A program made the position numbers and the translations under genes. The notes under the pieces are model-generated. The model saw nothing but the letters and a program-made list of their open reading frames with translations. It was not told the DNA's origin and made no database searches. Of a stretch of 64,000 nt of DNA, positions 1 to 64,000 are shown in pieces. Source of the stretch: Microbacter margulisiae. Lineage in GTDB: Bacteria; Bacteroidota; Bacteroidia; Bacteroidales; Paludibacteraceae. Where the stretch lies: NCBI RefSeq assembly GCF_014192515.1, contig NZ_JACHYB010000002.1, positions 186,001 through 250,000 on the forward strand, read 5' to 3'. How positions within the stretch are numbered: the stretch's first letter is position 1; every line of letters starts with the position of its first letter.

Positions 1-242
1 GGAATGGAGATATCTGTGGATTGAACCTTGAATTTGAACCCAATACGAAGATTGTTCAGCAATGGTATTTTGGAGAAGATGAGGAAGCGGCTTCTATCGT
101 GACATTAAAATTGCATCCCGATAGACAGGGAACAAGTCTGGAGATTATGCAGACCAATATCCCTGATGAAGCCTGCGAAAATATCACGGAAGGATGGAAA
201 GATGCCATTGTAACCCCGTTGCGGGATTTACTGGAAGATTAG
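1..242 (+). CDS. AHSA1/SRPBCC-family protein, 3' part only
   Basis: The 5' end lies outside the window; the frame is already open at base 3 and ends with TAG at 240-242. The visible 80 or so residues fit the C-terminal half of an SRPBCC (Bet v1-like) protein of the AHSA1 type: strands around 'KIVQQWYF' and 'VTLKLHP', then the usual ending of this family with 'GTSLEIMQTNIP' and a final helix containing 'NITEGWKD'. These proteins form a cavity for small hydrophobic ligands or act as Hsp90-associated factors; the ligand cannot be told. A TTG inside the fragment is not a credible start because the conserved fold extends upstream of it. Confidence 0.75.
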   Translation, partial: NGDICGLNLEFEPNTKIVQQWYFGEDEEAASIVTLKLHPDRQGTSLEIMQTNIPDEACENITEGWKDAIVTPLRDLLED

Positions 243-387
243 ATATCAATGGCGAGTCTTATTATCAATCAGGGGACAACACCCATAAAAACAATGACAC
301 TCAAACAGCAAAAACATAAATGATTTATTGATTTTAACTCAAAATAATTACTGTTTCATGTTTTTTCTGGCAATTTTGTTTCAATCT

Positions 388-418
388 TTTGGTTTTTCAA
401 AATAATGACGTATATTTG
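388..418 (+). promoter_or_regulatory. Promoter of the leu leader and leuACD
   Basis: TTTG at 388-391 and TATATTTG at 411-418 are separated by 19 bp, matching the Bacteroidetes sigma-ABfr consensus (TTTG, 19-21 bp, TAnnTTTG). Transcription would begin near 422-426, about 15 bases ahead of the leader-peptide ATG at 439, so the leader peptide and attenuator are the first things transcribed. Confidence 0.8.
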
Positions 419-438
419 CAGCGTGAAAATTGACACAA

Positions 439-501
439 ATGAATTCTTCATCTTTCATATTGCTAGGCCTACGACTTTTGTGCACACAAGTACAGAAGTG
501 A
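439..501 (+). CDS. leuL: Leucine-rich leader peptide of the leu attenuator (20 aa)
   Basis: ATG at 439, 20 codons, TGA at 499-501. The peptide contains Ile followed by 'LLGLRLL', that is five Leu and one Ile in eight residues (457-480), encoded by TTG, CTA, CTA, CTT and TTG. It lies just after a good promoter and just before a hairpin terminator that precedes leuA. Its stop codon overlaps the segment (495-505) that can pair with the terminator's 5' arm. This is the arrangement of a classical ribosome-stalling leader: a ribosome short of Leu-tRNA stops at 460-480 and leaves 495-505 free, while one that reaches the stop codon covers it. The role is inferred from this geometry. Confidence 0.85.
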   Translation: MNSSSFILLGLRLLCTQVQK

Positions 502-556
502 AAGGGCATGACGTTATTTTTTTAATACTCAAAAACACAAAAGCCTTTCTCACTTC
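495..556 (+). promoter_or_regulatory. Predicted antiterminator pairing of the leu leader
   Basis: GAAGTG (495-500) can pair with CACTTC (551-556), and AAAGG (501-505) with CCTTT (544-548), leaving a 2-nt bulge at 549-550. This 11-bp helix uses the 5' arm of the terminator, so it and the terminator are mutually exclusive. It also overlaps the leader stop codon (499-501), so a ribosome finishing the leader would block it. Pairing was read by eye; no energy was calculated. Confidence 0.75.
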
Positions 557-576
557 AATGTGAGGAGGCTTTTTTT
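539..576 (+). terminator. leu attenuator (intrinsic terminator upstream of leuA)
   Basis: The outer stem AAAAGCCT (539-546) pairs with AGGCTTTT (566-573), and the inner stem CTCAC (549-553) with GTGAG (560-564). The loop is TTCAAT and the T run is 571-576. It ends 37 bases before the leuA ATG, so it controls read-through into leuACD rather than ending an upstream gene. Confidence 0.88.
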
Positions 577-613
577 AATGATAACAGACAAACACTTTTA
601 ACTCTCATACATC

Positions 614-2110
614 ATGGACAAATTGTATATCTTCGACACAACATTACGCGATGGAGAACAAGTTCCGGGTTGTCAGCTGAACACCGTGGAAAAAATTGAA
701 GTTGCCAAATCGCTCGAAGCATTAGGTGTCGATATTATCGAAGCGGGATTTCCCATTTCAAGCCCAGGAGATTTTAATTCAGTGGTCGAAATCTCAAAAG
801 CCGTCACTTGGCCTACCATTTGCGCCTTGACGAGAAGTGTAGAAAAAGATATTGATGTTGCCGCCCAGGCACTCCAATATGCCAAGAAAAAACGTATTCA
901 TACCGGCATTGGCACATCCGACTACCATATCTTATATAAATTCAATTCAACTCAGGAAGAGATTTTGCAACGTGCTATAGCAGCCGTTAAATATGCAAAG
1001 AAATATGTGGAAGATGTTGAATTCTACGCCGAAGATGCAGGTCGCACCGATAACGAATATTTGGCACGGGTAGTAGAAGCCGTTATCAAAGCCGGAGCAA
1101 CAGTGGTAAACATCCCTGACACAACCGGCTATTGCCTCCCAACCGATTATGCAACAAAAATAAAATACCTGTACGAACATGTCAACGGGATTCAAAATGC
1201 TATTATATCTACCCATTGCCATAATGATTTAGGAATGGCTACTGCCAACACATTGGCAGGTGTAATGAACGGCGCCCGCCAGGTGGAAGTCACCATCAAC
1301 GGCATCGGTGAACGAGCCGGCAACACCGCCCTCGAAGAAATTGTCATGATCCTCAATAGCCACAAAGAACTAAATGTTCAAACCAACATCAATACCCGAA
1401 AAATCACTTCCATAAGCCGCATGGTGTCAAGCCTGATGAATATGCCGGTACAACCTAACAAAGCCATCGTAGGGCGCAATGCGTTTGCCCACTCTTCAGG
1501 TATCCATCAGGATGGCGTTTTGAAGAATCGCGAGAGCTATGAGATCATCGATCCGAAAGATGTCGGGATTGATGAAAACTCCATTGTACTGACAGCCAGG
1601 AGTGGACGGGCAGCATTGAAGCATCGGCTTCAAATGCTGGGTGTAGAACTTAAAGATAGCAAACGACTTGATGAGATTTATGAGGAATTCCTTAAATTAG
1701 CGGACCGAAAAAAAGATATCAACGACAACGATCTGCTGTTGCTGGCAGGCAAAGAAAGAGCAGCAAACCAACGGATTAAACTGGAATACCTGCAAGTCAC
1801 TTCAGGAGTCGGCATTCGATCAGTAGCCAGTGTCGGGCTGAACATTGCCGGAGAACAGTTTGAAGCGGCTGCCACAGGAAATGGGCCAGTGGATGCAGGT
1901 ATCAACGCCGTCAAGCGGATTATCAACCGAAAGACAACTTTGAATGATTTTCTTATCCAGGCTATCACCAAGGGTAGTGACGATGTAGGAAAAGTCCACA
2001 TGCAGGTAGAATATGAGGGTAACGTCTATTATGGATTTGCAGGTAATACGGATATTATAGCAGCTTCCGTTGAAGCGTATATTGATGCTATCAATAAATT
2101 CGTCAGGTAG
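614..2110 (+). CDS. leuA: 2-isopropylmalate synthase
   Basis: Condenses acetyl-CoA with 2-oxoisovalerate, the first committed step of leucine biosynthesis, in the cytoplasm. The 498 residues match the usual length. The N-terminal TIM barrel opens with '[13 protein letters not shown]' (residues 9-21), the DRDGE-type catalytic start of the family, and carries the metal-binding 'THCHNDLG' and the glycine-rich '[13 protein letters not shown]'. The C-terminal third has the LeuA regulatory-domain pattern ('[20 protein letters not shown]'), which in characterised enzymes binds leucine for feedback inhibition. It is the first gene of leuA-leuC-leuD and is preceded by the Leu-peptide attenuator, so both transcriptional and allosteric control by leucine are expected. 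Confidence 0.96.
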
Positions 2111-2177
2111 CAAAAATTCATACCAAAATAAATATTCACAATAAATATATAACGCAATTTCAATTACACCATTAGTT

Positions 2178-3572
2178 ATGCCAAGCACATTATTTGATAA
2201 AATCTGGGATGCACACGTAGTTACCGCCGTTAAAAACGGACCGACACAACTTTATATAGACAGGCATTACTGTCATGAGGTAACCAGTCCGCAAGCTTTC
2301 GACGGATTACGCAAAAGAGGGTTACAAGTTTTCAGACCTGAAAAAACCACTCTGTCTCCCGACCACAACATACCGACTTTGTTTCAGGACCAACCAATCA
2401 AAGATCCTATTTCTAAAAACCAGGTGGATACATTAACCCGTAACGCACAAGAATTCGGGTTAACCATGTATGGACTGGGACATGCTAAAAATGGCATTAT
2501 CCATGTCATTGGCCCAGAAAACGGATTGACACTGCCCGGAATGACGATCGTTTGCGGCGACAGTCACACATCCACTCACGGAGCTTTTGGTTCCATCGCT
2601 TTCGGCATTGGAACCAGCGAAGTAGAAATGGTACTGGCTTCACAATGCATCCTCCAGCCTCGTCCCAAAACCATGCGTATCACCTATAACGGGAAATTAC
2701 AACAAGGAGTCACAGCAAAAGATATTGCTTTGTATACCATTTCACAACTGACAACAGGTGGCGCTACCGGATATTTTGTTGAATATGCCGGCGAAGCAAT
2801 CCGTTCACTGTCAATGGAAGAACGGATGACGGTTTGCAACCTGAGTATCGAAATGGGTGCCCGTGGCGGCATGATTGCTCCCGATGAAACCACTTTTACA
2901 TACGTCAAAGGGCGCGAATTCGCGCCTAAAGGCGAAGCTTGGAGTAAAGCATTGGCATACTGGCAAACATTACCTACGGAAGAGGGGGCTGTTTTCGATC
3001 GTGAAGTGACTTTTGATGCCTCACAAATTGAACCGATGATTACATACGGCACCAATCCGGGCATGGGAATTTCAATCCACGCTTCTATTCCGTCCATCAA
3101 CCAGATTGATCCTGCCGGACAAATTTCATTCGAAAAATCATTGAAGTACATGGGTTTTGCTCCGGGCGAACAAATGGAAGGGAAAGCCATTGATTATGTC
3201 TTTCTTGGCAGTTGCACCAATGGCCGGATTGAGGACTTTAGAGCTTTTGCATCCATTGTAAAAGGCAAGAAAAAAGCTGACAATGTGATAGTCTGGCTGG
3301 TTCCGGGTTCCTGGGCTGTTGAAAAACAAATTCGCGCCGAAGGATTGGATAAAATATTGGAAGATGCAGGATTTGAACTTCGTCAACCCGGTTGTTCGGC
3401 ATGTCTGGCAATGAACGAAGATAAAGTTCCGGCAGGTAAATATGCCGTCTCAACGTCCAACCGGAATTTCGAAGGGAGACAAGGCCCTGGTTCGCGTACT
3501 TTGCTTGCAGGTCCGTTGGTTGCAGCAGCAGCAGCGATTACAGGACAAATCACCGATCCAAGAACGCTGTAA
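2178..3572 (+). CDS. leuC: 3-isopropylmalate dehydratase large subunit
   Basis: Aconitase-family large subunit (464 aa) that, with LeuD, isomerises 2-isopropylmalate to 3-isopropylmalate. It shows the family opening '[12 protein letters not shown]', the '[22 protein letters not shown]' region, and the [4Fe-4S] ligands: one Cys in '[13 protein letters not shown]' and two in '[10 protein letters not shown]'. The C-terminal '[22 protein letters not shown]' is the usual substrate-binding end. It starts 67 bp after leuA and is followed after 89 bp by leuD, in the order typical of a leu operon. Confidence 0.97.
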
Positions 3573-3661
3573 TCAAAAGCGACGATTCGTTATGATACTG
3601 TACAATAATCACATGAATCATCCAACACTTAATTTTCATAGACAAATTAATTCATAACATA

Positions 3662-4252
3662 ATGGAAAAATTTCAAACCATCACATCAACCTGTGTCCCC
3701 CTTCCCATTGAGAATGTGGACACTGACCAGATCATTCCTGCTCGTTTTCTGAAAGCAACCACACGCGAAGGATTTGGTGCCAATCTGTTTGCCGATTGGC
3801 GTTATGACAAATCAGGAGCACCAATCAGTAGTTTCGTTTTAAATAATTCCACTTATTCCGGTCAAATGCTGGTCGCTGGAAAAAATTTCGGAAGCGGTTC
3901 AAGCCGTGAACATGCTGCATGGGCAATCGCAGGCTATGGATTCAAAGTAGTCGTATCCTGTTTCTTTGCAGATATATTTAAGGGAAATGCACTGAATAAC
4001 GGGGTACTACCGGTTGTTGTATCAGATAATTTTTTGGCAAAGCTTTTCGCAGATATTCAAAGTAACGCAAAAACAACGATTACGGTGAACCTCGAAGAAC
4101 AAACTATTCGTAATAATGCAAGTGGGGTGTCCGAAAGTTTTGAAATCAATGCTTATAAAAAAGAATGCCTGCTGAATGGTCTCGATGATATCGACTATTT
4201 GCTAAGCAAAAAAGGAGCTATTGAAGCATGGGAAAAAGCACACGAAGCATAA
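3662..4252 (+). CDS. leuD: 3-isopropylmalate dehydratase small subunit
   Basis: Swivelling small subunit (196 aa) of isopropylmalate isomerase, partner of LeuC. It has the family start '[19 protein letters not shown]', the catalytic-loop signature '[17 protein letters not shown]' and '[17 protein letters not shown]'. It is the last gene of the leu cluster: a perfect-stem terminator follows 20 bp after the stop. No leuB (3-isopropylmalate dehydrogenase) follows it or occurs elsewhere in the window, so the third pathway enzyme must be encoded elsewhere. Confidence 0.97.
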
Positions 4253-4272
4253 CTCATTAAACTGAGAACATT

Positions 4273-4310
4273 AAAGTGCATGCATTGAAAACCTATGCAT
4301 GCACTTTTTT
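4273..4310 (+). terminator. Terminator of leuACD
   Basis: A 13-bp perfect stem, 4273-4285 with 4295-4307, a 9-nt loop and T run 4305-4310. It lies between convergent leuD (+) and waaA (-). The T run favours the plus direction, though the same hairpin may also stop waaA transcripts. Confidence 0.9.
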
Positions 4311-4335
4311 ATTATCAGATAAATAAGAGGGACAA

Positions 4336-5565
4336 TTACTTCTTTAGAAGATATTGCATAATAATGTCCGAAGCTCCTTTGTTTTTCTGCACATACAAGC
4401 CGGATGCTTCTCCTGCCTGAGCCAAGAATTGATCGTCTTGTAAAAACCTAAGCAACAATGCATTCAACTCATCACCGGATGCAATGGAAAATCCCCCACC
4501 CTCAGCAATTAAATCACGCGCCTCTCGAAACTTATGATAGTTAGGTCCAAAAATAACCGGAATGTGGTACACCGCAGCTTCCAGAACGTTATGAATGCCA
4601 ACACCAAAACCACCTCCGATATAGGCCATCTCTCCATAACGATAGATAGACGAAAGCAAACCAATACTATCAATCACCAGACAATCCGCAGCCGCCACAT
4701 TTTCAATGGTAGCTTGTGAATAACGAATAAATGGTCGCTTCAACGATGCACAAATAGCTTCCACATGCGATTCGCTGGTTACATGCGGGGCTAGGATAAG
4801 TTTTAATTCAGGATGTATATTAAAAAAAGAGACAAGCAATGATTCGTCTGCAGGCCAGGAGCTGCCAGCAACCAAAACATGATTTCCAGTTGCGAAAGCT
4901 TCGACAACAGGCAATTGTTTTGCCTGCCCGGCAATAGTTGCTACTCTATCGAAACGGGTATCGCCAGCCACCGTCACATGCTGCACGCCAATTGCCGCAA
5001 GCAAATCACTGGAGGTTTTATCCTGCACAAATAAATGTTCATATAATGAAAGAAGATTTCTGTAGAAGAATCCGTATTTTTTGAAAAACAACTGGTTAGG
5101 ACGAAATATGGCAGAAACCAGATAAATAGGTACGTTACGTCTGTGTAAAGCATATAAATAATTTGCCCAAAATTCATATTTGATGAATACCGCTTTTTGA
5201 GGCTGCACCCTATCTAAAAACGAATGAACCTGATGTGGCGTATCAAATGGCAGGTAACACACCACATCCGCCAAGTCATACTTCTTTCTGACTTCATACC
5301 CGGACGGAGAGAAAAAGGTCAATACAATTTGTGCTTCAGGCATTCGTTGTTTCAAATCTTCCATCAAAGGGCGCCCCTGTTCAAACTCGCCGAGCGAGGC
5401 AGCATGAAACCAAACGGTATATTGATTTTTCTGTAACTTAGCATCAAGCAAAGCAAAGGTATTCTTTTGTCCTTGTATCATAAGGCGTGCTTTACTATTG
5501 AAGAGTGCAGCAATTCGCACCAGACATTGATAGGAAAGGATTGACAAGGTGTATAATAGACGCAT
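4336..5565 (-). CDS. waaA: 3-deoxy-D-manno-octulosonic acid (Kdo) transferase
   Basis: Inner-membrane GT-B glycosyltransferase that adds Kdo from CMP-Kdo to lipid A precursor in LPS assembly. N-terminal membrane-anchoring segment ('MRLLYTLSILSYQCLVRIAALF'), then the catalytic loop 'HAASLGEFEQGRPL' with the family's essential Glu, and the C-terminal nucleotide-sugar site 'GGGFGVGIHNVLEAA...FGPNYHKFREA'. A longer frame reaches 5628, but the ATG at 5565 gives the normal N-terminus and lies just after a promoter box (5592-5599) that the longer form would have to overlap. 409 aa from this start, close to the usual length. It stands alone between terminators. Confidence 0.93.
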   Translation of the reverse strand: MRLLYTLSILSYQCLVRIAALFNSKARLMIQGQKNTFALLDAKLQKNQYTVWFHAASLGEFEQGRPLMEDLKQRMPEAQIVLTFFSPSGYEVRKKYDLADVVCYLPFDTPHQVHSFLDRVQPQKAVFIKYEFWANYLYALHRRNVPIYLVSAIFRPNQLFFKKYGFFYRNLLSLYEHLFVQDKTSSDLLAAIGVQHVTVAGDTRFDRVATIAGQAKQLPVVEAFATGNHVLVAGSSWPADESLLVSFFNIHPELKLILAPHVTSESHVEAICASLKRPFIRYSQATIENVAAADCLVIDSIGLLSSIYRYGEMAYIGGGFGVGIHNVLEAAVYHIPVIFGPNYHKFREARDLIAEGGGFSIASGDELNALLLRFLQDDQFLAQAGEASGLYVQKNKGASDIIMQYLLKK

Positions 5566-5591
5566 AATTGAATGTTGTGTTTTTGAAAGTA

Positions 5592-5623
5592 CAAAGTTAC
5601 CTTTTTTGTTGCAATCAAAACAA
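5592..5623 (-). promoter_or_regulatory. Promoter of waaA
   Basis: On the minus strand, TTG (5623-5621), a 21-bp gap, then TAACTTTG (5599-5592). The expected start of transcription is near 5586, about 20 bases ahead of the ATG at 5565, which supports that shorter start for waaA. Confidence 0.6.
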
Positions 5624-5637
5624 CACATTGTAGCGCA

Positions 5638-5674
5638 TAAAAAAAGAGACCGTGCTTATACAACAGTCTCTTTT
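5638..5674 (-). terminator. Terminator of the T9SS-secreted protein gene
   Basis: A 9-bp stem, GTCTCTTTT (5666-5674) with AAAAGAGAC (5642-5650), lies 25 bp after the stop of the minus-strand gene at 5699. On the minus strand the stem is followed by T residues (A run at 5639-5645 on the plus strand). Confidence 0.75.
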
Positions 5675-5698
5675 ACAAATTATTAAAACGAAAACTCT

Positions 5699-6682
5699 CT
5701 ACTGAACCAAGACTTTACAAACATCATCTCCTGATTTGACAACATAAAAGCCGGAAGCAATCGGAATATCCACAGTAGAAGCAACATTGTTAATGGTAGT
5801 CATTTTCAATCCGGAAACACTATATATTTCAACAGGTTCAATAGCTCCAGTTACCCTGATTCTCCCTTTTGTGGAGACTACAGATATTGTTGACTGCTTG
5901 GCAGTTTTCAGATCTGTAGCCACGGCTTGCAATGCCTGAATAGCAACATTATCAATACCAAGCGCCTGGGCATTTGTTGTCACACTTTTCGATGACACCG
6001 AATAATTCCATGCCAAAAAAATACTTTGATTACTTGCCAATGCAGAAGGTAATGACAAAACTTCATTTGAAACAGAACTGATACTTCCCGGAGTAGGTGA
6101 AAATCCACTATTATCCGCATCAGCGGGGAAAACAGTCATAAATTTATCGCCTGCAACTGTCCAATGTTCACCATCTGTAGAATAATAAAGAGACACAGAA
6201 AAACCCGACGAATTACTTCCATTTCGATATTTCTCTACGTCATAACTAATCTTGAAAGAACCGATGGGATCTGCTCCTGTATTTTGAAGTTGTAGATAAA
6301 GATTGACACTCTTTGAATTATCTGTACTTGCCAATCCTCCTAATGCCCGTTCCGTAGCTTTATCAGGATCTCCAGCTCCAAAATTATAAATTCCATTATG
6401 AGCGGTTCCACTCATATTATCACCACCATTTCTTGTCGTTGTATTACCTGCATTTGCATAACTCCCGACTGCCCTTACACCTTCGGTGTTATCAGCAGCC
6501 CATCCATTCGGAAGAGTAGCTGTATTTGAAGTTCCAATAGCATCAAAATCTTGCACATATGATGTACTTACATCAATAAGTGCCTGGGCATGAACTGTTA
6601 CTGAAAATATAAACAAAGAAAAAATAACGGTTAAACCGCAACAAAATGAAGAGAGAATCTTAGAGAATGGTGTGGTAATCAT
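5699..6682 (-). CDS. Secreted protein with a type IX secretion sorting domain
   Basis: A 327-residue protein of unknown function. The first 33 or so residues form a long signal peptide ending near 'TVHAQA'. The mature part begins 'YVQDFDAIGTSNTATLPNGW', a beta-sandwich opening often seen at the start of secreted Bacteroidota proteins, and continues with aromatic beta strands such as 'FSVSLYYSTDGEHWT'. The last 70 residues have the strand pattern of a T9SS type A domain ('VEIYSVSGLKMTTINNV...GFYVVKSGDDVCKVLVQ'), so export across the outer membrane by the Por system is likely. It is a single gene with its own promoter and terminator. No catalytic motif was recognised. Confidence 0.75.
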   Translation of the reverse strand: MITTPFSKILSSFCCGLTVIFSLFIFSVTVHAQALIDVSTSYVQDFDAIGTSNTATLPNGWAADNTEGVRAVGSYANAGNTTTRNGGDNMSGTAHNGIYNFGAGDPDKATERALGGLASTDNSKSVNLYLQLQNTGADPIGSFKISYDVEKYRNGSNSSGFSVSLYYSTDGEHWTVAGDKFMTVFPADADNSGFSPTPGSISSVSNEVLSLPSALASNQSIFLAWNYSVSSKSVTTNAQALGIDNVAIQALQAVATDLKTAKQSTISVVSTKGRIRVTGAIEPVEIYSVSGLKMTTINNVASTVDIPIASGFYVVKSGDDVCKVLVQ

Positions 6683-6862
6683 AGTTTATAATTTATAGAT
6701 TAAAAAAGAAATTGCAATATGTTTGTTACATATTACATCATTTGTGTCATCAGATTTATTGTTGGATTTTTCCCTATCACCATATAGCATAACCAACCAT
6801 ACAGTATCAGCGTAATCTTATTAAACATCGGCGTTTACTATTCATGTGAAATTTTAATCTTA

Positions 6863-6892
6863 CAAAAGTAATCAATTTTGAATAAACCACAA
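6863..6892 (-). promoter_or_regulatory. Promoter of the T9SS-secreted protein gene
   Basis: On the minus strand TTG (6892-6890), 19 bp, TACTTTTG (6870-6863). This predicts a 5' leader of about 175 nt ahead of the ATG at 6682. The rest of the 6683-6980 gap is AT-rich and shows no other recognisable feature. Confidence 0.6.
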
Positions 6893-6980
6893 TTTATCTA
6901 CATTACGATATAGTTAATTACATATAACATATTTGAAATATACGACTAATACTATAGAATCAACAGTAAGCAGCAGATAA

Positions 6981-7022
6981 AAAAACGTCCTTCTCTCATA
7001 TTTTCAATGCGAGAAGGACGTT
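6981..7022 (-). terminator. Terminator of the gtrA-hslR-DUF4924 unit
   Basis: A 12-bp perfect stem, GAGAAGGACGTT (7011-7022) with AACGTCCTTCTC (6984-6995), followed on the minus strand by a T run. It begins 20 bp after the stop of the gene at 7043. Confidence 0.88.
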
Positions 7023-7042
7023 ACACAAAATAAAAATCAGAG

Positions 7043-7603
7043 TTAGCTTAGTGATTCAGGATCTAAAGCTCCCAACTGAAACTGTTTATATTTTAGAGAG
7101 AGAAGAGCAATAAGCTTTGATATTTGTGCGAATGCCTGCTCGGTTTCTTGGGTTAAGGGTTTGCGTTGCAATCTCAACAGAAAAACGCCATATAGAAAGA
7201 CAAAGCAACCTTCAACTTCATCTTTTGCATGTGAAGCCACCTCTGACCTACGTATAAAATCCGCCATATAGGGTAATGCTTTATAAAGTTGCGCAGTATA
7301 ATCAGCATGTTTTTGTGATTTGACCAACGCATAATGCAAATCTATCAGATCATCCAAAGCATTCGAAACAAACTGTAAATGACCGGTTTGTTGAATATTT
7401 TCAGCACGCATCATTTCAATAAGATCTGAATACCACTCTAAAAGCTGTTTTTTCTTATCAGGAGAAAGGGAAGATGAAGCAATGATATTTTGTTGAATTG
7501 CATCAAGGTCTAATTGATTGGCACGGATTAAATCTTCAATTTGCCACATATAGAGAATATACTCCGCAATATTTTCCTCTTTTTTTTCTTTAGCAACAAA
7601 CAT
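7043..7603 (-). CDS. DUF4924-like protein of unknown function
   Basis: An all-helical soluble protein of 186 aa beginning 'MFVAKEKKEENIAEYILYMWQIEDLIRA', which I recognise as the Bacteroidales family DUF4924; no function is known to me. It has no signal peptide or membrane segment. The frame can be read from a TTG at 7612, but the ATG at 7603 gives the usual family start. It is the last gene of a group with hslR and a GtrA-family gene (28 bp after hslR) and is followed by a strong terminator. Confidence 0.7.
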   Translation of the reverse strand: MFVAKEKKEENIAEYILYMWQIEDLIRANQLDLDAIQQNIIASSSLSPDKKKQLLEWYSDLIEMMRAENIQQTGHLQFVSNALDDLIDLHYALVKSQKHADYTAQLYKALPYMADFIRRSEVASHAKDEVEGCFVFLYGVFLLRLQRKPLTQETEQAFAQISKLIALLSLKYKQFQLGALDPESLS

Positions 7604-7631
7604 AATATCCAATCAAATGAACAGATCTAAA

Positions 7632-8051
7632 TTATTCTTCATCCTCATCATCAAAAGATAGAAAGTCAGCATAGTTCTGGTCTGTAAAGAAATCCAGATC
7701 TCGCCTTTCTTTCTTGGTTGGTCTTCCCAACCCTCTGTCACGATCAACAAATCCACTTATATGAGAAACTTCTAACAGCTCAAATTGATCTAGTGGTGTT
7801 ACGTTTTCCATAAAATTTGACACAAATTTGGCACTCAATCGATTAGGAGAAATGGCAATAATCCTGAAAGAAAACATCACGGGAGGACGACGAAGTTGAA
7901 TAATATCTCCTTCTTTAACCATGTGAGAAGGTTTCATAGATATCCCATGCATCATGACCCTCCCCTTTTTACAATAATCCGCCGCTAACGATCGCGTTTT
8001 AAAGAGGCGCATGGTCCATAACCATTTATCAATACGAATTTCGTTACCCAT
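7632..8051 (-). CDS. hslR: RNA-binding S4 domain protein, HslR (Hsp15) family
   Basis: 139 aa. The N-terminal half is an S4 RNA-binding domain: 'IRIDKWLWTMRLFKTRSLAADYCKKGRV' matches the canonical R-(L/I)-D-K-W-L-W...R-(F/L)-x-K-T-R opening of Hsp15. E. coli Hsp15 binds the 50S subunit carrying a stalled nascent chain and helps its recycling. The C-terminus is charged ('GRPTKKERRD...DDEDEE'), as often in this family. The ATG (8051-8049) directly abuts the stop of the GtrA-family gene (8054-8052), indicating one transcript with coupled translation. Confidence 0.88.
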   Translation of the reverse strand: MGNEIRIDKWLWTMRLFKTRSLAADYCKKGRVMMHGISMKPSHMVKEGDIIQLRRPPVMFSFRIIAISPNRLSAKFVSNFMENVTPLDQFELLEVSHISGFVDRDRGLGRPTKKERRDLDFFTDQNYADFLSFDDEDEE

Positions 8052-8423
8052 CTATCGAAATGTAAATAAATAATTCATTCCGAAATTCCACAACGTCACA
8101 ACGATTGTTGCAACTACTTTGGAAACATAAAAATTCATATGCCATTTCTTGACCAAAAAGTAAATCGTAGCGTTGTTGATCAGCAGACCTATTACTGCTA
8201 TCAACATAAACAACGCATATTGTTCCCCTATTTGCGGATTGTGATTATGAAATGCCCATATCCTGTTCAAAAGGTAGTTGGATGAAGCCGCTGTTGCAAA
8301 TCCCGTAGAATTAGCCACATAGGGGTTCAAGCGTAACTTCTCTTTCAAGAGATAAGTCAATCCGAAATCAATAATTGTCCCGGATGCGCCAACCACACAA
8401 AAACGAACAAATTGTATCAGCAT
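8052..8423 (-). CDS. GtrA-family membrane protein
   Basis: A 123-residue protein with four predicted transmembrane helices: near the N-terminus ('FVRFCVVGASGTIIDFGLTYLL'), around 'NSTGFATAASSNYLLNRIWAF', around 'ALFMLIAVIGLLINNATIYFLV' and at the C-terminus ('VVATIVVTLWNFGMNYLFTFR'). The 'NYLLNRIWAF' and 'NYLFTF' motifs are typical of GtrA, a family linked to moving undecaprenyl-phosphate-linked sugars across the inner membrane for cell-surface polysaccharide. It is the first gene of the unit with hslR and the DUF4924-like gene. The substrate is unknown. Confidence 0.88.
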   Translation of the reverse strand: MLIQFVRFCVVGASGTIIDFGLTYLLKEKLRLNPYVANSTGFATAASSNYLLNRIWAFHNHNPQIGEQYALFMLIAVIGLLINNATIYFLVKKWHMNFYVSKVVATIVVTLWNFGMNYLFTFR

Positions 8424-8446
8424 GAAACCTCAGAGAAAGAAGTGAC

Positions 8447-8478
8447 ACAAAAAAACCATCTCACCAGGAGATGGTTTT
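8447..8478 (-). terminator. Terminator of the ferredoxin gene
   Basis: An 11-bp perfect stem, GAGATGGTTTT (8468-8478) with AAAACCATCTC (8452-8462), 5-nt loop. On the minus strand it continues into a T run (A residues from 8449). It lies 22 bp after the ferredoxin stop. Confidence 0.88.
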
Positions 8479-8500
8479 GAAGAATTTGTTTGTCATTTAG

Positions 8501-8668
8501 TTATGCCGGATGAATTGCTTCTGAAGGACAAACATCGGCGCATGTGCCACAATCTGTGCAAACATCAGGATCAATTACATAAATATCACCTTCACTTATA
8601 GCCCCTACGGGACATTCTGAAATACAAGTTCCACATGCAATGCAATCTTCTGTAATTACGTAAGCCAT
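8501..8668 (-). CDS. 2[4Fe-4S] ferredoxin (55 aa)
   Basis: A very short gene with two perfect cluster-binding motifs: Cys 9, 12, 15 and 19 (C-I-A-C-G-T-C then 'ISECP') and Cys 37, 40, 43 and 47 (C-T-D-C-G-T-C then 'ADVCP'). Each final Cys is followed by Pro, as in clostridial-type 2[4Fe-4S] ferredoxins; in such proteins the first three Cys of one motif and the last Cys of the other bind each cluster. It would act as a low-potential cytoplasmic electron carrier. It is monocistronic, with its own promoter and a strong terminator. Confidence 0.96.
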   Translation of the reverse strand: MAYVITEDCIACGTCISECPVGAISEGDIYVIDPDVCTDCGTCADVCPSEAIHPA

Positions 8669-8704
8669 TTCTTTAAAGGATTAAATTAAGATTCATAATT
8701 GGGA

Positions 8705-8735
8705 CAAAAGTAGGAAATAAATTGAGAGAGTGCAA
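8705..8735 (-). promoter_or_regulatory. Promoter of the ferredoxin gene
   Basis: On the minus strand TTG (8735-8733), 20 bp, TACTTTTG (8712-8705). Predicted start near 8699, giving a leader of about 30 nt. Confidence 0.7.
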
Positions 8736-8782
8736 CTCAAACGTCTATTTTTTTGCAAAAAAACACAAATGCATTTTTCCTA

Positions 8783-9880
8783 TTATTCAATAACTCCCTT
8801 ACAAAAAGGCATTTTCACAACTTGTGCAGGAATTAGTTTTTCCCGTATAGAAATAAATATCTCACTTCCCGGCGAAGCAAATGTTGTAGACACATAACCC
8901 ATTCCGATTCCAACTTTAAGGACAGGAGATATAGTTCCTGAAGTCACTTTGCCAATTATATTTCCTTGATTATCGGCGATATCGTATCCATGCCTTGGAA
9001 TTCCCTTTGCTGTCAACCGGAATCCTACCAAACGACGGGAAACCCCTTCTTTTTTTTGTTGTTCTAATAAAATTCTATCCATAAATGTTTTTTCGGGAAC
9101 AAATTTTGTAATCCAGCCTAGTCCTGCCTCAATAGGAGAAGTAGAATCATCAATATCGTTTCCATACAATGCAAAGCCCATCTCCAGACGAAGCGTATCG
9201 CGGGCGCCAAGTCCAATAGGTTGAATCCCTTCAGATTTACCTTTCTCAAAAATAGCATTCCAGATTTTCATCCCATCTTCAGGATAGAAATAAAGTTCAA
9301 ACCCACCGGCTCCTGTATAACCTGTATTTGAAAGGATTACTTCCGGAACGCCAGCAAATTCACCTACTTTGAAACTATAATAAGGAATTGACGATAAGTC
9401 GACATCCGTAAGCTGCTGCAAAACTTTTGTAGCTTTAGGTCCCTGCACTGCCAATTGTGCCATACGATCGGAACTATTTTCCAACTCGGCGCCTTCCGTG
9501 TTGTTAGAAACACACCAGTGCCAATCTTTCTCAATATTTGCAGCATTTACAACTAACAAATATTTATTCTCTTCGTAGTGATAAATCAATAAATCATCCA
9601 CAATGCCGCCATGGCCATTGGGGAAGCAGGTATATTGAGCTTTCCCTATTGGAAGAGAGGAGACATCATTGGTGGTAATTTTTTGCAAAAAAGGTAATGC
9701 GCTTTTACCTTTTACCCAAAATTCGCCCATATGCGAAACATCAAAAACACCTACTTTTGAACGAACAACAAAATGTTCATCCAAAATGCCGCTATACTCA
9801 ATCGGCATATTATATCCTGCAAATTCATGCATTTTTGCTCCAAGAGCCATGTGTAACTCCGTAAATGGGGTCGTTTTCAT
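8783..9880 (-). CDS. gcvT: Aminomethyltransferase (glycine cleavage system T protein)
   Basis: 365 aa, the normal length. It transfers the methylene group from the aminomethyl-lipoyl H protein to tetrahydrofolate and releases ammonia. Family signatures are '[19 protein letters not shown]' near residue 40, '[12 protein letters not shown]' in the middle, '[17 protein letters not shown]' and '[23 protein letters not shown]' with the folate-contacting region, and the C-terminal barrel ending 'VGIGMGYV'. The other glycine cleavage genes (gcvP, gcvH) are not in the window. It lies 45 bp after pepT on the same strand, and no promoter box was seen between them, so co-transcription with pepT is possible. 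Confidence 0.96.
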
Positions 9881-9925
9881 TTGAAAATAAGATTATAAAT
9901 CAATTTTATTACTGTTTATGTTTAA

Positions 9926-11161
9926 TCACTGAGCATATTTCTGGGTTATTTTTTGAACAATCTTCAAAACCAGTTCAGTTGCTTTTTCCATCGATTGAAC
10001 AGGAATATACTCATATCGTCCGTGGAAATTATGCCCACCGGTAAAGATATTTGGACAGGGTAATCCTTTGAAAGAAAGCTGAGCTCCGTCTGTACCCCCA
10101 CGAATCGCCTTAATTTTAGGGGCTATTCCAATCTCTCTCATTGATTCTTCCACAATATCTACCACATGCATTACCGGTAGAATTTGCTCCCTCATATTGA
10201 AATACTGATCTCTCAAAGTCAACGTAGCACAATTGGGATATTCCATATTGATTTTTGCAACCCATTGTTGCATCTCTTTTTTTCGGCTTTCAAACTTTGC
10301 ACGATCATGGTCTCGAATAATATACGATATAGTTGTTTTCTCCACCGTTCCATTCATGGATGTCAGGTGATAGAAGCCTTCATAATTTTCAGTATGCTGG
10401 GGAGTTTCCTGTTTAGGTAACATATTCACAAACTGGTTGGCAATCAACAATGAATTTATCATTTTATTTTTTGCATAACCCGGGTGGACATTTCGTCCTT
10501 TAAAAGTAATGGTTGCCCCGGCTGCATTGAAATTTTCAAACTCCAACTCTCCTATTTCACCACCATCAAGTGTATAAGCCCACTCCGCATTGAAGTTAGC
10601 GACATCAAACTTACTGGCGCCCAATCCGATTTCCTCATCCGGATTAAAAGCAACACGTATAGTACCGTGTTTGATTTCAGGATGTTGAATCAAATAACTC
10701 ATTGCCGTCATGATTTCAGCAATTCCGGCTTTATCATCAGCACCTAACAGAGTATTGCCATCCGTTACAACAATATCATGTCCTTTATACTGTAGCAATT
10801 CGGGGAAATCACGTGGAGAAAGAATAATGTTTGCCTCTTTATTCAATATGATATCTCCTCCGTTATAATTTTTTTCTACACGTGGATAAGCATTTTTCCC
10901 CGTCATATCGGGACTTGTATCCATGTGTGCAATAAAACCAATTGTAGGAATGGTCTGGGCAACATTTGAGGGAACAGTCCCCATCACATATCCATATTCG
11001 CTGATCGAAATATCTATCAGTCCAAGTTGCTTCATCTCTTCTGCCAAAACCTTGGCAAACATCATTTGGGTAGGGGTACTCGGAGTGACACCGCTATTTT
11101 CGTCAGAAGTAGTTTCAAAAGAAACATAATGTAAAAAACGATCTACAAGTTCTGTATTCAT
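9926..11161 (-). CDS. pepT: Peptidase T (tripeptide aminopeptidase)
   Basis: M20-family zinc aminopeptidase of the cytoplasm that removes N-terminal residues from tripeptides. Metal-site motifs are visible: '[11 protein letters not shown]' (His and Asp), '[14 protein letters not shown]' (bridging Asp), '[11 protein letters not shown]' (catalytic and metal Glu), '[18 protein letters not shown]', and near the C-terminus '[33 protein letters not shown]' with the last metal His. The frame extends to 11191, but the ATG at 11161 gives the standard PepT N-terminus '[17 protein letters not shown]' and a normal 411 aa. Confidence 0.95.
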
Positions 11162-11273
11162 AAAGTTTTGTATTAAAAAACCAAGAGGCATAATCTATAA
11201 TTCGTTATTTGATTTTCCAATCAGATAACAGAATACATAGATTGTGTTTCAATGATCAATGAATTTGATTTAT

Positions 11274-11450
11274 TTAGTTCATAATCTGCTCTGTTACAGA
11301 GAAACATTTATCTTGCGACGCTACGGTCCAGTAAGCTGCCGAATACGACATAATGAATTGAATGGTTGACTTCTTAGGCAGCAATATATGGGCAGAATTT
11401 TGAGCCTCATCTCGATGTGAAAAAGGAGGGAATGAGTAATGATTCTTCAT
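11274..11450 (-). CDS. Small conserved-looking protein of unknown function (58 aa)
   Basis: The ATG at 11450 opens a 58-codon frame 'MKNHYSFPPFSHRDEAQNSA', with 'LPKKSTIQFIMSYSAAY' in the middle. The 'P-x-x-STIxFIxxYS' pattern resembles tiny proteins I associate with ECF-sigma neighbourhoods in Bacteroidales, but I cannot name a family. It lies downstream of the sigma factor gene on the same strand, with a 14-bp inverted repeat between them. A start at TTG 11456 is possible but less likely. It could be a chance frame; confidence is limited. Confidence 0.5.
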   Translation of the reverse strand: MKNHYSFPPFSHRDEAQNSAHILLPKKSTIQFIMSYSAAYWTVASQDKCFSVTEQIMN

Positions 11451-11470
11451 AGGCAAACATTAAATATTGG

Positions 11471-11502
11471 AAGTTGTATCTTTAAACGTAAAGATACAAC
11501 TT
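11471..11502 (-). repeat. 14-bp perfect inverted repeat between the sigma factor gene and the small ORF
   Basis: AAGTTGTATCTTTA (11471-11484) is the exact reverse complement of 11489-11502, with a 4-nt loop AACG. Neither strand has a long T run immediately after it, so it is a weak candidate for an ordinary terminator. On the minus strand it sits between the sigma factor stop (11530) and the small ORF start (11450), where it could end, process or stabilise the transcript. Confidence 0.7.
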
Positions 11503-11529
11503 TATATTGCATCTCAAGTGTTAATGCTT

Positions 11530-12114
11530 TCAAATTGAAAGCGACTCATCCGCTAATTTACGCAAATTAATAAGTGCATACCTCATACGACCTAAAGCAG
11601 TATTGATGCTGACACCTGTTTTATCGGCAATTTCTCGAAAACTCAGATCTTCATAATAACGCAAATGCACGACTTCCTGCTGTAAATCAGGGAGATACTT
11701 TATTAACTCCCGGATATTATTTACCAGTTGGCGCTGAATTAAATCATCTTCTGCCGAAGGATCAGAAAGACGAATGTTATTCAATAAATCATAAGGATGA
11801 TCTGGCTGATGAATAGAGACTTCAGGTTGATTTTTCCGATAATAATCCATTATCAGGTTGTGCGCTATGCGAATAACCCACGATAAAAAATGTCCATTTT
11901 CAATATAACGATATTGTTTGATAAATGTGACAACTTTTACAAATGTATCTTGAAAAAGATCATTTGCCAAAGATTCATTTCTGACAATCAGATAAATATA
12001 TTTGAACACTCGTTCCTGATGCCTGGACAACAATTCTCTGAATGCTTCCTGATTGCCGGCTTGATAGTATTTGACCAATTCATCATCAGGCAAATTTGCG
12101 AATAATATTTTCAT
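11530..12114 (-). CDS. ECF-type RNA polymerase sigma factor
   Basis: 194 aa, with the two regions of an extracytoplasmic-function sigma factor. Region 2 is residues 22-93 ('FRELLSRHQERVFKYIYLIVRN', 'ANDLFQDTFVKV', 'FLSWVIRIAHNLIMDYYRKN'). Region 4 is around residues 135-190 ('LPDLQQEVVHLRYYEDLSFREIADKTGVSINTALGRMRYALINLRKL', a helix-turn-helix for -35 recognition). No anti-sigma factor gene is adjacent, so the input cannot be read from context. A TAACTTTG box (12210-12203) upstream on this strand is a plausible -7 element. Confidence 0.92.
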   Translation of the reverse strand: MKILFANLPDDELVKYYQAGNQEAFRELLSRHQERVFKYIYLIVRNESLANDLFQDTFVKVVTFIKQYRYIENGHFLSWVIRIAHNLIMDYYRKNQPEVSIHQPDHPYDLLNNIRLSDPSAEDDLIQRQLVNNIRELIKYLPDLQQEVVHLRYYEDLSFREIADKTGVSINTALGRMRYALINLRKLADESLSI

Positions 12115-12321
12115 TACATTTTCGACTTAAGGTTGAAAAGTAACTGTTCTACATAGGCAAATGAAATTTTAAGAAGTCCTAACAATAGGTGTTTATGAGA
12201 AGCAAAGTTACACTTTGTTTGTGAAATCAAATACAAAAACGCATTTTTTTATTGTCCCTATATTTGATCTGTTTGAATCCTGCTTTTAATCATGCTTCAA
12301 GAATAAGAGCCTTCTTTTATA

Positions 12322-12329
12322 TATCTTTG
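12322..12329 (+). promoter_or_regulatory. -7 element ahead of radC
   Basis: TATCTTTG ends 18 bases before the radC ATG. I found no clear TTTG or TTG at the -33 position, so only half of the promoter is supported. Confidence 0.5.
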
Positions 12330-12347
12330 TGAACAAAAATAAGGGTT

Positions 12348-13049
12348 ATGGAAAAAAGACTCAGTATCAAAGATTGGAAAGAAGAGGATCGTCCCCGGGA
12401 GAAATTGATTGATAAAGGTAGCAGAGCATTGTCTGATGCAGAACTATTAGCTATTTTAATCGGATCGGGAAATAAAGAAGAAAGCGCAGTGGAATTATCC
12501 CGGCGTATTTTACACCAACTCAATAACAGTCTGGATGACTTAGGGAAAGTGGATATTCCTTTTTTGACAAAATCTTTCAAAGGTATTGGAGAAGCGAAAG
12601 CCATTACAATTCTTGCAGCACTTGAGTTAGGACGAAGAAGAAAACTTTCCGAAGCTACCGAGCGAACAAAAATTTCTGAAAGTCAGGATGTTTTTCATGT
12701 ATTTGAGCCACTGTTATCCGATATTCCACACGAAGAATTTTGGGTATTGCTGCTCAACCGTGCGAATAAAATCATCGGGCAAACGAGACTATCACAAGGA
12801 GGAACTGGTCAAACTGTTGTTGAAATTCCGCAAATTCTGAAATTTGCCATTGACAAACTGGCCACGGGAATTATAGTATGTCATAATCACCCGTCCGGCA
12901 ATACAGAACCCAGTACGCAAGACATGCAGATTACCACAAAGCTTGCTGAGGCATGCAAAATCATGAGCATATCGTTGCTAGATCATCTAATAATCGCTCA
13001 TCATCAATATTATAGTTTTGCCGATAATGGCAGAATACCATCACGTTGA
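12348..13049 (+). CDS. radC: RadC/MPN-domain protein
   Basis: 233 aa. The N-terminal part carries a UPF0758-type helix-hairpin-helix region ('SIKDWKEEDRPREKLIDKGSRALSDAELLAILIGSG'). The C-terminal MPN/JAB domain holds the JAMM metal site: His179 and His181 in 'CHNHPSGN' with a downstream Ser and Asp in 'EPSTQD'. The family is historically called DNA repair protein RadC, although a direct repair role is not established. It is divergent from the sigma factor gene and followed by efp, which has its own promoter. Confidence 0.93.
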   Translation: MEKRLSIKDWKEEDRPREKLIDKGSRALSDAELLAILIGSGNKEESAVELSRRILHQLNNSLDDLGKVDIPFLTKSFKGIGEAKAITILAALELGRRRKLSEATERTKISESQDVFHVFEPLLSDIPHEEFWVLLLNRANKIIGQTRLSQGGTGQTVVEIPQILKFAIDKLATGIIVCHNHPSGNTEPSTQDMQITTKLAEACKIMSISLLDHLIIAHHQYYSFADNGRIPSR

Positions 13050-13059
13050 AGGTCATTTC

Positions 13060-13090
13060 TTGGTAATTTAAGCATATTGCATTATCTTTG
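13060..13090 (+). promoter_or_regulatory. Promoter of efp
   Basis: TTG (13060-13062), 20 bp, TATCTTTG (13083-13090). The start of transcription is expected near 13095, giving a leader of about 105 nt before the ATG at 13203. Confidence 0.7.
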
Positions 13091-13202
13091 TACCCCCTTT
13101 GGATAGGCGCCTATTTTTTGAAAATGAACACCGTATCCAAATAATCTGAATAATCATAATGCGATTTTTTCGCTAAACCCTTAACATATTTGATCTGTTA
13201 TT

Positions 13203-13766
13203 ATGGCAACTACAGCTGATTTTAGAAATGGAATGTGCCTCGATATTGATGGACAATTTTTCTTTATTGTTGAATTTCTTCATGTAAAACCAGGGAAAGG
13301 TCCGGCTTTCGTACGCACCAAACTAAAAAATGTACAAACCGGTCGTGTCATCGACAAAACTTTTAACTCTGGAGTTCGCGTTGAAGAAGTCCGTATCGAA
13401 CGTCGTCCTTATCAATTTCTGTATCACGACGATATGGGATATCATTTTATGAATAACGAAACCTTCGAACAAATTTCAATTCCAAAAGAAAACATCAATG
13501 GCGTTGATTTTCTGAAAGATGGAGAATCAGTAGAAGTAGTTACACACGCTGATTCAGAAACTGTTCTGTATGCTGATGTTGCTACGCACGTCGTACTTCA
13601 GGTTACTTATACCGAACCGGGATTAAAAGGTGACACAGCAACCAACACATTAAAACCGGCTACTGTTGAAACCGGCGCAACAGTTCGAGTTCCTTTATTT
13701 ATTGAAGCCGGAGAAAAAATAAAGGTAGATACGAGAGACGGTTCGTATGTTGAAAGAGCAAAATAA
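13203..13766 (+). CDS. efp: Translation elongation factor P
   Basis: 187 aa, three beta-barrel domains, normal length. It binds between the P and E sites and relieves ribosome stalling at proline runs. The domain I loop that contacts the CCA end reads '[10 protein letters not shown]' with Lys32 at the tip, the position lysylated in bacteria with EpmA or otherwise modified; no modification enzyme gene is in the window. The C-terminal OB domain ends '[18 protein letters not shown]', the standard EF-P end. It is monocistronic between its own promoter and a strong terminator. Confidence 0.97.
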
Positions 13767-13791
13767 ACGTAACATTATCTTATCCATAAAC

Positions 13792-13837
13792 AAAAAAGAG
13801 GTCGCATCAAGCACAACAGCTTACGACCTCTTTTTTT
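13792..13837 (+). terminator. Terminator of efp
   Basis: A 13-bp stem, 13792-13804 with 13824-13836, and a T run at 13831-13837. The IS3-family element begins only 11 bp further on, so the insertion left the terminator intact. Confidence 0.9.
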
Positions 13838-13888
13838 ATTATAAATATGTCTCGTCCTGAAATAGCGTTACACAAAAAGCGTAAAATA

Positions 13889-14323
13889 ATGGAAGAAATT
13901 AAGAATCAGTATGTAAAGCACACTCAAAAGGATTATAGCATGTCCTTTAAATTATCGATTATTTCAGAGATAGAACGAGGAGATATCTCAGTCACATCAG
14001 CTACGAAGAAATATGGTATACAGGGAAGATCCACAGTTGTTGGTTGGCTCAGAAAATATGGTACCTTTGATTGGGAAAATCAAACGCCGAGTAATATGCC
14101 AAAAAGTAAAGATCAAAAGATCCTTGAATTAGAACAAAAGATCAAGGTTTTAGAAAAGCAAAAGGCATTTCTAGAAAAACAGGCAGAGCAATCTGATATG
14201 AAAGCAGCTTTCTTTGACATGATGGTTGATATGGCAGAAAAAGAGTACAATATCTCTATCCGAAAAAACTCTTTACCCGAACAGTCGACCGATTCAGCCA
14301 AGAAAACAAAGAATTCGTCTTGA
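13889..14323 (+). CDS. IS3-family OrfA, with its 3' end altered by the nested IS
   Basis: Helix-turn-helix DNA-binding subunit: 'SFKLSIISEIERGDISVTSATKKYGIQGRSTVVGWLRKYG' is the HTH of the transposase_8 type, followed by a leucine-zipper-like coiled coil ('KILELEQKIKVLEKQKAFLEKQ'). An upstream ATG at 13847 straddles the element's own left end, so the ATG at 13889 ('MEEIKNQYVK') is taken as the start. After residue K at 14308 the frame runs into the IS5-family element and ends 'NSS' at a TGA in the insert; the original ended 'KKTK' and stopped. The link to orfB needed for frameshifting is broken, so this copy is probably inactive. Confidence 0.88.
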   Translation: MEEIKNQYVKHTQKDYSMSFKLSIISEIERGDISVTSATKKYGIQGRSTVVGWLRKYGTFDWENQTPSNMPKSKDQKILELEQKIKVLEKQKAFLEKQAEQSDMKAAFFDMMVDMAEKEYNISIRKNSLPEQSTDSAKKTKNSS

Positions 14324-14351
14324 CTTTTACAAGCTTTAAATACTAAAAAAA

Positions 14352-14400
14352 GGGAAGAGCCGTTTTATGAAAAGCAAAACTATAAAACACCACTCTTCCC
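14352..14400. promoter_or_regulatory. Two-part hairpin ahead of the IS5-family transposase (copy A)
   Basis: GGGAAGAG (14352-14359) pairs with CTCTTCCC (14393-14400), and GTTTTAT (14362-14368) with ATAAAAC (14382-14388). The stem ends one base before the transposase ATG (14402). On the plus strand it could hide the translation start in transcripts read in from outside; on the minus strand it is followed by seven T residues and looks like an intrinsic terminator. Confidence 0.7.
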
Positions 14401-14401
14401 C

Positions 14402-15232
14402 ATGTACTTAGTACTCGACAAAGATACAATAAATAAAGAAATAGTGCCATTCATCCCTGTACCCAAGAGAGGGTTCAGGACAAAGTGTGATATCGCCGAG
14501 ATTGTTAACTGCATATTGTACAAATTAAAAACAGGTTGTCAATGGCATATGTTGCCCGTTAAAAGTTTATTTTCTAATGTCGTATTGCATTATAAGACTG
14601 TTTTCGGTTATTTTCGTACATGGTGTAAATCAGGAGTGTTACAACAAATCTGGTTTGGTTTATTGAATAAATACAGAGCCTCATTGGACATGTCCAGTGT
14701 TGATTTGGATGGCAGCCATACCCCCGCATTACGTGGAGGAGAACAGGTTGCTTATCAGGGTCGGAAGAAAAGGAAGACTACCAATGCTCTTTATCTTACA
14801 GACAGACAAGGTATCCCATTGGCCATATCAGACCCGATAGAAGGGAATCACAATGATTTACATCAAATTAAAGAACGTTTTACCGACATTATTGATTCGC
14901 TGAATAACTCCGATATAAGAGTTGATGGTCTTTTTCTTAATGCCGATGCAGGTTTTGACTCTGCGGAGTTCAGAGAATTCTGTTCTTCCCATGAAATAAT
15001 ACCCAACATCGCTATTAACTGGCGTAACGCAGCACATACGGATGATATATTCTTCGATGAATTGCTCTATCAGCAACGCTATTGCATAGAAAGAACCAAT
15101 GCATGGATGGATAGTTTCAGATCTCTATTGAACAGATTTGATGTTACTTGCTCCAGTTGGCAAAGCTTTAACCTTATCGCTTTTATCGTGATACTACTTA
15201 AGAAAATTACTAAACAGAAAAAGTCAAGATGA
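14402..15232 (+). CDS. IS5-family transposase (copy A)
   Basis: 276 aa, intact. N-terminal DUF4096-type region ('FIPVPKRGFRTKCDIAEIVNCILYKLKTGCQWHMLP') and an RNase H-fold DDE domain: first Asp in 'SSVDLDGSHTPALRGGE', second in 'FLNADAGFDSAEF', and the Glu in 'YCIERTNAWMDSFRSLLNRFD', which also contains the Y-2-R-3-E-6-R-like C1 signature. It catalyses cut-and-paste movement of the element. The protein is identical to that of copy B at 56391-57221, so at least one transposition is recent. Confidence 0.95.
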   Translation: MYLVLDKDTINKEIVPFIPVPKRGFRTKCDIAEIVNCILYKLKTGCQWHMLPVKSLFSNVVLHYKTVFGYFRTWCKSGVLQQIWFGLLNKYRASLDMSSVDLDGSHTPALRGGEQVAYQGRKKRKTTNALYLTDRQGIPLAISDPIEGNHNDLHQIKERFTDIIDSLNNSDIRVDGLFLNADAGFDSAEFREFCSSHEIIPNIAINWRNAAHTDDIFFDELLYQQRYCIERTNAWMDSFRSLLNRFDVTCSSWQSFNLIAFIVILLKKITKQKKSR

Positions 15233-15239
15233 CTTCAAA

Positions 15240-16112
15240 GTGAGCAAAACCTCCACCTGTGGATTGCTCGGGGTAAGTAGACAGGTTTATTATCGTTATT
15301 GTAGGTCAAAACAGAAGAAACAGGACAAGGCAGAGCAAGTATTAACAATGGTTCGTCCCATACGGAAAAATATGCCCCGAATAGGATTCAGGAAGTTATA
15401 TTATCTTCTTTATGAACCATTAATAGAATTACATGTTGGCCGTGACAAGTTTCTATCTATACTAAAGGCTAATCAGATGTTGATTAAACCAAAGAGAAAT
15501 TATCGTATAACCACAGACTCCCACCATCGTTTTAGAAAGCACAAGAATTTGGTGGCAGATATAGAACTGACCCATCCCGAACAGGTTTGGGTATCGGATA
15601 TAACTTATATCGGGGGCAGGGACAGGAACTGTTATCTGGCATTAGTTACAGATGCATATTCCAAAAAGATCATGGGTTATGATGTTTCTAATAGTTTGTC
15701 CACTGAAGGTTCTTTGAGAGCATTAAACATGGCCATTAAACAAAAAAAATATAAAAACAAACTGATCCATCATTCGGATAGAGGATTACAGTATTGCAGT
15801 AACGATTATCAAAATGTATTGAAAAAGAAAAAGATTATACCAAGTATGACTGAGCATTATGACCCTTATGCCAATGCGATAGCTGAGAGGGTAAATGGGA
15901 TATTAAAACAGGAGTTTTTTCTGGAGGATTATCTGGTAGATATCAAAACAATGAAATTATTGGTAGAAGATGCTGTTCATATTTACAATACACAAAGGCC
16001 ACACTGGTCGTGTTACATGAAAACACCTGAACAGATGCACTGCCAAAAAGAAATAAAAATTAGAAATTATAAAAAGCAAAACCTTATCAAGGCTAGCCTT
16101 GATAAGGTTTGA
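15240..16112 (+). CDS. IS3-family OrfB transposase (integrase core)
   Basis: 290 aa from the GTG at 15240, the base at which it overlapped the orfA stop before the nested insertion. HTH_21 region ('VRPIRKNMPRIGFRKLYYLL'), then an rve integrase core with the DDE triad: 'QVWVSDITYIGGRDR' (Asp), 'LIHHSDRGLQYCS' (Asp) and 'NAIAERVNGILKQEFF' (Glu 35 residues after the second Asp, the family's D-D(35)E spacing). The gene is complete but now separated from orfA by 926 bp, so the OrfAB fusion that IS3 elements normally need cannot form. Confidence 0.93.
   Translation: MSKTSTCGLLGVSRQVYYRYCRSKQKKQDKAEQVLTMVRPIRKNMPRIGFRKLYYLLYEPLIELHVGRDKFLSILKANQMLIKPKRNYRITTDSHHRFRKHKNLVADIELTHPEQVWVSDITYIGGRDRNCYLALVTDAYSKKIMGYDVSNSLSTEGSLRALNMAIKQKKYKNKLIHHSDRGLQYCSNDYQNVLKKKKIIPSMTEHYDPYANAIAERVNGILKQEFFLEDYLVDIKTMKLLVEDAVHIYNTQRPHWSCYMKTPEQMHCQKEIKIRNYKKQNLIKASLDKV
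16079..16110. repeat. 32-bp perfect palindrome at the end of orfB
   Basis: Bases 16079-16094 are exactly reverse-complementary to 16095-16110, with no spacer (centre CT|AG). It spans the last ten sense codons and the first base of the orfB stop codon, so it is both coding and structured. As RNA it would form a strong hairpin over the orfB stop and could act as a transcript end or barrier inside the IS3-family element. Confidence 0.85.
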
Positions 16113-16173
16113 TAAAAAGAGTATTTTTGTTCAATAAACCTGTAACGGTTTTTTAGGACTAGTCAATAGCAAA

Positions 16174-16965
16174 TTAGCGCATAAAAGCAGACACTTTTTC
16201 CTGCATCACCGCAGATAAAGCCTGATTTGAAGCTACAATTTCACCGGAAAAGAGATATTGATCACCTCCTGAAAAATCAATTACCGTCCCTCCTGCTTGT
16301 TTTACAATAAAGGCTCCAGCAGCAACATCCCAGGGTTTTAAATCGTATTCAAAAAACGAATCAAAACGGCCGCATGCCACATAAACCAAATCAGTCGCTG
16401 CCGATCCAAGTCGACGAACGCCCCGTGCTTCTATCATCCCCCACTTCATCAACGCTATGTAATTATCCAGTTGGTCAAAATTAGAATACGGAAATCCTGT
16501 TGCTAACAATGCGTTAGTAATATTATCTGTACCTGATACATGAACCTCCTTCCCGTTCAGGTAGGCTTTGCTCCCTTTCCAGGCATAAAAACATTCATCG
16601 TGTCCAATCTCATAGACAACACCCAACACCAATTCATTATCTTCCAGTAATCCGATACTTACCGCATAAAGAGGAATACCGCTGATAAAATTTGTAGTAC
16701 CGTCCAATGGATCAATCACCCAGTTAAAATGCTCTCCCCGTTTGGTAGAAGTACCTTCCTCCACGATAAACCCCGCATCAGGCACAAGAGGTTGTAATGC
16801 CTCTACCAATTGTTGTTCGGATGTTTTATCCACATAACTCACTAAATCGTGCAATCCTTTACTTTCCACCTTACTCAGATCGAAATGGGCACGTTCGTTT
16901 GCTATAAATTTACCTGCAGCACGGGCTTGTATACAAACCAATAAACACAGTTCCTGATAATCCAT
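16174..16965 (-). CDS. suhB: Inositol-1-monophosphatase family protein
   Basis: 263 aa. It has the lithium-sensitive phosphatase fold signatures: 'FIVEEGTS' (metal Glu), 'NWVIDPLDGTTNFISGIPLYAVSIGL' (the WxxDPLDGTxNF metal site) and 'LKPWDVAAGAFIVKQAGGTVID' (the WDxAAG site). It hydrolyses inositol monophosphate or similar sugar phosphates, and E. coli SuhB also acts in rRNA antitermination. The start is 4 bp after the valS stop, so it is translated from the valS message. The IS3-family element ends 8 bp beyond its stop codon, leaving the gene whole but probably changing its transcript end. Confidence 0.94.
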   Translation of the reverse strand: MDYQELCLLVCIQARAAGKFIANERAHFDLSKVESKGLHDLVSYVDKTSEQQLVEALQPLVPDAGFIVEEGTSTKRGEHFNWVIDPLDGTTNFISGIPLYAVSIGLLEDNELVLGVVYEIGHDECFYAWKGSKAYLNGKEVHVSGTDNITNALLATGFPYSNFDQLDNYIALMKWGMIEARGVRRLGSAATDLVYVACGRFDSFFEYDLKPWDVAAGAFIVKQAGGTVIDFSGGDQYLFSGEIVASNQALSAVMQEKVSAFMR

Positions 16966-16969
16966 TTTC

Positions 16970-19588
16970 TTATGTTGTTTTCAAAGCGGCAATGGCCTCT
17001 TTTAGTGACATGATTTTACTTTCGGCATCAGCCAGCTTTTTCCTTTCCATGTCTACTACTTCGGGTTTGGCATTGGCTACAAATTTCTCATTTCCAAGTT
17101 TCTTATTGACCGATGCCAAAAACCCTTCCTGATAGTATAGCTCATCCTGCAATTTCTTTAGTTCTGTTTGCACGTCGATCAAAGCTTCCAATGGGATAGC
17201 ATATTCCGTAGTGCCTACCATGAAGGGAGCAATACCAGTCGCCTTTTCACTGATTATTTCGATCTTGCGCAGATTAGCCATTTTGAGCATTACAGCCGAT
17301 AATTCAGGTAATGAACCATTCATGATCTGTAACACAAGTAGCTCTTTGTTAGGAATATTTTTTTGTAACCGAATTGTCCGGATGGCAGCAACAATCTCTT
17401 TTGCATTATCAAATGTAGCCAACAAGGTTGTATCAATTACTCCGGACTGAGGCAAAAGGCTTATCATAATGCTATCTCCTGCACTCCTTTCTTTCAATGC
17501 ATGATAAAGTTCTTCCGTAATAAAAGGCATAAACGGATGCAACAATTTAAGCAACTTCTCAAAGAAAGCAATGGTAGCTTCCAATGTCTTACTGTCAATT
17601 GGCTTCTGATATGCCGGTTTGATTAATTCCAGATACCAGGCAGAGAATTCATCCCAGAAAAGTTTGTATACGGACATCAATGCCTCACTGATGCGATATT
17701 TCCCAAATAAATCATCTATCTCTTCAATAGTCTGATTCAATTTGGAATCAAACCAACGGATCGCTATCTGAGAAGATTCAGGTTGTTCGATATCTGCAAT
17801 ATCCCATCCTTTTATCAATCGCAATGCATTCCATATCTTATTATTGAAGTTGCGTCCTTGCTCACATAAAGCTTCATCAAATAAAATATCGTTACCGGCA
17901 GGCGCTGACAACATCATTCCCATGCGAACTCCGTCGGCTCCATATTTTTCGATCAAAGCCAACGGTTCAGGAGAATTTCCTAACGATTTCGACATTTTTC
18001 GTCCCAGCTTATCCCGTACGATTCCAGTAAGATACACATGATGAAAACAAGGTTTTTGTCGATATTCATAACCGGAAATAATCATACGTGCTACCCAAAA
18101 AAACAAAATGTCGGGAGCTGTAATCAAGTCAGCCGTAGGATAGTAATAATTAACATCTGGGTTATCGGGATGATTAATGCCATCAAAAACAGAAATCGGC
18201 CATAGCCATGAAGAAAACCAGGTATCGAGCACATCTTCGTCCTGTCGCAAATCATCTATAGACAAAGGATAGGGCGTCATTGCCAACGCTTTTGTATAAG
18301 CTTCCTCTTTGGTCAACGCCACAACATGCCCTCCATGCGGCAGATAATAAGCCGGGATACGATGTCCCCACCACAACTGACGGGAGATGCACCAGTCTTT
18401 CACGTTTTCCATCCAGTGCCGGTAGGTATTTTTGAATTTCGGAGGAACGAGTTTAATTTCATCATCCATCACCGCTTCCAAAGCAGGCTTTGCCAATTCT
18501 TCCATCTTCAAGAACCATTGCATCGAAAGCTTTGGTTCTATCACCACATTGGTACGTTCCGAGAAGCCTACTTTGTTAGTATAATTTTCCACTTTCTCAA
18601 GCAGACCAACAGCTTCCAGATCTTTCTCAATTTGTTCCCGTACCGCAAATCGATCCATCCCGGCATACATTGCTCCATGTTCGTTTAGCGTGCCATTGTC
18701 GTTGAAAATATCAATGGAAGGCAAATTATATTTCTCGCCCAGCATATAGTCGTTAACATCATGGGCCGGTGTCACTTTCAGACAGCCTGTTCCGAACTCA
18801 ATATCCACATAGTCATCTTCAATGACAGGAATTTCCCTGTTAATGAGCGGGACAATTACTTTTTTGCCTTTCAGATGAGCATTTTTCGGATCATTCGGAT
18901 TAATGCACATTGCCGTATCCCCAAGAATCGTTTCGGGACGGGTGGTAGCCACGACAGCATATCCATCTTCGCAAGCCAGTTTATAGCGTAAGTAATAGAG
19001 TTTTCCCTGTTGTTCCTTATAAATCACTTCTTCGTCGGAGAGTGCAGTTAATGCCTTCGGATCCCAGTTAACCATACGCACACCGCGATAAATTAATCCT
19101 TTGTTATAGAGATCCACAAAAACTTTATTGACACTTTCAGAACGGGGTTCATCCATTGTAAAACAGGTACGGTTCCAATCGCATGAAGCTCCAAGCTTTT
19201 TCAATTGTTCCAGAATAATACCGCCATGTTTGTGTGTCCATTCCCATGCATGTCCAAGGAATTCTTCCCGTGACAAATCTTTTTTGTTGATTCCTTCCGA
19301 AGCAAGTTTAGCCACCACTTTTGCCTCCGTAGCAATCGAAGCATGATCGGTTCCTGGCACCCAACAGGCATTTTTTCCCTGCATGCGTGCACGTCTGACT
19401 AAGATATCCTGAATAGTATTATTCAGCATATGGCCCATATGCAATACTCCGGTCACATTTGGCGGCGGAATAACCACTGCATAGGGTTCACGTTCATCAG
19501 GCGTTGAATGAAAAAAACCGCGATCCAACCAATATTGATACCATTTCGATTCTACTTCCGAAGGGTTATACTTGCTATCTAATTCCAT
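16970..19588 (-). CDS. valS: Valyl-tRNA synthetase
   Basis: 872 aa, class I synthetase charging tRNA-Val. The HIGH motif is HMGH at residues 50-53 ('[19 protein letters not shown]') and KMSKS is at 531-535 ('[15 protein letters not shown]'). Between them lies the CP1 editing domain ('[18 protein letters not shown]') that hydrolyses Thr-tRNA-Val. The anticodon-binding domain and a C-terminal coiled coil ('[31 protein letters not shown]') follow. TAATTTTG at 19645-19638 on the minus strand is a likely -7 box, giving a leader of about 40 nt. It is first in a valS-suhB unit. Confidence 0.97.
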
Positions 19589-19753
19589 GAAACATTATAA
19601 GTTAGATGACACAGAGGTCATTGATCAATTTGAATCACAAAATTAGCGAAAATATTCGAACCCGTCGCAGAATCTTCATTTACAGTATATGGAAATCATT
19701 CTCCAACGAAAACCGCTATAAACACTATATGCTATGGTGGTTTTTCTCAGGTG

Positions 19754-19815
19754 CTTTTATCTTTCTCACTAATTGAAAGATAAAAGAATCTCCCGACTTT
19801 AACAAGCCGGGAGAT
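19754..19815 (-). terminator. Two tandem hairpins after the htrA gene
   Basis: On the minus strand the first hairpin pairs ATCTCCCG (19815-19808) with CGGGAGAT (19795-19788) and is followed by TTCTTTTATC. The second is a 12-bp perfect stem, CTTTTATCTTTC (19786-19775) with GAAAGATAAAAG (19765-19754). They begin 37 bp after the protease gene's stop and shield valS from read-through. Confidence 0.75.
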
Positions 19816-19851
19816 CAACTAGACAATCTTTTTTAGTAAGAAACCATACAC

Positions 19852-21333
19852 CTATTTCGACAAATCAATAGCATAATAAGCAACTTCCCCATTGGGATAG
19901 ATTCCAGTGATAAATAACCCGTGATCACGGGCTGACGCATTATTAATATGATTTACAATGGCCTGAAGCTGAGAAATCGAGTAAACTGGCTCATTGTCAA
20001 TTTTGACAATCACCAAACCTTTTTTCACGCCAGCCTGAGCCAGAACGCTCTTTTCCTGCAGGCTGACAACCTGAACGCCGCCCGATATATTCAATTGTTG
20101 CTTAAGAGTATTGTTGATTTCTTCAAATGAAGCCCCTAATGCTTCAAGTCCTTTATTCTGAACTAACTTGGTTCCTCCTGATGCATTATGAAGTGTAGCT
20201 TCAATGGTTTTAACCTTACCTGCACGGTTAATGGTAACGGAAATTTTATCTCCGGGATGAAACTGGCTGATTTGCCCTTGCAGATCTGCAACCGAATTGA
20301 CCGTAATATCATTAATCTTGGTAATAACATCTCCTTCCAGTATACCTGCGTCTTTTGCTGCGCTTCCGTCTTCGACCCCAGCCACATAAGCTCCATTAAG
20401 CGTCTTCAGATCTTTTTTCTTTGCAAGATCTGCATTAATATCCTGAATGGTGACACCTAAGACAGCCCGTTGTACCACACCATATTTTTTCAAATCAGCT
20501 ACAACTTTCTTTACAATGTTTACCGGAATAGCAAAACCATAACCATCATAGGTTCCTGTTTCAGACGCAATAGCCGTATTGATACCTACCAGTTCTCCTT
20601 TTGTATTTACCAAGGCACCTCCGCTATTTCCGGGATTAATCGCAGCATCGGTTTGAATAAATGATTCGATAGGCATTTTAGAGGAGATGATGTTTATATT
20701 TCTTCCTTTCGCACTTACAATTCCTGCTGTAACTGTCGATGTTAAATTAAAAGGATTGCCTACAGCCAACACCCATTGTCCTACTTTCAAATCATCCGAA
20801 TTGCCGAAAACGATCGTTGGAAGGTTCTTTGCATTAATCTTCAGCAAAGCCAGATCGGTATTAGGATCTGTACCGACAACCGTAGCATCAAACTTACGTT
20901 TATCATTGAGCACTACTTCTATATTATTTGAACCTGCTACTACGTGATTATTGGTAACAATGTAACCATCCGTTGAGATAATAACGCCAGATCCACTTGC
21001 CATTTGAGGCTCCATACGGCGGGGATTATCAGGCATCCCAAAGAAGAAATTAAAAAACGGATCTTGTTGCATGCCATTACTCATGTCCTGAGACGAAGGC
21101 ATAATTTTTGTCATAACGTGCACAACCGCATCAACCGTGTGAGCTGCCGCAACGGTAAAGTCAGGCCCACCGGCATTATCATGACCAGAAGTTACATAAT
21201 CTGCATCCGAAATAGGTGTCTGGATAAACCCTCCGGTTGCCACGATTTCCTTAGCATACTTAGAATGGCCCTCAGCAGATGCTGCAGTCAAACCAATAAA
21301 TAAAAGCATCACACTTACAACTTTCATTTTCAT
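19852..21333 (-). CDS. htrA: HtrA/DegP-type periplasmic serine protease
   Basis: 493 aa from the ATG at 21333, which gives a proper signal peptide ('MKMKVVSVMLLFIGLTAASAEG'); the frame is open to 21402. The trypsin-like domain shows the catalytic His in 'GYIVTNNHVVAG', Asp in 'TDPNTDLALLKI' and Ser in 'DAAINPGNSGGALVNTKG'. Two PDZ domains follow, the first around 'GAYVAGVEDGSAAKDAGILEGDVITKIN', the second near the C-terminus. It degrades or refolds damaged envelope proteins. It has tandem terminators downstream and is divergent from rnpB. Confidence 0.95.
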   Translation of the reverse strand: MKMKVVSVMLLFIGLTAASAEGHSKYAKEIVATGGFIQTPISDADYVTSGHDNAGGPDFTVAAAHTVDAVVHVMTKIMPSSQDMSNGMQQDPFFNFFFGMPDNPRRMEPQMASGSGVIISTDGYIVTNNHVVAGSNNIEVVLNDKRKFDATVVGTDPNTDLALLKINAKNLPTIVFGNSDDLKVGQWVLAVGNPFNLTSTVTAGIVSAKGRNINIISSKMPIESFIQTDAAINPGNSGGALVNTKGELVGINTAIASETGTYDGYGFAIPVNIVKKVVADLKKYGVVQRAVLGVTIQDINADLAKKKDLKTLNGAYVAGVEDGSAAKDAGILEGDVITKINDITVNSVADLQGQISQFHPGDKISVTINRAGKVKTIEATLHNASGGTKLVQNKGLEALGASFEEINNTLKQQLNISGGVQVVSLQEKSVLAQAGVKKGLVIVKIDNEPVYSISQLQAIVNHINNASARDHGLFITGIYPNGEVAYYAIDLSK

Positions 21334-21743
21334 ATGTTTACTTGTTTTTGAGTGAATAAATATCTTTGGATTTAACTTAAAATCGAAGGCAAATATCAAC
21401 ATAAAAAAGAGAATATGTCACTATCCCGATGCTAAATATTGTTGCCTTTCGTGTCATTTAACATTTCGATTTTGAGATTTAGAGGTTAATGCAAACCTCG
21501 GAAGCGAAATGTTAAAATCAAAGAAAACGATCACATAACGAACCGGTTAGTAAAAGCAAGAATATATCATCTAAACAAAAAACGTTCGCTATACTCTGCA
21601 TCATCGCCTTTTGCATATCCATTCATGCAAGTTCCACCAATTTAAGTAAAAACAGTCGTCTTATAAAATTCTTTTTCGCTTTGGAATATTCTGAAGAACG
21701 GAAATCATCACAGCCAAAACACTTATATTCGCACGAAATAAGC
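21334..21743. other. Intergenic region between htrA and rnpB
   Basis: About 410 bp separates the divergent htrA and RNase P RNA genes. It should hold the htrA promoter, but I see no clean TAnnTTTG box on the minus strand; GATATTTG about 60 bp upstream of the ATG is one base off. I see no further gene, repeat or RNA structure in the rest. Confidence 0.5.
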
Positions 21744-21756
21744 TATCTTTGTCCGT

Positions 21757-22107
21757 AGAAAGCAGGTCGGCTTGTCGCTTCGTAATGCGAAGAGGAAAGT
21801 CCGGGCAACACAGAGCATCATATTTCCTAACAGGAAGCTGTTTGCAAAAGCAGAGTAACGTAACAGAAAACAACCGTCCCTAAGCGGGATAAGGGTGAAA
21901 AGGCGAGGTAAGAGCTCACCGGCATTCATGGCAACATGAGTGGCCGTACGTCTTATGAGTTGCAAGGCCATGTAAACCAACGATTGAGGATTGCTCGTCC
22001 AATGTTGGAGGGTAGGCCGCTTGAGATTGTTGGCAACAACAATCCTAGATAAATGACAGGCATTCTGCATAGCAGAAGACAGAACCCGGCTTATAGACCT
22101 GCTTTTT
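21757..22107 (+). ncRNA. rnpB: RNase P RNA, bacterial class A
   Basis: RNA subunit of RNase P, which trims the 5' ends of tRNA precursors. The two universal blocks are present: 'GAGGAAAGTCCGGGC' near the 5' end (about 21790-21805), and the matching 3' block 'ACAGAACCCGGCTTATAG' (about 22079-22096). Helix P1 is formed by AAAGCAGGTC (21759-21768) and GACCTGCTTT (22096-22105). The central part has the expected GC-rich specificity domain. A TATCTTTG box at 21744-21751 ends about six bases before the predicted 5' end, fixing the start. Ends are accurate to a few bases. Confidence 0.95.
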
Positions 22108-22155
22108 ATATAACTAATTTTCTATGCATCACAAACATTATTTATCCGTATCAAA

Positions 22156-23763
22156 ATGAAACATTATCTGTTATCGGTCGCTTTTCTATTATCCTGTTTC
22201 ACGGCAATCCAAGCACAGTCACAATTCTCACTCAATCCGAGCAGCGCAAAGTTTGTTTATACGCTCAATGCTATCAATGCATTGTATGTAACGAAAGTAA
22301 ATGACGATAAATTAGTGTCCAGCGCCATTGTCGGTATGCTAAACGATCTAGATCCCCACTCGGTATATATTCCCAAAGACGAAGTGGAACGTATGAACGA
22401 ACCGTTAGAAGGCTCATTTGATGGCGTCGGAATTCAATTTCAGATGTTAGAAGACACACTTTATGTTGTTCAGACCATATCTGGATGTCCTGCTGCCAAA
22501 GTTGGCATTCTTCCGGGCGATCGCATCATTTATATCCAAGATACGCTGGTGGCTGGTGTCAAAATGCAGAATTCAGACATCATGCGGCGTTTACGTGGTC
22601 CACGTGGCTCCATCGTAAATGTAAAGGTCTTGCGTCGCGGCGTCCCTTCTCTTATTGACTTTAGTATTACACGTGATAAGATACCTCTTTACAGTGTTGA
22701 TGCATCCTACATGCTCGACCCTCAAACCGGCTATATCAAAATCAACAGTTTCGGCGCCACTACCTTCAAAGAATTTATGGAAGCTTTCAATAAATTGAAA
22801 ACTGAAGGGATGAAAGACCTTGTCATTGACCTGCAGGGTAACGGTGGAGGATATCTGAATGCCGCCATTGATTTAGCTAACGAGTTTTTACAAAAAGGGA
22901 ATGAAATTGTCCACACTCAGGGAGTGCACCAACCCCGAACGAACTATTATGCCACTGGGAGTGGTGATTTCCAAACAGGGAAGCTGATTGTTTTAATTGA
23001 TGAATATACTGCTTCTGCAAGTGAAATTTTCACCGGAGCCATGCAGGATTGGGACCGTGCCTTAGTTGTTGGAAGGCGCTCTTTTGGGAAAGGGCTGGTA
23101 CAACGCCCTGTGATATTACCAGATGGTTCTATGCTGCGTTTAACTACGGCTCATTATTATACCCCTTCGGGTCGATGTATTCAAAAACCTTACAAGGATG
23201 GTTTTGTAAAATACGACGAAGATATTATGTTACGCTATAAACGAGGTGAATTTGAACACGCAGACAGCATCCATTTCGCTGATTCTTTAAAATACAAAAC
23301 ATTGCGTTTAGGTCGTACGGTGTACGGCGGCGGAGGTATTATGCCTGATATATTTGTTCCGTTAGACACTATCACATTCACCAATTATCTGCGCGATATC
23401 ATTGCGAAAGGTATCGTCAACAAAGTGATCATGCAATATATCGATCAGAACCGAAAGACTTTGTCAAAAGAATACGCCACATTCAAAAGCTTTAATGAAC
23501 ACTATTCTATTCCCGATACTGTATTCAAACAAATCATCCAGTCAGCAACAGATCAGAAAATTACCTTCAATGCAAAGCAGTACGGACTTTCAAAATCCTT
23601 ACTTAAAACCCAGCTAAAGGCTCTTATCGCTAATGATTTGTGGGGGCGGACAGATTATTACCGCATTATGAACAGCGATAACGAAATTGTCCGAAAAGCT
23701 GTCAGCATTTTGGAAACACCGGGGGCATACACACATCTGATAGATGTAAAAGACCGGTATTAA
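22156..23763 (+). CDS. Carboxy-terminal processing protease, S41 family
   Basis: 535 aa, exported ('MKHYLLSVAFLLSCFTAIQAQ' signal peptide). An N-terminal helical region is followed by a PDZ domain (about residues 95-165: 'GIQFQMLEDTLYVVQTISGCPAAKVGILPGDRIIYIQ') and the S41 catalytic domain, with Ser in 'IDEYTASASEIFTGAMQD' and Lys in 'VGRRSFGKGLVQ'. The long C-terminal part is typical of Bacteroidota CtpA-like enzymes. It acts in the periplasm on the C-termini of envelope proteins. It lies 48 bp after rnpB and 49 bp before cysE on the same strand. Confidence 0.93.
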   Translation: MKHYLLSVAFLLSCFTAIQAQSQFSLNPSSAKFVYTLNAINALYVTKVNDDKLVSSAIVGMLNDLDPHSVYIPKDEVERMNEPLEGSFDGVGIQFQMLEDTLYVVQTISGCPAAKVGILPGDRIIYIQDTLVAGVKMQNSDIMRRLRGPRGSIVNVKVLRRGVPSLIDFSITRDKIPLYSVDASYMLDPQTGYIKINSFGATTFKEFMEAFNKLKTEGMKDLVIDLQGNGGGYLNAAIDLANEFLQKGNEIVHTQGVHQPRTNYYATGSGDFQTGKLIVLIDEYTASASEIFTGAMQDWDRALVVGRRSFGKGLVQRPVILPDGSMLRLTTAHYYTPSGRCIQKPYKDGFVKYDEDIMLRYKRGEFEHADSIHFADSLKYKTLRLGRTVYGGGGIMPDIFVPLDTITFTNYLRDIIAKGIVNKVIMQYIDQNRKTLSKEYATFKSFNEHYSIPDTVFKQIIQSATDQKITFNAKQYGLSKSLLKTQLKALIANDLWGRTDYYRIMNSDNEIVRKAVSILETPGAYTHLIDVKDRY

Positions 23764-23812
23764 ATTCAAAGGACATACGGACATAAGCCCAAAATTGATA
23801 AAAACAAACGCC

Positions 23813-24685
23813 ATGCTTTATTCTGAAATTATCACAGAATCGATTCGCAAACTTGCCGACTACAAGAGTTTCAAGGTTCTGTGCCATCAACAGCACGAAG
23901 GAACTCCAATGCCCTCATTGGCTACATTGGAAGAGATCGTTCATTTATCCCGTTCCATTATTTTTCCGGGATATTTTGGGAATGCTGCCGTTGACAGAGC
24001 CACTATAAAATACCATATCGGTATGGAAGTGGAACGTTTGTACCAGCTTCTTTCCGAACAAATCATGGCAGGTTTGTGTTTCTCCTGTTCTGAGCCCCCT
24101 CCCCAATCACATGCCTCATCCATTGCAGCAACTTTTATCGAACGGCTACCTCAACTACGCCAAATGTTGGCTGATGATGTCATTGCAACCTATCTTGGCG
24201 ATCCTGCTTCTAAAAGTTATGGCGAGGTAATTTTCTGTTATCCCGCTTTGCGGGCAATTTCCAATTATCGAATCGCGCACGAACTGCTTGTTTTAGGCGT
24301 TCCGTTGATTCCTCGCATCATCAGTGAACTGGCTCACTCCGAAACTGGCATTGATATTCATCCGGGAGCAGTAATTGGCAATTCATTTACAATTGACCAT
24401 GGAACAGGTGTTGTTATTGGAGAAACCACTATTATTGGGAATCATGTGAAGCTTTATCAGGGCGTAACCCTTGGGGCAAAGAGCTTTCCGCTTGACGAAA
24501 AAGGAAATCCGATTAAAGGAATTCCAAGACATCCAGTCATTGAGGACGACGTCATCATCTATTCAAACTCGACCATTCTGGGAAGAGTTACCGTTGGGAA
24601 AGGAGCTATAATCGGAGGAAATATCTGGATTGACACAGACATTGAACCCGGAGCCAAAATAATTCAGGCTTCAGGGAAAAAATAG
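23813..24685 (+). CDS. cysE: Serine O-acetyltransferase
   Basis: Makes O-acetylserine from serine and acetyl-CoA, the entry to cysteine biosynthesis. 290 aa from the ATG at 23813 (an in-frame TTG lies at 23795). The N-terminal half is helical, and the C-terminal third is a left-handed beta-helix of hexapeptide repeats: 'HPGAVIGNSFTIDHGTGVVIGETTIIGNHVKLYQGVTLG' holds the catalytic Asp-His pair, then 'VIEDDVIIYSNSTILGRVTVGKGAIIGGN'. The long N-terminal domain resembles the EpsC/SatA-like subgroup rather than E. coli CysE. It follows the S41 protease gene closely; no cysK is nearby. Confidence 0.93.
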   Translation: MLYSEIITESIRKLADYKSFKVLCHQQHEGTPMPSLATLEEIVHLSRSIIFPGYFGNAAVDRATIKYHIGMEVERLYQLLSEQIMAGLCFSCSEPPPQSHASSIAATFIERLPQLRQMLADDVIATYLGDPASKSYGEVIFCYPALRAISNYRIAHELLVLGVPLIPRIISELAHSETGIDIHPGAVIGNSFTIDHGTGVVIGETTIIGNHVKLYQGVTLGAKSFPLDEKGNPIKGIPRHPVIEDDVIIYSNSTILGRVTVGKGAIIGGNIWIDTDIEPGAKIIQASGKK

Positions 24686-24723
24686 ATTGCGCTACTCATT
24701 ACTCTTCATTTGATACAAAACGA

Positions 24724-24752
24724 GTCCCGATTCTCATCACGAGAACCGGGAC
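24724..24752 (-). terminator. Probable terminator of araR-araD-araA
   Basis: A 12-bp stem with one A-C mismatch (24724-24735 with 24741-24752) between convergent cysE and araA. On the minus strand it is followed by TCGTTTTG, on the plus strand by CCAACC, so it fits the arabinose operon better. It begins about 150 bp beyond the araA stop, which is long. Confidence 0.5.
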
Positions 24753-24902
24753 CCAACCTATGAATTAGAACACAAAATCAAAACACTTCTCACTGAATAC
24801 GCTCAGCCTGTATGAACGACATACAAAGGCTTTGCGTATTTTCATGATCCTATGTCAGATGAATGATGTTTGTTATCTATTAATTTACTAACGCTTTCAA
24901 TG

Positions 24903-26411
24903 TTATTTTAATGCTTTGTTCAGCATATAATAGACCTCATTGTTGCGGAGATCCTGTTTGAAATTACGCATTGTAGTATCCTTGTCAATGAGCAACATTT
25001 CCATATCAGCAATTTCTGCGTAATCTTCCATAAATTCTGTTGTCAAGGCAAATGAAAAACTTGAATGGTGAGTTCCTCCTGCTACAATCCAAGCACCAGC
25101 TCCAATTTCAAAATTGGGCTGGGGAATCCATAAAGCACACGCAACAGGTAATTTCGGCAACGCTTTGGGTTTAATCACTTCAACGGCATTGACAATCATG
25201 CGGAAGCGGTTCCCCATATCAACAATGGTACAGGCAATGCCATTTCCTTCGTGAGCCTGAAACACGAGACGGGCACATGTTCCGGAATCGCCGATACCCA
25301 GATAATGCACTTCCACGCGAGGTTTTTTCGCTGTGATTTCCGGATTAATTTCTAACATATGTGCTTGGAGAATTGAACTTTTAGCCCCGTCGAAGTTCAA
25401 CGTATAATCCTCAAGGAACGATTGTCCACCGGATAAACCCTGCCCCATCACCCACATTGTACGAACAAGCGCTGCGGTTTTCCAATCGCCTTCAGCTCCG
25501 AAACCATATCCTTCAGCCATTAACCGTTGTGAGGCAAATCCCATTAATTGTTTCATTCCTTCCAGCTCATCAAAACTGGTAGTGAAAGCTTTGGCTCCTT
25601 TGTCCTGCAAAAAGTGGCGTAACCCGATTTCCTGAGCGGCAGCATCGCGAACATATTGATGTTTTTCTGTACCTTTTTTGCAATCGTCGGCAAAATCATA
25701 CTGTTTTTCGTATTCAGCTACCAACGCATCTATTTCTTCTTCTTTGACAGCATTTACATAAGGAACCAACTTAGCAATAGGAGCATTATCTACATGATAA
25801 CCCAAACGGATTTCAGCTTCAACCTTGTCGCCATCGGTCACAGCAACATTGTTCATGTTGTCACCAAACCGGATGATACGCATATCCTGTGCATCTGCCC
25901 AAGCAGCGGCAACACGCATCCATGTTGCAATTTTTTCATGGGTGCTTTTATCCTTCCAGTAACCTACAACAACCTTACGTGGTTTGCGTAAGCGGCTGGT
26001 GATGAAACCAAACTCACGATCGCCATGTGCAGACTGGTTAAGATTCATAAAATCCATGTCTATTTCATCCCATGGAATTTGTTCGTTGTATTGCGTATGA
26101 AGGTGCAACAACGGTTTCTTGTAATCCATCAAACCGTGAATCCACATTTTTGCCGGAGAAAAGGTATGCATCCATGTAATGACTCCAATACACTTCGTAT
26201 CGGCATTGGCTGCACGGAAAACTTCGGAAACTTCTGCCGAAGAGTTGGCTGTTCCTTTATAAACTACTTTTACTGGTAAATGACCCGAATCATTTAACCC
26301 TTTTACCATTTCGTTCGAATGAGCATCCACGTTGACCACAGCATCTCCACCGTACAATAGCTGAGCTCCTGTAACAAACCAAACTTCGAGGTTTTGATAA
26401 TTGAATTCCAT
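24903..26411 (-). CDS. araA: L-arabinose isomerase
   Basis: 502 aa, normal length. It converts L-arabinose to L-ribulose in the cytoplasm with Mn2+. Family features include 'EVWFVTGAQLLYG' at the N-terminus, 'WMHTFSPAKMWI', 'LHLHTQYNEQIPWDEIDMDFMNLNQSAHGDREFGF', the metal-site Glu in 'GYGFGAEGDWKTAAL', and 'GGTHHSSFSFAL' with a metal His near the end. It is the last gene of araR-araD-araA, 82 bp after araD. The ribulokinase needed between this step and AraD is not in the window. Confidence 0.97.
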   Translation of the reverse strand: MEFNYQNLEVWFVTGAQLLYGGDAVVNVDAHSNEMVKGLNDSGHLPVKVVYKGTANSSAEVSEVFRAANADTKCIGVITWMHTFSPAKMWIHGLMDYKKPLLHLHTQYNEQIPWDEIDMDFMNLNQSAHGDREFGFITSRLRKPRKVVVGYWKDKSTHEKIATWMRVAAAWADAQDMRIIRFGDNMNNVAVTDGDKVEAEIRLGYHVDNAPIAKLVPYVNAVKEEEIDALVAEYEKQYDFADDCKKGTEKHQYVRDAAAQEIGLRHFLQDKGAKAFTTSFDELEGMKQLMGFASQRLMAEGYGFGAEGDWKTAALVRTMWVMGQGLSGGQSFLEDYTLNFDGAKSSILQAHMLEINPEITAKKPRVEVHYLGIGDSGTCARLVFQAHEGNGIACTIVDMGNRFRMIVNAVEVIKPKALPKLPVACALWIPQPNFEIGAGAWIVAGGTHHSSFSFALTTEFMEDYAEIADMEMLLIDKDTTMRNFKQDLRNNEVYYMLNKALK

Positions 26412-26493
26412 AATATTAATTTTTGTGCTTCAGAAACTCTCGTTTTTTCAGGAAAGTTCTCCTCTGCAAAGATGATTATTTATAGTAAGTAAC

Positions 26494-27183
26494 TTATTTC
26501 TGTCCGTAATAGGCATTCGGTCCGTGTTTCCGCATAAAATGCTTCTCGATAAGCAATGGATTCATATCCAATTGCGGGTTAATATTGTAAGCAATAAACG
26601 CCATCTTGGCCACTTGCTCCATCACTACGGCATTATGCACTGCGTCATGCGCATCTTTTCCCCACGAAAAAGGACCATGGTTTTTTACCAACACACCGGG
26701 CACATGTACGGGATTGATCTGGTTGAAACGTTCAATGATCACGTTGCCTGTTTCCAGTTCATATTCTCCTTTTACCTCTGTTTCTGTCATATCGCGCGTA
26801 CATGGAATCTCGCGACTGAAGTAGTCCGCGTGGGTTGTCCCGATGTTCGGAATGTCACGCCCTGCCTGTGCCCAGGCAGTAGCATATGTAGAATGTGTGT
26901 GCACTACCCCACCGATACTCTCAAAAGCACGATACAATGCCATGTGTGTCTGCGTATCAGACGAAGGTTTCCATTTCCCTTCCACAACATTGCCTTCCAT
27001 ATCCAGCAACACCATATCTTCGGGTTTCAAATTGTCATAGGAAACACCAGACGGCTTGATGGCGACAATACCTTCGTTGCGATCAATAGCGCTCACATTC
27101 CCCCAGGTAAAAATCACCAGACCATGTTTCACCAAATCGAGGTTGGCCTGGCATACAATTTCTTTTAATTCATTCCGCGTCAT
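26494..27183 (-). CDS. araD: L-ribulose-5-phosphate 4-epimerase
   Basis: 229 aa, class II aldolase fold. It converts L-ribulose-5-phosphate to D-xylulose-5-phosphate, feeding the pentose phosphate pathway. The zinc ligands are visible in '[16 protein letters not shown]' (two His) and '[19 protein letters not shown]' (third His); 'WGNVSAIDR' and '[20 protein letters not shown]' bind the phosphate. Length and ending ('[10 protein letters not shown]') match E. coli AraD. It starts 23 bp after araR and is co-directional with araA. Confidence 0.97.
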
Positions 27184-27206
27184 AATTCTTTAATAATCGG
27201 TGTTTG

Positions 27207-27914
27207 TTACAATGCAAAATGGGAGCCATTCTGCACTAACGCGTTATATTTGTCATAATCAAAACGGTAGTAAAAGGCACCTCGCTTGGAATTGCTCTTG
27301 TCTTTTTCCTCCGTTTTCTCAAAAATATCCATTGCCAGCACTTTTTTCCGGAAATTTCGCTTGTCAAGCGTTTCGCCCAAAATGGCTTCATAGAGAGATT
27401 GTAATTGCGGCAATGTAAAATATTGCGGCAACAGGTTGAATCCGATCGGTTCTACGGCAGCCTTGCGTTTTAGTTGCTTCCATGCCATCATCACCATGAT
27501 ATTATGATCGAAAATCAATGCCGGGATATCGTTCATTGGAACCCAAACCGCGTTATGACTATCTGCTAATTCCTTATTATAGTCATCACTGTTGATAAGT
27601 GCATAATATGCGGCAGAAAGTACCCTTTCACCGGGATCACGATCTACTTCTCCGAAGATCCCAATCTGCTCCATAAAAACATTTTCTAAACCCGTCAACT
27701 CCTGCAACACGCGCTCGGCGGCAGCATCAATACTTTCTCCCTTATTGAGAAAGCCACCCATCAATGAAAGCTCGCCTATGCATGGATCAAACCGCCGTCT
27801 GATCAATAATAGCTTTAACTCGTCTTCGTGAAATCCAAAAATGATACAGTCGACCGCCACATAAAAGCGATCCTTATTTTCGTAATAATTTCTTACTCCT
27901 TCGTTTTCAACCAT
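27207..27914 (-). CDS. araR: AraR, NrtR-type (Nudix plus winged helix) arabinose regulator
   Basis: 235 aa. The N-terminal Nudix fold (about residues 12-145) has a degenerate Nudix box: 'GGFLNKGESIDAAAERVLQELTGLE' keeps the shape but ends R-x-x-x-E-L-T rather than the catalytic REUXEE, as expected for a sensor rather than a hydrolase. The C-terminal winged helix ('YFTLPQLQSLYEAILGETLDKRNFRKKVLAMDIFEKT') is the NrtR-type DNA-binding domain. In Bacteroides thetaiotaomicron a protein of this architecture is AraR, a repressor released by L-arabinose. The ATG at 27914 is preferred over the TTG at 27923. Its position at the head of araD-araA supports autoregulation of the operon. Confidence 0.88.
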   Translation of the reverse strand: MVENEGVRNYYENKDRFYVAVDCIIFGFHEDELKLLLIRRRFDPCIGELSLMGGFLNKGESIDAAAERVLQELTGLENVFMEQIGIFGEVDRDPGERVLSAAYYALINSDDYNKELADSHNAVWVPMNDIPALIFDHNIMVMMAWKQLKRKAAVEPIGFNLLPQYFTLPQLQSLYEAILGETLDKRNFRKKVLAMDIFEKTEEKDKSNSKRGAFYYRFDYDKYNALVQNGSHFAL

Positions 27915-27949
27915 AACATACAATTTACCACGTAAACTTTATTTTAAAC

Positions 27950-27979
27950 CAAAGTTACACAAACTACTTGTATGTAAAG
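27950..27979 (-). promoter_or_regulatory. ara operon promoter with candidate AraR operator
   Basis: TAACTTTG (27957-27950, minus strand) is a good -7 box. Immediately upstream, 27959-27975 is an imperfect palindrome of the form ACAnACnnnnnGTnTGT, filling the space to the -33 region (27979-27976). A repressor bound there would block RNA polymerase. That AraR is the binder is inference from position. Confidence 0.6.
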
Positions 27980-28477
27980 TATTAAATGTTACTATTGGGA
28001 TGAAATAAATCGTCTGTCCGGATGCCTGAATTAATGGGTGTAAAAATAACACTTATTTCACACCAATGTCAAACTAATTATATGTTATGCAACATAAAAG
28101 TAAATAATTCATTTCGTTCTTACGGTCAACATAAATTTTACATCATCAAAAGAAAGGAACCCAAAGAAAAAAACAACAGCAGGAATCTGTCATTAATCAT
28201 ATTGTGAAAATTATCAAGTATAAGGACTAATGTCACATCAACCACGAGCCCATACCTATGTATAAAATACATTTTAACCCCGATACTGTATTTTTCAGTT
28301 TAGATTTCTCCAACACTCTCCAACAGACAAAATAATATATATAAACATTTACCGCTTACAGATTAAAAGACACACAAACCGTATATTTCTTATATTTAAC
28401 CATATAACAAAATACAATCAGAATTATTGTTTATAACACATTCAAGATATTGATTATCTTAGACCTGAAACTTTTAT
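27980..28477. other. AT-rich intergenic region upstream of the ara operon
   Basis: About 500 bp with no believable gene: the one plus-strand frame here (28022-28207) has no start context, no promoter and no family resemblance. No tRNA or terminator was seen. Confidence 0.5.
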
Positions 28478-28478
28478 T

Positions 28479-28576
28479 GTCCCCGGTATCTTTTCTCTTT
28501 ACCTTGGTAATTATTCCTTTTACCAGGGTAACGCCTTCTGTTACCCCGGTAACTTTTCTTTTAGCGGGCGCTAAAA
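28479..28576. repeat. Array of palindromes spaced exactly 21 bp apart
   Basis: Three copies of TTACC-nn-GGTAA at 28499-28510 (nn TT), 28520-28531 (AG) and 28541-28552 (CC), then an 18-bp palindrome TTTTAGCG-GG-CGCTAAAA at 28559-28576. A degenerate member (CC-CC-GG followed by TA) is centred at 28483.5. The centres are 28483.5, 28504.5, 28525.5, 28546.5 and 28567.5, all 21 bp apart, or two helical turns. The spacers are not repeated, so the palindromes themselves appear to be under selection. It looks like an operator array on one face of the helix; alternatively, as RNA, the GGTAA of one unit can pair with the TTACC of the next. Confidence 0.85.
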
Positions 28577-28577
28577 C

Positions 28578-28851
28578 GGGTCTATTCAATAAGCTGAATC
28601 AAGTTCTTTATGAGTTTGCTCTTCATTCGATTCAATTTGGTGTTTAGGCTTTGCTTTATTGTGGTTAGGATCTCACATTAAAGAAATCTGTTTTTGCTAA
28701 TTCTTATCAGCCACTATTGCTGTAGATGCTCAAAGAAATAGGTTTTGCGTGCCATTGCATTTTTAACATGAAAAAATTGCAAATGCCTGTTTTTTGTGCG
28801 TAACTTTTGCACAATAAATTTTGTATGCACTTTGTTACTTTCAGATGAAAC
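28578..28851. other. Intergenic region between the palindrome array and the kinase-like gene
   Basis: About 275 bp. It contains AT-rich DNA with near-matches to a -7 box (TAAATTTTG at 28815-28823, preceded by TTTG at 28793-28796), one base too long for the consensus. It presumably holds the promoter of the gene at 28867. Confidence 0.4.
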
Positions 28852-28866
28852 ATGGAGGGACACCTT

Positions 28867-29505
28867 ATGAAACCAAATCAGCCTTTAATCATTACCATCA
28901 GCCGACAGATAGGTTCTGGTGGGGCGTATATCGGACAACAGATTGCAAGGTACTTTGACATCCTGTATGCCGATCGCGAAATTATATCCGAAACAGCACA
29001 ACGGTTTTCAATTCATCCCAAAGAAATTGCACATCGTGATGAAAAAATTATTTCTGCATGGGAAGCATTTATGCAAGCTATTACACGTAACCCTGACCGT
29101 ATTGAGTTCAGTCCGTTTCCTCCAACAGACAAAGAGCTATTTAAAGCCGAAAGCGAAGTAATTGAACGATTAGCAACCGAACGTTCGGCCGTAATCATGG
29201 GTCGGTGTGGTTCGTATATCCTTCGCCAACACCCGAATCATATCAGCATTTTCTTACATGCAAGCAACGTTTTTCGGATAAAACATCTTTGCGAAGTACA
29301 CAACATGTCGGAAATCAGAGCACAAAAAACAATCGCCGAATATGATAAAGACAGAGGAGCCTACATACACCAGTTCACCGGACTGAACTGGACGGATGCC
29401 ACCCAATATAATCTTACATTCAGAACGGATATTCTCGGACTGGAGACCAGTGCCAAGGAAATTATAAATTTTATAGAAACGACACTGGCGAAAAAAGAGC
29501 TATAA
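28867..29505 (+). CDS. Cytidylate kinase-like family protein
   Basis: 212 aa, P-loop NTPase of the cytidylate-kinase-like type (PF13189-like). 'LIITISRQIGSGGAYIGQQIARYF' is the altered Walker A region of this family, 'YADREIISETAQRFSI' and 'VIMGRCGSYIL' follow, and 'EYDKDRGAYIHQFTGLNWTDATQYNLTFRTDILG' resembles the lid and C-terminal region of CMP kinases. The natural substrate of this family is not known to me. The ATG at 28867 is preceded at short distance by GGAGG, so it is chosen over the in-frame ATG at 28852. It is a single gene downstream of the 21-bp-phased palindrome array. Confidence 0.85.
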   Translation: MKPNQPLIITISRQIGSGGAYIGQQIARYFDILYADREIISETAQRFSIHPKEIAHRDEKIISAWEAFMQAITRNPDRIEFSPFPPTDKELFKAESEVIERLATERSAVIMGRCGSYILRQHPNHISIFLHASNVFRIKHLCEVHNMSEIRAQKTIAEYDKDRGAYIHQFTGLNWTDATQYNLTFRTDILGLETSAKEIINFIETTLAKKEL

Positions 29506-30224
29506 CCGCAAGCTGTTCATAAAGAAACAGTGCAAGTGATAATCTCTTGTTTCACATCGGATTAATAAAAATGATTATCCAGAGATAAAGATTACTACAA
29601 ACTTCAGGATGATTTTGGCGGAAAAGATACAAGAGTATCTTTTCAAGCTGTAATTCATATCATCTCATAAATCTATTTGGTATTGTGTTTTGCCGGATGA
29701 GGATCTCCCCTGCTTAAAAGAAAGATTTGCATGATCGGCTATCAGCATATCATATAGGATATTACACAAGTTTATCTTTTGAACTTGATACATCCTGTCA
29801 TAATCTCAGGATGAAGCACAGTAACCTATTTTCCAGAAAAGGAGCAATTATAACTCTGCATAACTGCATATTTCAAAAAAACAGATTCACTCCTCTGTTT
29901 GTATTTTTTCCTCTACAGATTTCTACAATTTTCCACAGATTTTATTTACGCCAAGAAACTAATTATTAATGAATTAATGATAATGGTACAGTTCTTGACT
30001 ATTAATTGTTAGTACACAGTTGAAAGCTGTGATGTATCAAATATCAAATTAAAATAGATAAAGAAATACCTGCACCCATGATAAAAGCACCTTTAATCAT
30101 ATGACGTTATAATCACTGGAAAAACAAGTACAATCACACCGGCAAAACAGATTGCCTGTAGTTTTAATAACATCACTATTCATTATTAGTCACTTAGGTA
30201 TTAAACTATTTAATTACTCTTGAA
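29506..30224. other. 719-bp intergenic region
   Basis: No convincing gene: the one frame (29727-29969) lacks start context and family resemblance. A 10-bp perfect hairpin, GAAAAGATAC (29621-29630) with GTATCTTTTC (29635-29644), could end the preceding kinase-like transcript. The rest is AT-rich with no recognised RNA. Confidence 0.45.
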
Positions 30225-30749
30225 ATGAAAACTATTAAAATTATCTTTTTAATGAGTATCCTTAGTGTTGCATATTTAGCGACAGTTAAGGGACAAGTAC
30301 GGGTAAAAGTAAATTTCAATTTATTTCCCCAGTGGCAACCCGCATCGTATAATAATGTTGAATATTATTTTCTACCAGAACTAGGAGTTTATTATTATGT
30401 ACCAAATCACACATTTATTTATCCAGATGGCAATAGATGGTTATTTACCAGAGAATTGCCTGAAAGATACCGACATTATGACCTGTATTCAACAGATAAA
30501 GTAATTATAAATGCTCCTACTCCGTATTTACGTAATAGCTATTATGCAGAGCAATATCGACATGATCAAGATAATCACTATCAAGCAGATCGATGGGGTT
30601 TCAAAAGGGATAACGGCAGACATCGGGGTTGGGACAGAAGGGATAATGTACAAAATTATTATGGAGATGATTTTCATGGACATAATAATTATCGTGGTTA
30701 TAGGGAACATGGACGAGACCATCAGGAACACGATCACGAATGGCATTAA
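30225..30749 (+). CDS. Secreted protein with His/Arg/Asp-rich tail, unknown function
   Basis: 174 aa. Signal peptide 'MKTIKIIFLMSILSVAYLATVKGQ'. The mature N-terminal half is rich in aromatic residues ('YNNVEYYFLPELGVYYYVPNHTFIYPDGNRWLFTRELPERYRHYDLY'), a pattern I have seen in small envelope proteins of Bacteroidota without known function. The last 65 residues are strongly hydrophilic, dominated by His, Arg, Asp, Gly and Tyr, and end 'HQEHDHEWH', which suggests metal binding or a disordered tail. It is followed 43 bp later by another exported protein, so the pair may act together in the envelope. Confidence 0.75.
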   Translation: MKTIKIIFLMSILSVAYLATVKGQVRVKVNFNLFPQWQPASYNNVEYYFLPELGVYYYVPNHTFIYPDGNRWLFTRELPERYRHYDLYSTDKVIINAPTPYLRNSYYAEQYRHDQDNHYQADRWGFKRDNGRHRGWDRRDNVQNYYGDDFHGHNNYRGYREHGRDHQEHDHEWH

Positions 30750-30792
30750 AAAGAGAAACTATATATTAACTATTAACAACCGAATAACTACG

Positions 30793-31293
30793 ATGAAAAA
30801 GAGTCTTATATTTGTAATCTTTGCTTTTGTTTCTGTGATTTCATTTGGTCAGAATTCGTTAGCAATGGGTAAAACTCAGTTGAACTTTGGATTAGGTCTA
30901 TCCGATTGGGGAGTTCCAGTCTATTTTGGATTTGATTATGCCGTCAGTAGTGATATTACCTTAGGAAGTGAATTATCCTATCGTTCATATCACGAAGACG
31001 TGAATAATACCTATTATGATCACTCGATTGAGGGAGTTTCAGGGAATTTCAATTATCATTTTAACAATTTATTATCAATTCCTCAAAACTGGGATGTATA
31101 TGCCGGACTAAATATTGGCTTTTACATTTGGAATTCTCCGGATACCTATGGAGGATCCCATTCTTCTGGATTAGGACTGGGTGCACAAATTGGAGGTCGA
31201 TATTTTATTTCAAAACGTGTAGCACTTAATCTGGAATTTGGTGGTGAGAATACATTTGCTGATGGAAAATTTGGTTTGACAGTGCAATTGTGA
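30793..31293 (+). CDS. Outer-membrane beta-barrel-like protein, unknown function
   Basis: 166 aa from the ATG at 30793, which opens a good signal peptide ('MKKSLIFVIFAFVSVISFGQ'). The frame is open back to 30511, but that part overlaps the preceding gene and gives no sensible protein. The mature chain alternates polar and aromatic residues in strands ('TQLNFGLGLSDWGVPVYFGFDYAVSSDITLGSELSYR', 'WDVYAGLNIGFYIW') and ends with a strand finishing in 'LTVQL', typical of small eight-stranded outer-membrane barrels. No ligand can be inferred. Confidence 0.8.
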   Translation: MKKSLIFVIFAFVSVISFGQNSLAMGKTQLNFGLGLSDWGVPVYFGFDYAVSSDITLGSELSYRSYHEDVNNTYYDHSIEGVSGNFNYHFNNLLSIPQNWDVYAGLNIGFYIWNSPDTYGGSHSSGLGLGAQIGGRYFISKRVALNLEFGGENTFADGKFGLTVQL

Positions 31294-31527
31294 TTGCGCT
31301 CTTTTATCCAACTCGGTTATTTAATATAACGATTCAAAAATTCCGATAATCGAAAGGAGGTGCTCATTAAAAAATTGACAGGAAATAAATGTAGCAACTT
31401 GCTAAATTAAAAAATAGCCTTGCTGTATTACTTAGAAATAATTCCAAAACAAATTATTAAGCTATTTATATCCAGAATATTATTCCAATATAAATTTCAT
31501 GTATCATTAAAATCAAATCATTAGCGT

Positions 31528-32322
31528 ATGAAAACAGTAAAATTTTTTATTATATTGATTGGAGTAGTGACTTTGTTCGCATGTAACACTACGAAAACTC
31601 CAAGTTCACCACAATCGGTATCATTTCTGCTGACAGATGCTCCGGCTCTGCAGGGATTTCAGTTAAACTTTACGAAGGTAAATGTTCAAATTACCGAAAT
31701 TGACTATGTAACCGCTGATTCGTCTATTACAAAAGTAACTTCGTTTGTCCCTGGGATTTATGATTTGAAATCCTTAATGAATGGTGATAGCACTCTATTG
31801 TCACAAATCATATTACCCAATAATACAGCGATTAAGCAGGTGCGATTAGTCTTAGGAAGTGATAACACCGTTACACTGGCCGATGGCACTACGCATGCAT
31901 TAACTATTCCAAGCGGACAACAATCGGGGATTAAGATTAATGTGGATTCTACAGTTCCCTCTTCAGGCGATTATTCCATTATGATTGACTTTAACATTGG
32001 ACGATCCATATTTCAAAATGGGAATGGAGTATACCTGTTAAAACCTGTTCTGCGGGCCTTTGTAGTAGAAGCCACTTCTAATATTAAAGGAAATATTTCG
32101 CCTTCTGATTTACCGACAAAAGTGTTCGTCATCAACGGAACAGACACTATATCAACTATTTCTGACACAACCAAAAATAATTATTTCCAACTTTCCGGAT
32201 TTACAGCAGGCAGTTACACGGTACAATTCATGCCGATGGATACGACAGTGGTTACAAAAACAGCCACAGCCGATGTATCATTTGGAAGCGATACAAATTT
32301 GGGCACGGTAGTTGTAAAATAA
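31528..32322 (+). CDS. DUF4382-domain lipoprotein
   Basis: 264 aa. Lipoprotein signal with the lipobox 'LFAC' (Cys near residue 19). The central part has the DUF4382 pattern: 'VSFLLTDAPALQGFQLNFTKVNVQITEIDY', then 'YDLKSLMNGDSTLLSQIILPNNTAIKQVRLVLG'. A C-terminal carboxypeptidase-regulatory-like beta domain ('IKGNISPSDLPTKVFVINGTDTISTISD...FTAGSYTVQFMP') follows. DUF4382 lipoproteins are common in Bacteroidota and of unknown function. It is a single gene, followed after 34 bp by a strong terminator. Confidence 0.88.
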   Translation: MKTVKFFIILIGVVTLFACNTTKTPSSPQSVSFLLTDAPALQGFQLNFTKVNVQITEIDYVTADSSITKVTSFVPGIYDLKSLMNGDSTLLSQIILPNNTAIKQVRLVLGSDNTVTLADGTTHALTIPSGQQSGIKINVDSTVPSSGDYSIMIDFNIGRSIFQNGNGVYLLKPVLRAFVVEATSNIKGNISPSDLPTKVFVINGTDTISTISDTTKNNYFQLSGFTAGSYTVQFMPMDTTVVTKTATADVSFGSDTNLGTVVVK

Positions 32323-32356
32323 CACAAAGCAATATTAGTTTCAATACATAATAATG

Positions 32357-32390
32357 GCTGCTTGCAATTTTTATTGTGAGCAGCTTTTTT
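32357..32390 (+). terminator. Terminator of the DUF4382 lipoprotein gene
   Basis: Stem GCTGCTTGCAAT (32357-32368) with ATTGTGAGCAGC (32373-32384), one G-T pair, 4-nt loop, T run 32385-32390. Confidence 0.9.
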
Positions 32391-32410
32391 ATAGCTGAAA
32401 TACCCTTGAT

Positions 32411-32443
32411 TTTGATGTATCGGTAAATTTCTACCTAACTTTG
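32411..32443 (+). promoter_or_regulatory. Promoter of the hybrid histidine kinase gene
   Basis: TTTG (32411-32414), 21 bp, TAACTTTG (32436-32443). The -7 box ends four bases before the ATG at 32448, so transcription should start at or next to the start codon, predicting a leaderless message. Confidence 0.75.
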
Positions 32444-32447
32444 TATA

Positions 32448-34631
32448 ATGAATATCGAAAATAAAATTCGGTTCAAAGCGGCAGGATTGTACTTGATCGC
32501 AGGAATTTCTGCTGTGGCGATGGTAATATTTCTTTATAATGTAAGAAGTAATATCAATAGTCAGCGTATAGAAGCAGAAAAGCAACATCGTGTTCTCATT
32601 TTTACGAATGACTTGATTTATGCTGTAGGTCAGGCCCAAGCATCGGTAAGTTTTTTTGTTTCTACCCGAAACGAAAAATACATAAAAGATTTTCAAGTCA
32701 AACTTATATACATCAACTCCCTAATCGATACCCTTTCGGTCATTGAACCCTTAGAAAAAGAAAATTTGCAACAAATCAAGGTTCTTCTCGCCCGACAAAC
32801 TTCCAATGTCTCGGAGTTGAATCGGCTGTTAGATGATGAAAACCCGCTTACTCCGATCAGCGAACGCATCCAGCAATATAAACCGCAACAAAACGCCACC
32901 TCTCACGTTGTCACCATTCGACATGACACGGTTTATAAACCATCAAAAGAGAAAAAAAACTTTTTCAGGAGACTGAAGGATGTATTTAGCCCTGGAAAAA
33001 ATACCACAATGGTCGTTTCCAATATACGTGTTGACACCATTAAAGTTGGAAATTCCACTCCGTCGCCTTTCCTTTCAGAAGTGAGGAGTTTAGCGTTTTC
33101 TGCCAGTAAACGCTATGATCAAAATATCAGAGCTATCGAACAACAAGTAGCAAATCAGATCATGTCTGACAGAGAAATTTCAGCTCAAATAGCAGGCCTT
33201 CTTCTGGAACTTCACAAACAAACACTAAACTCAATGCTTGATACCATTGAGCGTAACGAACAGTCAATCAATCGAAACTACACACTTTCGGTAATCGGCG
33301 GAATCATTGCATTAGGGCTTATTCTGTTATTTATACTGCTCATCATCTACGATGTAAACAAAGGGAAGGAAGCCCGCGAAAAACTCCGGCAGGTGATGGA
33401 AAGCCGACACAAGTTGCTATTGTCCGTTTCTCACGATATTAAAAGCCCATTGGGATCGATTCTCGGTTACCTTGAACTTCACCGTCAGCAGGGAGAAGAC
33501 GTCAAATCGATGCAAAACTCCGCCCGACATATTTTGGCTTTGTTGGAAAATCTGTTGGAATATTCCAGTCTCGAACAGGGTTCTTTGCAACTTACTTCAA
33601 CCACCTTTTCACTCGAAGAGCTGAGTGACGAAATCGGGCAGATGTTTTTGCCACTGGCTGAGGCCAAGCATATCTCATTTACATTTTCATCGGATAAGAT
33701 TCGCATCATCTCCGATCAGATGAAAATAAAGCAAATCATAATCAACCTCGTGTCGAATGCTATTAAATATACGCGCATCGGCGAAATAAAACTGGCAACG
33801 ACATATGTCAATCAGCAACTTCGTATTGAAGTAAAAGACACTGGTGCAGGAATTCCTGAAGACAAGCTGGAGGAAATATATGAACCGTTCTCACGGGTGG
33901 AAAGCAATAACACGTTAGCACACGGTACTGGTCTGGGAATGTATGTAGTGAAAGGTTTGATTGAATTGCTGACAGGAAGCATCCAACTCATCTCTACCGT
34001 TGGAAAGGGCACTTCAGTGACAGTTACGATCCCTTGTGTTAAAGCTGAAAGCATTATCAAACAAGGATCAAAAAGAATTGCGGTGTTTGATGACGATCCT
34101 GTTATTGTGAAAATGGCAGGCGAGATGCTTTCTCGTCTTGGACATGTCGTAATAGAAAAAGATTATGATGTGATTTTGACCGACATGGAAATGGGTGAAC
34201 TTTCAGGAAACGACATTCTGGCTTCGGCAGGAAATATTCCGGTCATTGTGATGACAGGGCATAGCGATTTCACAATTGAAAAAGCCCTTCAGCTTGGATT
34301 TGCCGGCTTCCTTCAAAAACCTTTTACCATGGAGTCATTACGGGAGATTTTTGGGGAAGGAGAAAAGGGTAACGATGGTTTCCTGGAAGAAGATGAAGAT
34401 GAGATTAGAGGATTATTTCGAACTTCTACAGCCGAAAATTATGCGATCCTGAGGCAGGCTCTTGCCGATGCCGACTTCAACAAGGCTCAGGCAACCTGTC
34501 ACAAAATGTTACCGATGTTCGTTTTGCTTGGCTATCCGGTAGATGCTCTACGCCGCATGGATGCCCGACGCGGAAATGCTTACGAAGGATGGGAAAAGGA
34601 CGTGGAAACGATTCTGACAATCAAAATTTAA
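32448..34631 (+). CDS. Hybrid histidine kinase with receiver and HPt-like domains
   Basis: 727 aa inner-membrane sensor. Two transmembrane helices ('AGLYLIAGISAVAMVIFLYNV' near residue 11 and 'LSVIGGIIALGLILLFILLIIYDV' near 281) enclose a periplasmic, mostly helical sensor of about 250 residues. HisKA has His329 in 'SVSHDIKSPLGS'. The ATPase domain has the N box 'IIINLVSNAIKYT', G1 'VKDTGAGIPEDKL' and G2 'HGTGLGMYVVKGL'. The receiver has 'FDDDP', Asp579 in 'LTDMEMGEL', Thr and Lys in 'VIVMTGHS' and 'LQKPF'. The C-terminal helices carry His685 ('TCHKML'), like an HPt domain, so a full phosphorelay may be contained here. The receiver is about 14 residues short between beta1 and the Asp. Its likely partner is the convergent regulator at 34621. 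Confidence 0.93.
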   Translation: MNIENKIRFKAAGLYLIAGISAVAMVIFLYNVRSNINSQRIEAEKQHRVLIFTNDLIYAVGQAQASVSFFVSTRNEKYIKDFQVKLIYINSLIDTLSVIEPLEKENLQQIKVLLARQTSNVSELNRLLDDENPLTPISERIQQYKPQQNATSHVVTIRHDTVYKPSKEKKNFFRRLKDVFSPGKNTTMVVSNIRVDTIKVGNSTPSPFLSEVRSLAFSASKRYDQNIRAIEQQVANQIMSDREISAQIAGLLLELHKQTLNSMLDTIERNEQSINRNYTLSVIGGIIALGLILLFILLIIYDVNKGKEAREKLRQVMESRHKLLLSVSHDIKSPLGSILGYLELHRQQGEDVKSMQNSARHILALLENLLEYSSLEQGSLQLTSTTFSLEELSDEIGQMFLPLAEAKHISFTFSSDKIRIISDQMKIKQIIINLVSNAIKYTRIGEIKLATTYVNQQLRIEVKDTGAGIPEDKLEEIYEPFSRVESNNTLAHGTGLGMYVVKGLIELLTGSIQLISTVGKGTSVTVTIPCVKAESIIKQGSKRIAVFDDDPVIVKMAGEMLSRLGHVVIEKDYDVILTDMEMGELSGNDILASAGNIPVIVMTGHSDFTIEKALQLGFAGFLQKPFTMESLREIFGEGEKGNDGFLEEDEDEIRGLFRTSTAENYAILRQALADADFNKAQATCHKMLPMFVLLGYPVDALRRMDARRGNAYEGWEKDVETILTIKI

Positions 34632-35934
34632 TGTCGTAAAGATGCATTTTGTTATAGAGCGTTTTGCGATCGATTTTCAACAACGTGGCAGCCAATGTTT
34701 TATTTCCTCTGGCTTTACGCAACGCATTCTCTATCTGCTCACGTTCATTGTCAGGTTGCAAAGCCAAATTTTCACTTACTGACGACGACGGAGCAAAAGC
34801 AGGAATATCCGAAGGCGCAATCATATCATTCGAAGCAAACAAAACCAGTCGCCTTACTGTATTACGCAATTCGCGAAGATTTCCACTCCAATGATGCCTT
34901 TCGAGCAAAGCCATCGCATCAGGTAAAAATCCTTTTACCGATTTTTCCAACTCCTCATTGGCCTGGCGTAGGAATTCGTTTGCAAAAATGGGAATATCTC
35001 CCTTGCGGTCACGGATAGGAGGAATAAAGAGAGAAAACTCATTCAGTCGATGATACAAATCCTCACGAAAACGACCTTCGGCAATAGCGGTACCCAAGTC
35101 TTCATTTGTAGCAGCAAGAATGCGTACATCTACTTTAATATCTTTCACGGATCCTACAGGACGCACCTTTTGTTCCTGTAGCGTACGTAACAATTGTACC
35201 TGTACATCATACGAAAGATTGCCCACCTCGTCCAAAAAGACGGTTCCTTGGTCGGCTTGCACAAAAACACCGGATTTGTCTTCTATTGCAGAAGTAAATG
35301 AACCTTTCAGATGCCCGAATAATTCGCTCGGGGCCAATTCACGGGATAAACTGCCGCAATCGACAGCAATAAAGGGTTTGTTCCGGCGTGGACTATTTTC
35401 GTGAATCATGCGTGCCGCATATTCTTTACCCGTACCGCTTTCGCCTACAATCAACACCGACATCCGCGTAGGAGCAACCTTCAGAATATGATCATACATT
35501 TGCTGGGCTTCCGGGCTTTTGCCCAAGATCATATTATTGACAATAGGCCCGGAAATCTTTGTAGAAGCAGGCTTCACCGAGAGAGCCTGTTCTATTTTAT
35601 CTTTCAGTATAGAAGGATTCATCGGTTTCTCCAGAAAATCTTCCGCACCAAGCTTTATCGCTGCGACCGCACTTTGGATTTCCGCATAACTAGTCATCAC
35701 AATAACCGGGATATTCATCTTCCGGTCACGCATCCAATGCAACAGCATAATCCCATCTCCATCGGGAAGGCGTAGATCGCTCAGCACCAAATGAACCTTT
35801 TTATGACTCAGTGTAACTTCTGCCGATGAAATATCGGAACATAATTCCGCTTCGAATCCAATACGAAGACACCACCTCTGTAACATAGTTCCAAAGGTGG
35901 TATCATCTTCAATTATAAGAATTGTCTGCTTCAT
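34621..35934 (-). CDS. Sigma-54-dependent response regulator (NtrC type)
   Basis: 437 aa. Receiver domain residues 1-120 (Asp10 and Asp11, phospho-acceptor Asp53 in 'LSDLRLPDGDG', Lys103). AAA+ domain from about 140, with Walker A 'GESGTGKE' (164-171) and Walker B 'VFLDE' (232-236). A Fis-type helix-turn-helix lies at the C-terminus ('IENALRKARGNKTLAATLLKIDRKTLYNKM'). The sigma-54 contact loop, normally GAFTGA, reads GSFTSA (211-216). The ATG at 35934 is chosen because the longer frame (35961) would start upstream of a -7 box at 35950-35943. Its 3' end overlaps that of the hybrid kinase by 11 bp. Confidence 0.93.
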   Translation of the reverse strand: MKQTILIIEDDTTFGTMLQRWCLRIGFEAELCSDISSAEVTLSHKKVHLVLSDLRLPDGDGIMLLHWMRDRKMNIPVIVMTSYAEIQSAVAAIKLGAEDFLEKPMNPSILKDKIEQALSVKPASTKISGPIVNNMILGKSPEAQQMYDHILKVAPTRMSVLIVGESGTGKEYAARMIHENSPRRNKPFIAVDCGSLSRELAPSELFGHLKGSFTSAIEDKSGVFVQADQGTVFLDEVGNLSYDVQVQLLRTLQEQKVRPVGSVKDIKVDVRILAATNEDLGTAIAEGRFREDLYHRLNEFSLFIPPIRDRKGDIPIFANEFLRQANEELEKSVKGFLPDAMALLERHHWSGNLRELRNTVRRLVLFASNDMIAPSDIPAFAPSSSVSENLALQPDNEREQIENALRKARGNKTLAATLLKIDRKTLYNKMHLYDIKF

Positions 35935-35942
35935 ACAGGGAA

Positions 35943-35950
35943 CAAAAATA
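35943..35950 (-). promoter_or_regulatory. -7 element of the response regulator gene
   Basis: TATTTTTG on the minus strand, ending 8 bases before the ATG at 35934. No clear -33 box was seen. As for the partner kinase, the predicted 5' leader is almost absent. Confidence 0.45.
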
Positions 35951-36030
35951 AACAATTTCACGGATATTTTTATTCTCCCGAAAACAGAATCGTTTATTAA
36001 TCAAATAACATCAATCTATTGTGCAAGAAA

Positions 36031-36924
36031 CTATATTTGAACAACCAGATACTTGGAAGCACTCCAGAATTTTGCAGGATTAGTGATCTCAATTGTAATC
36101 TTCTTATTGGCACTTCTTACCAGTTTATAACTATCGCTTGGATGCAGTGTCAGTATTTTTACCTTCTGGCTATTGGTCGGTATAGATGAGATACTCCTTA
36201 AATCAGCCTGAGTAAAGTATTTTGCCTCGAATGCATTAGCCGATAATTTCTTTGACTGGAAAAGTCCGCCACCTGTTACTATTTTCTCCTCTTTAAGTTG
36301 TTTTAATGTAGACACACAATACCATACGGTATGTAAATCAGCGTCCTGCCCTTTGATGGTTGAAGTTTGTTGTTCAATCATATTGTGTTGTTCAGCAATA
36401 TTCTTGCCCTGGTCTGCTACAGTAGTATTTAGCTCACTGATTTTAATATTTTTCTGGGCAAGCTCTGCTTGTAAGGATTGAATCTGAGCATTTTTTTCGG
36501 TCATTTCGCTTTGCAGGCGATTAATTGTTTCTTCCAATGCAGCATTAGCTTTCCCTCTTTTAGCAGCAAGACGTTTAAGAGCTTCAATTTTTGCGTTGGT
36601 TTGTTCCATGTCTTTTTTGATCTCCATCATCTGAGCCGCAACCTGTTCTTTTCTGCTCCTGGAACCTTCCACACCTTTGAGGTTCACCTTCATCTCACTT
36701 TCATTCTTATTGATTCTGGCAAATCCTGTTTCAATATCATTCAGAAATCCAAGTGTTTGATTGTAGGATGAATCAGAGTACTGGGTCTGCAAATTCAATG
36801 AATTCTGTAATGAATCCCGTTGTGCAACCATAGCTTTATATTTTGCCGAATGCTCGACACATGATACCGTTATTAGTGCAAGAACGGTAATAACTACATA
36901 AAATCTAATTGTTCTCATTTTCAT
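36031..36924 (-). CDS. Coiled-coil lipoprotein, unknown function
   Basis: 297 aa. Lipoprotein signal with the lipobox 'TVSC' (Cys at residue 22). Residues about 35-200 are a long coiled coil with a heptad-like pattern ('QMMEIKKDMEQTNAKIEALKRLA', 'INRLQSEMTEKNAQIQSLQAELAQKNIKISEL'). The C-terminal 100 residues form a separate domain ('VWYCVSTLKQLKEEKIVTGGGLFQSKKLSANAF', then strands ending 'PAKFWSASKYLVVQI'), a combination I have seen in Bacteroidota lipoproteins without known function. It could reach through the periplasm from the membrane. It is a single gene next to the two-component regulator. Confidence 0.8.
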   Translation of the reverse strand: MKMRTIRFYVVITVLALITVSCVEHSAKYKAMVAQRDSLQNSLNLQTQYSDSSYNQTLGFLNDIETGFARINKNESEMKVNLKGVEGSRSRKEQVAAQMMEIKKDMEQTNAKIEALKRLAAKRGKANAALEETINRLQSEMTEKNAQIQSLQAELAQKNIKISELNTTVADQGKNIAEQHNMIEQQTSTIKGQDADLHTVWYCVSTLKQLKEEKIVTGGGLFQSKKLSANAFEAKYFTQADLRSISSIPTNSQKVKILTLHPSDSYKLVRSANKKITIEITNPAKFWSASKYLVVQI

Positions 36925-37416
36925 GAATTTAATGGTTTGTAATATAGCTCAAACGCCGCAATCATTTTGCATCAACGCCTGTTAATTCAACATTCACACT
37001 CAGTTTTTCTGACACGTTAACTCCCTTGACGTTTCTGGTAGGATAACTTATTATCTTGTAAAAATACGTAGTAATCTGGACTGAATACTAAATCAGGAGA
37101 AATGCCAATTTCTTATTACACATATTACAAAAATTATGCCATTACACATATTCATCTACAAAACAAATAGTTAATATTTTTACATACTGTAGAAAACTGT
37201 AGAGACTCTGGGGAAAACATGTAGAAAGTGGCCCTTACAAGTTGAAACACATTAAAAAAGTAGAATTTGAATGAGAAAAACAAGATAACGTAATCCATTC
37301 AGGTGCAAGAAATGTTTTTATTTGCGACAGCGAGTAAGCCAAGCATTAGACTAATTTTGCCCAATCAACGTCATAACCAAAAACGAACAAACAAATTTAT
37401 AATATACAAGAAAGAA
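36925..37416. other. Intergenic region left of the ISAon1-type element
   Basis: About 490 bp, AT-rich, with no gene. It holds a few short repeats of CTGTAGA near 37186-37202. It ends with AGAAAGAA (37409-37416), the left copy of the 8-bp target duplication of the adjacent IS. Confidence 0.5.
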
Positions 37417-37467
37417 GGATCAATCGGGAAAGTTGTGTTAGAGGATAAAAAATGATAATTTTGTTTC

Positions 37468-37857
37468 ATGGAAAAAGAGACAGAATTAAAGTCAGCGGAA
37501 CATCAGTTGTTGGAGTTAATATTGCCAGAAGGGATTCTGGAGTATTTTGAAATAAAATCAGTTAGGAACATTGGGATAGGTTATGCGGTTTATCTTGAAG
37601 AAAAGCCTGATATTCCTTCAGAGTATGCAGGAGAACCTCTTCGTTGTCATGGCTTTCATCAGGAACAAACCATACATGATTTTCCAATACGAGGAAAGGT
37701 ATTTGATTTGAAGATTAAGTGTCGAAGGTGGTTGAATGCCAATACAAACCAAGTGGTTAGCCGAAATTGGGAACTTACGGCAAAAGGAACGCGATTTACA
37801 CAGGAATTCGCGGCTTTTTTAAAAGAATTACCTGGATACTCATCCCATAAGTGCTAA
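37468..37857 (+). CDS. ISAon1-type transposase N-terminal region protein
   Basis: 129 aa. It corresponds to the separately encoded N-terminal part of ISAon1-family transposases: 'YFEIKSVRNIGIGYAVYLEEKP', a proline-rich loop, and a short basic region with 'KVFDLKIKCRRWLN', which in ISL3-like enzymes precedes the DDE core and helps bind the ends. It ends 'SSHKC' at a TAA (37855-37857). The sequence in the next frame continues the protein family, so a frameshift into the second frame is likely. Confidence 0.85.
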   Translation: MEKETELKSAEHQLLELILPEGILEYFEIKSVRNIGIGYAVYLEEKPDIPSEYAGEPLRCHGFHQEQTIHDFPIRGKVFDLKIKCRRWLNANTNQVVSRNWELTAKGTRFTQEFAAFLKELPGYSSHKC

Positions 37858-37867
37858 ATCCCTTGCA

Positions 37868-38815
37868 GTGGATTATTATCTGGATGGCAAGCAGTTGCAA
37901 GAGCAATACAAGGACTATCTGAGTGATTATCATCAGTGGGATCAAAAATCTCATGCTCACCAATGGCTGCTTTATCCGGATAATGTAGGCCGTTTCTTAA
38001 GTATAGATGAAACCAGCTTGTCTAACGGAGAACTATATACTATTGTCACCAACAAAGCGGCAAAAGGAGGTAAAGGAACCATTGTTGCTATGGTTCGGGG
38101 AACTAAGGCAGAGGATATTGTCGCGGTTCTCAACAAGCTGCCAAAGCGTGTCAGGTGGAAAGTCCGGGAAGTTACCATGGATATGGCAGCCAATATGGAA
38201 TACGTGATCAAAATTTGCTTTCCCCAAGCCGGTAGAGTGACCGACAGGTTTCATGTTCAACAGTTGGCTTATGATGCCGTTCAGGAACTCAGAATTAAAC
38301 ATCGTTGGAATGCACTGGACAGGGAAACGATCGATATGGCATTAGCGAAAGCCTGCGGAAGGAAATACAATCCACCGGTTCTGGCAAACGGAGACACTCT
38401 CAAGCAACTACTGGCGCGTAGCAGATATTTGTTGTTTAAGAAACCCACAGCATGGACATATTCTCAGAAAACAAGAGCTGAAATTCTTTTTGAACTGTAT
38501 CCTGACCTAAAGAAAGCATATCATTTTTCCTTGCAATTGGGGGCTATTTACCATCAAACAAAAGACAAAGGAGTAGCTTTTGCTAAACTGGCACAGTGGT
38601 ATGATAGGGTTGATAACTCAGGTATTTTGTCATTTGGAAGCATCACCAGAACCATTCAATCACATTATTTGACAATCCTGAATTATTTTAATCACAGAAG
38701 TACAAATGCTTCTGCAGAATCATTCAATGCCAAAATCAAAGCTTTTAGGGCATCTTTCAGAGGCGTGAGAGATGTGAATTTTTTCCTTTTCAGACTAACA
38801 AAAATTTATGCTTAA
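37868..38815 (+). CDS. ISAon1-type transposase, catalytic part
   Basis: 315 aa from a GTG; the frame is open from 37823 with no ATG before it. DDE transposase (DDE_Tnp_ISL3 type): first Asp in 'FLSIDETSLSNGELY', second in 'RVTDRFHVQQLAYDAVQ', Glu in 'NASAESFNAKIKAFR'. The residues just upstream of the GTG in this frame ('YLDTHPISAKSLA') look like transposase sequence, which argues for synthesis as a fusion by a +1 (or -2) frameshift between 37823 and 37857 rather than a separate start. Confidence 0.88.
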   Translation: MDYYLDGKQLQEQYKDYLSDYHQWDQKSHAHQWLLYPDNVGRFLSIDETSLSNGELYTIVTNKAAKGGKGTIVAMVRGTKAEDIVAVLNKLPKRVRWKVREVTMDMAANMEYVIKICFPQAGRVTDRFHVQQLAYDAVQELRIKHRWNALDRETIDMALAKACGRKYNPPVLANGDTLKQLLARSRYLLFKKPTAWTYSQKTRAEILFELYPDLKKAYHFSLQLGAIYHQTKDKGVAFAKLAQWYDRVDNSGILSFGSITRTIQSHYLTILNYFNHRSTNASAESFNAKIKAFRASFRGVRDVNFFLFRLTKIYA

Positions 38816-38877
38816 TCAACAAAAACACAACTTTCCCGATTGATCCAGAAAGAATGGAGGAAGGCATGAAACGAAGA

Positions 38878-38908
38878 CAAAAAAGAGAGGTCTTATCAGA
38901 CCTCTCTT
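38878..38908 (-). terminator. Terminator of tRNA-Asp
   Basis: An 11-bp stem, 38898-38908 with 38883-38893, loop of 4. On the minus strand it is followed by seven T residues (A run at 38878-38884). It begins 12 bases after the tRNA 3' end. The ISAon1-type element ends 32 bp beyond. Confidence 0.9.
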
Positions 38909-38919
38909 AAAATATTTTG

Positions 38920-38993
38920 CGGTATGGACGGGACTCGAACCCGCGACCCCCTGCGTGACAGGCAGGTATTCTAACCAGCTGAACTACCACACC
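38920..38993 (-). tRNA. tRNA-Asp (GTC)
   Basis: 74 nt cloverleaf on the minus strand. The acceptor GGTGTGG pairs with CCATACC, with a G discriminator base. The D arm contains 'AGCTGGTTAGA', the anticodon stem CCTGC/GCAGG carries the loop with GTC, and the T arm is 'GCGGGTTCGAGTCCCGT'. CCA is not encoded. It is a single tRNA gene with a consensus promoter and a strong terminator. Confidence 0.97.
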
Positions 38994-39026
38994 ATGTTTA
39001 ATCTGCAATTGCTCTCAATTGCCGTG

Positions 39027-39057
39027 CAAAGATACAGCTATTTTCGATATCTCCAAA
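39027..39057 (-). promoter_or_regulatory. Promoter of tRNA-Asp
   Basis: On the minus strand TTTG (39057-39054), 19 bp, TATCTTTG (39034-39027): a full match to the Bacteroidetes consensus. Transcription would start about 28 bases before the mature tRNA 5' end. Confidence 0.85.
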
Positions 39058-39140
39058 GCCTCAACATAAAATTTTCACACATTGTCCCGGCGCGATGACT
39101 AACTGGTTTTGAATGAGACTGTTTTTAGACTATCTCTTTT

Positions 39141-39836
39141 TCAAAAAGCAACATGGACATGGAGAGCAATCCACATAAAGCAACAAACAAAAATCAAGGA
39201 CGGAAGCATATTCATCACTCTCAGTTTCTTTATTTCTAAAATATTAATTGCTAACCCAATGAGCAAAATTCCACCGGTTGCAGTAAGTTCGTTAATGATG
39301 AGCATGGAAAAATGAGCACCGAAGAAATAGGCAAGAAATGTAAGGCTACCCTGAAAAATAACTAGTGGAATTGCAGTCAAAGGAATGCTGACTCCAAATC
39401 CTGCTGCTAAAAGAATGGAAGAAAATCCATCCATGATGGATTTGGTGAAGAGTAAATCATGCCCCTGCCCCAATCCTTCCTGAATAGAACCAATCACGGT
39501 CATCGATCCGATACAGTACAACAAAAAAGCAGTTATCAGCCCTTCTGCGAATTTATCGTTCCCAACTTTCAGGTGTATTCTGACATAGTGCCCCAGTTGT
39601 GCCACCTTTTCATCGAGATGCATAGACTCTCCCACCAGCGCCCCAACAATTAACGAAAGAATCAACACAATAACATGTTCGCTTTGCAAAGCCATTTTCA
39701 CACCTAACATCAAGGTAAATAAACCAATAGCCTGAAAGAAAACAGTTGACAGACGATGCGAAATATGCCGCTTGAGCAACAACCCAAGGATGCCGCCAAC
39801 AATCACAGTTGCTGCGTTTACCCAGGTTCCAATCAT
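39141..39836 (-). CDS. DUF554 family membrane protein
   Basis: 231 aa, with six or seven predicted transmembrane helices. '[25 protein letters not shown]' at the N-terminus and '[46 protein letters not shown]' in the middle are typical of DUF554 (YdfK/YqgA), a family of proposed but unproven inner-membrane transporters. Its ATG overlaps the dxs stop codon (ATGA), so it is translationally coupled to dxs. The functional link to isoprenoid synthesis is not known. Confidence 0.92.
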
Positions 39837-41737
39837 TGTGTCAGGACGTTTAGCAAAATCTGTTTAATTCCCTCGTGATCCATATGAATGGAGTGATAAA
39901 GCTCGGCAGGTTGTCCTTGTTCAATAAACTGATCGGGAATTCCAATCCGTTTGATGATGAGAGAATAGCCATGGTCACTCATAAATTCGACAACCGCACT
40001 CCCAAAGCCACCGGAGAGAACGCCATCCTCAACAGTAACCACTTTTTTGAAGTTTTTCCCTACATAATGTAGAATTTCTTCATCTATCGGCTTCAAAAAA
40101 CGCATATCGGCATGAGCAATAGCAACCTTATGCTGTTTCTCAATTTCAGTAATCGCTCCGGCAACCACATTCCCGATTGGCCCCAGGGATAGAATAGCCA
40201 TATCTTTCCCTTCCTTCAACCAACGGCCTTTGCCGATGGCAATTTCTTCAAAAGGTTTCTGCCAATCCACCAGAACGCCATTCCCACGTGGATACCGAAT
40301 CACAAAGGTGCTGTTTTCGGGAAGCTGTGCAGTATACATGAGGTTACGCAATTCAGTTTCATTCAACGGTGAAGATATGGTTAAATTTGGGACGCACCTG
40401 AAATAAGCCAAATCGAATACACCATGATGGGTAGCTCCGTCAGCACCTACCAGACCTGCCCTGTCAACACAAAAAACAACGGGAAGATTTTGCAAGGCGA
40501 CATCGTGAATCACATTATCATAAGCCCGTTGCATAAATGTGGAATAGATATTGCAGAAAGGTTGGAGACCTTCAGTAGCCAATCCTGCAGAAAATGTAAC
40601 AGCATGTCCTTCGGCAATTCCTACATCAAAAACACGATGCGGCATTTTCTCAATCATAAAATGCAGGGATGAACCACTGATCATAGCAGGTGTCACAGCG
40701 ACAATACGATCATTCATTTCGGCAAGCTCAAGTACAGTTTTTCCAAAAACATCCTGAAACAAAGGAGGCTCTTTATCTCCATTATGCCGGATACGTTCGC
40801 CTGTTTCAATATTGAATTTACCCGGAGCATGCCATTCTGTAGCAGCATTCTCGGCAGGCTTATATCCTTTCCCTTTTTTAGTGACAATATGTAGAACCTT
40901 CGGCCCGTTGAAATCTTTGATTTCGCTCAAAATACGAATCAGGTTAATTACATCATGTCCATCGATAGGTCCAAAATAACGAATATGCATTCCTTCAAAA
41001 ATATTATTCTGACGGGCAAGAAGTAATTTAATCTGATTACCAATACTGGTAATTTTGTGTTTTTTCTTCGTATTTAGAATATTCCTTTGCTCCAGAAACG
41101 CAGCTGCTTTAAAACGGATTTTATTATACGTGCGCGATGTAGTGAAATTCACCAGATATTGACTGATTCCTCCTTTTACGGGATCAATCGCTATTTGATT
41201 ATCATTGAGAATAATGAGCAAGTTATTCGGATTGATCGAAGCATTGTTCAATCCTTCGAAAGCAAGACCTCCGGTAAGCGATCCATCGCCGATAACAGCG
41301 ACAACATGACGATTGGATTCATGTTTCAATGATGATGCTACCGACATGCCCAATCCGGCAGATATCGAAGTGGATGCATGCCCTACTCCAAAAGCATCGT
41401 AAGGACTCTCACTTCGTTTAGGAAATCCACTGATTCCCTGAAATTGGCGATTGGTATGAAACACATCCCGGCGACCCGTCAATATTTTATGGACGTAAGC
41501 CTGGTGCCCGACATCCCATACAATACGATCGTAGGGAGTCTGAAATACATAATGAAGCGCCACGGTAAGCTCAACCACCCCTAAACTGGCAGCAAAATGG
41601 CCCGGATTTTTCGAAAGGGAATCAATGATAAAACATCGTAATTCATCACAAATAACAGGCATTTCTTCCAGGGTGTGTTTTTTTAGATCGTCAGGAGAAT
41701 TAATCGAGTTAAGTAATGGATATGAATATATTGACAT
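39833..41737 (-). CDS. dxs: 1-deoxy-D-xylulose-5-phosphate synthase
   Basis: 634 aa, thiamine-diphosphate enzyme condensing pyruvate with glyceraldehyde 3-phosphate, first step of the MEP isoprenoid pathway. The N-terminal part carries '[19 protein letters not shown]' and the ThDP motif '[22 protein letters not shown]' through 'NDNQIAI'. The middle has '[11 protein letters not shown]', and the transketolase-like pyrimidine domain follows ('[50 protein letters not shown]'). It has its own promoter and is coupled to the DUF554 gene downstream. Confidence 0.97.
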
Positions 41738-41818
41738 ATTTACTTCAGCTTTTTACAGTATAACGAATCGTGTTCGTAATTTTTCAGCGAAGATAGTTTG
41801 AAATTTGCTCTTTGCCAA

Positions 41819-41851
41819 CAAAAGTACTCTTATGATGTGATTTTTAGCAAA
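41819..41851 (-). promoter_or_regulatory. Promoter of dxs
   Basis: On the minus strand TTTG (41851-41848), 21 bp, TACTTTTG (41826-41819). Predicted leader about 75 nt. Confidence 0.75.
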
Positions 41852-41983
41852 GCCTCATTACGTAATTGTTTCTCTGGATGAAGGGAATAACAGAAGCAAT
41901 GCCTCTTCTGAAGGCTATATGATTTATCTAAAATCCGTCACCGGGCACAAAATGCATATTACTGCGAACGGATATACAAATCA

Positions 41984-43264
41984 TTATGGTTTCGGCTTTA
42001 AAAATTCTTCTTTGTATTTGGTCTGTAACGCGCTGGCACGAATCAGACACTGAGGATTGTGTACATCAATAAGTTTGGGACTGAGTTTGGGAATTAGGAT
42101 ATGCATACCTGCTCCGATATGGTCAGGATTTGCAATTTTTTGCTTATTGGCTGCGTAGATATAAACCCAAAAAAGTTTGCTCCCATAATATTTCAATGCC
42201 AGAAGCGTAAGCCGTGAACCTTCAGTAAATGTCACCACAGTCAGTGTATCATTATACATGCCTGATTTCTTTATCTGATGAGCATTGGAAGATTTTGGGG
42301 AAATATTCTCAATCTTCGGGTTTGAAGCCACTTGAAAAGAATTTTTTGCTAATGTATTTGTTGAATTCACAGGTTGAACACTTTGAACTGATGATGTCTT
42401 TAAAGGAACCTTATTGGCACGATTCATAATAAAGAAAACATAATAGATCGGCACGCAAACTACGACTAAAAAGGCCAATACAACGGAAAATACAATCCAA
42501 CGTCTTACGTTGCGAGGAGTTTCCTTTCGCATACGTTCCAGAACAATAGGCTCTTCTTCGGGGAAAAAAGCATGTTGTTTATGTTCTTTCACCATAATTT
42601 CAGGTGCTGCTGCTGTCTCCGGCTCTGGTGTTGATGCTAATGCTGAAACTATCGACGGTTCTTCTGTTTCCTTTAATTCTTCTTCTGATATTCCTTTTGA
42701 ATCCTCTTTTAGGGTTTCTTCGGGTTCTTCCGCTGATGTTATTTCTGATTCCTGAATTTCAGAAACCAAAATTTCCGCTGGCTGTTCCAGTTCAGTTTCT
42801 CTTTCTATCACAGGCGCTTCATGAGGGCTAATCTGCTGTAAGTCACATATAATACTCATAATTTCTTCAGCCTGGTCCGAAAAGCGTTTCATCCGTAGTT
42901 CCTCGTCTTCCATCCACGTATCACTTCCAACGCCTTCTTCTTGATCAAGAACAACCGGATCAAGATGTTCAAACGGTTGGTTGACAACGTCACGAATCGC
43001 TTTATCGGGGACAAAAGTAATTTTGTTATGACCAGCTATTTCATATTTTTCACCGGTTTGCACATTGACACTCATTCTACTTTGGTGCCACTCAATCTTA
43101 AACACACCCAGCCCTTTGACCTTGACTTCCTTGTCACGTAACAGTGCTTCATAAATGACCGAAAACAACTGTTGCACAAAAGCTGTAGCTGCTTTTTTGG
43201 TAATTCCTTGTTGTTGGGCTAGTAAAGTAGCAATGTCGGAAGCCATTTTTTTTTCGTTACTCAT
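41984..43264 (-). CDS. HU-domain protein with transmembrane segment and LysM domain
   Basis: 426 aa. Residues 1-95 are an HU/IHF-like DNA-binding fold ('MASDIATLLAQQQGITKKAATAFVQQLFSVIYEALLRDKEVKVKGLGVFKIEWH'), with the arm region 'VNVQTGEKYEIAGHNKITFVPDKAIRDVVN'. Residues 100-250 are acidic and Glu-rich, probably disordered. A strong transmembrane helix follows at about 257-280 ('WIVFSVVLAFLVVVCVPIYYVFFI'). The C-terminus has a LysM-like fold ('LTVVTFTEGSRLTLLALKYYGSKLFWVYIYAANKQKI...GMHILIPKL'). With HU inside and LysM outside, it could tie DNA to the cell wall. The start overlaps the preceding HU gene by 8 bp. Confidence 0.88.
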   Translation of the reverse strand: MSNEKKMASDIATLLAQQQGITKKAATAFVQQLFSVIYEALLRDKEVKVKGLGVFKIEWHQSRMSVNVQTGEKYEIAGHNKITFVPDKAIRDVVNQPFEHLDPVVLDQEEGVGSDTWMEDEELRMKRFSDQAEEIMSIICDLQQISPHEAPVIERETELEQPAEILVSEIQESEITSAEEPEETLKEDSKGISEEELKETEEPSIVSALASTPEPETAAAPEIMVKEHKQHAFFPEEEPIVLERMRKETPRNVRRWIVFSVVLAFLVVVCVPIYYVFFIMNRANKVPLKTSSVQSVQPVNSTNTLAKNSFQVASNPKIENISPKSSNAHQIKKSGMYNDTLTVVTFTEGSRLTLLALKYYGSKLFWVYIYAANKQKIANPDHIGAGMHILIPKLSPKLIDVHNPQCLIRASALQTKYKEEFLKPKP

Positions 43265-43547
43265 GATCTGGCACCTCCTTTGCCTTTTCTTTTAAGATTT
43301 GACTCGGTTTGAATACACATACCTGTTTCGGAGGAATTAAGGTGCGGACTTTTGTGCGAGGATTAACAGACACCCGCTCTTCTTTTCGATGGGCTTCAAA
43401 CGTTCCAAATCCTTGCAGATGAATGGCATTTCCTTGACTCATTTCTCCAGCCATTTGCTTAAAGGTCAATTCAAGCATATCAGAAACTTCCTTTTCCGAC
43501 AAAGAGAGTTTGTCCGATAAATCAGCAATCAATTCTTTGTGTGTCAT
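43257..43547 (-). CDS. HU/IHF family DNA-binding protein
   Basis: 96 aa, nucleoid-associated DNA-bending protein. It has the full HU pattern: 'LSLSEKEVSDMLELTFKQMAGEMSQGNAIHLQGFGTFEAHRKEERVSVNPRTK', where 'GFGTFE' and 'R-x-NPRT' mark the beta-arm that inserts into the minor groove. 64 bp after rimO and overlapping the HU/LysM gene by 8 bp, so the two HU-like proteins are translationally coupled and could form mixed dimers. Confidence 0.93.
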   Translation of the reverse strand: MTHKELIADLSDKLSLSEKEVSDMLELTFKQMAGEMSQGNAIHLQGFGTFEAHRKEERVSVNPRTKVRTLIPPKQVCVFKPSQILKEKAKEVPDHE

Positions 43548-43611
43548 AATTCAGCGTATTAAAAGATTGATGAATGGCTATGACTATATATTGTTCGATC
43601 TTTGCCATGTG

Positions 43612-44919
43612 TTAAAACACAACTTCACCGAACAAATCATAATCGTCAAAATTAATAATTTTTGCCGAATAAAACGAGCCTATAGACAGTTTATTTGTTT
43701 TGGCAATTAATACCTCAGGATCCACTTCCGGCGAATCAAATTCCGTTCGCCCTACATAAAAATCTCCTTCTGTTTTGTCAATGATAACTTTAAATGTTTT
43801 ACCGACTTTTTGCTGATTCAGTTCAGACGAAATCGTACGTTGCAATTCCATAATTTCGGACACACGGTCTGACTTAACCGTTTTGGGCACATCATCCACA
43901 TAATGGTTGTAGGCATACGTACCGTTTTCATGCGAATAGGCAAAAACACCTAACCGTTCAAAACGCTGTTCAGCAACAAAGGCTTTTAATGCCTGAAAAT
44001 CAAGATCAGTTTCTCCCGGATGTCCTACAAGCATTGTAGTGCGTAAGTGAATACCGGGAACTCCTTCCCGAATAGCCTGCAATAGGGTTCGTGTTTGGTC
44101 CAATGTGATGTTTCGACGCATTCGTTTCAACATATCATCGCTGCTATGTTGCAAAGCCAGGTCAAGATATTTGCAAACATTATCCCGCTCCCGCATAACA
44201 TCCAACAATTTATATGGAAAATTCGCAGGATAGGCATAATGCAACCGGATCCATTTCAAATCCTGAATATCGGCAATTCGATTCACCAGATCCGGCAATA
44301 AAGGTTTACCGTTAATATCATAGCCATAATATGATAAATCCTGAGCAATGAGTTGAACTTCTTTGACTCCCTGCGAAACAAGCCATTGTACTTCCTGAAT
44401 GATATCTTCCTGGGATCTGGATTTATGTTTCCCCGTTATAATAGGAATTGCACAATAAGAACAGGTACGGTCACACCCTTCCGAAATCTTCACATATGCA
44501 TAGTGTGACGGCGTTGTAAACGACCGTTCAAGGGCAAAATTAGGGTTATAGGTTTTGCTTAAGTCGCCCAGAATTTCATTGAAATTGAACTTTCCATAAT
44601 AATGATCTACCTCGGGAATCTCCTCCTCCAGTTCTTTTAGATAGCGCTGCGAAAGGCATCCCATCACAAAAAGTTTATCAATCTTTTTCTGTTTCCGTAG
44701 TTCTGCAAATTGAAGAATCGTATTGATGGATTCTTCTTGTGCATCGCCGATAAAGCCGCACGTATTGATGATTACAATCCGGCCTTCCGGTTTTTCAGGA
44801 TCGTGATGTACTTGGTAACCACTTACTGCAAGCTGACGCATAAGATGTTCAGAATCAACCAGATTTTTAGAACAGCCCAACGTAATAAAATCCACTAAGT
44901 TGGATTTATCAATAGTCAT
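43612..44919 (-). CDS. rimO: Ribosomal protein S12 methylthiotransferase
   Basis: 435 aa, radical-SAM enzyme adding a methylthio group to Asp88 of ribosomal protein S12. The N-terminal UPF0004 domain has cluster Cys residues ('TLGCSKNLVDSEHLM', 'IINTCGFIGDAQEESI', 'FVMGCLSQRY'). The radical-SAM motif CxxxCxxC is in 'SEGCDRTCSYCAIPIITGKHKSR', and a C-terminal TRAM domain ends the protein. The 'GCSKNLVDSE' start and 'GxHKSR' distinguish RimO from MiaB. It lies 49 bp after ftsK and precedes the two HU genes on the same strand. Confidence 0.96.
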   Translation of the reverse strand: MTIDKSNLVDFITLGCSKNLVDSEHLMRQLAVSGYQVHHDPEKPEGRIVIINTCGFIGDAQEESINTILQFAELRKQKKIDKLFVMGCLSQRYLKELEEEIPEVDHYYGKFNFNEILGDLSKTYNPNFALERSFTTPSHYAYVKISEGCDRTCSYCAIPIITGKHKSRSQEDIIQEVQWLVSQGVKEVQLIAQDLSYYGYDINGKPLLPDLVNRIADIQDLKWIRLHYAYPANFPYKLLDVMRERDNVCKYLDLALQHSSDDMLKRMRRNITLDQTRTLLQAIREGVPGIHLRTTMLVGHPGETDLDFQALKAFVAEQRFERLGVFAYSHENGTYAYNHYVDDVPKTVKSDRVSEIMELQRTISSELNQQKVGKTFKVIIDKTEGDFYVGRTEFDSPEVDPEVLIAKTNKLSIGSFYSAKIINFDDYDLFGEVVF

Positions 44920-44968
44920 AGAAATAATGTCTGATTAAAATTATATAAAAATAGCATTAAAGAATATG

Positions 44969-47395
44969 CTACAGGAAGCTTTTCAAACGTTTTTCAAGCT
45001 CATATTCATCTGTAACAAGTACTTGGCGAGGTTTGCTTCCATCGGGAGGCCCGAGAATTCCAAAAGCTTCCAATTGGTCAACAATGCGGCCTGCTCGGTT
45101 ATAACCAATCGAAAATTTACGTTGAATAAGGGATGTGGACCCCTGTTGATTTAAAATGATTAAACGAGCTGCTTCTTCAAATAAGGGATCACGTTTACTC
45201 ATATCCATATCAGAAAATTCATTACCTTCACCGTCACCGCCGACATACTCAGGCAGATAATAAGCCGTCGGGAAGGAAGTTTGTTGAGCGATGTATTTTA
45301 CAATCTTTTCCACTTCCGGTGTGTCGACGAAAGCACATTGAACACGAATCAGATCGCCACCCTGGGAGAATAACATATCACCCCGACCAATTAACTGGTT
45401 CGCTCCGGGAGTATCCAGAATGGTTCGTGAATCCACCATAGCCATTACCCGGAATGCTACACGCGCAGGGAAATTCGCTTTAATAACGCCTGTAATGATA
45501 TTAGTCGAAGGACGCTGGGTTGCAATTACCATGTGGATGCCAACCGCTCGAGCCAACTGGGCAATACGGGCAATCGGCATCTCGACTTCTTTCCCGGCTT
45601 GCATAATCAAGTCTCCAAATTCATCAATGATCACAACGATGTAAGGCAGGAATCGATGTCCTTTTTCCGGATTCAAATGACGCGAAATAAACTTGGAATT
45701 ATATTCCTTGATATTTCTTACATGCGCTTTTTTGAGCAAGTCATAGCGATTGTCCATTTCGATGGTCAGGGACTGAAGTGTCTGCACTACCTTGGAGACA
45801 TCCGTTATAATCGATTCTTCCCCATCCGGAAGTTTTGCCAGATAATGCTTTTCTATATCAGAATAAATATTAAACTCTACCTTCTTAGGGTCAACCAATA
45901 CAAATTTGAGCGTCGATGGATGCTTCTTGTATAACAGCGAGGTGATAATGGCATTTAACCCAACCGATTTTCCTTGTCCGGTCGCTCCTGCCACCAGTAA
46001 GTGTGGCATTTTGCATAAATCGAGCATGAAGATTTCATTTGTAATGGTACTTCCAAAGGCGACAGGCAGATCGAATTTAGAATCCTGAAATTTCTTCGAG
46101 CTAATCACCGAGCGCATGGAAACAATCTGTGGATCGCGGTTCGGAACTTCAATTCCAATGGTACCTTTTCCAGGGATCGGAGCGATAATCCGAATGCCCA
46201 AAGCAGCCAAACTCAGTGCTATATCATCTTCCAGATTTTTAATTTTCGAGATACGCACGCCTGGTTTAGGAACGATTTCATACAATGTAATTGTCGGCCC
46301 GACTGTAGCTTTAATGCTATCTATTTCAATACCATAATTCCGTAGTGTGTTGATAATTCTATTTTTGTTGTTGTTCTGTTCATCCATATCAACGGATGCC
46401 TGCCCGTTATTGTACTCTTTGAGCAGGTCCAATACAGGGAAACGATAGTTTGACAAATCCAAAGTTGGATCATATTCTCCCAACATCGAGGCATCATAAT
46501 CGTCCTCATCTCCATTGTTGCCCAATTCGTTGAGATGCATTATTTTTTGTTGTTCGGCAATTGATAATCCCGGATCATATACTTCGGGCTGAGGTGCAGT
46601 AATTTCAAAGTCTGTCGAAAAACTTGGTTCTTCATCCTTAGTTGTATACAAGGAACTGACATCTTCCGACTCTTCCTCATCGTCAATGTTCATTGTAAGC
46701 GTATTTCCAGAAGATTGCTTTGCCGGAGATAAAACCACTGGTTCTTTCTCCGTTTTACGGGGTGACTGTGTGAAAATTCTTTTTAAGAAAGGAATCAATC
46801 CTTTAAATAAAAGAATACTTAAAGCAAAACCCGCCACCAAAAGTACCAGTAAAGTACCTGTCCAGCCGAATTTACCATGCATCCATTCTCCGGCATAATA
46901 ACCATTCTCCCCACCCAAAAACAAGAACGAATCTTTATAGATCGTTGACAATGTGGCTCCAAGAAACAAGGAGAGCCAAATCATTATTAGCATGGGATAT
47001 AAAAAGGATTTCCACAATGGAATCGTTCGAATGGACATAAGACGCAATCCCAAAATAAGAGGAAATACAAGCCAAGCATACGCGGCAACGCCAAACCCTT
47101 GGTTGATTAGGACTTCAGCAATATGAGCTCCGACCGCACCCGTCCAATTCTGAATTCCGGGTTCATCATTGGAAAGATGGAACCAAGTACCTTGCAGTTT
47201 ACTTTGATCGGCTGCTCCTGTGTAGAAAAAAGAAGTAAATGCCAAAGCAACGTAGCTGACAGCCATTAAAAGTAGCAATCCAATAATAAAATGAGTCCGT
47301 TCATCCTTAAATAAGCGCATCCATTTGGGCTGACCAGATGAAGACGATTTCTCTTTTTTTGTTTTTTTTATGGGTTGCTGTTCTTTTTTTGCCAT
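44969..47395 (-). CDS. ftsK: DNA translocase FtsK
   Basis: 808 aa from the ATG at 47395 ('MAKKEQQPIKKTKKEK'); the frame reaches 47419. The N-terminal membrane part has four transmembrane helices (first 'HFIIGLLLLMAVSYVALAFTSFF'). An acidic linker is followed by the motor domain, with Walker A 'VAGATGQGKSVGLNAII' and Walker B 'PYIVVIIDEFGDLI', and a C-terminal gamma winged helix ('STSLIQRKFSIGYNRAGRIVDQLEAFGILGP') that reads KOPS sites. It pumps chromosome termini through the septum. A TACCTTTG box (47424-47417) sits 22 bases before the ATG. Confidence 0.96.
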   Translation of the reverse strand: MAKKEQQPIKKTKKEKSSSSGQPKWMRLFKDERTHFIIGLLLLMAVSYVALAFTSFFYTGAADQSKLQGTWFHLSNDEPGIQNWTGAVGAHIAEVLINQGFGVAAYAWLVFPLILGLRLMSIRTIPLWKSFLYPMLIMIWLSLFLGATLSTIYKDSFLFLGGENGYYAGEWMHGKFGWTGTLLVLLVAGFALSILLFKGLIPFLKRIFTQSPRKTEKEPVVLSPAKQSSGNTLTMNIDDEEESEDVSSLYTTKDEEPSFSTDFEITAPQPEVYDPGLSIAEQQKIMHLNELGNNGDEDDYDASMLGEYDPTLDLSNYRFPVLDLLKEYNNGQASVDMDEQNNNKNRIINTLRNYGIEIDSIKATVGPTITLYEIVPKPGVRISKIKNLEDDIALSLAALGIRIIAPIPGKGTIGIEVPNRDPQIVSMRSVISSKKFQDSKFDLPVAFGSTITNEIFMLDLCKMPHLLVAGATGQGKSVGLNAIITSLLYKKHPSTLKFVLVDPKKVEFNIYSDIEKHYLAKLPDGEESIITDVSKVVQTLQSLTIEMDNRYDLLKKAHVRNIKEYNSKFISRHLNPEKGHRFLPYIVVIIDEFGDLIMQAGKEVEMPIARIAQLARAVGIHMVIATQRPSTNIITGVIKANFPARVAFRVMAMVDSRTILDTPGANQLIGRGDMLFSQGGDLIRVQCAFVDTPEVEKIVKYIAQQTSFPTAYYLPEYVGGDGEGNEFSDMDMSKRDPLFEEAARLIILNQQGSTSLIQRKFSIGYNRAGRIVDQLEAFGILGPPDGSKPRQVLVTDEYELEKRLKSFL

Positions 47396-47615
47396 ATACA
47401 TTGCCTTTTGAATATGCAAAGGTAATGAATTCGCTTTATTTTTGGGTTACATTTCTACTTTTTTCAAAGCCGAAGATGAAAAAACATAATGTCAAGTTCA
47501 AAAATCAAGAACAATGTTACTTCTCATATATCCATCAAATAATCAATATATTATTATTATAAATTACTTTTTAAAATACCCAGCTTGCACCTTTTGCAAT
47601 ACATTTTCACAGCGC

Positions 47616-47647
47616 TTGCAGCAATCATGAGATTTTGATTAACTTTG
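47616..47647 (+). promoter_or_regulatory. Promoter of dsbD
   Basis: TTG (47616-47618), 21 bp, TAACTTTG (47640-47647). Predicted leader about 45 nt. Confidence 0.7.
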
Positions 47648-47698
47648 TCTTTAAGTCTCGGTCAACGATTCATACTGATTTGGACGAAATTTTAGATT

Positions 47699-49741
47699 AT
47701 GACACAGAATATGAAAAAAATAGGTCTTTTGCTGGCATTCATCAGTGTTAGCTTTTTATCCATCGGTCAAATTTTACAACCCATCACCTGGAGTTTTTCT
47801 CAACAAAAGAAAGAAGGGAACATCATTAATCTTCAATTCAAAGCTTCCATTGACGATGGATGGCATGTTTATGGGCAAAATTTACCTTCCGGAGGACCGG
47901 TTGCAACATCATTTCATTTTGACAAAATAACCGGCGCCCATTTGTCAGGGGATGTAACGTCTGTATCACCGATCATCAGACAATATGACCAATCATTTTC
48001 TATGACACTGACATGGTATGTCCATCAAGCTGTTTTTAACCAAAAAGTGATTGTGACCGATCCGCAGAAATTCTTTGTTTCGGGATATGTTGAGTTCATG
48101 GGATGTAATGACGAGAACTGTTTGCCTCCTGCAAAAATTCCTTTTTCCTTTGGAAAAGAATCTTCTCCCATTACAGAGCCAGCTAAAGTAAAATCTATAT
48201 CAACACCAATCCATGAAGTGGCACCGGCAATAGTTCAAACTATTCAACCGGTAAAAACAGATTCCGTACACACATCAAAGACCACAGCAGTAACTGAATC
48301 AGCTCAAAGCACATGGGCGCCAGTCATCACTCAACTTGATGCATTTAGTAATTCCAAAAATAATGAAGATACGCACGATCCTCTTTGGTTGATCTTTTTG
48401 AAAGGCCTGCTAGGTGGGTTAATTGCACTTTTTACGCCTTGCGTATGGCCTATTATACCTTTGACTGTCAGTTTTTTTCTAAAACGTTCGGATAACAAAA
48501 CAAAAGCTAAACGCGATGCTGGTTTATACGGTTTCTCCATTATTGCCATTTACCTGATTCTTGGCATTTTAATCACTTTAATCTTTGGAGCAAGCGCATT
48601 GAATAGCCTTTCGACCAACGCATACTTCAACCTGTTTTTCTTTGCCTTATTAGTATTGTTTGCAGCTTCTTTCCTGGGAGCATTTGAACTGACACTGCCA
48701 GCATCCTGGACAACAAAGCTGGACAACAAAGCAGAGTCTACATCAGGCTTCGTCAGTATTTTACTCATGGCTTTTACTCTGGCGCTGGTTTCGTTCTCCT
48801 GCACCGGACCGATCATTGGGACGCTTCTTGTCGATGTTGCTGTCAATGGTTCATATCTGGGGCCTGCCATTGGTATGTTTGGTTTTGCATTGGCACTGGC
48901 TGTCCCATTTATGCTTTTTGCCATGTTTCCAATGTGGCTTAAATCAATGCCAAAATCTGGCGGCTGGCTAAATTCAGTCAAAGTAGTTTTGGGCTTTCTG
49001 GAATTGGCGTTGTCTTTGAAATTTTTTTCCGTAGCCGACTTAGCTTATGGATGGAGACTGCTTGACAGGGAGGTCTTTCTGGTGCTCTGGATCGTTATAT
49101 TTGCTTTATTGGGATTTTATCTTCTTGGCAAAATTAAATTTGCACACGACAGCGACCTGAAACATGTTTCTGTGGTTCGCCTATTGCTATCCATCATCAC
49201 TTTTGCGTTTGCTTTATACATGATTCCAGGCTTATGGGGAGCACCCTTAAAAGCCATCAGTGCTTTTGCTCCACCACTCTACACACAGGATTTTAATCTG
49301 AATCCACAATCACAACACACCGTTTACAACGATTATGATCAGGCACTGGAAGCTGCTGCCACACAACATAAACCTTTGCTAATCGATTTTACAGGCTATG
49401 GGTGCGTCAATTGCCGGAAAATGGAAGCTGCCGTTTGGACAGATCCCAAAGTGAAACAATTAATGAGCGAACAATTCATTGTTGCCTCGCTCTATGTTGA
49501 CGATAAAACCACACTGAAGCAACCTATGGAAGTTACTGAAAACGGACACACATCTCTTTTATCAACGATAGGTGATAAATGGAGTTATTTACAACGATCG
49601 AAATTCGGCGCAAATGCTCAACCTTTTTATGTTATTGTGGATGCCAAAGGGATTCCTTTAACCGGATCATTTTCGTTTACTGAAAATCCTGCCAGGTTTG
49701 CTGCATTTTTGGAAGGCGCTTTAAGAAAGGGATCTCACTGA
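47699..49741 (+). CDS. dsbD: Thiol:disulfide interchange protein DsbD
   Basis: 680 aa, inner-membrane electron carrier moving reducing power from cytoplasmic thioredoxin to the periplasm. Signal peptide, then an N-terminal periplasmic DsbC-like domain (about residues 30-155) with 'GCNDENCLPP', a Ser/Thr-rich linker, an eight-helix transmembrane domain starting 'GLLGGLIALFTPCVWPIIPLTVSFFL' (first redox Cys in 'TPCVWP') with the second in 'SFSCTGPIIGTLL', and a C-terminal thioredoxin-like domain with Cys569-Val-Asn-Cys572 ('GYGCVNCRKMEAAVW'). Translation may start at the fifth codon (ATG AAA AAA), which gives a more typical signal peptide. Confidence 0.94.
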   Translation: MTQNMKKIGLLLAFISVSFLSIGQILQPITWSFSQQKKEGNIINLQFKASIDDGWHVYGQNLPSGGPVATSFHFDKITGAHLSGDVTSVSPIIRQYDQSFSMTLTWYVHQAVFNQKVIVTDPQKFFVSGYVEFMGCNDENCLPPAKIPFSFGKESSPITEPAKVKSISTPIHEVAPAIVQTIQPVKTDSVHTSKTTAVTESAQSTWAPVITQLDAFSNSKNNEDTHDPLWLIFLKGLLGGLIALFTPCVWPIIPLTVSFFLKRSDNKTKAKRDAGLYGFSIIAIYLILGILITLIFGASALNSLSTNAYFNLFFFALLVLFAASFLGAFELTLPASWTTKLDNKAESTSGFVSILLMAFTLALVSFSCTGPIIGTLLVDVAVNGSYLGPAIGMFGFALALAVPFMLFAMFPMWLKSMPKSGGWLNSVKVVLGFLELALSLKFFSVADLAYGWRLLDREVFLVLWIVIFALLGFYLLGKIKFAHDSDLKHVSVVRLLLSIITFAFALYMIPGLWGAPLKAISAFAPPLYTQDFNLNPQSQHTVYNDYDQALEAAATQHKPLLIDFTGYGCVNCRKMEAAVWTDPKVKQLMSEQFIVASLYVDDKTTLKQPMEVTENGHTSLLSTIGDKWSYLQRSKFGANAQPFYVIVDAKGIPLTGSFSFTENPARFAAFLEGALRKGSH

Positions 49742-49759
49742 CAATCACGTAGGAATCAA

Positions 49760-50308
49760 TCAAACTTTTTGAAGTTGAAGTCCTGTATGGGCAACTAATT
49801 CTTCCACAGAGGATAACCCGGAAGATTCTGCCATTTTCAGGACTAATTTTGCACATGCTTCTGCATCTGCACCTGCCCGGTGATGATGAAAATGAATATC
49901 ATGAAGAGCACACAAATTATGTAAGCTATACGATTCAAGCCCTTTCCAAACACGTCTGGAAAGAGACACACTACAGACATAATCGCTGTGAGGCATAGCC
50001 AAATCATAGTATTGTAGCGAAGCACGTAAAACTCCCATGTCAAAAGGAGCATTGTGAGCGATCAGAAGTGTGTCGTCCAGAAGCGGCTGCAAAGTGCTCC
50101 ATAAATCTGCAAATGAAGGTTCATCCTGTACCATATCGGAACTGATACCGTGGGTTTTATAACACCAGTAATTCATATAGGGAAAACAAGCAGGTTTGAT
50201 AAGCCATGAATTAGCAGATTGAATTTCATCGTTTTCTACTACGCAAATTCCTATTTCACAAGGAAATTTCGCATAAGCAGTTTCAAAATCAATGGCCGTA
50301 AATGTCAT
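49760..50308 (-). CDS. DEDDh 3'-5' exonuclease (DnaQ-like)
   Basis: 182 aa. Motif I 'TAIDFETAY' (Asp-x-Glu), motif II 'LIAHNAPFDMGVL' (Asp) and motif III 'HHRAGADAEACAKLVLKM' (His-x4-Asp) make a complete DEDDh active site as in the epsilon subunit of DNA polymerase III. It is short and lacks other domains, so it is a stand-alone proofreading or repair exonuclease rather than the main DnaQ. It is convergent with dsbD and 18 bp from its stop. Confidence 0.9.
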   Translation of the reverse strand: MTFTAIDFETAYAKFPCEIGICVVENDEIQSANSWLIKPACFPYMNYWCYKTHGISSDMVQDEPSFADLWSTLQPLLDDTLLIAHNAPFDMGVLRASLQYYDLAMPHSDYVCSVSLSRRVWKGLESYSLHNLCALHDIHFHHHRAGADAEACAKLVLKMAESSGLSSVEELVAHTGLQLQKV

Positions 50309-50472
50309 GCAAAAGAAAAATTTTCAAACAACAAATCAGTTGATAAAGATACGGAGTGCACGTGAAATTCCAAAGCAATAAAGAAAGCCGCCGTAAAGAA
50401 CAAGTCTTTAAAGCGACTTCCATGAACACAAAACACGCTTCTCTACTCTACATTCACTCTTCCAATCATTCA

Positions 50473-52122
50473 TTATTTATCAATTAAAAAATTGTGTACA
50501 TCAAGATATCCTGCATCATGACTCCATTGTTGCCTGGTACAGAATAAGCCAACTTTTGCACCGATCCATTTCCCTTCTGTTGCAACAAATGGATTGCCGA
50601 AAGCGGAAAAATTCTTCCCGTCAAGGCTATAGCTGAATCGGCACGTTACTTTAAGCGTTTTGTCCTGAGATGTTATTTGGCTGAAATCTGACACATGTAC
50701 TCTTAACCATAGGGTTGAAGTTGTAAGTGGAAGAGATGAATGAACCATCTCAGCAGATCCTTTATCGGCTTTCAGGCAACTATTTTGCGTCAAGATCAAG
50801 CCTTTCGCTCCATTTTCAATCGTCAAATCAGCATAATCCATTCCCATCACAATCAAACCGGCCCTATCTCCCTCCATGGAAGGGTTAAAGGTAACTTTGG
50901 TAGTAGCGGTAAATTCGGGAGCAGGAAATTTCTGCATGAGTATATTAGGCACATCCCAATAATTTTTAAATTCCTTCGGCAGAAGTTGCCCATAAAGGCG
51001 AAGGACTCCTTTGCTCTTGAATGGGAATACCCATGTAGCCTGTGGATTTGCCTGCCATTGCCATTGCAAGCCAAGTGTTCCACTACTAAAATCATCGGAC
51101 GTTTGAGGTGTTGCAACCGGATATTTTTTGCCAACATTTGGCATCTGATACTGATCCACAGGCTCTCCGATCCCATTTCCCTGATCTTTCCCAATAATAG
51201 GCCATCCGTTTACCCATTTCATAGGTTCCAGATACACCAGACGTCCATAGGTAGTAGGTTGTGCAAAATGTAAAAACCAGGACTGGCCTGTTTTTGTCTC
51301 AACCCAACCACCCTGATGGGGAGATACAATATCAGATTTACCCTGATTCATTACAACATGGCGTTCATAAGGGCCATAAATATTTTTTGACCGAAGGGCT
51401 ATTTCCCATCCCTGATCAAATCCGCCAGCCGGAGCCAGGATGTAATAATAACCATCGCGCTTATACAGCTTCGGGCCTTCAACATCCTCATCTACACCAT
51501 GCCCATCGTAAACGATCACTCCTTCATTTATAAATTTTGTTCCCTTCTGGTTCATTTGATTCATCACCAAGATATCCCGAATGCCGGCTCTACTGCCTGC
51601 ATACGCATGAACAAGATAAACTTTCCCATCAGTATCCCATAAAGGGCAAGGATCTTCCAAACCTTTTCCTCCCTGAACAAGCGCCGGAGTCGACCAGGGG
51701 CCGGCAGGGTTTTTAGCCTTTACCATATAAATACCATAATCAGGATCGGGATAATAAATATAGAACATACCATCATGATACCGGATTGCAGGCGCCCACA
51801 CTCCTCCACCATGCTGCGTTTTTGAAAAATGATCATATGGAGGCTGTTGTTGCAGGGCATGGCCAATGATAGTCCAGTTCACCAAGTCTTTTGAATGTAA
51901 GACAGGTAAGCCTGGAACAGCATCAAAACTGGAAGAGACCAGATAATAATCATCTCCGACACGACAAACGTCAGGATCAGAATAATCTGCATAAATAATA
52001 GGATTTTTATAATATCCGTTACCCAAATCAGGCACCCATACTTTTGACACGGTCGATTGCTCCGCCAAAAGAGTAAAAGGGAATAGCCCAATTAAGACAA
52101 TAAAAAACAACTTATTTCGCAT
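50473..52122 (-). CDS. GH43 family glycoside hydrolase, secreted
   Basis: 549 aa with a signal peptide ('MRNKLFFIVLIGLFPFTLLAEQ' from the ATG at 52122; an ATG at 52149 is the alternative). A five-bladed beta-propeller of family GH43: catalytic base Asp in 'YADYSDPDVCRVGDDYYLV', the pKa-tuning Asp around 'LEDPCPLWDTDGKVYLVHA', and the acid Glu in 'GVDEDVEGPKLYKRDGYYYI'. A C-terminal concanavalin-like domain follows ('WQWQANPQATWVFPFKSKGVLRL'), as in beta-xylosidase/arabinofuranosidase subfamilies. It likely removes arabinose or xylose side groups from pectin fragments. It is the last gene of the locus, 36 bp after the acetylesterase. Confidence 0.9.
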   Translation of the reverse strand: MRNKLFFIVLIGLFPFTLLAEQSTVSKVWVPDLGNGYYKNPIIYADYSDPDVCRVGDDYYLVSSSFDAVPGLPVLHSKDLVNWTIIGHALQQQPPYDHFSKTQHGGGVWAPAIRYHDGMFYIYYPDPDYGIYMVKAKNPAGPWSTPALVQGGKGLEDPCPLWDTDGKVYLVHAYAGSRAGIRDILVMNQMNQKGTKFINEGVIVYDGHGVDEDVEGPKLYKRDGYYYILAPAGGFDQGWEIALRSKNIYGPYERHVVMNQGKSDIVSPHQGGWVETKTGQSWFLHFAQPTTYGRLVYLEPMKWVNGWPIIGKDQGNGIGEPVDQYQMPNVGKKYPVATPQTSDDFSSGTLGLQWQWQANPQATWVFPFKSKGVLRLYGQLLPKEFKNYWDVPNILMQKFPAPEFTATTKVTFNPSMEGDRAGLIVMGMDYADLTIENGAKGLILTQNSCLKADKGSAEMVHSSLPLTTSTLWLRVHVSDFSQITSQDKTLKVTCRFSYSLDGKNFSAFGNPFVATEGKWIGAKVGLFCTRQQWSHDAGYLDVHNFLIDK

Positions 52123-52158
52123 GAATGAATAATCGCTTTTTAGACTCATAACAAATAA

Positions 52159-52947
52159 TTATTTAGGTAACGTTGGGGTGGTATAAGTCACCATAATTTT
52201 ATTTTCAGGACGCAAATTTCTAACCAAAGGTTCAAGATGCCAAGATCTTATATCATCAACTACAAAGCGGGCATTTTGCATGGCTCCTAATTCAGAAGAA
52301 TGAGTATCATCATTACGTCCATTTGGCAATGATTTATATTGCCCCGGAGCGATATGCAAGAACAACTTCCTGGAACTTTCTACTCCTAACGAAATCAACA
52401 AATCTTCCGTTTGTTTGGATAGATCAAATAAAGGGACATGCATACGCCGGGCAACAGCACGTGCTGAATCAGGATAAGCGCCGTGGGTATCTACAAAGTG
52501 TCCTTGAGCATCAAACCTGCGACGCATTACCGGAGTACATAATATCGGAATTCCCCCTTTGGCACGGACATCGATCACAAATCGACTCAAATTGGCAGCA
52601 TAAGTCGCAGGTGAAGCATATCGGGGCGTATTGATTTTCTCATCATTATGCCCAAACTGGATAATCACATAATCTCCTTTCTGAATATGGGCAACCAGAT
52701 TCGCCCAACGGCCTTCATCAATAAAAGAACGCGTACTGCGCCCGTTGCGGGCATAATTCCGAATTACTACATTGCTATTAAAATAAGATGGAAGTACCAT
52801 ACCCCATCCTCTTTCGGGATTATCAGGAATGGGTTTATCAGCCAGAGTAGAATCTCCGGCCAATAAAATACGTACTGGTTTTTGCGTAGCGGCAATAAAT
52901 AACCCTGCAAAACAAATAAAAATCAAATAACTGGCGATTTTTTTCAT
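52159..52947 (-). CDS. Rhamnogalacturonan acetylesterase (SGNH/GDSL, CE12-like)
   Basis: 262 aa with a signal peptide ('MKKIASYLIFICFAGLFIAA'); the ATG at 52947 is preferred over the TTG at 52953. SGNH hydrolase blocks: block I 'RILLAGDSTLADKP' (nucleophile Ser), block II 'NYARNGRSTRSFIDEGRW' (Gly), block III 'YVIIQFGHNDEK' (Asn), and a C-terminal Asp-x-x-His equivalent in 'DDTHSSELGAMQNARFVVDDI'. The form is that of YesT-type enzymes that remove acetyl groups from the rhamnogalacturonan I backbone. It lies between the GH28 and GH43 genes. Confidence 0.9.
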   Translation of the reverse strand: MKKIASYLIFICFAGLFIAATQKPVRILLAGDSTLADKPIPDNPERGWGMVLPSYFNSNVVIRNYARNGRSTRSFIDEGRWANLVAHIQKGDYVIIQFGHNDEKINTPRYASPATYAANLSRFVIDVRAKGGIPILCTPVMRRRFDAQGHFVDTHGAYPDSARAVARRMHVPLFDLSKQTEDLLISLGVESSRKLFLHIAPGQYKSLPNGRNDDTHSSELGAMQNARFVVDDIRSWHLEPLVRNLRPENKIMVTYTTPTLPK

Positions 52948-52969
52948 TCTCAATTATTTTAATCTGCAT

Positions 52970-54610
52970 TTATGGCCTTACTTCTATCGCGTCTTTAGTC
53001 GCATGATCACTCCATGTTATATTCGAGTAGGATAGTTCGGGAGAATTTTTTATTAAAACATATTGACAATCAGATCCTTTTAAAGCAACAACAGGATGAT
53101 TATCGTCAGGGAATAGCAAATGATCAAATGTGACAAACTGCGTGTTTTCTAACTCCAAAGAGGGTTTCGAAGAGGTTGTAATCGAAACATTCGTCAACGT
53201 AATATTACTGGACTCGCGTATGCTGCCACCTTCATCAGCCGTCAATTGAGCATTTGTTAAAGTAATATCTCTCAAATACATCTCAGGCAGTCCATTGAGA
53301 AACAAAGCTCTCTTCGCACCATTGCAAACAATATCTTTCATGAAGATGCTATGAAAAACAGGCGTAGTAATATCCGCTTTCACCACTTTATCGTTTGTTT
53401 TACCGCCATAAAACATATTGAAAAGAATAGCGTCGGTTTTAATATCCGACATGTTGATATCGGATATGTAGATATTTTTCACCACTCCTCCGCGTCCACG
53501 GGTACTTTTGAAGCGTAGTCCGGCATCGGTTCCGATAAAATTACAATGGCTCACCTTTACATTGAGAACACCTCCTGACATCTCGCTTCCGATAACAAAA
53601 CCACCATGAGCATGATACACAATGCAATTTTCTACCAAAAGATTCTCTGTAGGCATTCCACGCTTACGCCCCGATTCGTTTTTTCCTGATTTTACACAAA
53701 TCCCATCGTCACCAACGCTGAATGAACTATTTACCAATACTACATTCTTAGACGACTCAATATCGATACCATCTGTATTTTGTCCATATTCAGGATTTCG
53801 CACCGTTAATCCATTCAATAGTACATTTTGGCACATCAGAGGATGAATAGTCCAAGCTGGAGAATTTTGTATGGTAATTCCCTCTAAAAAAACGTTTTGA
53901 CACGAATCAAATTCAATCATAACCGGACGCAGGTAATCTTTAATTGCCTTCCAGGTCTTCATATCAGAAACATCCGGAACATTTTGATCCGTAGAAAGAC
54001 GGCTTCCTTTTAAAGCACCTTCACTTGGCCACCATGTTTTTGTTGATTTATCCACTACGCCGCCCGAAGCAACCTGTTGCTCCCAAAAAGAAAGAGGTGC
54101 TTTACTCTTTTTCAATGGGCGCCAAGCTTGTCCGGAACCATCAAAAACTCCGCTACCTGTAATAGCAATATTATGAGCATGATAAGCAGATATTGGAGAT
54201 TGGCACCGATATGTATTCACACCTTCAAAATTTCCAAAAATCAAAGGATAATGATTTAAATCAGCAGAAAACAAGACGGTTGTTCCTTTCTCTGTATGCA
54301 AACAAACATTACTTTTCAACACAATAGGCCCCGTAAGCCATGTCCCCTGTGGAATTTCTACTGTACCACCACCTTTTGCAACTATAGCATTAATTGCTTC
54401 CGCAAAAGCAGTAGTATTATCAAATTTACCATCTCCTTTCCCGCCAAAAGTAGTGATCGAAACCACATTGGCAGGGAAAACCGGTTTTGTAACCTGTGGC
54501 ATTACAAAAGGTAGATTCACGTAAAGATCTGCAGGCAGCGCAGGTGCCGTCTGAGCAGTTGCCACAAAAGTAAACGCAGTAAATAATACTGCAAAAAATT
54601 GTTTTTTCAT
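52970..54610 (-). CDS. GH28 polygalacturonase, secreted
   Basis: 546 aa with a signal peptide ('MKKQFFAVLFTAFTFVATAQ'). Right-handed beta-helix of GH28 with an N-terminal pectate-lyase-like start ('VSITTFGGKGDGKFDNTTAFAEAINAI'). Catalytic region: 'YGQNTDGIDIESSKNV' (Asp), 'FSVGDDGICVKSGKNESG' (Asp pair), 'YHAHGGFVIGSEMSGG' (His) and 'LRFKSTRGRGG' (Arg-x-Lys substrate site). The insertion around 'KSTKTWWPSEGALKGSRL' is common in Bacteroidota enzymes of this family that act on galacturonan or rhamnogalacturonan ends. It has no T9SS tail. It lies 72 bp after the other GH28 gene. Confidence 0.93.
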   Translation of the reverse strand: MKKQFFAVLFTAFTFVATAQTAPALPADLYVNLPFVMPQVTKPVFPANVVSITTFGGKGDGKFDNTTAFAEAINAIVAKGGGTVEIPQGTWLTGPIVLKSNVCLHTEKGTTVLFSADLNHYPLIFGNFEGVNTYRCQSPISAYHAHNIAITGSGVFDGSGQAWRPLKKSKAPLSFWEQQVASGGVVDKSTKTWWPSEGALKGSRLSTDQNVPDVSDMKTWKAIKDYLRPVMIEFDSCQNVFLEGITIQNSPAWTIHPLMCQNVLLNGLTVRNPEYGQNTDGIDIESSKNVVLVNSSFSVGDDGICVKSGKNESGRKRGMPTENLLVENCIVYHAHGGFVIGSEMSGGVLNVKVSHCNFIGTDAGLRFKSTRGRGGVVKNIYISDINMSDIKTDAILFNMFYGGKTNDKVVKADITTPVFHSIFMKDIVCNGAKRALFLNGLPEMYLRDITLTNAQLTADEGGSIRESSNITLTNVSITTSSKPSLELENTQFVTFDHLLFPDDNHPVVALKGSDCQYVLIKNSPELSYSNITWSDHATKDAIEVRP

Positions 54611-54682
54611 ACGATAAACTTTATATTAATCATCAGAAAAGCTCCATGGAAATTCCGTTCTACTGTTCATCGAACGTTCCCA

Positions 54683-56278
54683 TTATTCTTTAATTAATTT
54701 CTGAGATGCAACAGTTCCGTTCTCAAAAAAGACATTAAGAATATAGTATCCTGAACTTAAAGAGGATATGTCCATTGAAAACTGCATAGCATTAACATGT
54801 TCTTCTTTCAGTTTTAATCCTAATAACGAATATAATTGAACTTGTACAATAGTATTGTCGGCACTCAAATTAATGACATTCCCTTTCACCGGATTTGGAT
54901 AGCAATGCAAACCGTTAGCAATAACTTCATTAATACCTGTAGACGAACAGGATGTTGAAGCACCTGTAATTGGATTTAAACCACTAAAATTAATCGTATC
55001 GTAAGGATTGTAGATAGCATTACCTTTACCAGAAGGAATTGTAATAGATGAGCAATTTTTAAAAATCAAAGTATCGACAAAACAGGTTTGCATTCCTCTG
55101 GAAGTGGCATTGATTTTCACATTATCGAAAACGACATTCTCAACATATTGCTCTGGCAATCCCCATATGAATCCGGCATAAGTCGAGTTATTTACAGTTA
55201 TGTTTTTAAAGTAAATATCTCTCCAAGTAGGGGTGGTGCTAGTAATAGCTTGCGCCGGATCAGAGATAGACGGGCTTGAAGTATAATAATAGCTTGTAAT
55301 ATAAAATGGCCATTTCACATTAGTCATTGTTATATTTGAATATGAAAGATTGTACACCGCATTAGCTCCACTACCACCACGATCCCGTTGTGATTTCAAT
55401 CGAAGTCCGTTGGTTGTATTTGTAAAAATACAACTATCAACCGTTATGTTATGAACTGCTGTAGCATAGCTTCCTACAGATATCCCATGTCCATAGCCCA
55501 AGGTACAATCTTTTATGGTAACGTTTTGACTATAACTATCCATAGCCACATTATCATCTCCTTCTGAAAGATTGCAATGATGGATATAAATACCATTCCA
55601 ATACCATGTATCAATGGCATCAGTATTTGGGGATGTAGAGGGGGCCTTTACTGTAATATATGAAATAGTACCGTTAGATCCCATGGAACTACTTTGACCC
55701 AATGTTACATGTACGCCGGGGGAATTTTCCAAAGTAATACCTGTGATTAGCACCGTATTGCATGCCTTAAATCGAATAAGACAAGGCCTTTTCATAGAAC
55801 TATTCGAAGCATAGGCAGTCCACCAGGCACTGCCATTTCCTTCGATTACTCCACTGCCACTTACTTCGATATTGTTTAAATTCTGACCAAAAATAAAGGG
55901 ATTATATTGATCTATTGATCCGTTATTAGGATAGGTATTAGGCAAAAGACCATTACCACTGCCATAAGGAAGAATTTCTAAAGTATCCTGATCCGCCAAG
56001 TATAAATTCACATTACTCTTCATTGTTATCGGACCACTTAAGAATGTTCCTTTGGGAAATACCACAGTACCACCTCCTGCTGCATTAGCAGCATTAATTG
56101 CAGCATTGATGTAAGCTGCATTATTCGCATTGGTAATACTGGCTCCATAATTGGTAATTAAAAATTGTGTCCTCGGGATAGTAGGCAATGGAATATCAGA
56201 TGCTTTCAACCGATAGGAGAACATCTCAAACAGCAAGCAACCACATAGTAAAAGTAGTTTATTTTTCGAAGAAGTCAT
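54683..56278 (-). CDS. GH28 polygalacturonase with T9SS sorting domain
   Basis: 531 aa. Signal peptide, then a GH28 beta-helix ('FLITNYGASITNANNAAYINAAINAANAAGGGTVVFPKGTFLSGP') with the active-site motifs 'SPNTDAIDTWYW', 'LSEGDDNVAMDS', 'LGYGHGISVGS' and 'LRLKSQRDRGG'. The C-terminal 75 residues ('LHCYPNPVKGNVINLSADNTIVQVQLYSLLGLKLKEE...GYYILNVFFENGTVASQKLIKE') are a T9SS type A sorting domain, so this enzyme should be released or anchored outside the cell, unlike its neighbour. An IS5-family element is inserted 21 bp ahead of its ATG, displacing any promoter. Confidence 0.94.
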   Translation of the reverse strand: MTSSKNKLLLLCGCLLFEMFSYRLKASDIPLPTIPRTQFLITNYGASITNANNAAYINAAINAANAAGGGTVVFPKGTFLSGPITMKSNVNLYLADQDTLEILPYGSGNGLLPNTYPNNGSIDQYNPFIFGQNLNNIEVSGSGVIEGNGSAWWTAYASNSSMKRPCLIRFKACNTVLITGITLENSPGVHVTLGQSSSMGSNGTISYITVKAPSTSPNTDAIDTWYWNGIYIHHCNLSEGDDNVAMDSYSQNVTIKDCTLGYGHGISVGSYATAVHNITVDSCIFTNTTNGLRLKSQRDRGGSGANAVYNLSYSNITMTNVKWPFYITSYYYTSSPSISDPAQAITSTTPTWRDIYFKNITVNNSTYAGFIWGLPEQYVENVVFDNVKINATSRGMQTCFVDTLIFKNCSSITIPSGKGNAIYNPYDTINFSGLNPITGASTSCSSTGINEVIANGLHCYPNPVKGNVINLSADNTIVQVQLYSLLGLKLKEEHVNAMQFSMDISSLSSGYYILNVFFENGTVASQKLIKE

Positions 56279-56340
56279 AAGATGAAAGAATAATATAATG
56301 AATTCGTCTTGACTTTTACAAGCTTTAAATACTAAAAAAA

Positions 56341-56389
56341 GGGAAGAGCCGTTTTATGAAAAGCAAAACTATAAAACACCACTCTTCCC
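56341..56389. promoter_or_regulatory. Two-part hairpin ahead of the IS5-family transposase (copy B)
   Basis: Same structure as at 14352-14400. On the minus strand, the direction of the GH28 genes, it reads as a hairpin followed by a T run 63 bp before the GH28 ATG, so it should stop transcripts coming from the SusC/SusD side or from inside the IS. Confidence 0.65.
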
Positions 56390-56390
56390 C

Positions 56391-57221
56391 ATGTACTTAG
56401 TACTCGACAAAGATACAATAAATAAAGAAATAGTGCCATTCATCCCTGTACCCAAGAGAGGGTTCAGGACAAAGTGTGATATCGCCGAGATTGTTAACTG
56501 CATATTGTACAAATTAAAAACAGGTTGTCAATGGCATATGTTGCCCGTTAAAAGTTTATTTTCTAATGTCGTATTGCATTATAAGACTGTTTTCGGTTAT
56601 TTTCGTACATGGTGTAAATCAGGAGTGTTACAACAAATCTGGTTTGGTTTATTGAATAAATACAGAGCCTCATTGGACATGTCCAGTGTTGATTTGGATG
56701 GCAGCCATACCCCCGCATTACGTGGAGGAGAACAGGTTGCTTATCAGGGTCGGAAGAAAAGGAAGACTACCAATGCTCTTTATCTTACAGACAGACAAGG
56801 TATCCCATTGGCCATATCAGACCCGATAGAAGGGAATCACAATGATTTACATCAAATTAAAGAACGTTTTACCGACATTATTGATTCGCTGAATAACTCC
56901 GATATAAGAGTTGATGGTCTTTTTCTTAATGCCGATGCAGGTTTTGACTCTGCGGAGTTCAGAGAATTCTGTTCTTCCCATGAAATAATACCCAACATCG
57001 CTATTAACTGGCGTAACGCAGCACATACGGATGATATATTCTTCGATGAATTGCTCTATCAGCAACGCTATTGCATAGAAAGAACCAATGCATGGATGGA
57101 TAGTTTCAGATCTCTATTGAACAGATTTGATGTTACTTGCTCCAGTTGGCAAAGCTTTAACCTTATCGCTTTTATCGTGATACTACTTAAGAAAATTACT
57201 AAACAGAAAAAGTCAAGATGA
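56391..57221 (+). CDS. IS5-family transposase (copy B)
   Basis: Intact 276-aa DDE transposase, identical in sequence to copy A, with Asp in 'SSVDLDGSHTPA', Asp in 'NADAGFDS' and Glu in 'YCIERTNAW'. It is transcribed opposite to the surrounding pectin genes. Identity of the two copies means one is a recent product of the other or both came from a third copy. Confidence 0.95.
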   Translation: MYLVLDKDTINKEIVPFIPVPKRGFRTKCDIAEIVNCILYKLKTGCQWHMLPVKSLFSNVVLHYKTVFGYFRTWCKSGVLQQIWFGLLNKYRASLDMSSVDLDGSHTPALRGGEQVAYQGRKKRKTTNALYLTDRQGIPLAISDPIEGNHNDLHQIKERFTDIIDSLNNSDIRVDGLFLNADAGFDSAEFREFCSSHEIIPNIAINWRNAAHTDDIFFDELLYQQRYCIERTNAWMDSFRSLLNRFDVTCSSWQSFNLIAFIVILLKKITKQKKSR

Positions 57222-57293
57222 CTTCAATAAGTAAAATAATAACAGATGAATTATTTTCTAACTCACAACAAATATAAAGGTTTTTTACTAAAT

Positions 57294-57342
57294 AAATAAG
57301 AAGAGAAACCGAGTAACTAACAATTGGATTCTCTTCTTATTT
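57294..57342 (-). terminator. Terminator of the SusC-SusD-lipoprotein unit
   Basis: A 14-bp perfect stem, 57329-57342 with 57294-57307, 21-nt loop, 22 bp after the lipoprotein stop. It shows that the upstream genes had their own transcript end before or apart from the IS insertion. Confidence 0.75.
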
Positions 57343-57364
57343 TGTATCAAAATTCAATTATATA

Positions 57365-59011
57365 TTATGGCCTCCAACGCGGATCCCCTGCGGTATTGGC
57401 TCCAGTGAAATTTTGATCGATAATTGTAAAATTATTATTTGTTGGATCTTTAAATAAATCCGTAGAAGTACCACTATATTGGATTAAATCTGTAATGTTA
57501 TTAGCCGTTGTAATCCAATCGCTGGTAGCGTAAGAATTCATAATCAACATAGAACCTGAAGAACCTGTACGAATACCTTTTGCTCCACTCGTAGTCAACT
57601 GCGAATTCGATTTTCCAAAAATACAATTCTTAATCGTTCCATCGGTAGAATTAGTATTCAAATCAATAAAATATTTACTGGCTTTCACCATGTCATAGAA
57701 TGTACAATTTTCCACATCAATTGAAGTGGGAGGCACTAAATTACATAAAATCAAACCGACATCTGTACCATCTATCCCAATTACAGTTGTATTAGTAATA
57801 ATAATATTATCAAATTTACCTGCCGACGCATTACTGGTTGTCACCAACTGATAGCCTCCATATCCATTATCATATGTGATACAATTATCATATTTCAACT
57901 GACTAACCAAAATAGAATTTGAACTTTGAATACGAGATGGCGAACGGAAGTGGTGGATCCAGCAATTTTCAAAAATTATTGCATCTGTATTTGTTGCGGT
58001 ACCTTGATTAATCACATAATTTGATCCTCCATCACTATTATACCCCATCAATTCAAGATTTTGAAACTGAATTGTACCTGCAACACTTGGCAATTGGACT
58101 TTAACTAGTAATAGTTGTGGTAAGGTAGCGCCAGGCATTCCATAAAAAGTTACTGATGCATTATTTGGAATATTTAATGTAGATGGTTCTGCATAGGATG
58201 AACCTGCAGGAAGCACTAAAGTAATAGTTTGGGCAGTACATGTATCCAAGACATTATGAATAGAGTCTGTTGCTTGCAAGAAAATAACACGTTGTGCGGA
58301 AGGCACATCTGGATAAGTGGCAAATGTGATATTACCTCTAATATAAATACCATTCATCAACTGCACTACATATACAGTATTGCCTGTTAATCCTGTTAAT
58401 TTTACTGTTCCAGCTGCAAGTTGAGTACTAGTTAAATTAATTGTTTGTATATTCTGAGGATCTGCTTGAGGATAATAAACAAGCTGCGTCGCAGTTGTAC
58501 CTGTCGGCCAACGAATGATTGCAGTTGTATTGGTTTTATCCCCTGACCCTACCTGTTCTAAAAGTTGTTCAGTAGGTGTGACAAACGTAGCTGAGACATA
58601 ATGAGAATTTCCCACTCCAGTGGTAGCACTAATACCTTGTAAACGTACAGAATAACGAATCCCTGCGTGTAAATTAGTTATTGTATCAGTAAACATCACG
58701 GTTGTTCCAGATGTATACGAATTAGCAGAAGTAGCTGTTCCGCTCACAGTGAAAGTTGAATCGACTGGATTAAATAATAAACTATCCTGACTAAGTTCAA
58801 TTACATAATGATCTACCCCAGGCATCTGATTCCATTGTAAAACAAATGAAGTGGATTGAATATTGGTAACAGTAAAAGTCGTAGGATGAAACAGTCTATT
58901 AAATGCTTCATCAATAATCGAACTAGTATTATTACAAGCTTGGAATTGAAGGGCAATAAAACCCATCATAAACCAAAAACCTATTTTTGTAAATTTCTGA
59001 AAAGTCTTCAT
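57365..59011 (-). CDS. Surface lipoprotein with FN3 and DUF4957/DUF5123-type beta-helix domains
   Basis: 548 aa from the ATG at 59011 (the frame is open to 59071). Lipoprotein signal with lipobox 'FQAC'. Two fibronectin type III-like domains follow ('TFTVTNIQSTSFVLQWNQMPGVDHYVIELSQDSLLFNP' and 'TNTTAIIRWPTGTTATQLVYY'), then a parallel beta-helix ('SVAGTIQFQNLELMGYNSDGGSNYVINQ', 'IIFENCWIHHFRSPSRIQSSNSILVSQLKYDNCI') of the DUF4957/DUF5123 type. In pectin loci of Bacteroidota such proteins sit with SusC/SusD and probably bind the glycan at the surface. No lyase residues are evident. Confidence 0.82.
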   Translation of the reverse strand: MKTFQKFTKIGFWFMMGFIALQFQACNNTSSIIDEAFNRLFHPTTFTVTNIQSTSFVLQWNQMPGVDHYVIELSQDSLLFNPVDSTFTVSGTATSANSYTSGTTVMFTDTITNLHAGIRYSVRLQGISATTGVGNSHYVSATFVTPTEQLLEQVGSGDKTNTTAIIRWPTGTTATQLVYYPQADPQNIQTINLTSTQLAAGTVKLTGLTGNTVYVVQLMNGIYIRGNITFATYPDVPSAQRVIFLQATDSIHNVLDTCTAQTITLVLPAGSSYAEPSTLNIPNNASVTFYGMPGATLPQLLLVKVQLPSVAGTIQFQNLELMGYNSDGGSNYVINQGTATNTDAIIFENCWIHHFRSPSRIQSSNSILVSQLKYDNCITYDNGYGGYQLVTTSNASAGKFDNIIITNTTVIGIDGTDVGLILCNLVPPTSIDVENCTFYDMVKASKYFIDLNTNSTDGTIKNCIFGKSNSQLTTSGAKGIRTGSSGSMLIMNSYATSDWITTANNITDLIQYSGTSTDLFKDPTNNNFTIIDQNFTGANTAGDPRWRP

Positions 59012-59097
59012 GCGATATAAGAATTTGCAATTAGATAATAAGAATATTCGCAAATTGGGAAAGGCACACAACTTAGTTGCCTTCCCTCATTTGCGCT

Positions 59098-60954
59098 TTA
59101 GTAACCATAACTATTTTTCAATAATCCATTTGAACTACTAATAACCGTTGTTGGAATGGGATACAGATAGCGATTCTGTACTCCTGCTTCTGAGTTAAGC
59201 CCACTGCTAAACAAATTAATTCTCAACAAATAAAGAGCCTGATTAGAAGCTGACAATCCAGAGAGCCAAGCTGCTGAAGAATAGGATGGATCAGGCGGGG
59301 TTGACCCTAAATCTTGATAAAAATTCATACTTGATCTGTCTATCGTTTGGTTATCAGGTAAATATTTATAAAAAATAGTTTGGGGCAGCGTGTCATATGG
59401 AGCAGTACGGCTAAACATTGCAGCAATTGCATCACGTTGCTCCTGAATTTTAGTGGATAATAAATTCCATCTAATCAAGTCCCATTTGCGAATAGCTTCA
59501 CCTCCAAATTCAAGAGCCCGTTCTTTTACAATAGCATTAAAGAAAGAGTCATGATCTGTCAACTTATCCACGTAGGCATCTACTTCTTGAGGCCAATCAA
59601 CAGAATTAAAAGCTCTTCTTCTGACTTGTTTCAAGGCATCAATAGCCGCCGGAGTAGGCCCATTATTCAATTCATTTTCCACTTCAGCATACATCAATAA
59701 AATATCTGAATAGCGCATCATCACCCAGTTAATACCATATCCTACTTTCCCTTGGGCATTTAGATTTCCAGCCAAGAATGCAGAACTCATCCAACGTTGA
59801 TCCCATTTGGCAATATTATAGGAAATAGGGTTAGTTTGTAAGAATTCTTGAGTCGCCCCACTACTATTACTAAATGTAGCCAATGCAACCGTAACATCTC
59901 TGCGTAAATCTTTGGGATCAAACATATAAAAATAGTATGCGCTGGTATTCACTACATTCGCATTGTTTCCATATCCATATTCAGGGTTTGTATAGAAACG
60001 TACGCCTATAGAATAACCCATTTCTCCTGTATGTTCCAAGCCAAGAGCAACCTCAAACATTGTCTCATGATAAGTATTGTCAACTACCAGCTGATTTAGG
60101 TTTTTCCAAATATTAATATAAGAAGGATTTAACTGATGCGTACCATTTTCAATAATAGATTTACATTCGTCATCTGCAATCTGATAATATTTTTGCCAAT
60201 TGCTTCCTCTTTCCATGGGATAACCTGGTTTGTTTCGCAGAGAATATCCCCCTCTAAACAAACAAATACGTGCCACCATCCCTTTAATAAAACCTTTGGT
60301 AATACGCTCGGCACTAGTATATTCTCCTGTTCCTACCCATGGTACATATTGTTCAGCTTCTTGTAAATCTGCAATAATATGATCGTAAATAGTATCTCGA
60401 TCAGTAGCAGGCAGCAAAAAATTTGAACCATCAGGAGATGCCGGTTTTGTAGTAAAAGGCACATCCCCAAATGTACGAACTAATTCAAAATATGCAATTG
60501 CTCTCAATGTCAATGCCTCACCATAATATCCCATCATCTGAGCTTTCGTAGAAGGATCTTTTGTTGCAGGACTGCTGGGAATATTTGCAATACATTGATT
60601 TGAACGCTCAATGATCTGGTATAATGTTTGCCAAACTTTAGTAATATCGGAATTGTCCGGAGACGCAAAATAATTAGACGTACCACGATTATTATTCTGA
60701 TTGTAAGAGCCTTCATCAGCGCCAACAAATTCAATATCTGAATTAGTAGAATAGCTTAATGGCAGACGGGATGAATATGTATAATCAGTACATAGCAAAT
60801 CATAAATACCCATCACAGCATCTTTTGTATAAGTAGGAGTTGAAAATACAACATCCGGCGTATATGTTGACAATGATTCCGTTGTCAAAAAATTGGTACA
60901 ACCAGTCAAGGCAATCAATGCAATCCCCAAAAGGGAAATTATTATTTTTTTCAT
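59098..60954 (-). CDS. SusD/RagB family nutrient-binding outer-membrane lipoprotein
   Basis: 618 aa. Lipobox 'LTGC' (Cys near residue 19: 'MKKIIISLLGIALIALTGCTNFL'). It has the SusD N-terminal motif 'FLTTESLSTYTPDVVFSTPTYTKDAVMGIYDLL', TPR-like helices ('YGEALTLRAIAYFELVRTFGDVPF') and the C-terminal SusD domain ('FNAIVKERALEFGGEAIRKWDLIRWNLL'). It forms the lid over the SusC channel and binds oligosaccharide at the surface. Given the downstream enzymes, the ligand is probably a pectic fragment. It starts 12 bp after the SusC gene. Confidence 0.96.
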   Translation of the reverse strand: MKKIIISLLGIALIALTGCTNFLTTESLSTYTPDVVFSTPTYTKDAVMGIYDLLCTDYTYSSRLPLSYSTNSDIEFVGADEGSYNQNNNRGTSNYFASPDNSDITKVWQTLYQIIERSNQCIANIPSSPATKDPSTKAQMMGYYGEALTLRAIAYFELVRTFGDVPFTTKPASPDGSNFLLPATDRDTIYDHIIADLQEAEQYVPWVGTGEYTSAERITKGFIKGMVARICLFRGGYSLRNKPGYPMERGSNWQKYYQIADDECKSIIENGTHQLNPSYINIWKNLNQLVVDNTYHETMFEVALGLEHTGEMGYSIGVRFYTNPEYGYGNNANVVNTSAYYFYMFDPKDLRRDVTVALATFSNSSGATQEFLQTNPISYNIAKWDQRWMSSAFLAGNLNAQGKVGYGINWVMMRYSDILLMYAEVENELNNGPTPAAIDALKQVRRRAFNSVDWPQEVDAYVDKLTDHDSFFNAIVKERALEFGGEAIRKWDLIRWNLLSTKIQEQRDAIAAMFSRTAPYDTLPQTIFYKYLPDNQTIDRSSMNFYQDLGSTPPDPSYSSAAWLSGLSASNQALYLLRINLFSSGLNSEAGVQNRYLYPIPTTVISSSNGLLKNSYGY

Positions 60955-60966
60955 AGAAAACTATCT

Positions 60967-63900
60967 TTAAAAGTTGATGTTAACTCCGCCAATAAATGAA
61001 CGGCTTTTAGGATAAGCAGAATAATCAACACCCGGTGTAACAGGCGGACTATTTCGGGTGCTTACTTCAGGATCAAATCCTGAATATTTTGTCAAACAAA
61101 ATACATTGTAAGCCGTAATGTAAATACGGAATGAAGTCATCATTAGCTTACTTGTCAGTTTCTTAGGTAAAGAATAACCCAGTGTTAGTGTACTTAAACG
61201 TAAAAAAGAGCCGTCTTCAACATCAAATGAAGTCAGTGGAGGAATTGTCATAAATGGAGTCCACATGGTTGCTTTTTGATTGATTTGTTGCAAACGGGCT
61301 GGGTTTGCATATTGTCCATAGAAAATATTTTGTCCGGTTGTTGGATCAATAGTAGTAAACCGACCATTGGCCAAACTCATAATATCCAACAAATTCTGAT
61401 ATTTGCGTGATAACAAATCAGATGTATAATCAATCTTATTAGCGTTATAAATTTTGTTTCCATACGACCAGTTGAAGAATGCAGACAGATCAAAATTTAT
61501 GTAACGGGCATTTAAGGTAAATCCACCGGTATGAATAGGGTTTGCATCACCAATGACGGTTTTGTCATTTGCATCAATCGTCCCATCTTTATTAATATCT
61601 TTCACTTTCATACTACCCGGTCCAAAATAGTTGCCATAACCGAAAAGCCCAGCAATAGCAGCAGTTGTAGCTCCTGTAGCATCTCCATTAAGAATCCATT
61701 TTTGCTTCGAACTGTCAAAATGGAAATCATTAAACGTATACATACCGTCATAAACATAACCATACATTTGTCCTACGGGTTGTCCTTGTTGGATAATATA
61801 ATCATCTAATGGTTGAGAAGTACCATTCCAACCTGACGAATAGGTTTTGTACGTTGCATCACCGTATCGGAATTCATCTACACGGTTTTTATTAAATGCA
61901 ATATTAAAGGTAGCGTTTAGCGAAAATTTAGGTGTTTCAATAATATGAGCATCCAGCGTTACTTCCAATCCACGATTAGACGTACGGCCAAAATTTTGCA
62001 TCTGAGTCGTATAACCAGTATTCGCAGGAATCGGTTGTTGTAACAATAAATTGAATGTAGTATTCCAATATGCATCAATAGTAGCGTTTAAGCGAGAATT
62101 CAACACTCCAATATCCCATCCCACATTCCGGGTTAATGTTGTTTCCCATTTCAGATTAGGATTCGAAAGGGTAGTTCCAGGCACCAACACACTTGTTAGA
62201 TTTTCATTAATATAATAACCTTTGCTATCAGTAGTACCATAAGTTAATTGCCACAAACCATCTGAAATTCGACTATTTCCTGCCGTACCCATACTTAAAC
62301 GTAGCTTTAGATTATCTAACCAACTTATTTTTCCTTTCAGAAAATTCTCTTCTGATAATCGCCAAGCAACCGCTGCAGAAGGGAAATAGCCCCATTGATG
62401 ACCTGGAGCAAATTTTGAAGTTCCATCAGCTCTAAAAGTTAATGAGGCTAAATATTTATCATTGATAGAATAGTTGGCACGACCAAAAAACGAAGACATA
62501 TTATAAGGTTGACTCTCGGTAGTAATAGTTGGTTGAGCTGTTCCTAAATTCATCATAGCTAAAATGGATGCAGCGTCCATACCTGAAGGAAATTGCATCG
62601 ATTCATTTACTACCTGACGATATGAATATGAAGAAGCCTCTTGCCCTAACAATACATTAAGATTCTGCCCCGGGAATATATTATTTTGATTGAATGTCAG
62701 CGTATTTGCGATTCTCCAAGTAACGCCTCCTAAGGTAGTAATTTCTCCTATTGGTAGGCCACCGTTATTCTTAGATAAAGGAGTCGAAGGGCCCCAGACA
62801 TTATCCTTACGGTTATTATCAAATTCATAACCAAACTCACTCCTAAAAGTAAGCGGTTTTACAATGTTCCAATTTAATGCACCATTTAAATTTAATACTT
62901 GATTCGTTTGACGCTGATATGTATCATTAGCAAGATCCACAGGATTAAATAACAAACTCAATTGAGTAGGATCAACCGCCAATTGGTCATTGACATAGCT
63001 ACTTTGAGAGATCAAACTATGAACTGGAGCATATTTCATTGCATTACGCAAAAATGTATTTGATCCTGAACCTGAAGATGTTCCAGCCCCATCAATAACA
63101 GTTCTTGCATAGCGTGTATTAAAATCGACATTTAGATGATCATTGATTTTTGTATTGAATTTAAAATCAACGTTAGTCCGCCCATAATCCGATCCTATCA
63201 TGATGCCTTTTTCTCCAGAACGTGTAATTCCCAGATTATATTTATCAGTCTTGGATCCTCCGTTAATATCAACATTATAATATTGTTGAACGCCAGTACG
63301 CCCAAATACCTGATCTTCCCAATCAATCGGAGCTTTTGATTTATAAATATCTAAATCATCGTATGCGCCATAATACCCTGTAAATGTGCTTGATTGATCT
63401 AACTCATATTGCCACATAGTATATTCATAAGGGCTCATCATTTTTAGTTTCTTTGCCAAGTTGTTAACCCCAGCATAAGCATTAATACTAACAGACACTT
63501 TGCCTGCTATACCACTTTTAGTAGTAATAATAATTACTCCATTCGCTCCACGTGAACCATAAATTGCTGTAGATGAAGCATCTTTTAAAACATCAATTGA
63601 TTGAATATCAGAAGGAGAAATATCAGAAATACTATTGACAGGAAATCCATCTACAATATAAAGCGGAGAGTTATCCTGTGTAATTGATCCGCCACCACGA
63701 ACTCTAATCATAACTTGAGCATCAGGGGATCCCTCGGTAGTAGTCACTTGCACTCCAGCTAACCGACCAGTAATAGCCTGAGCAGCAGAAGTAACAGGAA
63801 TTTCTTGTAATGTTTTGCTAGATACTGTGGCTACAGCCCCTGTCAAATCACGTTTCTGTACAGTTCCGTAACCAATCGCAACAACTTCTTTTAATGATAC

Positions 63901-64000
63901 TGCATTGTCTTTTAATACAACATCTATCGGTTTCCCTGTAATTGGAACCACTTGCGATTCCATTCCAATAAATGATATTGCTACTAATTTCGCATTTTGT
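60967..64000 (-). CDS. SusC/RagA family TonB-dependent transporter, 5' end outside the window
   Basis: At least 1,010 residues are visible; the frame is open to base 63999 and continues off the window. It starts inside the carboxypeptidase-regulatory-like domain ('[17 protein letters not shown]'), then the TonB-box region and plug ('[24 protein letters not shown]', '[28 protein letters not shown]', '[50 protein letters not shown]'), and the long beta-barrel ending '[11 protein letters not shown]'. It transports oligosaccharides through the outer membrane with TonB energy, paired with the SusD protein 12 bp downstream. Confidence 0.96.
   Translation of the reverse strand, partial: [1010 protein letters not shown]

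Follow-up and report, generated by a model that had tools for sequence, protein, structure and literature searches.

A palindromic array with a 21-bp period beside a leftover IS256/Mutator-type transposon end in Microbacter margulisiae

The window array and its surroundings

The window, the whole 64-kb stretch of DNA analysed, belongs to a genome (G000) of 3.56 Mb in two contigs. Positions 27923 to 28852 are intergenic, with the gene for an AraR-like Nudix regulator on one side and that for a cytidylate-kinase-like protein on the other, in keeping with the preliminary description of the region as gene-poor. The array found there (A1; Table 1) contains three exact copies of the palindrome TTACCNNGGTAA, centred at 28504.5, 28525.5 and 28546.5, a palindrome TTTTAGCGGGCGCTAAAA centred at 28567.5 and a degenerate unit, GTCC-CC-GGTA, centred at 28483.5. 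All steps from unit to unit are 21 bp, and the palindromes, centres and exact phasing claimed in the preliminary description were all recovered at the correct coordinates. In a self-comparison of the window (lags 10-60), this was the sole array at an identity of at least 0.6 (28468-28566, lag 21, 0.63) and no array was found at 0.65; it is also absent from the output of Tandem Repeats Finder. The array is beyond chance, the spaced pair TACCNNGGTA-N11-TACCNNGGTA being present 10 times in the genome versus 0 times for the backward control.

Table 1. Coordinates of the window array, its flanks and neighbours, and the related arrays of the same genome.
Feature	Position	Strand	Basis or remark
Neighbour outside the array: AraR-like Nudix/winged-helix regulator	27207..27923	-	PF21906, PF19368, PF00293
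Left flank common to the window array (A1) and the paralogous array A2 (TTATAACA..AAACT)	28431..28472	+	blastn of the window against L011
Unit 1, degenerate: GTCCCCGGTA	28473..28493	+	in 21-bp register
Unit 2, palindrome TTACC-TT-GGTAA at 28499-28510	28494..28514	+	
Unit 3, palindrome TTACC-AG-GGTAA at 28520-28531	28515..28535	+	
Unit 4, palindrome TTACC-CC-GGTAA at 28541-28552	28536..28556	+	
Unit 5, palindrome TTTTAGCG-GG-CGCTAAAA at 28559-28576; both arms changed relative to units 2-4	28557..28577	+	
IS256/Mutator-type terminal inverted repeat stub (GGGTCTATTCAATAAGCTG), tip towards the array	28578..28596	+	tip sequence match
Right flank common to the window array and A2 (AATCAAGTTCTTTATGAG..GTGTTTAGGC), without transposase	28597..28651	+	near-identical in blastn
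Neighbour outside the array: cytidylate-kinase-like protein	28852..29505	+	PF13189
Related array A2, 15 units	about C1:1742533-1742847		other contig than the window
Related array A3	C1:538108-538359		
Related array A4	C1:99057-99140		

Related arrays and distribution of the palindrome

The window genome holds three further related arrays, A2, A3 and A4, and all six pairs among A1-A4 match by blastn at E 1e-3 or better. A1 and A2 (L011) are identical at 129 of 164 positions over window 28407-28568 (blastn) and are paralogous across the array and both of its flanks; the other loci of the group have different neighbours. Both carry a TTTTAGC..GCTAAAA unit on the same side, followed in A2 by one more degenerate unit. 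The last unit of the window array, to which a different core had been ascribed, does differ in its arms from units 2-4 but is not unique, a unit of its type standing on the same side of A2. In A2, of which 13 units were compared, the arms TTACC and GGTA hardly vary, and the most variable positions are the two centre bases and some spacer columns. Nine of the 12 copies of TTACCNNGGTAA in the window genome lie within two arrays.

Outside this genome the motif is scarce at the same spacing. The preliminary description called for a search of related Bacteroidota. Among 395 genomes sampled from the phylum, nine others have one TACCNNGGTA pair at 13-40 bp, with just one pair at exactly 21, and TACCNNGGTA pairs at 21-bp spacing are absent from seven further members of the genus. 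Searching 200 family genomes with the whole window element returned, outside the window genome, just short matches in 13 genomes (E 7e-4 to 0.01). The locus itself showed no synteny in the form of an araR neighbour by tblastn in 11 other kinase-gene loci of the genus, within flanks of up to 1.5 kb. Scanning across phyla for three copies of TACCNNGGTA in 21-bp steps yielded 23 stretches, spread over many phyla, all selected by TACCNNGGTA itself and some of them putatively coding (L070, L072), and these are excluded from all counts. A virus origin was considered and rejected: eight viral stretches have TACCNNGGTA pairs at 21 bp, and at least 120 stretches were found at free spacing, with spacings spread by eye. 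Two Hormoscilla contigs (L061, L065) carry two 21-bp arrays with similar units and a common right-hand flank, AATACTTCAAGGGATACAACGG, which may be a cyanobacterial counterpart of this arrangement with a different element end.

A transposon end beside the array

Directly to the right of the window array lies GGGTCTATTCAATAA, present in seven copies in the window genome (pattern search, at most one mismatch); a blastn comparison of the window element with its own genome gave three 16-base matches, all at one query position. At locus L246 of another genome (G533), an element encoding a Transposase_mut protein of 403 aa (PF00872, E 1.9e-105) carries the tip motif at either end, and because the motif forms both ends of this element, GGGTCTATTCAATAA was identified as an IS256/Mutator-type terminal inverted repeat with its G-rich tip outermost. 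The tip sequence GGGTCTATTCAATAAACTGTGTCA bounds the intact L246 element. The first 15 bases of the window stub are identical to the tip of the intact Transposase_mut element, and 18 of 19 match the tip consensus. No transposase was detected inside the window stub within 1.5 kb by tblastn with two IS256-type queries and one IS4-type query, and a complete IS256/Mutator-type element is absent from the locus, which holds a stub only.

Four of the seven tip loci of the window genome, taken at 3 kb each, contain a period-21 array: L213, L216 (the window locus), L217 and L219. The four arrays visibly differ in sequence, and that of L217 lies ~650 bases away from the tip. Two further loci of this genome (L335, L336) have identical sequence around a tip variant, GGGCCTATTGAATAAACTGTGTCA, with a period-63 array outside and a second tip-like piece between. 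Head-to-tail copies of tip fragments, ~10 and 21-23 bases long, occur at or near the array junctions of L292, L293, L254, L248, L249, L250 and L218, as though old tips had been the target of new insertions spaced by fixed helical distances.

Association of tips and arrays across the family

The 19-base tip was found in 18 of the 200 sampled family genomes, and the backward control gave 0 matches; the sampled genomes are species representatives, many of them drafts, and the survey covers one type of IS end. The 78 raw matches were reduced to 58 distinct sites and then to 56 clusters, a list composed of 55 family-search matches (two at one place merged) and two sites from the pattern search of the window genome. 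An array was called where the DNA was periodic at an identity of at least 0.69 within 300 bases of the tip (lags 12-70). On this definition, 34 of the 56 sites have a periodic array outside the tip, and 4 have one inside it among the 45 with at least 150 bases visible on that side. The lags outside the tip are 21 (12 sites), 42 (12), 62 (2) and 63 (8), with no other lag among 12-70. Among random 300-mers, 18 of 1500 from the window genome and 19 of 1499 from G541 were periodic, their lags being scattered between 12 and 51; these backgrounds sample 400 kb of each genome, the G541 stretches being hand-picked at regular steps and without its five tip sites. Within the window genome just three of the seven tip sites reach the cut-off, the window array barely (0.69).

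Many of the arrays touch the tip. By a strict edge test, 12 of the 31 arrays that could be delimited reach to within one base of it and 15 to within 8, and a coarser window test places 19 of the 31 within one base, a count that takes in L248 and L249 with ~20 bases of old tip pieces between. Arrays on both sides of a tip occur just at L242 and L244, where inside and outside match no better than E 0.039. An all-versus-all comparison of 37 arrays (the 31, A2-A4 and three later ones) gave 13 matching pairs out of 666 at E 1e-3, namely six among A1-A4, L249/L298, L242/L297, L258/L261 and four weaker ones. With so few matching pairs the array sequences are mostly unrelated, as expected if arrays arise mostly from local DNA; the unit families shared by separate loci (L249/L298, L242/L297, L258/L261 and A1-A4) indicate that not every array is purely local in origin. 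Across the order, five of the 393 genomes searched contain the 24-base tip. Four tip sites lie outside both the window genome and the family; a 21/42 array lies directly outside the tip at L328 and L329 and is absent from L330 and L332.

The window array turns out to be a member of a little-noticed class of arrays at leftover IS256-type ends, and the association suggests a DNA-level process that links transposon ends and 21-base repeats, not a switch for neighbouring genes. Titles and abstracts among the matches listed in our literature search, most subscription papers being outside its scope, contained no description of 21-bp arrays at IS ends.

VNTR minisatellites likewise consist of tandem units and differ in copy number between loci. 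It is improbable that the arrays are plain minisatellites of this kind, ordinary tandem repeats that come near transposon ends through a common tolerance of intergenic space. Few genomes carry arrays, those in the loci read are intergenic, and the sampled stretches also show other periods (e.g. 14, 16, 51), all of which such an origin would accommodate; the one-sided and often zero-gap abutment would not be expected from it, nor would the restriction to multiples of ~21 at tips (34 of 56 sites, compared with 1.2% of random segments). The arrays here further differ from VNTRs in their frequent paired-arm dyads, their period of about two helix turns and their one-sided contact with a transposon end. 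A separate repeat in the window genome (L286:6637-9412) has a lag of 51 bp and occurs in several copies ~330 bases apart, forming a larger repeat.

Symmetry, phasing and coding potential

Symmetry, phase, skew and coding were tested on the 31 delimited arrays, and covariation on a set of 33 made up of 30 of these and A1-A3. Dyad symmetry reached p<0.05 in 13 of 31 arrays, the window array included, when columns were permuted (combined p 6e-10), and arm pairing exceeded that of shuffles in 15 of 33 when letters were shuffled within columns and the dyad was re-chosen each time (combined p 1e-10). About half of the arrays had no significant symmetry by column permutation (18 of 31) or arm covariation (18 of 33). 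Since the units within an array are copies of one another, the shuffle p-values overstate independence, and the direct evidence of symmetry upkeep is the occurrence of unit types with paired changes, e.g. in L299, L292, L289 and the window.

The arms are complementary within units and between adjacent units, so that a transcribed array could in principle fold into alternative hairpins, as had been proposed for the window array. We regard such an RNA element as extremely improbable. Two-base loops are unfavourable in RNA, no Rfam family matched at the gathering threshold (the window contains RNase P and tRNA only), and the 31 arrays are not consistently skewed between strands with respect to the tip. 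Nor is there a wobble signature: mismatches in the arms of the 11 strongly symmetric arrays number 31 for G-T versus 42 for A-C, and the similarity of these counts favours DNA rather than RNA. The proposal of RNA hairpins was therefore dropped for want of both an Rfam match and an excess of G-T over A-C.

A repeat encoding a heptapeptide was also rejected, as there is no third-codon-position signal and 11 of the 31 arrays lack an open frame. A 3-base signal (p<0.05) was seen in 1 of 27 arrays, about the number expected by chance. In the window array two of the six frames are stop-free, and most of the A2 open frame, used as a protein query, retrieved 207 candidates, all of them with E values above 10. 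Arrays of period 41 with no open frame across them occur in G541 (L318:3729-3929, L319:5705-5937, L325:9270-9565) and in the window genome (L280:18077-18612), with no matching transposon tip within 120 bases. Period 41 is not a multiple of 3, and the phasing therefore looks helical rather than codon-based; two, four and six helical turns account for periods of 21, 41, 42 and 62-63 better than codons do. Some of the period-41 arrays look as if half units of 20 and of 21 bases alternated in them.

Phasing by two helical turns had originally been read as what cooperative binding of a dimeric protein would produce. The dyad symmetry is genuine and kept by paired arm changes (15 of 33), and the period is helical; what lacks support is a cooperative operator at this locus. 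It is quite improbable that a dimeric regulator, such as the adjacent AraR-like protein, binds the array on one DNA face and controls arabinose or kinase genes. Such a role would account for the dyads, the 21-bp phasing and the Nudix/winged-helix regulator gene that adjoins the array, yet the array is upstream of both genes by some distance, ~550 bp for the regulator and ~275 bp for the kinase, related units occur at three other loci with different neighbours, and the same phasing recurs with other sequences beside unrelated genes, the common factor being an IS256-type end. The AraR of Bacteroides, as summarised in PMC4666351, recognises a 21-bp semipalindrome in paired sites separated by 3 bp or 42 nt, with 25 bp covered by the dimer; dimers placed every 21 bp would fit this poorly. 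A semipalindromic motif of 21 bp in tandem sites is common to those operators and the window array, which the regulator gene adjoins; in the same summary the operators differ in spacing (3 bp or 42 nt) and footprint (25 bp), and many arrays of the present class lie beside other genes (PMC4666351). An AraR operator cluster was thus rejected for the 12-base palindromes stepped 21 centre to centre ~550 bp from the regulator start, with spacing, footprint and recurrence all misfitting. Phased palindromes in intergenic DNA are thus no evidence of an operator when taken alone.

Stubs and intact elements

At 29 of the 31 arrays, 22 to 67 bases resemble known element ends, a range that includes a few chance matches, and other DNA follows; as for the other two, L306 stays in the element to the end of the contig and L235 has just 32 bases left on the contig. 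The DNA inside the stubs apparently holds ordinary chromosomal genes, including nth, dnaX, recQ and comM (read from translations). Transposase pieces were detected by tblastn inside nine of the 51 sites of the first list: L219, L246 twice, L250 twice, L254 twice, L260 and L262. In a post hoc sorting of the 56 sites, done after the data had been seen, arrays accompany 30 of 40 stubs or truncated ends and 4 of 16 intact, long or contig-broken elements (L235, L264, L306 and L369). Some 20-50 bases separate the array from the tip in L306, L235 and L369, and the element of L264 lies behind an older 10-base tip piece that adjoins the array. The intact or near-intact elements visible at length (L246/L259 at both ends, L260 and L262) are without an array.

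One locus, downstream of nth, was compared among relatives. Array and tip are present in 1 of 30 fetched loci, the query's own; within 1500 bases the other 29, two of which offered just 110 and 725 bases to inspect, had no tip (at most 4 mismatches) and no array with a lag that is a multiple of 21, and four of them showed other lags (43, 49, 16 and 16). No insertion boundary could be placed: by blast the next gene is common to one of the 29 relatives (L344), whose intergenic DNA does not align. As just L344 shares the next gene, the comparison is weak evidence for joint gain of array and tip.

Origin of the arrays

The class is characterised by its period, its one-sided position, sequences that differ between loci, paired-arm dyads in about half of the arrays and no coding signal; the causal order of tip and array is unproven. 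Probably one of two links between them holds, the end having come first or the array having come first. Our best explanation, which we hold tentatively and at somewhat less than even confidence, is that the window array is non-coding repeat DNA of a two-turn phased class on the outer side of IS256/Mutator-type ends, and that the end came first. An end left in place may still be acted on by transposase supplied from elsewhere, or by break repair at its tip. Host DNA next to it would then be duplicated repeatedly in steps of ~21 bp, a size proposed to follow from the need for both reacting sites to be on one helix face, and hairpin-templated correction might subsequently keep the units palindromic. 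An array formed in this manner would have no regulatory role for the neighbouring genes. Precedence of the end explains why the arrays are one-sided, often leave no gap, are mostly unrelated in sequence and are in excess at stubs. The full mechanism, in which a solo IS256-type end drives two-turn duplication of neighbouring DNA with hairpin-templated symmetrisation as an undescribed mutational machine that yields palindromic satellite DNA, specific to each locus and phased at 21 bp, in Bacteroidota, is unlikely.

Growth at the tip is not visible in the arrays. Mean lag identity by fifths, from the far end to the tip, is 0.66, 0.82, 0.85, 0.85 and 0.75 (23 arrays), so the units on the tip side are no more alike than those in mid-array; in 18 of 23 arrays the fifth nearest the tip has the higher identity of the two end fifths, a comparison in which the cut-off defines where the far fifth ends. 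Some 21/42 arrays in G541 (L314:10240, L315 and L317), each of which keeps one or two open frames, have no recognisable tip. One array of this genome without an IS256-type tip (L317:5126-5457, 21 bp) is flanked by eye by a short inverted repeat, GTCGCACTCC.. / ..GGAGTGCGAC, like a miniature element.

The opposite order, in which 21-bp palindromic arrays arise by ordinary slippage and serve, in the way that REP palindromes do for several IS families, as preferred landing zones for IS256-type elements whose later loss leaves a stub, is somewhat unlikely. It is favoured by the tipless arrays (L314:10240, L315, L317), by the presence of 4 of 16 intact-like elements near arrays, compared with 1.2% of random segments and in some cases some tens of bases off, and by the intact-like L264, which sits behind the older 10-base tip piece adjoining its array. 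There is also a published precedent, an IS256-family element, ISRm5, which is near or adjacent to REP in five of seven copies by the account in PMC1525189. Landing inside an array should, however, often leave the same array on both sides, and just two of 45 sites are two-sided (L242, L244), with matches at E 0.039 or weaker. In 13 arrays the tip does not clearly favour any phase with respect to the palindrome centre (Rayleigh R 0.38, given without a p-value), and the elements seen intact or nearly so at length (L246/L259 at both ends, L260, L262) lack an array.

The association, if real, would provide a concrete origin for some species-specific bacterial minisatellites, with a period tied to DNA geometry and transposon ends instead of codons. 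The origin of intergenic tandem repeats would then become testable with one transposase, a 25-bp end and a neutral flank.

Comparison with known systems

The closest precedent we found is ISRm5 beside REP palindromes, classed as a type 2 IS-REP association in the account of Tobes and Pareja 2006 (PMC1525189). As described there, an IS256-family element is near or adjacent to short extragenic palindromes, as here, and the junction palindrome is unbroken (PMC1525189). The REPs of that account are dispersed and species-typical, while the present arrays mostly have their own tandem sequence and a fixed 21-bp phase and mostly adjoin stubs (PMC1525189). The palindromes mobilised by REP/RAYT systems are, as outlined in PMC3733652, small, extragenic and non-coding like those studied here, from which they differ in that the window units are tandem, head to tail, with a 21-bp period. 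No GTAG/CGTC tag was seen by eye in the window unit. Assignment to the REP/BIME class was rejected, the array not being one short palindrome family dispersed in many copies (TTACCNNGGTAA occurs 12 times, 9 of them in two arrays). IS1272, an IS that inserts by replacing inverted repeats, resembles the present case in targeting palindromic DNA without target duplications (PMC5678879, abstract). It is another IS without a tandem phased array, and palindrome replacement is a feature of IS1272 (PMC5678879, abstract). Palindromes thus appear as transposon targets or passengers in both the IS1272 report and the REP survey, the abstracts of which contain no fixed-phase, locus-specific tandem arrays (PMC5678879, PMC3733652). 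IS256/Mutator insertion sequences have the same tip, GGGTCTATTCAATAAACTGTGTCA; at the arrays usually just ~20 to 67 bases of one end remain. A CRISPR array was rejected as well, there being no constant repeat with unique spacers of CRISPR size; the units are a 12-base palindrome with a variable centre and 9-base spacers.

Other features of the window

The window also contains an ordinary bacterial class A RNase P RNA gene at 21759-22109 (Rfam), and two adjacent transposase-like frames, recognised by eye at 37468-38815 and 38919-38993, lie beside a tRNA-Asp gene.
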